Shown piece after piece: positions 1 to 31,724 of a stretch of 31,724 bases of DNA. Under the pieces are notes generated by a model. It searched no databases. It was given only the letters and a program-made list of their open reading frames with translations, and had not been told where the DNA came from. A program made the translations under genes and the position numbers. The stretch's first letter is position 1. Each line of letters starts with the position of its first letter. Source of the DNA: a virus; IMG/VR virus record IMGVR_UViG_3300017991_000293, positions 1 to 31,724 of that record; one strand, given 5' to 3'.

Positions 1-173
1 GGCATTTTTACTGATGTTTTACCGAGCTCAATATCAGATATAAAATTCTTAGAAACTCCTAATAATTCAGCCATCTTATATTGTTTTAAACCAAGCGTTT
101 CCCGCAAGGATCTAAAACGAATACCAAAATTTTTTAAATTATTTTTATCGATGATCGTTTTTTTACTTGACAT
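1..173 (-). CDS. Partial HTH (Xre/CI-like) immunity repressor, N-terminal part
   Basis: Read leftward from an ATG at 173-171, this frame stays open to the window edge (57 codons), so the C-terminus is missing. After a basic leader, residues about 18-50 read like a classic Xre/lambda-repressor helix-turn-helix, with the stretches RFRSLRETLGLKQYKMAELL and GVSKNFISDIELGK. In Mu-like phages a leftward repressor gene lies at the left end and opposes the rightward early operon, which is the arrangement here. Its start codon overlaps the -35 box of the rightward early promoter, so repressor expression and early transcription compete for the same DNA. It is AT-rich compared with the phage body. I am confident it is an HTH regulator; its role as the lysogenic repressor is inferred from position. 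Confidence 0.8.
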   Translation of the reverse strand, partial: MSSKKTIIDKNNLKNFGIRFRSLRETLGLKQYKMAELLGVSKNFISDIELGKTSVKM

Positions 174-196
174 TATCCGATGTTCGATTTTATAAA
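167..196 (+). promoter_or_regulatory. Predicted rightward early promoter (sigma70-like)
   Basis: A perfect TTGACA (167-172) is followed after 18 bases by TATAAA (191-196), a strong vegetative-type promoter pointing into the early region. The -35 box overlaps the start codon of the leftward repressor. On the opposite strand the same AT-rich core could serve as the -10 of a leftward promoter (TTTATA on the plus strand at 189-194), so the two promoters may overlap. Transcription would begin near base 203. Expected to be the repressor-controlled early promoter. Confidence 0.6.
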
Positions 197-256
197 GGAT
201 TTACAGTCTAAATTTAAAACAACGATAGACGGTAAAAGGAGCAACCGTCATGAGCG

Positions 257-637
257 TCATTGAAACGATTTTTGCTGAAGCAGAAGCAAAGTTAACGTGT
301 ACCACGACTCAGGGATCTCGACCGTCTCAAGGTCAAAGGTCTCAAGGGCAAAGCTCGCAGCCTGAATCCGGTCAAAATAGAGGGCCGCTATCATGGGATC
401 AAGTTCAAGAAGCCTTGCAGAAAGCATTTCAGGTGTATCGGAGCTTACCAGGTCATCAATTATTGCGTCTATTTCATTCCGGCGGCTCTCACGTATAGCC
501 GGGAAATTTTCACCCTGGGCATCAATGATTTTTTGAGGGTTCAATGTGTTTACCAGGACATCAGGAAAAAGAACACTTTTAACACTTTCATCCCATACGG
601 CTTTTAAAAGGTCAGCATTTATGAGCCTTGTTTTCAT
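257..637 (-). CDS. Hypothetical protein of the immunity region
   Basis: A 126-residue leftward frame starting at ATG 637, with a TAAGG-type Shine-Dalgarno about 9 bases upstream; a TTG directly before it (640) is an alternative start. The translation has balanced composition with amphipathic helices, ends in a hydrophobic stretch (YTLTLLLLQQ), and reads like a real protein. I recognise no family. It lies between the repressor and the Ner-like gene, on the repressor's strand and 83 bases upstream of it, so the two could be co-transcribed as a lysogeny module. Oddity: on the opposite strand an 82-codon frame (250-498) has a well-placed AAAAGGAG eight bases before its ATG and lies downstream of the strong rightward promoter. 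Its Gln/Ser/Gly-rich translation looks like an antisense shadow, so I favour the leftward gene. Confidence 0.5.
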   Translation of the reverse strand: MKTRLINADLLKAVWDESVKSVLFPDVLVNTLNPQKIIDAQGENFPAIRESRRNEIDAIIDDLVSSDTPEMLSARLLELDPMIAALYFDRIQAASFALETFDLETVEIPESWYTLTLLLLQQKSFQ

Positions 638-684
638 CAATCAAACCTTAGCCGCATGAGAATGCGCATAAAGGCCATTTATCC

Positions 685-993
685 ATGACCCTAATCAAAC
701 AATTAATAAAAGCCAAGGGCCTGACGCTGCAGAAGGCGGCACAGCAGGCAGGTGTCGGGTATCACAGCTTTCAGAAGGTTGTGATCCGGGCACCAATCAG
801 AACGCCGAACGGCGTAAAATTCCGCGAGACCCGCAGAGTCCGCGAGAAGATCGCCGCCTGGCTGGGCTGCCCCTACGAGCTGATCTGGGGGCCGGGCTCC
901 GATTTCTTCCTTAAAAAGTTGATCGCGGAGGAGATCGAGCGCCAGGTCGAAGCCGAAAAAAGCAAGCGGCTCAAGGCCCTTGGTATTTTATAA
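685..993 (+). CDS. Ner/Cro-like small DNA-binding regulator
   Basis: A 102-residue protein starting at ATG 685, with AAAGG (670-674) as Shine-Dalgarno. Residues about 5-30 (LIKAKGLTLQKAAQQAGVGY) form a helix-turn-helix, and residues about 50-70 end in AWLGCPYELIWG, which resembles the last helix of Ner/Nlp proteins, where a Leu-Gly-x-Pro-x-x-x-x-Trp pattern is typical. The C-terminus is a charged helix. In Mu, ner is the first rightward early gene and shuts down both early and repressor transcription; this gene has the same place. The spacer between the two helical parts is longer than in Mu Ner (the whole protein is 102 rather than about 75 residues), so it may be a distinct HTH subfamily. 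Confidence 0.6.
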   Translation: MTLIKQLIKAKGLTLQKAAQQAGVGYHSFQKVVIRAPIRTPNGVKFRETRRVREKIAAWLGCPYELIWGPGSDFFLKKLIAEEIERQVEAEKSKRLKALGIL

Positions 994-1008
994 CCTTTAT
1001 TTTTTTCA

Positions 1009-1515
1009 ATGGCAATGTCTAAATTTCGGAAAAAAACTGATAGTCAATACAGCCTCCTTGAGCTTATCTCACGCCTCAACGCTCCTGACGATTCAGCACC
1101 CGGAAGCCTCAATGTACAGTACCAGCTCCAGGGGATCATCTCCGAGTGCATCAAGCGATGCCCTCTCTCCCGCTGGGAGATCGCGGGCAGAATGAGCGCC
1201 CTGGTCAACCAGGAGATCAGCAAATACATGCTCGACACATGGACGGCGGAGTCCAAGGACTACCACCGCTTCCCGGCGGAGTTCCTTCCGGCCTTTTGCC
1301 AGGCCGTGGGCTCTTACGAGCCGCTGCGGTTCCTGGCGGAAAAGGCCGGCGTTTTCGTGCTCCCAGGTCAGGAGGCGCTCCGGTCGGAGATAAAGAAGAT
1401 CGAGGAGGAGATCAAAAAGCTCCAGAAGCAGCGACAGAAACGATTGATATTTTTGGAGGAGATGAGGGAACCGGATGGGAAAGAGAAGCAGCAGAAAAAA
1501 GACGCTAAAGGTTAA
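1009..1515 (+). CDS. Hypothetical early protein with C-terminal coiled coil
   Basis: A 168-residue protein from ATG 1009 (a second in-frame ATG is at 1015). Residues about 15-115 are compact and helical, with a segment that could be an HTH (CPLSRWEIAGRMSALVNQEI); residues about 120-160 are a strongly charged coiled coil rich in Glu and Lys, ending in a Lys/Gln-rich tail. Small proteins of this shape sit just ahead of the transposase in Mu-like prophages, but I cannot name a function. It follows the Ner-like gene by 15 bases and overlaps the next gene by 41 bases, so it belongs to the early operon. No strong Shine-Dalgarno is visible, which suggests translational coupling. Confidence 0.7.
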   Translation: MAMSKFRKKTDSQYSLLELISRLNAPDDSAPGSLNVQYQLQGIISECIKRCPLSRWEIAGRMSALVNQEISKYMLDTWTAESKDYHRFPAEFLPAFCQAVGSYEPLRFLAEKAGVFVLPGQEALRSEIKKIEEEIKKLQKQRQKRLIFLEEMREPDGKEKQQKKDAKG

Positions 1516-1894
1516 GAAGGCTGCCCTTCGACAGGCTCAGGGTAAAAGGCCTGAAGGTGAGAAAAAGTATCGGAAAGATACGCCGGCAACCCCGGTTGAA
1601 TCGCCTGACGGCGTGCCCGCAAGCGGGCAATTCAACGGGGCAAGGGAGGCGGCGATCCGGAGCGAGATCCGGGTGGGGCTTAACGGAGGTGAACGGTTCC
1701 GGGATATCGCCAGGATTGTTAGCGAACGGCATACAATCAGCAGCGATGCTGCCTTAGAGCTAGTGATGGATGAATACCGCATATGTGTGCAGACCAATGA
1801 GAATTTGGGTGAAAACACGGTTCGCCACCCAGCGGGAGGTGGCGAACAGGTGGCGAACCTTAAAAATAAGGAAAAGTTAAGTCTTTTTAGCTGA
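1475..1894 (+). CDS. Hypothetical early protein whose N-terminal half is built of genomic repeats
   Basis: A 139-residue frame from ATG 1475, overlapping the preceding gene. Residues about 17-23 are encoded by the common repeat CCCTTCGACAGGCTCAGGG (1524-1542), and residues about 39-55 by a 51-bp palindromic element (1590-1640). The remaining part (residues about 56-105) looks like an ordinary helical domain that might bind DNA, and the C-terminal tail includes copies of a 10-base motif. Function unknown. Either the N-terminal half is a tolerated disordered linker, or the native start lies further right and this frame has been extended by the inserts. The good frame through both repeats argues that it is still translated. 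Confidence 0.5.
   Translation: MGKRSSRKKTLKVKKAALRQAQGKRPEGEKKYRKDTPATPVESPDGVPASGQFNGAREAAIRSEIRVGLNGGERFRDIARIVSERHTISSDAALELVMDEYRICVQTNENLGENTVRHPAGGGEQVANLKNKEKLSLFS
1524..1542. repeat. CCCTTCGACAGGCTCAGGG dispersed repeat unit
   Basis: This 19-base imperfect palindrome is, to my knowledge, widespread as a short dispersed repeat in many bacterial genomes. Here it lies in frame inside a phage early gene and adds residues of the ALRQAQGKRP type. Confidence 0.6.
1590..1640. repeat. 51-bp palindromic element forming a three-way junction
   Basis: Outer arms CCCC plus GTTGAAT (1590-1593, 1595-1601) pair with ATTCAAC plus GGGG (1630-1640), with only one unpaired base. They enclose two perfect hairpins back to back: CGCC/GGCG (1602-1605 with 1610-1613) and TGCCCGC/GCGGGCA (1614-1620 with 1623-1629). 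Every inner base is in a stem or a 2-4 base loop. It lies in frame in a coding sequence, which suggests a small mobile palindromic unit. Confidence 0.6.
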
Positions 1895-1963
1895 TTTTAT
1901 TTTGTTATATCGAAGGGTTGATTATGGAAGAGATCTGGTTGACTGCGGAAGAGGGTGGCGAAC
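1819..1963. repeat. Four copies of GGTGGCGAAC around the transposase start
   Basis: The 10-mer GGTGGCGAAC occurs directly at 1838-1847, 1849-1858 and 1954-1963, and inverted (GTTCGCCACC) at 1820-1829. The first copies form an inverted pair able to make an 11-bp stem (1819-1829 with 1849-1859). The cluster covers the end of the upstream gene, the gap and the first codons of the transposase. It could be a regulator or transposase binding cluster. Confidence 0.4.
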
Positions 1964-4173
1964 TCGAAAAAATGACAAAAAGAGCAATTCAACGTCGAAT
2001 CAAGGCCGGACACTACAAATCCATCAGAAATGTAAAATCGGATAAAGGCGGGGGCAACGGCGGCATGAAAACGGAGATCGCCCTCTCCTGCCTCTCGCCC
2101 GACGCACAAAAAGCATACATTGAAAAAAATGAGGCCCTCCCGCCGGCTATCCTCCCCGCACTGGCACCTGAGGCGGCACTTGCCGCAGCAGAAAAGCTCT
2201 CCTTAATAAAAACCCCGAATTTCGACATTGTAAATAGAGACAATATCTGGTCCGACGAGACGGCCCTCTCGCCGAACGATCTCAGAAGCCCCAAAATCAC
2301 CCGGTGTGTCAGGATCGTGCAGGAGGCCATGAAGACACCCAGGGGGTGGAAGAAGCGCGCGTGGATCGAGGCCGTGGCCCTGAAACACGACACAACCGCA
2401 GCCACCATCTACCGCTATATAAAGAGGTATAAGAAAAAGGGCCTTGCCGGGCTCAAGCATACCAAGCCCACCCAGAAGGACAATCCCAAGTCATGGACGC
2501 CCGAGGCCATCGACTTCTGGCTGGGGCTCTGTCTCAAGAAAGAGCACAGAAAAATCTCAAAGGATCAGCTCTACCGGCTCCTGGTTGTCGAGGCCTCCAA
2601 ACGCACCTGGCGGATCGGCTCGTACCGCTCGGCCCTGTGGTGGTTCGAGAAAAAGGCGACTCCCCAGCTCCTGGCACTCCAGCGGGGAGGCGTCCGGGCG
2701 CTGGATAACACCCTGCCCCCGGTGCTCAGGGATTACTCTGACCTGGCGCCTTTTGAGATCCTGGTGGGCGATCAGCATCGGTTCGACTTCTGGGTGGTGG
2801 ACGATGACACGGGCGAGGTCTTCAGGCCGGAGGGTTACTTCTGGCAGGACCTCCGCACCCGGTGCTTCTACGGCGGCGCCGTCGACAAAAAATACGACGC
2901 CTATCTCATGGGGCTGGCCCTCCGCATGGGCATGAAGATCTTCGGCCCCTTTGACCATATCTATACAGATCACGGCCGCCCAGAGGAGAGCCGCTACATC
3001 ATGGGCATCATGAAAGAGATGCGGGACCTGGGGCTCATGGTGCACAGCACCGAGGATATCCCCGTTGACCTGGCCGATGCAGACGGGGAAGAGATCAATC
3101 CCTGCATAACGCTCCCCGGCTCCCACCGGAAGGCCATTGTCCGGAACGCCAAGGCCAAGATGATCGAAAAGACCAACAGCGCGATTGAGGCAATCCTTAA
3201 AAACCAGTTCCGGGTACCGGGAAATGTAAAGAAACTGGGTGGGAACCAGGAGGAGAACGATATCGACCAGAAAGACATCGAGCGCCTGGCAGCGGCGGGC
3301 AAGCTTTTGACCTTCAGGGAGTTCGTGCTCACCGTGCTCAAGGCGATGGACTATTACAACGCGCGAAAGGCCCACCGGGGCGTGATCCGCGAGTGGGCCT
3401 GGAAACCGAAGCCGAAAAGTGCCACGCCGATGGACTGCCTTAGGGCGTGCCATGCAGAGGGCTGGCGCCCGGTCCGGCTCACCGACGAGGCCGTGGACCT
3501 GATTTTTCTTGCCAAGGACACCAGGATTGTCGACCGGGGCCGGATTACCTTCCGGGGCGAGCTTTACGAGCACGAGCGCCTGGCCGATTTACACCGGAAA
3601 GAGGTATCGATCCGGTTCGATCCCTTCGACCCGGAGTGGCTCATCGTCTTTTATGATGGCGAGTATATCTGCCGGGCTGAGCCGGTGGAGTACTCCTCCA
3701 TGAAAGACATGACACTGGCACAACGAAAAATAGAAGAGAAACGCAGGCTCAGGAAGGCATCGGTTACGCAGTACCGGGAGCTAACCAGCCACGTTCCCGA
3801 TTTCCGCGAATACTCACAGGTTCCCGAAGCGGAGAAGCCCGCAGCCCTCATGGGCAAAGACATCAAGGCCCAGCAGCGCCGGCGCACGGCTGAAAAGGAG
3901 CTTTCCCGGGTGCGTACCCCCGAGGAGCTGGCAGCTGAGGTGGCTCGAATAGAGAGCTATGAGCACGAAGAGCGCCGCCCGGTTTTCAGCAGCGAGGTCG
4001 ACCGGTACCGGTGGTGCCTGGACCAGATGGCCCAGGGCGCATCCCTTTCAGGGCATGACCGGAACTTTATAGTGGATTATGAGGCCGGACTCACAGGAGA
4101 CACACTGGAGTACTGGGGCCTCTATAAAGAAAGCATCGGACTGGCGGAGCAAAGCCAGGCTGAAGGGGTTTAG
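1924..4173 (+). CDS. MuA-type DDE transposase
   Basis: A 749-residue protein from ATG 1924, with GAAGGG six bases upstream; a TTG at 1918 abuts the ribosome site and is less likely. It catalyses strand transfer of the phage ends for integration and replicative transposition. The order matches MuA: an N-terminal winged-helix end-binding domain (residues about 1-70, EEIWLTAEEGG onward), HTH segments (about 130-250, including TAATIYRYIKRYKKKGLAGL), an RNase H-like core and a beta-barrel/C-terminal part. The acidic triad is readable: D283 (LVGDQHRFDFW), D349 (IYTDHGRPEES) and E415 (KAKMIEKTNS). D-to-D spacing is 66, close to that of MuA. The last residues run into a heptamer repeat. It is followed by the MuB-like gene, as in Mu. 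Confidence 0.95.
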   Translation: MEEIWLTAEEGGELEKMTKRAIQRRIKAGHYKSIRNVKSDKGGGNGGMKTEIALSCLSPDAQKAYIEKNEALPPAILPALAPEAALAAAEKLSLIKTPNFDIVNRDNIWSDETALSPNDLRSPKITRCVRIVQEAMKTPRGWKKRAWIEAVALKHDTTAATIYRYIKRYKKKGLAGLKHTKPTQKDNPKSWTPEAIDFWLGLCLKKEHRKISKDQLYRLLVVEASKRTWRIGSYRSALWWFEKKATPQLLALQRGGVRALDNTLPPVLRDYSDLAPFEILVGDQHRFDFWVVDDDTGEVFRPEGYFWQDLRTRCFYGGAVDKKYDAYLMGLALRMGMKIFGPFDHIYTDHGRPEESRYIMGIMKEMRDLGLMVHSTEDIPVDLADADGEEINPCITLPGSHRKAIVRNAKAKMIEKTNSAIEAILKNQFRVPGNVKKLGGNQEENDIDQKDIERLAAAGKLLTFREFVLTVLKAMDYYNARKAHRGVIREWAWKPKPKSATPMDCLRACHAEGWRPVRLTDEAVDLIFLAKDTRIVDRGRITFRGELYEHERLADLHRKEVSIRFDPFDPEWLIVFYDGEYICRAEPVEYSSMKDMTLAQRKIEEKRRLRKASVTQYRELTSHVPDFREYSQVPEAEKPAALMGKDIKAQQRRRTAEKELSRVRTPEELAAEVARIESYEHEERRPVFSSEVDRYRWCLDQMAQGASLSGHDRNFIVDYEAGLTGDTLEYWGLYKESIGLAEQSQAEGV

Positions 4174-4222
4174 GCTGAAGACTGTTAGATAAATTTTTCC
4201 TTCAGCCTTCAACCTAAATACC
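4156..4222. repeat. Heptamer-type inverted repeat, CTGAAGG family (site 1)
   Basis: GGCTGAAGG-type units on the left face CCTTCAGCC-type units on the right around an AT-rich centre. The array starts inside the last codons of the transposase and ends about 11 bases before the AAGGAGG of the next gene. Confidence 0.75.
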
Positions 4223-4244
4223 TTCAATAACAAGGAGGACAGAT

Positions 4245-4949
4245 ATGAAAGACGTTTTTATTCCCACGGCTAACTACCAGCGGTTTCAATCGCTCTGTGA
4301 TGAGCTTCTTACCTCCGCTGCGGGCATTGAGATGGCGGCGGTGCTGGGCCGGGCAGGCCGGGGCAAGACCACGGCAGCGGAGCGCACGGTTACCATGAAT
4401 CCCAAAACGGTCTACGTCAGGTTCGAGGAGCGGCTGAGCTACGTGGGCCTGATCAGGGAGATCGCCTTTGCGGTCGCGGGGGCGAGGCCCCGGGCCACGC
4501 AGGACTGCTTCGACATGATCCAGGAGGAGCTGGCGCGGCTCCGCAGGATCATCATAGTTGACGAGGCGGACCGGATGACCCTCAAGCATCTTAATACCCT
4601 CAGGGACTTTCACGATGTATGCACCGTGCCGGTCATCATGATCGGGGAGGAGCCGCTCCGTGCAAAGCTCTCCAGGGAGCGGAGGCTCGTAAGCCGCGTC
4701 CGGGAGATGCTCGGGTTTGAGCCGGTCAGCCAGGCGGACGTGAGCGTTTTTTACCGCAAGGCCCTGGAGCTGGCAATCAAGCCTGAGCACGCATCAGAGC
4801 TTTACCGTCATTCCCAGGGGGACTTCCGCAATGTGATCAAGGACGCACTCAAGGCGGAGCGCATCATGAGGGCGAGCGGGCTCAAGGAGATGACCGACGC
4901 GGTGGTCAGGGAGGTGTGCCCGCCCAGGGATAAAGAACCGGGGAGATAA
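4245..4949 (+). CDS. MuB-type AAA+ ATPase, transposition target selector
   Basis: A 234-residue ATPase from ATG 4245, with AAGGAGG at 4231-4237. Walker A is GRAGRGKTT (residues 35-43, Lys41); Walker B is RIIIVDEAD (about 101-109, Asp106-Glu107); a sensor-1 stretch (VPVIMIGEE) follows near residue 130. Proteins of this family bind target DNA as an ATP-dependent filament, stimulate the transposase and confer target immunity. It is shorter than Mu B (about 312 residues) and lacks an obvious N-terminal HTH; such shorter forms resemble the TniB/MuB-like AAA proteins. Its stop codon overlaps the next start (TAATG), so translation is coupled. Confidence 0.9.
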   Translation: MKDVFIPTANYQRFQSLCDELLTSAAGIEMAAVLGRAGRGKTTAAERTVTMNPKTVYVRFEERLSYVGLIREIAFAVAGARPRATQDCFDMIQEELARLRRIIIVDEADRMTLKHLNTLRDFHDVCTVPVIMIGEEPLRAKLSRERRLVSRVREMLGFEPVSQADVSVFYRKALELAIKPEHASELYRHSQGDFRNVIKDALKAERIMRASGLKEMTDAVVREVCPPRDKEPGR

Positions 4950-5479
4950 TGAGGAAGTACCGGAAAGGTTTAACGGCGAAGGTCAGGGCGGCGGCCAGGG
5001 AGCTGCAAGAATTTACCGTCGATGACCTGGTGGACCGCCTCTTTATTCAGACCTGTGCAGGCGCCAAGAGGGTGCAGGACGCCATCTGCGAGCTCAGGAA
5101 GACCGGAGAGGTCGCGAATGTGGATAGAGGCAGATACCGGTACGCTGTGAAGGAGCCGAGGGGGCGGAGCAGGGAGGTGGAATCCCGGATCTACCGGGCC
5201 ATGCACGTGAAAGGATCGTTTGCGCCCAGGGAGGTGGCAGTCCTGGCAGATGCCGATACCAGCTATGTGCGGGCGATTGTCCGGCGGCTTGTAACCGCCG
5301 GCGATCTTGAAAAGACAGGCACGGAGGCGACCCCCAAAGGATGGAAAGAGAACAGGTTCCGGGTACGGCACCGGGACGAGTTTTTCTTAGCAAGGTTGAA
5401 GGGAAGAAGGCTGAAGGCTGAAGGAAAAGACTCTTGCCTTCAGGCTAAACGCCTTCAGTCTGAAAGGCTAAAAGCATGA
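4949..5479 (+). CDS. Winged-helix early protein with a repeat-encoded tail
   Basis: A 176-residue basic protein whose start overlaps the MuB-like stop. Two winged-helix-like units can be seen: residues about 10-65 (FTVDDLVDRL then AKRVQDAICELRKTGEVANV and a basic wing) and residues about 70-140 (FAPREVAVLADADTSYVRAIVRRLVTAGDLEKTG). It is probably a DNA-binding regulator or accessory factor of the early region; I do not know its target. Residues from about 148 to the end are translated heptamer repeat (GRRLKAEGKDSCLQAKRLQS), so the ancestral stop was probably near 5390 and the repeat extended the frame to the TGA that overlaps the gemA start (ATGA). Confidence 0.7.
   Translation: MRKYRKGLTAKVRAAARELQEFTVDDLVDRLFIQTCAGAKRVQDAICELRKTGEVANVDRGRYRYAVKEPRGRSREVESRIYRAMHVKGSFAPREVAVLADADTSYVRAIVRRLVTAGDLEKTGTEATPKGWKENRFRVRHRDEFFLARLKGRRLKAEGKDSCLQAKRLQSERLKA
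5392..5470. repeat. Heptamer-type inverted repeat, CTGAAGG family (site 2), inside coding sequence
   Basis: Tandem GGCTGAA units on the left and CCTTCAG units on the right around GGAAAAGACTC form a long imperfect hairpin. The array is translated as the C-terminal tail of the winged-helix protein and ends just before the gemA start. Confidence 0.75.
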
Positions 5480-5916
5480 AAGCAATCAACGGACGCGGGA
5501 AACAGTCGCAGAATGCGTTGCAGCGGCAGCGCAACGGGCTGCTCGCCAAGGTGCATATCGCGGTCAAGGATCTGGGCGTTCCGGACGGGGACTACCGTGC
5601 AATCCTCACGCGGGAGTTCGGGGCGCGGAGTGCGAAGGCCCTGTCCGTTCTGGAGCTTCAGTACCTGGTGGATTATTTCAAAAGCAAAGGGTTCAAGGTT
5701 CAAGGTTCAGAGTTCAGGGTTGAAGAGAAAAGGGAAAATCAGCTTGAAAGGCTGCGTGAGCGGGCGGTGGAGATTGCAGGCGCCATCGAGGACGGCGAGC
5801 GGCGGCTCAGGGGGCTGTGCAAGAAGCTCTGCGGCGTTGACCGGGTGGAATGGTGCCGGGATGTCGCCAGGCTCAAAAGGCTTTTAGCGGCATTGGAGAA
5901 GATTAGGAAAGGTTGA
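5476..5916 (+). CDS. gemA: GemA (Mu gp16 / DUF1018) regulatory protein
   Basis: A 146-residue protein whose ATG overlaps the previous stop. The N-terminal two thirds carry the GemA signature: LLAKVHIAVKDLGVPDGDYR (residues 22-41), RSAKALSVLELQYLVDYFK (51-69), and a final helical part with CGVDRVEWC near residue 120. GemA of Mu affects host gene expression and DNA topology; its exact biochemistry is unclear. Between the two parts, residues about 72-84 (GFKVQGSEFRVEE) are encoded by a GTTCAAG-type repeat array (5689-5725). It sits exactly at the family's usual domain linker, so the insertion probably left the fold intact. Confidence 0.85.
   Translation: MKAINGRGKQSQNALQRQRNGLLAKVHIAVKDLGVPDGDYRAILTREFGARSAKALSVLELQYLVDYFKSKGFKVQGSEFRVEEKRENQLERLRERAVEIAGAIEDGERRLRGLCKKLCGVDRVEWCRDVARLKRLLAALEKIRKG
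5689..5725. repeat. GTTCAAG-family repeat array inside gemA (site 3)
   Basis: Four to five tandem GGTTCAAG/GGTTCAGA-like units in one orientation, read in frame as part of GemA. The opposing arm is absent, so this is a half-site. Confidence 0.7.
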
Positions 5917-5980
5917 AGGGGCTTAGACTGAAGGCTGAAGGAAAAGACTAACAGTCTTCAGCCTTCAGTCTAACTACCTA
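5910..5980. repeat. CTGAAGG-family hairpin with a perfect 18-bp stem (site 4)
   Basis: The arm TTAGACTGAAGGCTGAAG (5923-5940) pairs perfectly with CTTCAGCCTTCAGTCTAA (5956-5973) around a 15-base loop. This is the cleanest member of the family. It starts at the gemA stop and ends 6 bases before the GGAGG of the next gene. Confidence 0.85.
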
Positions 5981-5996
5981 ATTTATGGAGGTAACC

Positions 5997-6662
5997 ATGA
6001 AATCAGAACACATGGGTATTAACCCGGAAACGGGCAGGCACGATCCGGGGTTTACCTGGGCTGAGGCCACTGTCATGGAGATCCTGGCTGGCTATATCGG
6101 CAAGGAGAGCAAGATTCCGGCGTATGATCTGATGGTGAAATTCAATGACGAGGTTATGGCCAGCAGGGCGGTGTTGGGAGATTTTTGCCCCTTGCTGGAG
6201 TCTCGGGACATCAGGTGTCTGGTCAATCACCTGATCATCGATCACGACCAGGCGATCATGAGCAAGGCAGGGTGCGGAGGAGGGTACTGGATCGCTGGCA
6301 GCAAGGAGGAGGTGGACGAGTTCTACGGTACCTTCAGAAAGCGGGCCATGACCGGGCTCACCAAGGCTGCTCGGGGCAAGAAGGCGGTGATGGTGAGCAT
6401 TGTCAAGCAGCTTGCCTTTGAATTTGAGGATCTCAAAACCACGGAGAGGCCGGCCCTGGTAAAGCCTTACGATTACGAGTCGGCCCCGGTGGCAGTGGTG
6501 ACTGCCTTCCTGGATAAGATGACCAGGGAGCCCGAGAAGTTCGATAATGAGATACGGCTGCTCAGGGAGAAATTCGGCAGGGTCTTAATGCCAAAAGAGA
6601 CGTTTGCCGAGATCCAGGAGCTTTCCAAAAAGCTGAGCGGGATGCTGGAGAAGGTGGCATAG
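5997..6662 (+). CDS. Hypothetical early/middle protein
   Basis: A 221-residue protein. I choose ATG 5997 because GGAGG (5987-5991) sits five bases upstream; the ATG at 5985 precedes that site and is unlikely. Residues about 20-90 could be a winged-helix-like region (FTWAEATVMEILAGYIGKES and a CLVNHLIIDH stretch followed by a glycine-rich turn, CGGGYW). Residues about 85-125 are basic and helical, and the C-terminal 50 residues are predicted coiled coil. It resembles proteins encoded between gemA and the late region in Mu-like prophages, where replication or regulatory accessory proteins are found, but I cannot assign a function. It is probably co-transcribed with the com-like gene 4 bases downstream. 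Confidence 0.7.
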   Translation: MKSEHMGINPETGRHDPGFTWAEATVMEILAGYIGKESKIPAYDLMVKFNDEVMASRAVLGDFCPLLESRDIRCLVNHLIIDHDQAIMSKAGCGGGYWIAGSKEEVDEFYGTFRKRAMTGLTKAARGKKAVMVSIVKQLAFEFEDLKTTERPALVKPYDYESAPVAVVTAFLDKMTREPEKFDNEIRLLREKFGRVLMPKETFAEIQELSKKLSGMLEKVA

Positions 6663-6665
6663 GGC

Positions 6666-6821
6666 ATGGCGCAGAGGTCAAAGAAAAAATATAAGGACCC
6701 GATCCGGTGCCCGGTCTGCGGCAAGGTGTTCGGCGAGTGGGAGGAGGTCAACGGATCGGTAACTATTAAGAAGTATTGCCCGAAGTGTAAAAGGGTGGTA
6801 TATATAATAAAAAAGAGCTAA
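6666..6821 (+). CDS. Com-like zinc-ribbon protein
   Basis: A 51-residue basic protein from ATG 6666 to TAA 6819-6821, with two CxxC knuckles: C15-P-V-C18 and C38-P-K-C41. The motif CPKCKR and the overall size match the Com family of Mu, a small zinc-binding protein that activates translation of the mom modification gene by binding its mRNA. In Mu, com lies directly upstream of mom at the right end. Here it closes the early operon, more than 20 kb from the only modification gene in the window, so its RNA target, if any, need not be the methylase. Confidence in the zinc ribbon is high and in a Com-like role moderate. Confidence 0.7.
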   Translation: MAQRSKKKYKDPIRCPVCGKVFGEWEEVNGSVTIKKYCPKCKRVVYIIKKS

Positions 6822-7024
6822 TTTAGTCTTTGAAATGCCGCAGGGGAGCAGATATGATTTAGCAGGGCGAATCGCCTTGATAATTAATGGGTGGGCCTTT
6901 GATGGATATTAGCATTGTTTCTTGGCAGAATAAAATAGCATCCATGATGGTTTTTTATTATCATTGACTTCGTTGTATTTCTGTTGATGGCCTTTCCCCC
7001 GCTTAAATAGAATTAGGTGCTAGT

Positions 7025-7933
7025 GTGGAAAAGCTCATTACATTTCTATCTGCCGCAATAGCGATAATCACCTGGCTTGTACCGCAAATCAAGCTGCCCA
7101 CAAAAGTCATCATCTCTGTCATTCTACTGCTTGTAATGATCTTTTTCCGTTTCCGGCAGTCAAACTACTATCTACACAAAAAATATTTTGATGAGAGGAA
7201 TCTTTTCATTTTCTGTGAAGAACTACCCCCAGCCCTGAGGGAAGGTGACGTTTTTTACTATAAGTATGTTCTGGTGGTTGGCAGTAGATACAGAGATGGC
7301 ATTAATGTAGGCGACCTACAAGTCATATTCAATACTACGGCTTCAATAATATCATATGACATCTTATTATGTGATTTTGATCAAAATTTGCTTAGGATTG
7401 AAGTAAGGGATTATTCCACTCTAGAGATAAAATTAGAGAAACTGAAAGCTTGGGATGTTTTTGCGATAGCAATTGACTGTAAATTAAATTTCAAAGAGGA
7501 CTATCCCTTTGTAGTTAGTAAAGCCCCAGAGTATCGCAATGTAATTGCGAGCTTAAAGGGCAATTATGGATTTTTCAAGAAGGATTATTCTTTCTCAAAG
7601 AATATTAAGCTCGCTAGCAGTCCAGCTGTTTGGCAAAAAAACGACATCCTTTTTGATATTGTTAGAGTCCTAGATTTAAGAAAGACCACAACAAGTGACC
7701 GTCTATCCAGTCTCGGAAAATTCATTTCGGAAGATGAAACTAAAACTGTCAAGCTTTTTGGGTTGATGGATAAGCCACTTCTGGCTGAATATAATGACTC
7801 TAAAAAAATTGTTCAGTATAAGTCGAGTAAGCCTATTTCATTTTTCTTTTACCCTATACGGGTCGTAATTTCTAAAAATAATGATGTTGGAATTGTATGC
7901 ACTTTAGGGCCCTTCAATCGGTATGAACCCTAA
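7025..7933 (+). CDS. AT-rich cargo gene: membrane protein with two N-terminal TM helices
   Basis: A 302-residue protein from GTG 7025. Two close transmembrane helices (residues about 4-21, LITFLSAAIAIITWLVPQI, and about 27-43, KVIISVILLLVMIFF) are followed by a roughly 250-residue soluble domain, presumably cytoplasmic, which I do not recognise. Base composition is clearly lower in GC than all flanking phage genes, and it stands alone between non-coding gaps (203 bases before, 203 after), the usual signature of a recently acquired moron. Such genes often give a lysogen superinfection exclusion or anti-phage defence, but nothing in the sequence proves this. The ribosome site is weak (AGGTG). 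No catalytic motif is visible to me. Confidence 0.75.
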   Translation: MEKLITFLSAAIAIITWLVPQIKLPTKVIISVILLLVMIFFRFRQSNYYLHKKYFDERNLFIFCEELPPALREGDVFYYKYVLVVGSRYRDGINVGDLQVIFNTTASIISYDILLCDFDQNLLRIEVRDYSTLEIKLEKLKAWDVFAIAIDCKLNFKEDYPFVVSKAPEYRNVIASLKGNYGFFKKDYSFSKNIKLASSPAVWQKNDILFDIVRVLDLRKTTTSDRLSSLGKFISEDETKTVKLFGLMDKPLLAEYNDSKKIVQYKSSKPISFFFYPIRVVISKNNDVGIVCTLGPFNRYEP

Positions 7934-8031
7934 GGCATGCAAAGAAATGAACTTGATTAATTGACAGTTTTACGAAAACACCTTGACATTGTGAGGGGAA
8001 AGTTACAAAAATAAATTTAAATAGCAACATC

Positions 8032-8080
8032 TAGCGGCCAGAGCGCCCATAAATAAGTATATATAGCGGCCAGAGCGCCC
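8032..8080. repeat. 17-bp direct repeat ahead of the late operon
   Basis: TAGCGGCCAGAGCGCCC occurs at 8032-8048 and again, identical, at 8064-8080, with 32 bases (three helical turns) between starts. Two TTGACA boxes lie upstream (7961-7966 and 7983-7988), the only promoter-like elements in this gap. The second copy overlaps the left arm of the terminator. It could be a tandem activator site for late transcription. Confidence 0.5.
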
Positions 8081-8118
8081 GATTCAGTCTCAAAAAGAGG
8101 CTGGGTCGGGCGTTTTTT
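8074..8118 (+). terminator. Strong rho-independent terminator/attenuator before the late genes
   Basis: The arm GCCCGATTCAGTCTC (8077-8091) pairs over all 15 positions, counting G-U pairs, with GAGGCTGGGTCGGGC (8097-8111) around an AAAAA loop, followed by TTTTTTG. Only 18 bases separate it from the amidase start, with a GGGGAGGG ribosome site and no room for a promoter. Late transcription from upstream must therefore pass through it. Confidence 0.85.
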
Positions 8119-8136
8119 GTTTTTGGGGAGGGAACC

Positions 8137-8712
8137 ATGAAAAAGGTTTTTATCGATGCAGGCCACGGGGGAGAGGATAACGGCGCGGCCTGGGGAGGGA
8201 AGTACGACTACCTCGAAGAGGACGACCTGAACCTCGCCGTCTCCTTTCTGCTCCGCTGCGAGCTGCTCCTGGCAGGCTTCGAGGTGCGGCTCTCCAGGGA
8301 AGAGGACGTTTTCGTGAGCCTCGCTGACAGGACCCGGATGGCAAACGCCTGGGCCGCGGATCTATACGTATCGGTCCATGCCGATGCCTTTCACAAAGAA
8401 ACTGCCAAGGGCATCTCAACCCACATCTACCCCCACTGCTCCCCGGACACGAAACTCCTAGCCACATGGGTCCAGAGCGAGTTGATCAAGCGATTTCCCG
8501 GCCACACCAACAGGGGCATTAAGAAATCCAATTTCCACGTGCTGAGAGAGACCATGATGCCCGCGGTGCTGGTCGAGTGCGAGTTTATCTCGAATCCTTC
8601 AACGAGACGGTTTTTAAAAGAACCCGCCAACCAGCTCGGCCTGGCGCGGGCCATCGGCAGGGGGATTAACGCTTACTCTAAGAGTTTAACGGGAGGGCAA
8701 CATGAGCTTTGA
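8137..8712 (+). CDS. Endolysin: N-acetylmuramoyl-L-alanine amidase (Amidase_3)
   Basis: A 191-residue enzyme from ATG 8137 with a GGGGAGGG ribosome site. It cuts the amide bond between N-acetylmuramic acid and the peptide stem. Zn ligands of the Amidase_3 fold are visible: His10 (FIDAGHGGEDNG), Glu28 (LEEDDLNLAV) and His81 (YVSVHADAF); the catalytic Glu147 is in AVLVECEFISNP. There is no signal peptide or separate wall-binding domain, so release would depend on the holin encoded next. The last 11 bases overlap the holin gene. Confidence 0.92.
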   Translation: MKKVFIDAGHGGEDNGAAWGGKYDYLEEDDLNLAVSFLLRCELLLAGFEVRLSREEDVFVSLADRTRMANAWAADLYVSVHADAFHKETAKGISTHIYPHCSPDTKLLATWVQSELIKRFPGHTNRGIKKSNFHVLRETMMPAVLVECEFISNPSTRRFLKEPANQLGLARAIGRGINAYSKSLTGGQHEL

Positions 8713-9232
8713 CTGGAAAGGGGTTGTCAAGACAGTAGCCCCGGCGATTGCATCGACGCTCGGCGGGCCACTCGGCGGGATGGGGATATCGGCATTGCTT
8801 GGAGTTTTGGGCATTGACGCGAAGCCGGATGATGACGACGTGGAAGAAAAGATCTCGCAGGCCCTGATAAATCCATCACCGGAAACGCTGCTGGCCATGA
8901 AGCAGGCGGACCATCAATTTAAAGTCGATATGAAAAAACTTGATATCGACCTCGAACGGATCAACCTGGAAAACGTCCAGGGCGCGCGCCGGATGCGGGA
9001 AACCATGAAAGATCGGTTTCCCGATGTGATTACGGTGCTCGTGACCATCGGCTTTTTCGCGATCCTGGCAGTACACGTATTCCACGAGATCCCTTCCGGA
9101 AATAAAACGCTCTTAAACATCATGCTCGGGTCGTTAGGTGCGGTGTGGATTGATCAGATGCGGTTTTATTTCGGCAGTTCCCAGGGAAGCAAGACTAAAG
9201 AGGCGCTGTTAGCGAAGGGAGGTACACCATGA
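8702..9232 (+). CDS. Holin, 3-TM (GTA_holin_3TM-like)
   Basis: A 176-residue membrane protein. A weakly hydrophobic Gly/Ala-rich segment at residues about 12-38 (APAIASTLGGPLGGMGISAL) is followed by an acidic and charged helical region, then two clear transmembrane helices at about 108-127 (VITVLVTIGFFAILAVHVF) and about 135-155 (TLLNIMLGSLGAVWIDQMRF). This order matches the three-TM holins described for gene-transfer-agent release. It lies directly between the amidase and the spanin-like gene, overlapping both, so function in timed lysis is well supported. Confidence 0.8.
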   Translation: MSFDWKGVVKTVAPAIASTLGGPLGGMGISALLGVLGIDAKPDDDDVEEKISQALINPSPETLLAMKQADHQFKVDMKKLDIDLERINLENVQGARRMRETMKDRFPDVITVLVTIGFFAILAVHVFHEIPSGNKTLLNIMLGSLGAVWIDQMRFYFGSSQGSKTKEALLAKGGTP

Positions 9233-9510
9233 CTGCGCAGATCGCTCTGGTAATCGTAGGGTGCGTGTTCTCGGCGCTGCTGACCTTCGCGGTGATCTAT
9301 CTGCGGGACATAAAAAACAGCATTGTCCGGCAGGGAAACCGGCACGATAAGCTGCGTCAGGAGCTGTCGGAGCTCAAGGAGGCGCTGCCGAAAGAGTACG
9401 TCCGCCGTGAGGACTGGATCATGAGTTTCGGCAAGATCGAGCAAAAAATAGACGCGATATGGGAGTTTGTGCATGAGCACATAGAATCAATCAGGCAAGG
9501 AGGTAGGTGA
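9229..9510 (+). CDS. Membrane-anchored coiled-coil protein, probable inner-membrane spanin-like
   Basis: A 93-residue protein: one N-terminal transmembrane helix (residues about 4-24), then a charged coiled coil (about 28-90), in N-in/C-out topology. This is the shape of Rz-like i-spanins, and its place after the holin supports a role in outer-membrane disruption. No separate lipoprotein partner (o-spanin) is seen, either adjacent or nested. Small proteins of this shape also occur in Mu-like phages at the position of gp24/25 without proven function. Confidence 0.55.
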   Translation: MTAQIALVIVGCVFSALLTFAVIYLRDIKNSIVRQGNRHDKLRQELSELKEALPKEYVRREDWIMSFGKIEQKIDAIWEFVHEHIESIRQGGR

Positions 9511-9812
9511 TGGACCTGGAGAAAAAACGCATAGAGGTATTGCGATGGAGGATTTTGCAGACCCTGGACGTAGGACGGCCCTATCCCGTGTCTGAAGAGG
9601 TGATCATGGCCACGGTGGGCGGCGATGATATGCCTGTCACGCCCCGGGAGGTGAGGCGGGAGATGGATTATCTGGAGGACCGCAAGCTGGTAGTGATCAG
9701 CGGCAGGGACACGGCATGCTGGAGCGCGGAGCTGACCCATCACGGAGTCGACGTGGTGGAATATACCGTTGAGTGCCTGCCCGGGATCGCCCGTCCCGCG
9801 AAGTACTGGTAG
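9510..9812 (+). CDS. Mu gp26-like winged-helix protein (VpaChn25_0724 family)
   Basis: A 100-residue protein. ATG 9510 has AAGGAGG (9497-9503) six bases upstream and is preferred to the GTG just before it. The sequence follows the small family that precedes DUF3486 in Mu-like phages: RWRILQTLDVGRPYPVSEEV (residues about 12-31), a second helix pair with TPREVRREMDYLEDRKLVVI (about 44-64), and a closing LTHHGVDVVEYTVECLPGI (about 75-93). It looks like a winged-helix DNA-binding protein, possibly a packaging accessory. No experimental role is known to me. Confidence 0.75.
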   Translation: MDLEKKRIEVLRWRILQTLDVGRPYPVSEEVIMATVGGDDMPVTPREVRREMDYLEDRKLVVISGRDTACWSAELTHHGVDVVEYTVECLPGIARPAKYW

Positions 9813-9820
9813 GGGGAAAC

Positions 9821-10345
9821 ATGCAGCGATCAAGCGTGGAGTTGTTGCCCGAGGAGGTGCGCCAGGAGCTCGAAAAAAAACTGATCCAGGGCGGGTTTTC
9901 CGGGTACGAAGGACTGGCTGAGTGGCTTAAGGAGCAGGGATACGAAATCTCAAAATCAAGCGTGCACCGGTATGGAAAAAACTTCGAGGACAGGCTGAAG
10001 GCGCTCAAGGTGGCAACGGACCAGGCCAAGGCTATCGCGGATGCAGCAGAGGATGACGCAGGCGCTATGAACGACGCCATTATCCGGCTGGTGCAGACCA
10101 AGACCTTCGAGCTGCTTGTGGAGTTGGAGACGGACAACAAGAGTCTGCCCAGGATCGGCCAGATGGTTGCGAAGCTGGCACAGGCCGCGGTGAGACAGAA
10201 GCGGTGGCAAACGGACATGGAGACAGCGGCGAGAAAGCGCGCCCTGGAGGATGCGGCAAACGCCATTGAGAGTGCCGCATCGGAGCAGGGTCTGAGCAGC
10301 GAGCAGGCCGAATTCTGGCGCAAGAAAGTATTGGGGGTTGCGTAA
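9821..10345 (+). CDS. DUF3486 protein, Mu gp27-like, putative small terminase
   Basis: A 174-residue protein. ATG 9821 follows AGGGGG; upstream extension is not needed. The N-terminus is highly typical of DUF3486: SSVELLPEEVRQELEKKL, then GFSGYEGLAEWLKEQGYEIS and SSVHRYGKNFEDRL, an HTH that fits DNA recognition in a small terminase. The remainder is helical and Ala-rich. It overlaps the large terminase start (TAATG), consistent with a stoichiometric packaging complex. Confidence 0.88.
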   Translation: MQRSSVELLPEEVRQELEKKLIQGGFSGYEGLAEWLKEQGYEISKSSVHRYGKNFEDRLKALKVATDQAKAIADAAEDDAGAMNDAIIRLVQTKTFELLVELETDNKSLPRIGQMVAKLAQAAVRQKRWQTDMETAARKRALEDAANAIESAASEQGLSSEQAEFWRKKVLGVA

Positions 10346-11949
10346 TGATGGAACGGCCCGGAGATATCGAGCGCATATTGAGCTGGGATGAACTGCCGTC
10401 CAGCGTGCGGGAGATCCCGGATGGCTATGACCCCCTGGCCGAGGGCGTGCTCATGGTCCACCAGGCGGAGTGGATCAGGCAGATCCACGAGTATCCCTTG
10501 AATATCGCTGAAAAGGGCAGGCGCACGGGCATCACCTTTGCCACGGCCCTGGATGATACGATCACGGCATCGAGCAAGAAGAGCGCGGGCGGGGACAATA
10601 TCTACTATATCGGCGACACCAAGGAAAAGGGGCTCGAATACATCGGCTACTGTGCGCACATGGCCAGGGTTATGGCGGCGGCTATGGCCGAGGGATGGCA
10701 GGGAATAGAGGTGTTCCTGTTCGAGGATCAGCAACCGGACGGCTCGTCAAAGCATATCACCAGTTATCGAATCAGGTTCGCATCGGGCTATCAGATCGTG
10801 GCGCTCTCGTCCCGGCCGGCGAGCATCCGGGGGCTCCAGGGTAAGGTCAATATCGACGAGGCTGCCTTTCACCTTAATGTGCAGGCGGTGATCGATTCCA
10901 CCCTGGCCCTGATTATCTGGGGCGGCGATATCAGGATCATCAGCACGCATAACGGCGACAAGAACCCGTTCAACCAGCTCATTCACGACACCCGGGCGGG
11001 GCTGTTCGCATTCCGGATATTCCGGGTGACCTTTGACGATGCCGTGGCTAACGGGCTCTATGAGCGGGTGTGCATGGTCAAGGGATGGACCCCGACGCCT
11101 GAAGGCAAAAAGGAATGGTATCAGCGGGTGCGCGGGGCCTACGGGGCCAACAAGGCGGCCATGAAAGAGGAGCTGGACGCGATTCCCCGGGAGGGCTCGG
11201 GCGTGGCCATCCCCGGTATTTTGATCGAGGCATGCATGAAAGAGGAGCGGCCGATTATCCGGCTCGCCCTGGACAATGAATTTGCCCTCAAAGGGGAGGA
11301 ATACCGGAAATCATGGTGTGAGGAGTGGGTCAGAATTCATCTGGCGCCGCTCATGAAGGTGCTGGAAAAAACGCTCGAGCATGTTTTCGGGCAGGACTTT
11401 GCCCGGTACGGCAACTTTTCCGTTATCGCTCCCCTGGAAATTGTGAAAAACCTGATGCGGAAATGCCCCTTCCTGGTGGAAATGCACAATGTGCCGTCCC
11501 GCCAGCAGGAGCAGGTGCTTTGGTACATGATCGACAGCTTCCCGAAATTCCGGGGAGGCGCGATGGATGCGACCGGACCGGGGCTGACCCTTGCGGAATA
11601 CACAGCTGACCGGTACGGCCGGCCTCTGATCGAGGAGATAACCTTGAATGATGCCTGGTACCGGGAACACATGGTTCCCTTTCAGGACAGCTTCGCTGAT
11701 CAGACCATCGATCTGCCGCGGGATGCGGACATAAAAAACGACCTCCGCACGCTTGAGCTGATCGACGGCGTGATCAAGCTGCCCCGGCTGACGGTAAGCG
11801 ATACCAAAAACCCGGATTTCATGCGGCACGGCGATGCGGCAATCGCGCTTGCCCTGGGGCACTATAAATCGATCAATATGAGCGGGGGACCGGTGGAATA
11901 CGAAACCATTACATCCCGCAGGTTCGCAAACATGAAAGGAGCCTTTTGA
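10345..11949 (+). CDS. Large terminase subunit, Mu gp28-like
   Basis: A 534-residue packaging motor. Walker A-like segment EKGRRTGITFA (residues 56-66), Walker B KVNIDEAAF (about 167-175, Asp171-Glu172), an IISTHN motif III about 30 residues later, and a C-terminal RNase H-like nuclease with GGAMDATGPG (Asp408). It cuts and pumps phage DNA, including some flanking host DNA in the Mu headful scheme. The start overlaps the gp27 stop; a second ATG at 10348 cannot be excluded. Its stop overlaps the portal start. Confidence 0.93.
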   Translation: MMERPGDIERILSWDELPSSVREIPDGYDPLAEGVLMVHQAEWIRQIHEYPLNIAEKGRRTGITFATALDDTITASSKKSAGGDNIYYIGDTKEKGLEYIGYCAHMARVMAAAMAEGWQGIEVFLFEDQQPDGSSKHITSYRIRFASGYQIVALSSRPASIRGLQGKVNIDEAAFHLNVQAVIDSTLALIIWGGDIRIISTHNGDKNPFNQLIHDTRAGLFAFRIFRVTFDDAVANGLYERVCMVKGWTPTPEGKKEWYQRVRGAYGANKAAMKEELDAIPREGSGVAIPGILIEACMKEERPIIRLALDNEFALKGEEYRKSWCEEWVRIHLAPLMKVLEKTLEHVFGQDFARYGNFSVIAPLEIVKNLMRKCPFLVEMHNVPSRQQEQVLWYMIDSFPKFRGGAMDATGPGLTLAEYTADRYGRPLIEEITLNDAWYREHMVPFQDSFADQTIDLPRDADIKNDLRTLELIDGVIKLPRLTVSDTKNPDFMRHGDAAIALALGHYKSINMSGGPVEYETITSRRFANMKGAF

Positions 11950-13505
11950 TGGGCCTGATTGTTGACCAGTTCGGACGGGAAATCATCGTGGAGAAAAAAC
12001 CGGAGACCCGGGAGATCGCGGTGACCACGATCAGGGACCGGTGGTCCGGCTATCCCAGCCAGGGGCTCACCCCTGAAACCCTGGCCACGATTTTTAAGGA
12101 GGCCGATGCGGGCAGCGTGTACCGCCAGGCGGAGCTCTTTGAGGAAATGGAGGAAAAAGACACGCATCTCTACAGCCAGCTTCAAACCAGGAAGAATGCG
12201 GTTATGGGGCTCGAGTATGAGATCCTCCCGTACTCCCAGAGCGCTGGGGATATCAAGATCCGGGATTTTGTCGATGACGTGATTTCAAACATCGGCAATT
12301 TTGACGATGCCCAGCTGGACCTGCTGGATGCCATCGGCAAGGGATTCGCCCTTGAGGAGATTATGTGGGACGTGCAGGGAAAACAGGCTGTGATCACCGG
12401 GCTCAACTGGATTCACCAGAAGCGGGCGCTCTTTTACTCCGACTATGAGAAGGGCTTCTGGGCCAAAGAATTCGAGATGCCCAGGGTTATCACCGAGGCC
12501 GAGCAGATCAGGGGAGAGGAGATGCCCCCTTTCAAGCTCGTCTATCACCGGTACAAGGCCCGTTCGGGCTACGACACCCGGGCCGGGGTGCTCCGGGTGT
12601 GCGCCTGGATGTATCTCTTCAAAAACTATTCGATCAAGGACTGGGTTGCCGTTGCCGAGGTATTCGGCATGCCGCTCAGGCTGGGAAAATACGATACCGG
12701 TGCCAGCAAGGAGGATAAGGAGGCACTGGTGGCGGCCATCCGGAGCCTGGGCTCCGATGCAGCGGGCATCATCTCAAAGAGCACGGAGATCGAGTTCGTG
12801 GAGGCCATAAAGTCCACTCAGAAGGGAAACATCTATAACGAGCTCGCGGATTTCTGCGACAAGCAGATGTCCAAGGCCATTGTGGGCCAGACGGCTACGT
12901 CCGAAGGCACACCCGGAAAGCTGGGAAACGAGACGGCCCAGGAGAACGTGCGGTTCGATCTGCTCAAGGCGGATCACGAATCCCTGGGAAAGGCCTACCG
13001 TGCCCAGATAATCCGCCCGCTTGTCGGTTTCAACTACGGGTGGGACAAGCCGCTGCCCTGGTTCAAGTTCAGGCACGAGATCCCGGAGGATCTCAACGAG
13101 CTCTCCGAGGTGTACAAGAACCTCCACGGTATCAATTATCCCCTGTCGGCAGAGCACGTGTCCGAACGGTTCAAGGTGCCCCTGCCCGGCAAGGGGGAGA
13201 CGGTGCTGGAGGGACCGTCCCGGCAGATGGCCATGAAGCAGATTGTAGCGAAACAAGCTCAATTTTCGCCTGAACAGGAGCAGGTGGAGGCTTTGGTCGC
13301 AGAGAGCGTGAATCGGGCAGACAGGGCCATGAATGGCCTCCAGGAGCCCGTAAAACGGCTCGTTAGAGAAGCCCACAGCCTTGAAGAGATCCGGGACGGC
13401 CTGTATGCGCTTTACGGAGGGATGGATTCGAAAGAGCTTCAGGAGCTCGTTGCCAGGGCCATGTATGTGGCGGAGCTGTACGGGAGGTCGACCGTTGCCG
13501 GGTAA
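11949..13505 (+). CDS. Portal protein, Mu gp29-like (DUF935)
   Basis: A 518-residue portal subunit from ATG 11949, overlapping the terminase stop (TGATG). DUF935 signatures run throughout: LTPETLATIFKEADAGSVYR (residues about 39-58), DTHLYSQLQTRKNAVMGLEY, a long core with KNYSIKDWVAVAEVFGMPLR, and KQMSKAIVGQTATSEGT. It forms the dodecameric ring through which DNA passes. Its end overlaps the MuF gene by 11 bases. Confidence 0.92.
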   Translation: MGLIVDQFGREIIVEKKPETREIAVTTIRDRWSGYPSQGLTPETLATIFKEADAGSVYRQAELFEEMEEKDTHLYSQLQTRKNAVMGLEYEILPYSQSAGDIKIRDFVDDVISNIGNFDDAQLDLLDAIGKGFALEEIMWDVQGKQAVITGLNWIHQKRALFYSDYEKGFWAKEFEMPRVITEAEQIRGEEMPPFKLVYHRYKARSGYDTRAGVLRVCAWMYLFKNYSIKDWVAVAEVFGMPLRLGKYDTGASKEDKEALVAAIRSLGSDAAGIISKSTEIEFVEAIKSTQKGNIYNELADFCDKQMSKAIVGQTATSEGTPGKLGNETAQENVRFDLLKADHESLGKAYRAQIIRPLVGFNYGWDKPLPWFKFRHEIPEDLNELSEVYKNLHGINYPLSAEHVSERFKVPLPGKGETVLEGPSRQMAMKQIVAKQAQFSPEQEQVEALVAESVNRADRAMNGLQEPVKRLVREAHSLEEIRDGLYALYGGMDSKELQELVARAMYVAELYGRSTVAG

Positions 13506-14247
13506 ACTGCCGAAAAATATCGAGCTGAAACCGCTGCCGTTCGACGAGGCCATTGAGGCATTTAAGGGCCAGGTTCCGCTCACACCCGATGAGTTCTACG
13601 CCCTGGCCGATGAGGCGCGGGCACTGGGCTTTACCGTGGCGCGGGTAATGCAGATGGACGTGCTCGTGGATATCCACGGAGCGGTGGACAAGGCAATCAA
13701 GGAGGGTGAGACTCTGGCCGATTTCAGGAACCGCATGGATGAGATTTTCGAGACCAGGGGCTGGACGGCCCCGCCCGAGTTCACGCCCTGGCGGATTGAG
13801 ACGATCTTCCGCACCAACGTGCAGACGGCGTACTCCACGGGCAGGTACAAGCAGATGGTGGACCAGAAAGAGCACTTTCCCTTCTGGGAATACGACGCGG
13901 TAAACGATGCCCGTACCAGGCCCGAGCACGCGGCCCTGGACGGCAAGGTGTTCCCGGCGGACCATCCCTTCTGGGATACCTGGTATCCGCCCAACGGGTA
14001 CAACTGACGCTGCGGGGTGAACCCTGTCCACCGGTCGGTGGCCGAAGCGGAAGGGCTTGAAATAGAGACCGAGGACCCGACTAATGGTCTAATCGAGCCC
14101 GTGGACCCGGTGACCGGAGAGAAGATGCCGGCCCGGCAACTGATCCCGGACCCGGGCTGGGACCACAACCCGGCAAAGGAGCGGTGGCAGCCGGATCTGG
14201 GAAAATATCCAGAGGAATTGAGGGAAGCATTCAAAACAGGGAGGTAG
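13495..14247 (+). CDS. Head morphogenesis protein (MuF / Mu gp30-like) with in-frame UGA, probable selenocysteine 171
   Basis: I start at TTG 13495 because GGGAGG (13482-13487) precedes it by seven bases; the frame is open further upstream but lies within the portal gene. Residues 1-170 match the MuF family (MQMDVLVDIHGAVDKAIKEG, RIETIFRTNVQTAYSTGRY, the DARTRPEHAALDGKVFPADH core, then WYPPNGYN). At 14005-14007 a TGA falls where the family has the first Cys of its Asn-Cys-Arg-Cys motif; the next codons are Arg-Cys-Gly-Val. The same frame continues for 79 residues with a family-like end (DPGWDHNPAKERW) to TAG 14245-14247, giving 250 residues with Sec171. A SECIS-like hairpin follows. The alternatives are a nonsense mutation, a read error, or a 170-residue truncated protein. 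Confidence 0.85.
14008..14049 (+). promoter_or_regulatory. Candidate bacterial SECIS element
   Basis: Directly after the TGA, CGCT plus CGG (14008-14011, 14013-14015) can pair with CCG plus AGCG (14042-14044, 14046-14049). A large asymmetric internal loop leads to an upper stem CCACC/GGTGG (14028-14032 with 14037-14041) capped by the tetraloop GGTC, with U14027 unpaired at the base of the upper stem. From memory, the E. coli fdhF SECIS has the same GGUC loop and a bulged U one stem below. The loop starts 25 bases after the UGA, within the range accepted for bacterial elements. Confidence 0.6.
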
Positions 14248-14250
14248 ATC

Positions 14251-14424
14251 ATGACAGACAGCAATAAAAACCCTCGCGGCAACCCAAGACCCCATGACGG
14301 CAGGGGCGGTGGCAAAGGCATGCCTAATAGTCAGAGAGGCGGCCGGAACCCGAATCCCTGCCCGGATGGAGGCCCCGGAAAGGGTCAGGGAGGCGGCCGC
14401 GGAGGAGGACGGAACAGGCAATGA
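14251..14424 (+). CDS. Small Gly/Asn/Arg-rich protein
   Basis: A 57-residue frame with GGGAGG five bases before ATG 14251, a 3-base gap from the MuF stop, and an ATGA overlap with the protease start. The strong ribosome site and tight packing argue it is translated. The protein is low complexity (Gly, Arg, Asn and Pro dominate) with one Cys and no predicted fold. It could be a disordered capsid-internal or DNA-binding protein. I do not recognise it. Confidence 0.6.
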   Translation: MTDSNKNPRGNPRPHDGRGGGKGMPNSQRGGRNPNPCPDGGPGKGQGGGRGGGRNRQ

Positions 14425-15506
14425 GGGCATATCTGATCCTAAAGGCAATCGAGGGCTCAGCCGCTATAGGTGAGGATGGCAAGCCCGGCGAGTTCCAGGT
14501 GCTGCCCTACGGCACAGTGGAGATCGAAGGCGAAGAGGACGCGTTCGTAGACGATGAGGCGATGGATGCCATCGTCTCTGAGTTCACGCGGCGCGGCAAC
14601 GACATGGTCATCAACTACGAGCACCAGACCCTGACCGGTCAGGAGGCGCCGGCTGCGGGCTGGCTCAAAACGTTCGTGAAGAAAGGCGCCGAAGGCCTGT
14701 GGGCCGTGGTGGAGTGGACGGAGAAGGCACGGGAATATCTTGCCAGTAAGGAGTACCGCTATTTCTCGCCGGTATTCTGGGTTCGTAAGGCGGACCGGAA
14801 GATCATCGCTATTGATAACCTCGCGCTCACCAACTTCCCGAAGATCAACAACCTGAAACCGATTACGGCGAAAATGAATAGCGATTTTAATAACCGTCAA
14901 GGAGATCCTGCTTACAGGGAGCGGGAACGAAAGGAGAACATCATGTTGGAAAAACTCAAAAAACTGTTTGGGCTGGCCGATGACGCCGGCGAGGACAAGG
15001 TGGTCGAGGCCGTGGAGACGGTCGTGGCCAAGGCAAAAACTCTCGAGGAGGCCGCTGGGGGCAAAGACATGGTGGCCTGCAAGGAGGTCCTGGAGGCCCT
15101 CGGGCTCAAGGAGGACGCCAAAAAGGAGGATGCAGTCACGGCCATTGCCGGCCTGAAGGTCACGGATACTGCTGCAGCGGATCTGAGCCAGCAGGTGGCA
15201 ACACTCACAGCCGAAATCGCGGAGATGAAAAAAGGCGATCTCACCGCGCTCGCACTCAAAGAGGGCAAGACATCCCCCGAGGAGCTGGAGAAGTGGGGCA
15301 ACGATCTGGCGCTCAAGAGCCCGGATCAGTTCACCAGGATCGTGCTCTCCAGGCCCGCGGGCAGCGTGATCCCGGTGCAGGTAATCCCGCCCGGCCCGAA
15401 GGACAACGACGGGGACATTTCCGATGCGGCCCTCACCATTGCCAAGCAGCTGGGCAACACCGAGGAAGACCTCAAGAAGTATGGGGGAGTGGCGAAAGAA
15501 GGTTGA
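14421..15506 (+). CDS. Head maturation protease with C-terminal scaffold (Mu gpI-like)
   Basis: A 361-residue protein. Residues about 1-150 are the Mu-type prohead protease domain, with VINYEHQTLTGQEAPAAGWL (residues about 72-91; the His in YEHQ is a candidate active-site residue) and YRYFSPVFWVRK (about 112-123). Residues about 175-361 are an acidic, helical scaffold region with coiled coil (LSQQVATLTAEIAEMKK). As in Mu I/Z, protease and scaffold are one reading frame with an internal start for the scaffold alone. It degrades the scaffold during capsid maturation. Confidence 0.88.
   Translation: MRAYLILKAIEGSAAIGEDGKPGEFQVLPYGTVEIEGEEDAFVDDEAMDAIVSEFTRRGNDMVINYEHQTLTGQEAPAAGWLKTFVKKGAEGLWAVVEWTEKAREYLASKEYRYFSPVFWVRKADRKIIAIDNLALTNFPKINNLKPITAKMNSDFNNRQGDPAYRERERKENIMLEKLKKLFGLADDAGEDKVVEAVETVVAKAKTLEEAAGGKDMVACKEVLEALGLKEDAKKEDAVTAIAGLKVTDTAAADLSQQVATLTAEIAEMKKGDLTALALKEGKTSPEELEKWGNDLALKSPDQFTRIVLSRPAGSVIPVQVIPPGPKDNDGDISDAALTIAKQLGNTEEDLKKYGGVAKEG
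14943..15506 (+). CDS. Nested scaffold protein (Mu gpZ-like) from an internal start
   Basis: ATG 14943 lies in the frame of the protease and has AAAGGAG (14930-14936) seven bases upstream, an unusually good ribosome site inside a coding region. It would yield a 187-residue acidic, helical scaffold protein alone. Mu and lambda make their scaffolds this way (I/Z and C/Nu3), which is why I annotate it separately. Confidence 0.75.
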   Translation: MLEKLKKLFGLADDAGEDKVVEAVETVVAKAKTLEEAAGGKDMVACKEVLEALGLKEDAKKEDAVTAIAGLKVTDTAAADLSQQVATLTAEIAEMKKGDLTALALKEGKTSPEELEKWGNDLALKSPDQFTRIVLSRPAGSVIPVQVIPPGPKDNDGDISDAALTIAKQLGNTEEDLKKYGGVAKEG

Positions 15507-15570
15507 AGGTTAAAGGCTGAAGCAAAAACTTTTTACCTTCAGTCTAAGCCCCTTCAGTCTAACAACCTAA
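15500..15570. repeat. CTGAAGG-family inverted repeat (site 5)
   Basis: AGGTTGAAGG and AAAGGCTGAAG units face CCTTCAGTCTAAG and CCTTCAGTCTAA units around CAAAAACTTTTTA. It starts at the protease/scaffold stop and ends just before the CCGGAGG of the next gene. Confidence 0.75.
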
Positions 15571-15589
15571 AAAAACCGGAGGTTTTATC

Positions 15590-16669
15590 ATGACAGCATT
15601 AACCGAAGACAAAGCGCTCCAGTACACCGAAGGCGTGGAGCTGGCCTTTGAGATGTACCAGAGCACCAAAATTTACGGCGGCTCGTTCGTGTGTGCGCGC
15701 GCGGACGGCTACGTTGTGCCGGGCGACGACGCATCGGGCCTGATCTTTGAAGGCGTTGCCATCGAGCAGGTGGATAACTCCAGCGGCGCAGACGGCGACA
15801 AGAAGGTAGTCCTGCGCAGGCGGGGCCTGGTCAAGGCCATCCTGGATACGGCCATCACCATCGCCAACGTGGGCGACAACGTCTTTCTGGTGGACGACCA
15901 GACCGTGGATCTGGTGGCTAACGTCACGCACAATATTTTCTGCGGGATTATCGCCGGATACATCGACACCACCCACGCATGGATCGATATCGAGCCCGCT
16001 ATCAGGCAGGCCGACGTGGCAACCCACATCGCGGATGACAGCGGCGCGCATGCGGCATCGGCCATCAGCATCGCGGATGCCGGCGGCTTTACAAGCCAGA
16101 CCGAGGCGGAGGCGGCCCTGCAGGAGATCTATCAGCACATTATCACTACGAAGGGAATTATTCCCATCCCTATGCCGGTAATTACAAATGCGGGAGTCGC
16201 CCTGGCAGCCTTCTCAGATGGTGATAGTGCCACACCAGGATTTTGCGTGACCGCCGAGGGGCTCGGCATCCGGTGGAATAACCACGGCACCCCGACACCG
16301 GTGGGGACCAAGGTCATGGTCCCGCCTGATATGGATGTCACCGCCAATGCGGTGCTTCATATCCTTGCTGCCAAAACCGGGGCCACCCTGGCCGACGCAA
16401 CCAAGTTTACCGTCGAGGCTTTTAACAACGCGGTTGCCGCGCTCTATGACGCGGATGCGGATTTCGGCGGCGACACCGATGCGATGACCGGGGACGCGAC
16501 AGCAAAGACCGTGCAGCACGTGACCCTCACCCTGGCCCTGGCAAACCTGGCGGCCTACCCGGCGGCGATGGAGCTGACAATCCAGCCCAAGGACGGAACC
16601 CTGGGCACCGATGACGTCATCATGCTGATCTGCTGGATCGAGTACACGAGGAAGCTGTTGACATCGTAA
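15590..16669 (+). CDS. Capsid decoration (DUF2190-like) and head-fibre-like fusion protein
   Basis: A 359-residue protein. Residues about 1-115 resemble the DUF2190 capsid-cement family (a beta-rich barrel with YVVPGDDASGLIFEGVAIEQ). A linker (about 125-165) contains HIADDSGAHAASAISIADAG and a short helix (SQTEAEAALQEIYQHI), a pattern seen in head-fibre or trimerised phage surface proteins. The C-terminal about 170 residues are a beta-rich domain I do not recognise. It lies directly before the major capsid gene, where decoration proteins are usual. Confidence 0.65.
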   Translation: MTALTEDKALQYTEGVELAFEMYQSTKIYGGSFVCARADGYVVPGDDASGLIFEGVAIEQVDNSSGADGDKKVVLRRRGLVKAILDTAITIANVGDNVFLVDDQTVDLVANVTHNIFCGIIAGYIDTTHAWIDIEPAIRQADVATHIADDSGAHAASAISIADAGGFTSQTEAEAALQEIYQHIITTKGIIPIPMPVITNAGVALAAFSDGDSATPGFCVTAEGLGIRWNNHGTPTPVGTKVMVPPDMDVTANAVLHILAAKTGATLADATKFTVEAFNNAVAALYDADADFGGDTDAMTGDATAKTVQHVTLTLALANLAAYPAAMELTIQPKDGTLGTDDVIMLICWIEYTRKLLTS

Positions 16670-16673
16670 GAAG

Positions 16674-16749
16674 AGGTTCCTCGTTCACCGTTCACGGTTC
16701 AATAGTTTTTTAACCGTGAACCTTGAACACAGAACCCTGAACCCTAAAT
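16674..16749. repeat. GTTCAAG-family inverted repeat (site 6)
   Basis: GTTCACCGTTCACGGTTCAA on the left and TTAACCGTGAACCTTGAAC on the right enclose an AT-rich TAGTTTTT centre, with further GAACCCT units to the right. It separates the decoration and major capsid genes. Confidence 0.75.
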
Positions 16750-16764
16750 AAGGAGGATTGAACC

Positions 16765-17670
16765 ATGTTAGTCAACAAAGCAAATATTGAAGCGGTTTTC
16801 ATTAACCTGAAGACCACGTTCAACAAGGCATTCGAGGCGGCACCCAGCCTGTGGGAGCAGACCACCATGCTGGTGCCCAGCGGCTCGAGCCAGAACGATT
16901 ATTCCTGGCTCTCCCGCTTCCCCAAGATGCGGAAATGGCTGGGCGACAAGGTCATCAAAGCATTGAAGGCATTCACCTACACCGTTGTGAATGATGATTG
17001 GGAGGCAACCGTGGGGGTGAACCGGAACGATATCCAGGACGACAACCTGGGCATTTACGCGCCTCAGGCACAGGACGCGGGTTTTTCCGCCAAGCAGCTG
17101 CCCGACGAGATCGATGCGGATCTCAAAAACAATGCCTTCGCCAACGTCTGTTATGACGGCCAGTACTTCTACGACACGGATCACCCAGCTGCGGGATCAA
17201 GTGTCAGCAACAAAGGCACGGCTGCCTTATCGGCTGCGAGTCAAGCCGCGGCAGCTGCGAGCTACGGCGCTGCCAGGATCGCCATCATGAGCTTCACCGA
17301 TGATGACGGCAGGCCCCTGGGGCTGGTTCCGGATCTCCTTGAAGTCGGTCCGGCTCTGGAGGCAACGGCCACGCTGCTGCTTACCAATGAAAAACTCGCC
17401 GATGACACGCCCAATCCCTATAAGGGTACGGCAAAGCTCCTGGTAAACCCGAGGATCACCAGCACGACACAGTGGATGCTCCATGTGACCAGCCGGCCGA
17501 TCAAGCCGTTCGTGTATCAGGAGCGGGAAAAGCCGAATTTCGTACAGCAGACCACTGAGGACTCCGACAGAGTCTTTATGAGAAAGACGTTCCTGTTCGG
17601 GGCCGAGGCAAGGGCAGCCGGTGGCTACGGTCTGTGGCAGCTCAGCTACGGCAGCACGGGCGAGGGTTGA
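16765..17670 (+). CDS. Major capsid protein, Mu gpT-like
   Basis: A 301-residue protein with AAGGAGG ahead of ATG 16765. The N-terminal segment (INLKTTFNKAFEAAP) and WLSRFPKMRKWLGDKVIKAL are signatures of the Mu-like gpT family, a HK97-fold shell protein. A middle region holds YFYDTDHP and an Ala/Ser-rich loop, and KLLVNPRI with a RVFMRKTFLFG end follows the family order. Length is typical. Flanked by repeat hairpins on both sides. Confidence 0.9.
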   Translation: MLVNKANIEAVFINLKTTFNKAFEAAPSLWEQTTMLVPSGSSQNDYSWLSRFPKMRKWLGDKVIKALKAFTYTVVNDDWEATVGVNRNDIQDDNLGIYAPQAQDAGFSAKQLPDEIDADLKNNAFANVCYDGQYFYDTDHPAAGSSVSNKGTAALSAASQAAAAASYGAARIAIMSFTDDDGRPLGLVPDLLEVGPALEATATLLLTNEKLADDTPNPYKGTAKLLVNPRITSTTQWMLHVTSRPIKPFVYQEREKPNFVQQTTEDSDRVFMRKTFLFGAEARAAGGYGLWQLSYGSTGEG

Positions 17671-17680
17671 TAAAAGAGGT

Positions 17681-17750
17681 AGATAGACTGAAGGCTGAAG
17701 ACTGTTAGGCTAAAACCTTCAGACTAAACGCCTTCAGCCTAACAACCTGC
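17681..17750. repeat. CTGAAGG-family inverted repeat (site 7)
   Basis: TAGACTGAAGGCTGAAGACT and TTAGGCTAA face CCTTCAGACTAAACGCCTTC and AGCCTAACAACCT, followed by the GAAAGGAGG of the next gene. Confidence 0.75.
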
Positions 17751-17769
17751 CGACTGAAAGGAGGCAAAT

Positions 17770-18204
17770 ATGATCCGGATACGGAGCAAGCACCATAATT
17801 TTCGCCGATGTGGCATGGCCCATCCCAAGGAGCCGAGGGAGTATCCTGATGACCGGTTCACCGGGGAGGAGCTAGCGATTCTGAAGGCCGAGCCCATGCT
17901 CACTGTGGAGGTGATTGAAACGGAAGATTCGAAACTGGAAGACCGAGCAGCTGAGATTGAGAAGAGAATCGAAGACGATACCACAGCTGAGGAGAAGCAA
18001 GAGCCCGTGGAATCAACACCGGAAACTGTAGAGGCCGAGCTCAACCAGAGAACAATCGTAGAAGCTGGCAGAGCCGCCATCGAGGCAGGCCAGGTGACCA
18101 AGGCCGGAAAGCCCCTGGTCGAGGCGATAGAGGAGATCCTGGGCAGGAATATTACCCAGGCTGAGCGTGATGAAGCATTTGAAAAGCTGACAGCTGACAG
18201 CTGA
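17770..18204 (+). CDS. HI1506-related head/connector protein (Mu gp35-like)
   Basis: A 144-residue protein with AAAGGAGG before ATG 17770. The N-terminus (MIRIRSKHHNFRRCGMAHPK, then YPDDRFTGEELAILKAEPML) is the conserved start of the HI1506-related family, and the C-terminus (VEAGRAAIEAGQVTKAGKPL through AERDEAFEKL) is its usual end. An acidic linker of about 45 residues separates them. Role unknown; it always sits between the capsid and DUF1320 genes in Mu-like phages. Confidence 0.8.
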   Translation: MIRIRSKHHNFRRCGMAHPKEPREYPDDRFTGEELAILKAEPMLTVEVIETEDSKLEDRAAEIEKRIEDDTTAEEKQEPVESTPETVEAELNQRTIVEAGRAAIEAGQVTKAGKPLVEAIEEILGRNITQAERDEAFEKLTADS

Positions 18205-18219
18205 GAGCTATAAGCTGCG
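18185..18219. repeat. AGCTGAC/AGCTGAT-family repeat (site 8)
   Basis: Tandem AGCTGACAGCTGACAGCTGA units followed by GAGCTATAAGCTG begin inside the last codons of the upstream gene (encoding its Leu-Thr-Ala-Asp-Ser end) and stop ahead of the AAAGGAG of the DUF1320 gene. Confidence 0.65.
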
Positions 18220-18233
18220 ACTGAAAGGAGCCT

Positions 18234-18659
18234 ATGGCCTACAGCACAAAAGCTGACATTCTAGAGCAGCTGGACGAGGACGTGCTGATCCAGCTCACCG
18301 ATGATGCGGACGCGGGCGCGGTTGATGACGACATGGTCACCCGCGCCATCGCGGATGCGGACTCGGAGATCGACTCGTACTGCGGAAAGCGCTATGAGGT
18401 ACCGTTTTCCACGGTGCCGGAGCGGGTCCGGAAGCTCTCGGTGGATATAGCGATCTATAATCTCTACTCGCGGCGGAAAGGCGCTCCTGAGAGCAGGGAG
18501 AAGCGCTACGACAGGGCAATATCTTTTTTGAAAGATGTTGCCAAAGGCCTGGCCACCCTGGGAGAGGATGATCCTGATTCAACCCCCGCGGAATCGCATA
18601 AGCCGGATATCGATCAGTCGGACCGGATCTTCACGCGGGATAAGATGAAAGGGTTCTGA
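18234..18659 (+). CDS. DUF1320 protein, Mu gp36-like, head-tail connector
   Basis: A 141-residue protein typical of DUF1320: MAYSTKADILEQLDEDVLIQ at the start, DDMVTRAIADADSEIDSYCG in the middle, a VPERVRKLSVDIAIYNLYSR helix pair and a disordered end. This all-helical fold resembles head-completion adaptors of the gp6/gp15 type, so it probably forms the ring below the portal. AAAGGAG precedes ATG 18234. Confidence 0.85.
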   Translation: MAYSTKADILEQLDEDVLIQLTDDADAGAVDDDMVTRAIADADSEIDSYCGKRYEVPFSTVPERVRKLSVDIAIYNLYSRRKGAPESREKRYDRAISFLKDVAKGLATLGEDDPDSTPAESHKPDIDQSDRIFTRDKMKGF

Positions 18660-18662
18660 TCC

Positions 18663-18800
18663 ATGAGCGGGCGGGTGCATAAAAAAATACGCAAGGCGGC
18701 GAATAAGCGCTTCATTTCCATGATCAAGGCTATCGGGAAACTCCCGTTCAGGCAGCGGCTCTGGTTCGCGTGGAAAATCGCAAGGGGCACAAAACGGTGA
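18663..18800 (+). CDS. Small basic helical protein
   Basis: A 45-residue very basic protein from ATG 18663, 3 bases after the DUF1320 stop, with its stop overlapping the next start (GTGA). The closing LPFRQRLWFAWKIARG is like small proteins encoded at this position in other Mu-like phages. The function is not known; its tight packing and overlap support translation. Confidence 0.6.
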   Translation: MSGRVHKKIRKAANKRFISMIKAIGKLPFRQRLWFAWKIARGTKR

Positions 18801-19303
18801 TCAGCATCAAGTACTCCATCAAGGATATGGAGATGAAGGCCGCCATGAAGGGGCTCACCGACCGTCTCTCACGGCCCCGGCAGGCGCTCAAGGAGTGCGG
18901 CCTGGTGGGACTCAGATCGATCAGCAAGACCTTCAAGGAGGGTGGCCGTCCGGTGCGGTGGAGGCCCAGCAAGCGGGCGCTGGCAACGGGCGATAAGACC
19001 CTGATCGACACGGCCCGGCTCATGCGCTCCATCACCATGAAGGTAGGGGCAAAAATTGTTGCCTGGGGAACCAATGTAAAATACGCCGCCATCCAGCACC
19101 TGGGCGGCATAATCCCGGCCAGGACGGTGCTTCCCAGGCGTGCCAAGGCCCTGCGGTGGATGGATAAGAGCGGCAAGGTCAGGTTCGCCAAAAAAGTACA
19201 CATTCCGAAAACAAAGATCCCGGCCCGGGAGTTCCTGGTGCTCCAGGATTCGGACTGGAGGGTATTTCGTAAGATATTCGGGGATTATTTAACCGCAGAC
19301 TAG
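18797..19303 (+). CDS. Phage virion morphogenesis protein (gpG / tail completion family)
   Basis: A 168-residue basic protein. I use GTG 18797, which overlaps the previous stop; a GTG at 18770 in the same frame would lie inside the small gene. The Mu gpG/P2 gpS-like pattern is visible: helical N-terminus, then RPVRWRPSKRALATGDKTLI (residues about 45-64), TARLMRSITMKV, VKYAAIQHLGG (about 92-102) and IPAREFLVL (about 142-150). It acts in head-tail joining. Confidence 0.82.
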   Translation: MISIKYSIKDMEMKAAMKGLTDRLSRPRQALKECGLVGLRSISKTFKEGGRPVRWRPSKRALATGDKTLIDTARLMRSITMKVGAKIVAWGTNVKYAAIQHLGGIIPARTVLPRRAKALRWMDKSGKVRFAKKVHIPKTKIPAREFLVLQDSDWRVFRKIFGDYLTAD

Positions 19304-19312
19304 CGCAGATAA

Positions 19313-19756
19313 ATGAAAGCTCTTTTGAACAACGTTCAACCGAAACTACAGACGGACCTCACCTATGTTAGGGACAGCGACGTCTTTGTGACCGAAGACG
19401 AGCGGTTGATCCCGGAGGCGGTCAAGTTTCCGGCGGTGGGGTTAAAAGACGGGGAGGTGATCTACACCATCGAGACCGGCGACCAGGAGACCGACGAGCT
19501 CTTTGTGAAGGCCATCGCCTACGTACAGCTCGAGAAGCCCGAGGCATCCATTATGGGCGATTCGGCAACAGGGAAAAAGGGCGTGCTGGATGTTATCTCA
19601 GACATCAAGGCGTCGCTCAACGATGAGACATTTTCGGGCGCCTATGAGGCCGCGATCCCGGTATCTGAGTCCGAGAGCGAGCTCCTGGCCGACGAGGAAA
19701 CGGCCATACAGATGAAGAGCATCACCATGAAATACGTAAGGGTTGTAGAAAGCTGA
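19313..19756 (+). CDS. Putative tail terminator / Mu gp37-like protein
   Basis: A 147-residue acidic protein from ATG 19313. It opens with a helix and a YVRDSDVFVTEDERLIPEAV stretch, then PAVGLKDGEVIY, and closes with paired beta strands (MKSITMKYVRV), a layout typical of phage tail terminator proteins that cap the tail tube at the head joint. No clear Shine-Dalgarno is seen; the gap just before it (AACCGCAGACTAGCGCAGAT) looks like another genomic repeat. Position after gpG and before the tube protein supports the call. Confidence 0.6.
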   Translation: MKALLNNVQPKLQTDLTYVRDSDVFVTEDERLIPEAVKFPAVGLKDGEVIYTIETGDQETDELFVKAIAYVQLEKPEASIMGDSATGKKGVLDVISDIKASLNDETFSGAYEAAIPVSESESELLADEETAIQMKSITMKYVRVVES

Positions 19757-19815
19757 TAGCTCATAGCTGATAGCTCCCAGGAAAACTAGGAGCTATGAGC
19801 TGAGAGCTATAACCT
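19751..19815. repeat. AGCTGAT-family inverted repeat (site 9)
   Basis: AGCTGATAGCTCATAGCTGA followed by TAGCTCC pairs, with a few mismatches, with GGAGCTATGAGCTGAGAGCT around CAGGAAAACTA. It directly follows the tail terminator gene and precedes the CCGGAGG of the next gene. Confidence 0.75.
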
Positions 19816-19833
19816 AAAACCGGAGGTTTTATC

Positions 19834-20040
19834 ATGAAAGTCTATTATCCGGGACCCGGGCATGAAACGTACCATCCTGTGCTGGGCAAGCTGGTCCCCA
19901 ATGAGCCCTTTGAACTGGATGGGGCAACGGCCCGGCCGTACTTGGAATCGGGGCTATTGAAACGAGTTGAAAAAAAGAAAGCGGTTCAGGGTTCAGAGTT
20001 GAAAGTTCAAAACTCGGAACCCGGAACCCAGAACCTTTGA
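19834..20040 (+). CDS. Small tail-region protein (DUF2635-like) with repeat-encoded tail
   Basis: A 68-residue protein with CGGAGG ahead of ATG 19834. Residues 1-48 look like the small Mu gp38/DUF2635-type proteins (MKVYYPGPGH, then LGKLVPNEPFELDG and a short acidic/basic end). Residues from 49 on are translated GTTCAGG-type repeat (VQGSELKVQNSEPGTQNL). The ancestral stop was probably replaced when the repeat arrived. Function unknown. Confidence 0.6.
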   Translation: MKVYYPGPGHETYHPVLGKLVPNEPFELDGATARPYLESGLLKRVEKKKAVQGSELKVQNSEPGTQNL

Positions 20041-20045
20041 ACCTT
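19982..20045. repeat. GTTCAAG-family inverted repeat inside coding sequence (site 10)
   Basis: GGTTCAGGGTTCAGAGTTGA on the left faces GGAACCCAGAACCTTTGAAC on the right. It supplies the last 20 codons of the upstream gene and ends shortly before the AAAGGAGG of the tube gene. Confidence 0.75.
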
Positions 20046-20065
20046 CCGACTGAAAGGAGGCACAC

Positions 20066-21115
20066 ATGGGCACACCAATCACCGGCAGGGAGATCCTGGT
20101 GGGATTAAAGAAGGCCGCTACCTGGGGCACCGCGATTGCCTGCGGCGCCAATGACGGCATCCTGATCACTGCGGAATCCCTCAGCCAGACAATCGAAGAG
20201 CTTCTGGACGACAGCGCGGGCCTGGCGTTCATCCAGCGCACCGACCAGGGCAAGATCGATGTGGCGGGAAACATCGAGGCATATCTCAGGTACGAGGGCC
20301 TTGACGTGACCCTGGCCTTGATCATGGGAACTGCGGGTGCTCCGAGCGTGCAGGGAGAAACAGCGGCCTATACCAACAGCTATGTCATGGCGGACGCACT
20401 CACCGGCCTTTTTGCCACCATTGCCATTAAGAAGAAATCCGACAAGGTATGGGAATTTCCGTCCGTGAAGCTCAACGGGTTCACCATTGCGTTTGCAATG
20501 AACGGGCCGTCAAAGCTCACGCTCAATGCAATCCCCGATCAGCTCAAGCTGGATTCCGTCACCAATACCACGGCCACCCTGGCCGACCTCACCTATCCGG
20601 ACAAAGGGAACCGGATCATCATGAATGCGAACAGCACGTTCAAAATCAATGATGAGGACGGGGCTGCGCTGGCAGACGGGGATAAGGTGTATCCGACCGG
20701 TGGAGAGCTCTCGTTTACCCGGCCCGTGGCAGGCGATCACAAGGCGGGGAGCGACTATATTGATGAGCCGGCAGCCGACGGGCATCCCGAGGCCATGCTC
20801 ACGCTGAATTTCCCGCGGTACAACGATGCGAACCATGCATTTTTCGAGAACTGGATCGCCGATACCCGGAAAAAGGGTGAGCTCTATTTCAAGGGCGCCC
20901 TGATCGAGGATACCTACTACTACGAGTTCAGGGTCTCCATGCCCAACATGAAGGTTGTGAATCCCGAAGCGGCCATATCAGGCCCGGCCAAGATCCCATC
21001 GACGTTGAAGTTCAGGCTGCTGGGCACCGATTCAGCGCCTACGGGCATGGACGGGATCACCAAGCCGTTTCAGATCGACGTGCAGAATAAGCGGACCACT
21101 GATCCGCTTGCTTAG
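20066..21115 (+). CDS. Major tail tube protein (siphovirus type)
   Basis: A 349-residue protein with AAAGGAGG before ATG 20066. The beginning (REILVGLKKAATWGTAIACG, then a LDDSAGLAF segment) and the alternating beta-strand composition are typical of phage tail tube proteins of Phage_tail_2/TTP type. Residues about 85-115 form a helix-loop (EGLDVTLALIMGTAG), and the final part ends in a strand-rich FRLLGTDSAPTGMDGI. It follows the terminator and precedes the frameshifted chaperone, the standard long-tail order. No sheath gene accompanies it. Confidence 0.8.
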   Translation: MGTPITGREILVGLKKAATWGTAIACGANDGILITAESLSQTIEELLDDSAGLAFIQRTDQGKIDVAGNIEAYLRYEGLDVTLALIMGTAGAPSVQGETAAYTNSYVMADALTGLFATIAIKKKSDKVWEFPSVKLNGFTIAFAMNGPSKLTLNAIPDQLKLDSVTNTTATLADLTYPDKGNRIIMNANSTFKINDEDGAALADGDKVYPTGGELSFTRPVAGDHKAGSDYIDEPAADGHPEAMLTLNFPRYNDANHAFFENWIADTRKKGELYFKGALIEDTYYYEFRVSMPNMKVVNPEAAISGPAKIPSTLKFRLLGTDSAPTGMDGITKPFQIDVQNKRTTDPLA

Positions 21116-21191
21116 GCTGAAGGAAGGCTTAGGCTGAAGGGGTTTAGTTTTTTTTAACAGCCTTCAGTCTTCAGCCTATCAACCTGCCAAC
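21113..21191. repeat. CTGAAGG-family inverted repeat (site 11)
   Basis: TTAGGCTGAAGG units in tandem face CCTTCAGTCTTCAGCCTATC around GGGTTTAGTTTTTTTTAAC. It begins at the tube-protein stop and lies before the AAAAGGAGG of the chaperone gene. The T run inside the centre is the longest of all sites. Confidence 0.75.
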
Positions 21192-21206
21192 TAAAAGGAG
21201 GCATTC

Positions 21207-21647
21207 ATGCAGCTAATCGACATCATCGATACCGGTGAGATCCAGAAGCCCATCTGGGTGGCATATCCGGACTCCACGACCTTCCAGGTCCTGATCCGGC
21301 CCCTGGGAAACCGGCACCCGGAGTTTCTGGAAAAGAGCCGCGAGGTCAAGTGGGACGAGCCCACGATGGAGCAGAAGGTAACCTTTAACGAGGATACCTA
21401 TACCAGGCTCTTCGGAGCCCACGTAATTGCGGGCTGGAAGGGGCTCCACGTGAAGGATCTCAAAAAGCTCGTGCTCCTCAAGGGCTTCAAAAAGCTCAAG
21501 GGACTCACCGGGGAGATCGCGTGTGACGATACGGCCCGGGACCTGCTCCTGAAGCACTCCACTGTATTCAATGCCTGGGTCAACCGGGTCACCAGGGATA
21601 CCGAGCGGTTCAACCGGGAGCGGGAGGAGGAAGAACTAAAAAACTGA
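21207..21647 (+). CDS. Tail assembly chaperone, short form (gpG-type)
   Basis: A 146-residue protein from ATG 21207 with AAAAGGAGG upstream. The sequence is beta-rich at first (FQVLIRPLGNR) and helical at the end with a charged Glu/Arg tail. It is encoded between the tube and tape measure genes, where lambda gpG and its analogues lie. It binds the tape measure protein during tail assembly and is absent from the mature tail. The last three sense codons before TGA read CTA AAA AAC and contain the slippery heptamer. Confidence 0.85.
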   Translation: MQLIDIIDTGEIQKPIWVAYPDSTTFQVLIRPLGNRHPEFLEKSREVKWDEPTMEQKVTFNEDTYTRLFGAHVIAGWKGLHVKDLKKLVLLKGFKKLKGLTGEIACDDTARDLLLKHSTVFNAWVNRVTRDTERFNREREEEELKN

Positions 21648-21949
21648 TCGAGTCCGTTCACTTCAGGCTGGATTATCCGCAGAAAAATTGCAGGCAGTGC
21701 AGGGAAAATCTCAGGGTGGACGGACTGGAGCCGGATTGTGAAACATGCGGGTTCAGGGATATCACCGAAGAAAACGACCGGGCGCTGGCCGTGTACGACC
21801 TGGCCTGCCCCTGGGGAGACCTGGATTACCAGGGCTTAACAATGGCATTTGCCTATTTTCAGATACGGCCGAAAGAGCAGAGGAAATATTGCACCAAGAT
21901 CGTCACCATTCACCGGATGATCAGGAAGCACCATGACGAGCAGGAATAG
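21207..21949 (+). CDS. Tail assembly chaperone, -1 frameshift fusion (gpGT-type)
   Basis: After AAC (21642-21644) a -1 shift gives the next codon CTG at 21644-21646, and the frame stays open to TAG 21947-21949, adding 101 residues (247 in total). The extension has a zinc-ribbon-like cluster (NCRQCRENLRVDGLEPDCET then CG), and its end overlaps the tape measure start by 17 bases. The extension frame lacks a well-placed start codon with a ribosome site (a GTG at 21716 would skip the Cys cluster), so frameshifting is the simplest explanation. The family rule of a short and a long product in tail assembly is well established. Confidence 0.82.
21623..21644 (+). promoter_or_regulatory. Programmed -1 frameshift site with SD-like stimulator
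   Basis: The classic slippery heptamer A AAA AAC occupies 21638-21644 in the right phase, one codon before the TGA. GGAGGAGG (21623-21630) lies 7 bases upstream, like the internal Shine-Dalgarno that stimulates -1 shifting in E. coli dnaX. I see no strong stem downstream. Confidence 0.82.
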
Positions 21950-24191
21950 AGTCACTATAGAGCTGTACGTGGACGATAAGGGCACGGTCCACGTCAAGCA
22001 GTTTGCCGGGGAAACGGAAAAGAGCTTCAAAAAAATGGAACGGCAGGCAGAGACTTCAACCAGTAAGATGGGTGGTCACCTGCAGAAGCTCAAAAGCAAT
22101 TTTGTGGCGGTTAGTGTTGGTGTTGGTGTAGCGTTGTTGGCGCTGAAAAAGATGTATGATGTTGCGTCGCAGTTCCTCGTAAAATTCGCCACGTGGGAAG
22201 TCTCCCTCACCGATATGAAAAAGGTCTCCTCTGAAAAGCTCTCCGCGATCAAGGCAAAGATCATGGAGCTGCCCCCGGCCCTGGGCACATCCATTGAGCT
22301 GGTCAAGGGATACTACCAGGTAATCTCTGCAGGCGTTAAGAATCCGAAGCGGGCACTGGATACCCTGGTGCAGGCATCCAGAACGGCCAAGGCGGCCCAC
22401 GTGGACCAGGCCGAGGTAATCAAGGGCCTCACCAAGCTCATGGCCGGCTACGAGGGCGAGATTGAGAATGTGTCCGAGGCCGCGGATCTCCTGTTCGCCA
22501 TCGAGAAAGAGGGCCAGACCAACGTGGCCGAGTTGATCCCGGTGATCGGCGGGCTGGCCAAGATATCCCACGACCTGGGCGTGAGCCAGGATGAGATGGG
22601 GGCGTCCCTCGCACTGGTTACCCAGACCGCAGGCTCTACCGCCGAGGCGGCCACCCAGTACCAGGGCGTGCTCATGGCGCTCCTGAAACCAACGGAAGCC
22701 ATGCAGGCAGCCATCAGGGCAATGGGCTTCGAGAGTGCAGAGGCGGCGATCAAACAGCTCGGTTTCGCAGAGACCTTGCGGCAGCTCAAGGCCCAGGCCG
22801 CCGGCTCCTCAGAGGCGATGGCAGAGATGTTCGGCCGGGTGGAAGGGCTCAAGGGTATGTCCGCCCTGGCGGCCAACGAGTTCCGGAACCTGGGCGACAA
22901 GGTCACGGTCATGGAGGAGAAGACCGGCAAGGCGGCGGACGCCTGGAAGGACTATAAAGAGACCTCCGCCTCGGCATACGACAGCCTGAAGGCGTCAATC
23001 GACAAGGTAACCATTGCCATTGGAAAGGGCCTGGCCCCGGCAGCTAAAAACCTGGCGCACTGGCTCTCCGATGCTGCGGAGTACTGGACGAAGCTGTTTA
23101 GAGGACCGCAAGAAGGCCCCGCCCTGGGTGAGGAGATGCTGGAGGACTACCGGCGGCGGGTCATAGCGATCAAGGAAGAGCTGCTTGAAATCAGGGAAGA
23201 TCTTAAAAGCCCCGACATGATCGAATATAAATACGGCGGTCTGGAGCAGGCCCATGAACAGGCCAAGGCACTCCATGCCGAACTCGCCCGGATCGAGGCA
23301 AAGATTAAATTCTTGACACAGCCTCCGGAAACAGAGCGAAAACACCCGCCGGTGCCGGAGCTCCCGGACGTACCCGAAATACAATCCCCATTTGACTATG
23401 AAACGTGGACACCGCCGCAGCTTGCCGACTCTATGGACAACTACATCAAAAACGCCAAAGAAGCAGCCGCCATCCTGAACGCGCCGCCTTTTGATTGGGA
23501 GCAATGGCTGCCGCCGGCAGAGGTGGACACCTCGATGGAGGAGTATGTCAAAAAGGCCAAGGAAATGGCCGCCATTGAGTACGCGGAGCCCTTCGATTAC
23601 GAGCAGTGGATCACCGGCTACGATGAAATCGAGGACAAGGGCACCAGAACCTTCAGCGAGCTCGAAAACGCGGTGACCGGCTGGGCCAATACCTTCAGCC
23701 GTCAGCTGAGCGATATGCTCTGGACAGCCGATACCACCTTCGGCGATATCCTGGAATCCTTCGGCCGCATGCTCACCCAGATGGTGATCCAGAAGCAGGT
23801 GGTCGAACCCCTGCTCGGCGCGGTGTTCGCTACACCGAAGGCGAGTGCACAGGGCAATGTGTTTTCAGGCCCCGGTATTACAGCGTATGAAAACAAAATC
23901 GTCGACCGCCCCACGTTTTTCCCTTTTGCGCATGGCATCGGGCTTATGGGTGAGGGGGATCGCCATGAGGCAATCATGCCCCTTACCCGGACGAGGAGCG
24001 GGGATCTGGGCGTAAAAACAGAGGGCACAAGCCCGAACATACAGATCAACATGATCAACCAGACCGGGCAGCCGTTGAGCGCCCAGCAGCGGGGCGCCCG
24101 CCAGGAATCGGGCAGGTGGGTTATTGACGTGGTGGTCAACGAGCTGAGAAGGGGAAGGACCCTCAGGCAGGCGATACGGAGTACGACATAA
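21933..24191 (+). CDS. Tape measure protein
   Basis: A 752-residue protein, helical for most of its length. Residues about 85-330 match the tape-measure core (a repeated pattern with PPALGTSIELVKGYYQVISA, KLMAGYEGEIENVSEAADLL and MGASLALVTQTAGSTAEAAT). A hydrophobic segment at about 55-68 (FVAVSVGVGVALLA) may help membrane passage. From residue 486 three imperfect units of 33-34 residues begin with Pro-Phe-Asp-(Tyr/Trp)-Glu (486, 519, 553). The end has IMPLTRTRSGDLGVKTEG, typical of lambda gpH-like tails. By the usual rule of about 0.15 nm per residue, a tail near 110 nm is expected. Confidence 0.9.
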   Translation: MTSRNRVTIELYVDDKGTVHVKQFAGETEKSFKKMERQAETSTSKMGGHLQKLKSNFVAVSVGVGVALLALKKMYDVASQFLVKFATWEVSLTDMKKVSSEKLSAIKAKIMELPPALGTSIELVKGYYQVISAGVKNPKRALDTLVQASRTAKAAHVDQAEVIKGLTKLMAGYEGEIENVSEAADLLFAIEKEGQTNVAELIPVIGGLAKISHDLGVSQDEMGASLALVTQTAGSTAEAATQYQGVLMALLKPTEAMQAAIRAMGFESAEAAIKQLGFAETLRQLKAQAAGSSEAMAEMFGRVEGLKGMSALAANEFRNLGDKVTVMEEKTGKAADAWKDYKETSASAYDSLKASIDKVTIAIGKGLAPAAKNLAHWLSDAAEYWTKLFRGPQEGPALGEEMLEDYRRRVIAIKEELLEIREDLKSPDMIEYKYGGLEQAHEQAKALHAELARIEAKIKFLTQPPETERKHPPVPELPDVPEIQSPFDYETWTPPQLADSMDNYIKNAKEAAAILNAPPFDWEQWLPPAEVDTSMEEYVKKAKEMAAIEYAEPFDYEQWITGYDEIEDKGTRTFSELENAVTGWANTFSRQLSDMLWTADTTFGDILESFGRMLTQMVIQKQVVEPLLGAVFATPKASAQGNVFSGPGITAYENKIVDRPTFFPFAHGIGLMGEGDRHEAIMPLTRTRSGDLGVKTEGTSPNIQINMINQTGQPLSAQQRGARQESGRWVIDVVVNELRRGRTLRQAIRSTT

Positions 24192-24778
24192 TGGCCAAAT
24201 TCCCGGAACTATCGAGCATCAGCTACACCAACCCGGAGGCAGTCGGAATCCGGTTCAAGACCCTGATCTCAAATTTTGACGACCTGGGCGAGGAACAGCG
24301 CAAGCAGAAGTGGCTCTATCCGAAACGAACCGTACCGCTGACCTACAGGCGGAAGTCCAAGGCCGATGCACGCACCCTGTGGCAGTTCTACCTCTCACGG
24401 AAAGGGGCATACGAGGCGTTCAATTTCTTCCTGAACCAGGCCAACACCTACCAGGGCGAGTACGTGGGCACCGGCGACGGCTCCACCACGGTGTTTAATC
24501 TGCCGGCAAAGAACTCTTCAGACTACACGGTCTATAAAAACGGCGTGGCCCAAGAGGGGGGAGGCACGGATTATACCTTCGCCGCGGGCGCGGGCACGGA
24601 CGGGGCGGACAAGATAACCTTTGTAGCGGCGCCTGCCTCGGGCGACCGGATCACCTATGATTTCACCGGAAACCTCAAGATCCGGTGCCGGTTCGCCGAG
24701 GACTATCAGGACTACGAAACCTTCTACGGCAGGCTCGTGAACATGGGAATCGAGTTGGAAGGATTGCTTAATGCGTGA
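24191..24778 (+). CDS. Distal tail protein (DUF2460/gpM-like)
   Basis: A 195-residue protein overlapping the tape measure stop (ATAATGG). The N-terminal half has LTYRRKSKADARTLWQFYLS and GAYEAFNFFLNQ; the middle holds a GEYVGTGDGSTTVFNLPA strand module common in phage tail-tip proteins; the end (IRCRFAEDYQDYETFYGRLV) is typical of DUF2460/gpM-like distal tail proteins. It probably forms the ring at the tail tip next to the gpL-like hub. Confidence 0.72.
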   Translation: MAKFPELSSISYTNPEAVGIRFKTLISNFDDLGEEQRKQKWLYPKRTVPLTYRRKSKADARTLWQFYLSRKGAYEAFNFFLNQANTYQGEYVGTGDGSTTVFNLPAKNSSDYTVYKNGVAQEGGGTDYTFAAGAGTDGADKITFVAAPASGDRITYDFTGNLKIRCRFAEDYQDYETFYGRLVNMGIELEGLLNA

Positions 24779-26042
24779 CATCGACTCAAATATTTTGGCC
24801 GAGCTGGCAAAGGAGGAATTCCGACCGTTTTTTCTGCTGGACATGGAGATCGACAGCACCCACTACCGGATCACGGACTGCGATGTGCCTCTGGTGCTGG
24901 ACGGCAATACCTACAGCCCCCGGGGGTTCAGGATCGGTGACATCAGCTACTCCCGGAGCAACATCGTGGATTCCGTGCAATTAGAACTGGACAACCTCGA
25001 TGCAGCCCTGACCGCCGCATTTGTCGGAGGCACGCCCCAGGGAAGCGACGTCTCCCTCAAGCTCGTCGTCCTGAAATCTGACGGCGAAACCTATTACATG
25101 CCGGTGAGCAATGAGGGCCTCGTCGGCTACTGGCCGCTCGATGAGGGCTCCGGAAACATCGCCTATGACAAGAGCGGCAACGGCAACAACGGCACCCTGG
25201 TCAACATGGAGGCGGGGGACTGGGTCGACGGCGTGTCAGGGAAGGCGCTGAGCTTTGACGGGGTGGATGAATACATTTCATTGCCTGCTACACAGGATTT
25301 TGCCTCGGCCACATTAACCATAGCGGCGTGGATCAAGGCGGATAACTTTGCTACGTACAGGGGACTGATTACAATAAAAGAGACTCACTTTACCGACTAT
25401 CTGGTTATCCGAGGAAACAACTCCGGGTTTACGCTACTAATAGAGGATGGCAATGTTGTTAAGGCAAATACAGACACTCCGGCATTGAGCACCGGCCAAT
25501 GGATACATGTTGCGTTTGTTCAAAACGGCTCCGGCTGGAAGTTTTATTTAGACGGCGAGTTATCAACACTGACAGACGAAACGGAAACATATTGCACCGA
25601 TCACCTAACAATTAGTGATGTCCGGATAGGCTGCAGTGACTGGGCATCGAAATATTTCGATGGTCTCATCGACGAAGTCCTCATTTATAACCGTGCGCTG
25701 AGTGCCACTGAAATCAAGGCGCTCTATAACCTGGCCTATGGCTCCGTCACCCTGCTCGATCTCACAATCGACGACTGGGATCTGGACGAGGAGCGGGCCT
25801 CCGTGACCCTGGTCACGCCCTTTTCCCAGTGGGCGAGAAAGACCCTCTCGAAATATTCGCCCTCGTGCCGGTGGAAGGTGTTCAAGGGTACGGAGTGCGG
25901 CTACTCAGGAGCTGCCACCTGGTGCGACCGCACCTATGCCCGGTGCCAGGCCCTGGGGAACACGGGCAATTTTGGAGGCTTCCGGTGGCTGTTCTCTATC
26001 GTGGACAAAGAAATCTGGTGGGGAAGGGTGCAAGGAAAGTGA
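24771..26042 (+). CDS. gpL-like tail-tip protein interrupted by a LamG carbohydrate-binding-type domain
   Basis: A 423-residue protein. Residues about 1-112 are the N-terminal part of a gpL/DUF2163-like tail-tip protein (YRITDCDVPLVLDGNTYSPR). Residues about 113-322 are a LamG/concanavalin-like jelly roll (GLVGYWPLDEGSGNIAYDKS, then KALSFDGVDEYISLP, and FDGLIDEVLIYNRALSATEI). Residues about 323-423 resume gpL with four cysteines, C366, C376, C385 and C392, followed by NFGGFRW, the layout that binds a [4Fe-4S] cluster in lambda gpL. The LamG coding stretch (about 25290-25640) is poorer in GC than its neighbours, so it looks inserted. The added domain probably binds a surface glycan or protein of the host. 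Confidence 0.8.
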   Translation: MRDIDSNILAELAKEEFRPFFLLDMEIDSTHYRITDCDVPLVLDGNTYSPRGFRIGDISYSRSNIVDSVQLELDNLDAALTAAFVGGTPQGSDVSLKLVVLKSDGETYYMPVSNEGLVGYWPLDEGSGNIAYDKSGNGNNGTLVNMEAGDWVDGVSGKALSFDGVDEYISLPATQDFASATLTIAAWIKADNFATYRGLITIKETHFTDYLVIRGNNSGFTLLIEDGNVVKANTDTPALSTGQWIHVAFVQNGSGWKFYLDGELSTLTDETETYCTDHLTISDVRIGCSDWASKYFDGLIDEVLIYNRALSATEIKALYNLAYGSVTLLDLTIDDWDLDEERASVTLVTPFSQWARKTLSKYSPSCRWKVFKGTECGYSGAATWCDRTYARCQALGNTGNFGGFRWLFSIVDKEIWWGRVQGK

Positions 26043-26112
26043 GGTTGAAAGGTTCAGGGTTCCGGGTTCAGAGTTAAAACCATTGAACCTTGAACCCAGA
26101 ACGGGGAACCTA
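26043..26112. repeat. GTTCAAG-family inverted repeat (site 12)
   Basis: AGGTTGAAAGGTTCAGGGTT and CCGGGTTCAGAG face CATTGAACCTTGAACCCAGA and GGGGAACCT. It lies between the gpL-like and gpJ-like genes and runs up to the weak ribosome site of the latter. Confidence 0.75.
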
Positions 26113-26116
26113 AATT

Positions 26117-28600
26117 ATGGGATTCGGAAACATCATACCCTATGTAACGCTTGCCGCTGCCCTAGCGGTGCCCGGGATGTTACCTGCGGCTGCGGCGTGG
26201 CTTGCTCCGTATATTACTACCGGCATTGTGGTTGCCGGGTCCATGCTCTCCGCCGCGCTTACCGAGGACGTGAGCCCGCAGCTTTCGGCCGCATCCCTTG
26301 AGAGAGGCATCAAGGCCAACACCTGTTCCACCCAGGAGGACATAAAGGTCGTCTACGGCCAGCGCCGGGTGGGCGGAAACACAGTATTCAGAGGGGTATC
26401 GGGCGATAATAACGAAATACTCTGGATCGTTGATGCATTGGGCGAAGGTGAGTGCGAGGGCATCGCACAGGTGGACGACGTTGATCAGGTGTTTCTGAAC
26501 GACAAACTGTATACGGAATTTGGCGGTAATGTAGAGTACTGGTTTCATTCAGGCTCCGCCACCCAGACGTATGATACGAATCTGCACGCGGCAATACCTG
26601 AATGGACCGATAATATGCGATACACGACGTACATCGTGTGGAAGCTCACCTATGATAGAAACTATTTTCAGTCAGTTCCCAGCCGCCAGCTCGTGCTCAA
26701 AGGCAGAAAACTGTATGACTTCCGGGATGTATCCACGGCATATTCCAATAATCCGGTATTGACAAAATACGATTATCAAACTAATTCCCGCTACGGCCTG
26801 AGCATTGCCGCAGCCAAGTTCGACACGGGCGCGGGCGGCTCATGGCGGGCCGCTGCGGACTACTGCGACACCAAGAGCTGGGTCTTCAACATGGCAATTA
26901 CCGGCCAGCAGGCCCAGGATATCCTGGACACCATCCTGGCCCACTTCCGGGGCGAGCTGGTCTGGTGGGACGGAAAATACTATCTGAGATTTGCCGACCT
27001 GAACGAGGAATCCTCGTGCATGACCCTCAGCGATAAGCACATCGCCCAGGATGAAGAGACCGGCAAGGCCCTGATCTCCATCGGCGAGCCTTCGGCCTTT
27101 GACGTGCCGGACGGCCTGAGCGTGCTCTATGTCGATCCTGACAAGAATTACGTTACCGACACCCTCCAGATCGGCGAGACAACCGGTTTTATCCAGGAGC
27201 TCAAGCTCCTGGGGGCATCACGGCAGCAGGCGGCGGACCTGGGCGTGTATTTTCTGGAGCGGAAGCAGCTCGGCCGGACGGTAACCGGCACCTTCCGGGA
27301 TGACACCGTAAAGCTCGAGCCCCACGATATCGTCACGTTGAGTACAACCGCCCTTTCCATCTCAAGCCAGCTCATGCGGGTGATCGAGGCGAATATCCGG
27401 GAAAACGGCCTGATCGACCTGACCCTGCTCTATGAGCAGACCTTACTCTATGACGATGACTATAACCTGGATACCGAAGGCACCTACCAGTGCTCGCTCC
27501 CCGATCCCACGGACGAGCCGCCCTCAGTGGGCAACGTCCAGAAGACGGAGGAGACCTACGATTACCGCCTCCGCACCTTTACCCGGCTGAAAATCACCTT
27601 TGACCCGCCGGCCAGCTACGCCTGGCTCTCTCACATAGAGGTGTACCTGAGCTATGATGATTCGAACTGGACGTATCTCTACGATGTGAATACCGATTTT
27701 AATATCGATAACGTGGAAGAAGGCAAAACGTATTATATCCGGCTCAAGGTTGTCTCCATCTGGGGCACCAAGCAAAAGGACGAAAACGACTACAAGATCA
27801 GCCATACCGTGGGTGGCCACACATCGGCCCCTGCGTCCCTGGGCAGTCTCAACGCCGTTGTCAACGCCAATACCATTAATCTCTATGCCCAGAAGGTCAG
27901 TGATCCTGACGTTGAGCTCTATGAGTTCCGCCTGGGCTCCGCCTGGTCCGGAGGGATCTTTCTGGCGGCCCTCAGATCCCCGAACCTCTCGCTCTACGGC
28001 GTGAAGCCGGGCAATCACACCTTCATCGCCAACACCTTGAGCAATAATGCCCTCTATGGCGGTACACCGCGGATAGCGGCCGCAGCGCTCAAGGACCCGC
28101 CCGACGGCTGGACCGTGCAGGCCACCGAGACCTGCGACTATAACGGCGTGGGCACCCACGATAATACCGAGCACACTACCTATGACTCGGACGATTACCT
28201 GAAATGCTCCCATACCGGCGGGGTGCTGACCGGTACCTATAAATCGCCCATCTATGACCGGGGCTCCAGCGGCCGGTACATGATCTACCTGCTGGCCGAT
28301 ATCGTGGTCACCGGTACGGGAACCACCTGGGATGATGTGATCCCTGATCCGGATACGTGGAATGAGCTTAATATTGCCACCCGGTCATGGGTCGAGATCT
28401 TTGAATTACTTGCAGGGCCGTCGGTACAGATAAAGCTCCTGTACGGCGAGACCAGCCCGCCGGCCAATGAAGTTGAAAAGCTTGAGATTCTCTCCTGCAT
28501 CGTCACGGCGCGGTACTTTCAGGTAAAAATCATCATTACCGATCCCAGCGATGCGGTGAACGCTCTGGTGGAGCACTTTACGTTGAAATTCTGTCAATAG
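26117..28600 (+). CDS. gpJ-like central tail-tip / host-specificity protein
   Basis: An 827-residue protein from ATG 26117. A hydrophobic N-terminus (residues about 8-55; YVTLAAALAVPGML, AGSMLSAAL) precedes a hub region with IKVVYGQRRVGGNTVFRGVS (residues about 78-97) and an ALGEGECEGI segment, as in the phage tail hub/J family. YRLTTFTR-like Fn3-type modules (about 480-580) are followed by C-terminal beta-rich, receptor-facing domains. It forms the tail-tip cone and contacts the cell. No separate gpK (NlpC) or gpI genes are present, so this tip is simplified compared with lambda. Confidence 0.78.
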   Translation: MGFGNIIPYVTLAAALAVPGMLPAAAAWLAPYITTGIVVAGSMLSAALTEDVSPQLSAASLERGIKANTCSTQEDIKVVYGQRRVGGNTVFRGVSGDNNEILWIVDALGEGECEGIAQVDDVDQVFLNDKLYTEFGGNVEYWFHSGSATQTYDTNLHAAIPEWTDNMRYTTYIVWKLTYDRNYFQSVPSRQLVLKGRKLYDFRDVSTAYSNNPVLTKYDYQTNSRYGLSIAAAKFDTGAGGSWRAAADYCDTKSWVFNMAITGQQAQDILDTILAHFRGELVWWDGKYYLRFADLNEESSCMTLSDKHIAQDEETGKALISIGEPSAFDVPDGLSVLYVDPDKNYVTDTLQIGETTGFIQELKLLGASRQQAADLGVYFLERKQLGRTVTGTFRDDTVKLEPHDIVTLSTTALSISSQLMRVIEANIRENGLIDLTLLYEQTLLYDDDYNLDTEGTYQCSLPDPTDEPPSVGNVQKTEETYDYRLRTFTRLKITFDPPASYAWLSHIEVYLSYDDSNWTYLYDVNTDFNIDNVEEGKTYYIRLKVVSIWGTKQKDENDYKISHTVGGHTSAPASLGSLNAVVNANTINLYAQKVSDPDVELYEFRLGSAWSGGIFLAALRSPNLSLYGVKPGNHTFIANTLSNNALYGGTPRIAAAALKDPPDGWTVQATETCDYNGVGTHDNTEHTTYDSDDYLKCSHTGGVLTGTYKSPIYDRGSSGRYMIYLLADIVVTGTGTTWDDVIPDPDTWNELNIATRSWVEIFELLAGPSVQIKLLYGETSPPANEVEKLEILSCIVTARYFQVKIIITDPSDAVNALVEHFTLKFCQ

Positions 28601-28610
28601 GAGAAAGACT

Positions 28611-29879
28611 ATGAGTCAAGACTGGACCGATGATTGTTTCGCAGCCGGACACACCGGCCAGACAGATCTGGCAAACATGGAAAAGAACTTCGCCTGCCTG
28701 AAATCCTGCTTCTCGGGCGCATCCGCCCCGTCAAACCCCGTTGCCGGCATGTTCTGGTATGACACAGCGAATCATATTCTAAAACTCCGCAATGAGGCCA
28801 ACAATGCCTGGCTTTCGGTGTGGGATCTTGCAAACGACAGTCCCCCTGCAGGAAGTATTGTCGAGGCATGCCTGGCTGCCCTGTCCGTCTCCGAGGGGAA
28901 GATCGCCGCAGGTGCGGTAACCGAAACCAAAATCGGCGCAGGGGCCGTGACCGAAACCAAAATCAGCGCAGGGGCCGTGAGCGAGGCCAAACTTGCCAGC
29001 AGTGCCGTTGCCCAGGCCAAGCTTAAAACCAGCTACGGCAGCACGTCTCAAGCCGGTCCTGGCTCTGGCGTCAGTTCTCTTCCTGGAGGTGAATATGGTT
29101 TCTGGCCGAGGGTGAAAGGCACAACCGATTCGGGCAATAATTATTTTGGATTTACCTTCGGACGAAATACCCACCATTCCACATATGGCTGGATAAGACA
29201 CGGCTATTTATCGGTAACCTACTCTAATTATGTGAGTATCTATGTCAGTGAGTCAGGGGATACCGGCTATGTGCAACAGCGGTATATAACGTCCTCTGGG
29301 GAAGTATTCTGGATTTTTATTTTGAGGGATATCATTACCAAAAAGATCAGGCAAATGTGGCAGTCCCCTGACCATCCCTGCTTTGGAAGCGGCGGAAAAC
29401 CGTCGTTGGTACCGCATCCCTTCGGGAGATTCGATCAATCGAAATATGAACTCGTTATTATTAATCCGGCAGATAACGAGTTAGCAGAAATGCGTGGAAA
29501 AATACAGCTCATCAATCAGGTCTTAACCGTAAAAAAAGAGGACCTGGTCGGCTATGATCCCAATATGCCGGTTATCTATACGGCAGGCAATGGGGACATA
29601 ATGTGCAGCGATGTTACAGGCGTCAGTTCGATCATCGGCCCCAGTAAATTAATGGAAATCGAAATCGAAAGACCGGACCGGGATCTGCTCCAGGTTGTAG
29701 AAGACGAGTATGAAATTAACGAGAAATCCGAGCCGGCATGGCCTAAAAAAGAGGTCACCATCGGCCTGCCTGCTGCATGGGATGAGGCATGGTTAAAACA
29801 AAAGCCAGTCACACCAATGAAAAGGGTAATCCCGAAGCCTGATTACGCGATCCATAAGCAATTACGAAAAAAGAGATGA
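28611..29879 (+). CDS. Tail fibre protein with decapeptide repeats
   Basis: A 422-residue protein with AGGAGA before ATG 28611. The N-terminus has a virion-attachment pattern (NPVAGMFWYDTANHILKLRN). Residues about 95-140 are imperfect 10-residue repeats of the type (I/L)xAGAVTETK (GAGAVTETKISAGAVSEAKL), as in trimeric fibre shafts. The following about 110 residues (Tyr, Ser and Gly rich, lower GC) look like a receptor-binding head, and the last about 150 residues are charged and include a Tyr-Asp-Pro motif; they may be a chaperone or membrane-proximal part. The stop overlaps the next start (ATGA). Confidence 0.78.
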   Translation: MSQDWTDDCFAAGHTGQTDLANMEKNFACLKSCFSGASAPSNPVAGMFWYDTANHILKLRNEANNAWLSVWDLANDSPPAGSIVEACLAALSVSEGKIAAGAVTETKIGAGAVTETKISAGAVSEAKLASSAVAQAKLKTSYGSTSQAGPGSGVSSLPGGEYGFWPRVKGTTDSGNNYFGFTFGRNTHHSTYGWIRHGYLSVTYSNYVSIYVSESGDTGYVQQRYITSSGEVFWIFILRDIITKKIRQMWQSPDHPCFGSGGKPSLVPHPFGRFDQSKYELVIINPADNELAEMRGKIQLINQVLTVKKEDLVGYDPNMPVIYTAGNGDIMCSDVTGVSSIIGPSKLMEIEIERPDRDLLQVVEDEYEINEKSEPAWPKKEVTIGLPAAWDEAWLKQKPVTPMKRVIPKPDYAIHKQLRKKR

Positions 29880-30469
29880 GAGCTATACTCGAGCACGACA
29901 TCATCCGCCATATCACCGAGTCCGGCGATACCGAAATCGGCACGATTCCTGCGGATAAAAAAGACGTGGGCCTGGAGCGGCTCCGGTTTGACGGCACAAC
30001 AATCGTTGACCTGGCCGACCTCACCGGGATCTGGGTCAGTCCCTTGGGTGCGGGATTTTTCGAACTTCACGCAGTCCCGGTGCCCGGCTCCCAGAAGGTG
30101 GCCATGACGTACGGGGATCGCAAGAATCTCACGATGGAAAACGGGATCATCCGGGTCAAGACCGCCCAGGAGCTGGATGCGGAGCGGCAGGCCGAACAGG
30201 CCCTTATGATCAAAAACAGACTCCGTCAGGCATTTAAACGAGACGTGGGCGATGTGGAGGACCAGCTCGCCGACGCCTACAAGCTGATCTACCTACTCAT
30301 CATGGTGGTCATGTCGGGCGATCAGGGGGCCAGGGATTTTCTGAGCCAGATTCTTCCGGATGTTAAGGCGACGTATCCACTGGAGAAGATCGGGAGCCAG
30401 CTTGGCGATGCAGCAGGGAGGATTAAGGTTCTCATGGGAGGCTATTATGATGAGATTCAAGATATATAA
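29876..30469 (+). CDS. Hypothetical tail-fibre-associated protein
   Basis: A 197-residue protein whose ATG overlaps the fibre stop. Residues 1-80 are beta-rich (DLADLTGIWVSPLGAGFFEL); residues about 95-150 are a charged helix with a short hydrophobic stretch (LIYLLIMVVMSG). It is translated with the fibre and, by position, may be a fibre assembly factor or a small tip protein. I do not recognise the family. Confidence 0.65.
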   Translation: MRAILEHDIIRHITESGDTEIGTIPADKKDVGLERLRFDGTTIVDLADLTGIWVSPLGAGFFELHAVPVPGSQKVAMTYGDRKNLTMENGIIRVKTAQELDAERQAEQALMIKNRLRQAFKRDVGDVEDQLADAYKLIYLLIMVVMSGDQGARDFLSQILPDVKATYPLEKIGSQLGDAAGRIKVLMGGYYDEIQDI

Positions 30470-30512
30470 AGGAGCAGGCAGGGAGAGCCGCGTTCTCTCC
30501 CTGCCAACCTGA
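30447..30512 (+). CDS. Possible 21-codon leader-like ORF with internal hairpin
   Basis: ATG 30447 (or 30450) follows GGGAGG inside the end of the previous gene and runs to TGA 30510-30512. It contains a perfect 11-bp inverted repeat, GGCAGGGAGAG (30477-30487) with CTCTCCCTGCC (30495-30505). Translation is uncertain; the sequence may matter as RNA. Confidence 0.25.
   Translation: MMRFKIYKGAGRESRVLSLPT
30477..30505 (+). other. GC-rich hairpin after the tail genes
   Basis: Perfect 11-bp stem with a 7-base loop (CCGCGTT) and no U-tract, so it is not a simple terminator. It ends 7 bases before an AAAGGAGG ribosome site and could act in mRNA processing or protection. Confidence 0.55.
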
Positions 30513-30521
30513 AAGGAGGGC

Positions 30522-30641
30522 ATGATTCTGCCCGTCCTGTTGCCGGGAATGCTCCCTGGTAATTATAAGGATAACAGGCCCATAAGGTTGAGTCAACCGG
30601 AAACTGTGAGGTTTTTATGGAAGGCTCGTACAGCGATATAA
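30522..30641 (+). CDS. Small hypothetical protein
   Basis: A 39-residue frame from ATG 30522 with the ideal AAAGGAGG (30512-30519) two bases upstream; the spacing is short for a start at this ATG but a strong ribosome site is unlikely by chance. The peptide is basic and Pro-rich at first. It is between the tail module and the methylase. I do not recognise it. Confidence 0.4.
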   Translation: MILPVLLPGMLPGNYKDNRPIRLSQPETVRFLWKARTAI

Positions 30642-30652
30642 GAAAGAGATAA

Positions 30653-30763
30653 CGGACAGCAGTCCGGGGAGTTGGCACCTCCCCAGACCCCGTGGGAGAA
30701 CACGGGACAGGATTACCTGCTGCCATCCGCCTTGGTGATGAAAAACAGCAAAACGGTAGCAGG
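30653..30763 (+). ncRNA. Candidate structured RNA / 5' leader upstream of the methylase
   Basis: Four stems occur in a row: CGGAC/GTCCG (30653-30657, 30662-30666), GGGGAG/CTCCCC (30666-30671, 30679-30684; one base shared with the first stem), CCCGTG/CACGGG (30689-30694, 30701-30706), and CCTGCTGCC/GGTAGCAGG (30716-30724, 30755-30763; one G-U pair). No convincing gene lies here. I recognise no known riboswitch class; it may be a regulatory leader of the methylase or an independent RNA. Confidence 0.35.
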
Positions 30764-30803
30764 CAGATCCGGAAAAGGCAATATTTTTTTGAAGGGAGGT
30801 GCC

Positions 30804-31571
30804 ATGAAAAGCCCGTTGAGTTACGTGGGAGGAAAGTCACGGCTTGCAAAGACCATTATCGGGCGGTTTCCGGAGCACACCTGCTACTGTGAGGTGTTCG
30901 CCGGGGCCGGCTGGGTATTTTTCAGAAAGGAACCCTCCGCCGTGGAGGTGTTAAACGACAGGGATGAGGAGCTGGTGAATTTATACAGGATCGTACAGCA
31001 TCATTTCGAGGAGTTTGTGCGGCAATTTAAATACATGGTGATCTCGAGGAAGATTTTCGAGATCCTGAAGCGCCAGGACGGCTTCACCTTGACCGACATC
31101 CAGCGTGCGGTCAAATATTTTTATCTTTTAAAGACAAGCTTCAGCTCGCGGATGGTAAACCCCGGCTTCGGTTACGGCACGACCGATCCGCCGCGGCTGA
31201 ACCTCTTGAGCCTGGAGGAGACGGTTTTGGAGATGCACTGGCGCCTGGCCAGGGTGACCGTGGAATGTCTTGACTGGAAGGACTGTATAGGAAGGTATGA
31301 CCGGGAGCACACGTTCTTTTACCTGGACCCTCCCTACTACGGGACCAAGGATTACCACTATAACTTCGAGGAGAAAGATTATAGAGCCCTTGCGGCCTTT
31401 TTGGGCGCCATAAAGGGCACATTTCTGCTCTCGCTGGGTGATCACCCTGTTATGAGAAAACTCTTTTCCTCGTTTAATATTGAGTCGCTGTCGGTGAAAT
31501 ACAGCACCGGCAGGAAGGCTGAGAGCAGAGACAAGGCACGGCAAGAGATTTTGGTGAGTAATTTCGGTTGA
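30804..31571 (+). CDS. dam: DNA adenine methylase, Dam/D12 class
   Basis: A 255-residue methyltransferase. AAGGGAGG (30791-30798) precedes ATG 30804, so the in-frame extension upstream is not used. Motif X and I are LSYVGGKSRLAK (residues 5-16) and CEVFAGAG (29-36), which bind S-adenosylmethionine; motif IV is YLDPPYYG (Asp175-Pro-Pro-Tyr178), for N6-adenine methylation; the target-recognition part lies between. It is likely to protect phage DNA from host nucleases, the role Mom plays from the right end of Mu, by different chemistry. The target is probably a short site such as GATC, but this cannot be read from the sequence. Confidence 0.9.
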   Translation: MKSPLSYVGGKSRLAKTIIGRFPEHTCYCEVFAGAGWVFFRKEPSAVEVLNDRDEELVNLYRIVQHHFEEFVRQFKYMVISRKIFEILKRQDGFTLTDIQRAVKYFYLLKTSFSSRMVNPGFGYGTTDPPRLNLLSLEETVLEMHWRLARVTVECLDWKDCIGRYDREHTFFYLDPPYYGTKDYHYNFEEKDYRALAAFLGAIKGTFLLSLGDHPVMRKLFSSFNIESLSVKYSTGRKAESRDKARQEILVSNFG

Positions 31572-31623
31572 AAAAAGTGCTCTAAGAGTCAATTTTTCAA
31601 CCGGTGTAATAGGTGTTCAGCCC

Positions 31624-31645
31624 GGTTTTAAGGTACCTTGAAACC
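31624..31645. repeat. 22-bp near-perfect palindrome after the methylase
   Basis: GGTTT at 31624-31628 and AAACC at 31641-31645 flank AAGGTACCTT; only the T/G pair at 31629/31640 breaks the symmetry. It lies near the likely right end and could be a protein-binding site. Confidence 0.4.
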
Positions 31646-31675
31646 TGGGTAATCGCTCTTCAGTTGAATGATTTT

Positions 31676-31715
31676 AACCTGTCGAATCGGAGACTCCGAA
31701 TCGGACAGGTTTTTT
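31676..31715 (+). terminator. Rho-independent terminator after the methylase
   Basis: AACCTGTC (31676-31683) pairs with GACAGGTT (31704-31711), with an inner TCGGA/TCCGA stem (31687-31691, 31695-31699) across an internal loop, followed by a T run to 31715. It would end the rightward late/methylase transcript. Confidence 0.75.
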
Positions 31716-31724
31716 ACGCCCTGA

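What the first reader, a model, noticed from the sequence alone, without database searches (positions are those of the whole stretch)
13495..14247. MuF head protein with UGA in place of a conserved cysteine: a probable phage structural selenoprotein
The frame of the head morphogenesis protein is interrupted by one TGA (14005-14007). That codon aligns with the first Cys of the Asn-Cys-Arg-Cys motif expected in this family, and the downstream Arg-Cys-Gly-Val and 79-residue end, including the family-like DPGWDHNP, stay in the same frame with normal codon use. Cys-to-UGA replacement is the hallmark of selenoproteins. The result would be a Sec-Arg-Cys motif in a capsid protein, and phage assembly would depend on host selenium metabolism. 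I cannot tell from memory whether Sec forms of this family have been catalogued.
Basis: partly seen in the sequence, partly recalled or inferred. Interest (0 to 1): 0.93.

Follow-up and report, generated by a model that had tools for sequence, protein, structure and literature searches.

The report
Phage head protein containing selenocysteine
A head protein of Mu-like bacteriophages swaps a conserved cysteine for selenocysteine by reading an in-frame UGA, in many separate phage lineages, so these phages appear to need their host's selenium machinery to make a complete virion part.

Summary
Window 13495-14247 is a MuF/gp30-family head gene (Pfam PF04233, E=9e-26). One TGA (14005-14007) replaces the first Cys of the near-invariant PPNGxxCRC motif, and the frame after it stays open and under purifying selection (dN/dS about 0.15, as before it).

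It is not a lone error. Scans of IMG/VR and of bacterial genomes found about 20 distinct MuF genes with TGA at this same Cys, plus two with TGA at the second Cys (CRU). The same scan with TAA/TAG found none.

18 of 22 UGA genes carry a bacterial-SECIS-like hairpin downstream, against 11 of 117 Cys genes (p=9e-12). The association holds over 12 phylogenetically independent pairs (10 agree, 0 oppose). The hairpin shows compensatory synonymous changes.

Three bacterial genomes (Desulfovibrionales) with such prophages all encode tRNA-Sec, and both tested encode SelB. The phage contigs carry no tRNA-Sec.

The 2026 catalogue of 119 prokaryotic selenoprotein families lists no phage structural protein. 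This is probably a new, repeatedly gained and lost viral selenoprotein family. Not shown: Sec incorporation itself, the window's host, and the chemistry of the U/C-R-C site.

The parts
13495..14247 (+). MuF/gp30-family minor head protein gene, 250 residues with UGA read through (TTG start, TAG stop)
   Evidence: PF04233 8.6e-26, PHROG 220 5.6e-80, TIGR01641 1.8e-18; same frame on both sides of the TGA
14005..14007 (+). in-frame UGA, proposed Sec codon, at the first Cys of PPNGxxCRC
   Evidence: column invariant Cys in homologues; about 20 distinct homologues with TGA at the same column
14028..14041 (+). SECIS-like hairpin CCACC-GGUC-GGUGG; apical loop 14033-14036, 25 nt after the UGA
   Evidence: -6.8 kcal/mol for the upper hairpin; p=0.043 against synonymous shuffles on its own; L185 has CCACA-GGUC-UGUGG (compensatory, both changes synonymous) and L105 CCACA-GGUU-UGUGG
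13482..13487 (+). Shine-Dalgarno-like GGGAGG, 7 nt before the TTG start
   Evidence: read directly from the sequence
11946..13505 (+). Mu-like portal protein gene, overlapping the start of the MuF gene by 11 nt
   Evidence: PF06074 8e-98
14421..15506 (+). Mu-like head maturation protease (gpI) gene
   Evidence: PF10123 6.1e-75
16765..17670 (+). Mu-like major head subunit gpT gene
   Evidence: PF10124 2.7e-85

Best explanation
The gene encodes a selenocysteine-containing MuF head protein. The host's SelB and tRNA-Sec decode UGA 14005-14007 as Sec with the help of the hairpin at 14028-14041, giving a Sec-Arg-Cys motif in place of Cys-Arg-Cys. Decoding also gives the ribosome the last 79 codons; in some relatives it gives a whole fused effector-like domain. 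Phage lineages have exchanged Cys and Sec at this motif many times, gaining or losing the hairpin through mostly synonymous changes. The phage carries no tRNA-Sec, so it depends on a selenium-using host. Shown by sequence: recurrence, position, open and selected frame, SECIS association, Sec machinery in three hosts of relatives. Inferred: actual Sec incorporation. Weaker inference for function: the two Cys/Sec residues, with invariant D138, R142 and H145, form a metal or thiol/selenol site that stabilises or switches the minor head protein during assembly or ejection, and Sec improves it in reducing anaerobic hosts.
For: Recurrence: with one and the same pattern, 23 of 34 TGA hits are MuF genes with open frames on both sides, against 0 of 10 TAA/TAG hits (vs 45, 47); first pattern 15 MuF of 35; TGA at the second Cys in L172 and L176. 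Selection: dN/dS after the UGA 0.06-0.25 in the pairs where it could be computed, about as before it. SECIS: 18/22 UGA genes vs 11/117 Cys genes have a hairpin of the published bacterial type at -4.5 kcal/mol or better (Fisher p=9e-12); against protein-preserving synonymous shuffles the UGA genes combine to p=8e-10, while Cys genes reach p<=0.05 in 6 of 117, the chance rate. Independent pairs on the tree: 10 of 12 agree, 0 oppose, median p=0.002. Sister pair L034 (Cys) / L176 (Sec): synonymous Gly, Arg, Glu and Ser codon changes build the hairpin. Hosts: SelB in 2/2 tested, tRNA-Sec in 3/3. Phage records: no tRNA-Sec in 19.
Against: No experiment. The window's own host is unknown, and no bacterial genome sampled carries a MuF over about 58% identical to it. 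Three UGA genes (L083, L093, L113) have no or only a weak hairpin of the published type. The window's own hairpin is only mildly unusual by itself (p=0.043; global fold z=-0.94). Within Desulfovibrionales 254 of 297 genomes have tRNA-Sec, so host association inside that order carries little weight. Close relatives of the window (about 80%) all use Cys, so raw reads of this single contig would still be welcome.
Confidence: 0.93

Rival explanations
1. Sequencing error or pseudogene: the TGA is a chance mutation or misread and the C-terminal part is dead or truly Cys-coded.
For: Nearest relatives have TGC/TGT; the window is a single metagenome contig; one degenerate MuF copy was seen in G071.
Against: Same column hit by TGA in about 20 distinct genes from unrelated samples and genomes, never by TAA/TAG; purifying selection after the site; association with the SECIS hairpin.
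Confidence: 0.03
2. Programmed stop-codon readthrough without selenium: UGA is leaky (near-cognate Trp or other insertion) and the hairpin only stimulates readthrough, giving a short and a long head protein in a set ratio.
For: UGA is the leakiest stop; long and short forms of phage structural proteins made by readthrough are known (RNA phage Q-beta); some extensions carry fused domains (PBECR2 in L133, DUF3626 in L105).
Against: The UGA always replaces one of the two Cys of CRC, first or second, rather than lying at a domain border; loops match the SelB-type G[G/U] rule; Cys homologues make only the long form; the genomes found belong to a Sec-rich order.
Confidence: 0.03
3. The host or phage uses a variant code in which UGA is Trp or Gly (codes 4, 25).
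For: Phages with reassigned stops exist.
Against: TGA ends 17 of 33 main ORFs of the window and I recognised no other gene interrupted by TGA; the residue replaced is Cys, not Trp or Gly.
Confidence: 0.005

Closest known systems
Bacterial selenoproteins decoded by SelB and a bSECIS hairpin (e.g. formate dehydrogenase FdhF/FdhA)
   Same: In-frame UGA at a conserved Cys of homologues; hairpin just downstream inside the coding sequence; apical loop with G[G/U] in its first positions; Sec machinery in the hosts found.
   Different: A phage virion structural protein rather than a host redox enzyme; the UGA form is scattered among Cys forms with at least 12 forced switches; not in the 119-family catalogue of 2026 (PMC13188914).
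MuF / gp30 / SPP1 gp7 minor head proteins (PF04233, TIGR01641, PHROG 220)
   Same: Full-length homology, operon place between Mu-like portal and protease, conserved D..R..H..CRC pattern.
   Different: One Cys of CRC encoded by UGA, with a SECIS-like element overlapping the codons after it.
Viral selenoproteins of poxviruses (glutathione peroxidase homologues; PMC8310308)
   Same: A virus gene whose product needs host Sec decoding.
   Different: Those are captured host enzymes using eukaryotic SECIS; here a native virion gene of DNA phages evolved Sec in place, repeatedly, with bacterial SECIS.

Membership tests
Bacterial selenoprotein | in-frame UGA aligned with Cys in homologues | tested here: met
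Bacterial selenoprotein | UGA form recurs in independent homologues and the frame after it is conserved | tested here: met
Bacterial selenoprotein | bSECIS: apical loop 3-9 nt, upper stem 4-16 bp, G in the first two loop positions, loop 16-37 nt after UGA (model as given in PMC13188914) | tested here: met
   window: loop 4 nt GGUC, stem 5 bp, 25 nt after UGA
Bacterial selenoprotein | bSECIS minimum free energy <= -7.5 kcal/mol | tested here: inconclusive
   upper hairpin alone -6.8; 48 nt from the UGA folds at -18.9
Bacterial selenoprotein | host encodes SelB and tRNA-Sec | tested here: inconclusive
   met for genomes holding relatives; the window's own host is unknown
Bacterial selenoprotein | Sec present in the protein | not testable with these tools
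   needs 75Se labelling or mass spectrometry
MuF/gp30 minor head protein | PF04233 domain above the curated cut-off | tested here: met
   91.3 bits, cut-off 29.6
MuF/gp30 minor head protein | gene order portal - MuF - protease - major head protein of Mu-like phages | tested here: met
   ORF list
MuF/gp30 minor head protein | predicted fold like other MuF proteins | tested here: met
   core residues 121-220 at block pLDDT 83-96; BFVD matches are phage head morphogenesis proteins; no solved structure matched

The most novel reading that the evidence does not exclude
A widespread, evolutionarily mobile phage virion selenoprotein: Mu-like phages toggle a head-protein Cys pair between Cys and Sec (at either position) as they move between hosts, making full-length head protein and, in some lineages, an attached injected effector conditional on the host's selenium status, so selenium acts as a host-range or assembly switch.
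Probability: 0.35. Interest if true: 0.95.

Novelty: new variant of a known kind. Interest (0 to 1): 0.88.

Why it matters
It would add a viral structural protein to the known selenoproteins, where the current catalogue lists none, and tie phage assembly to host selenium metabolism. Standard gene callers would be expected to truncate such genes or mark them as broken. The repeated Cys/Sec switches, with the hairpin gained or lost in step, give many natural replicates for asking what Sec buys a protein that is not an obvious redox enzyme.

Tried and rejected
Rfam scan of the site: nothing relevant; RF00031 rang nowhere, also not in control genomes, so that negative says nothing. Global fold of 72 nt after the UGA is not unusual (z=-0.94); the signal lies in the constrained apical hairpin. 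PDB by sequence and by fold: no match, so the chemistry of the CRC site stays open. Most pattern hits outside MuF are chance frames with stops. G071's TGA match is a degenerate fragment, not a Sec gene. Host association inside Desulfovibrionales was tested and judged weak (86% baseline). Searches for the window's own host among 297 and 395 genomes found only MuF proteins up to about 58% identical. I had a vague memory of an earlier 'prophage Mu-like' selenoprotein prediction; full-text searches and the 2026 catalogue did not bear it out, but subscription papers are not held.

Full report
Observation. The window is a 31.7 kb Mu-like phage contig (one search names it a virus record). The frame 13495-14247 has one internal stop, TGA at 14005-14007, and a TAG end. 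The read-through protein is a MuF/gp30 minor head protein: PF04233 at 8.6e-26, PHROG 220 at 5.6e-80 spanning residues 10-246, TIGR01641. It lies between a Mu-like portal (PF06074) and a Mu-like protease (PF10123). The TGA stands at the first Cys of PPNGYN-C-R-C. In 29 aligned relatives P165, P166, N167, G168, C171, R172, C173 and also D138, R142 and H145 are invariant. TGA is a normal stop in 17 of the 33 main ORFs.

Not an accident of one contig. A degenerate DNA pattern with TGA at this codon, run over IMG/VR, returned 35 stretches, 15 of them MuF genes open on both sides. A second pattern returned 34, of which 23 are MuF, eight of them new. The same second pattern with TAA or TAG returned 10, none MuF. 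A pattern with TGA at the second Cys returned two MuF genes, L172 and L176. A scan of 85,000 species genomes returned two MuF prophages with TGA: Desulfovibrio cuneatus (L116, the same sequence as viral locus L101) and Candidatus Bilophila faecipullorum (L133). A protein search in Desulfovibrionales added G116, with U-L-C. After dropping near copies this leaves about 20 distinct first-Cys genes.

Selection. For pairs of relatives, dN/dS after the site is as low as before it: window vs L021 0.155 and 0.151, vs L003 0.147 and 0.130, vs L005 0.161 and 0.125; L105 vs L185 0.146 and 0.193. Open stretches after the motif run 44 to 321 codons where the contig allows.

SECIS. The published bacterial model (PMC13188914) asks for an apical loop of 3-9 nt, a stem of 4-16 bp, G in the first two loop positions and 16-37 nt between UGA and loop. 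I scored perfect-stem hairpins under these rules, with the loop pattern G[G/U] and a lower spacing bound of 14. The window gives CCACC-GGUC-GGUGG, 25 nt after the UGA. Of 22 UGA genes 18 reach -4.5 kcal/mol, of 117 Cys genes 11 (Fisher p=9e-12). Against shuffles that keep protein and codon use, the UGA genes combine to p=8e-10, while the Cys genes behave as chance (6 of 117 at p<=0.05). The protein motif LSxRQ favours a stem by itself, which is why the synonymous control matters. To remove shared ancestry, 12 phylogenetically independent Sec/Cys pairs on well-supported branches were compared: on average the hairpin follows Sec in 10, never the reverse, median p=0.002. Two close-ups are telling. 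Window and L185 encode the same R-S with CGG TCG and AGG TCT: the innermost stem pair changes from C-G to A-U while the loop stays GGUC. Sister genes L034 (Cys) and L176 (Sec at the second Cys) encode the same VVSLSGREV; the synonymous changes AGT>TCC, GGC>GGG, AGA>CGG and GAA>GAG make the hairpin only in the Sec gene. A Cys gene near the window, L006, keeps the stem CCACA/UGUGG but with loop GGAG, possibly a relic of a former Sec gene. Weak points: L083 and L113 lack a hairpin of this type, L093 has a feeble one, and L097 and L099 have their loop at 15 nt, just outside the published spacing.

Evolution. On a tree of 127 MuF proteins (U entered as C) the Cys/Sec label needs 16 changes, at least 12 forced by well-supported branches; one clade of six genes is all Sec. 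The window sits among Cys relatives of about 80% identity. The direction of most switches cannot be told from this tree.

Hosts. D. cuneatus and Bilophila encode SelB over the family cut-off. They and G116 encode tRNA-Sec over the cut-off. Nineteen phage records, the window included, have no tRNA-Sec, so decoding must come from the host; several of these records are fragments. Because 254 of 297 Desulfovibrionales genomes have tRNA-Sec, the weight lies in the finding that the genome-wide scan hit only this Sec-rich order. The window's own host is unknown.

What it does. MuF proteins are structural head components that are sometimes fused to injected effector domains (PMC5512222). In the Sec set the part after the UGA includes a PBECR2 nuclease-like domain in L133 and a DUF3626 match in L105, so UGA decoding also gates those domains. 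AlphaFold gives a confident core for residues 121-220 and matches other MuF models, but no solved structure. That D138, R142, H145 and the two Cys/Sec form a metal or redox site is inference from invariance only. That either Cys can become Sec suggests that both take part in the same chemistry.

Comparison. It works like, and by sequence criteria is, a bacterial selenoprotein. As a family it is absent from the 119 families of the 2026 catalogue, which contains no phage structural protein, and no held paper found here describes it. Papers behind subscriptions could not be checked. The final proof, Sec in the protein, needs the bench.

Noticed in passing
L172:586-612 and L176:3194-3220: In two MuF genes the UGA replaces the second Cys of the motif (Cys-Arg-Sec), the mirror image of the window's case.
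   Followed up: yes
L006, after the CRC motif (motif near 3463-3490): A Cys-type MuF gene near the window keeps the SECIS stem (CCACA/UGUGG) with a changed loop (GGAG): possible relic of a former Sec gene.
   Followed up: partly
L235, L238, L240 (genomes G203, G275, G168): Cys-type MuF genes of Desulfovibrionales with strong SECIS-like hairpins (-9.5 to -10 kcal/mol, loop 27 nt after the Cys codon): relics, or chance from the LSARQ codons.
   Followed up: no
L105:3263-4225 and L133:671-1450: The frame after the UGA continues into fused domains: DUF3626 match in L105, PBECR2 nuclease-like in L133, so Sec decoding also gates an effector-like part.
   Followed up: partly
window 14250-14423: Small Gly/Arg/Asn-rich reading frame (MTDSNKNPRGNPRPHDGRGGGKG...) between the MuF and protease genes; no function known to me.
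   Followed up: no
window 7025-7933: 302-residue frame with no PHROG match, between the early and the lysis/structural genes.
   Followed up: partly
window 30672-31571: DNA methyltransferase (PHROG 56) at the right end of the contig.
   Followed up: no
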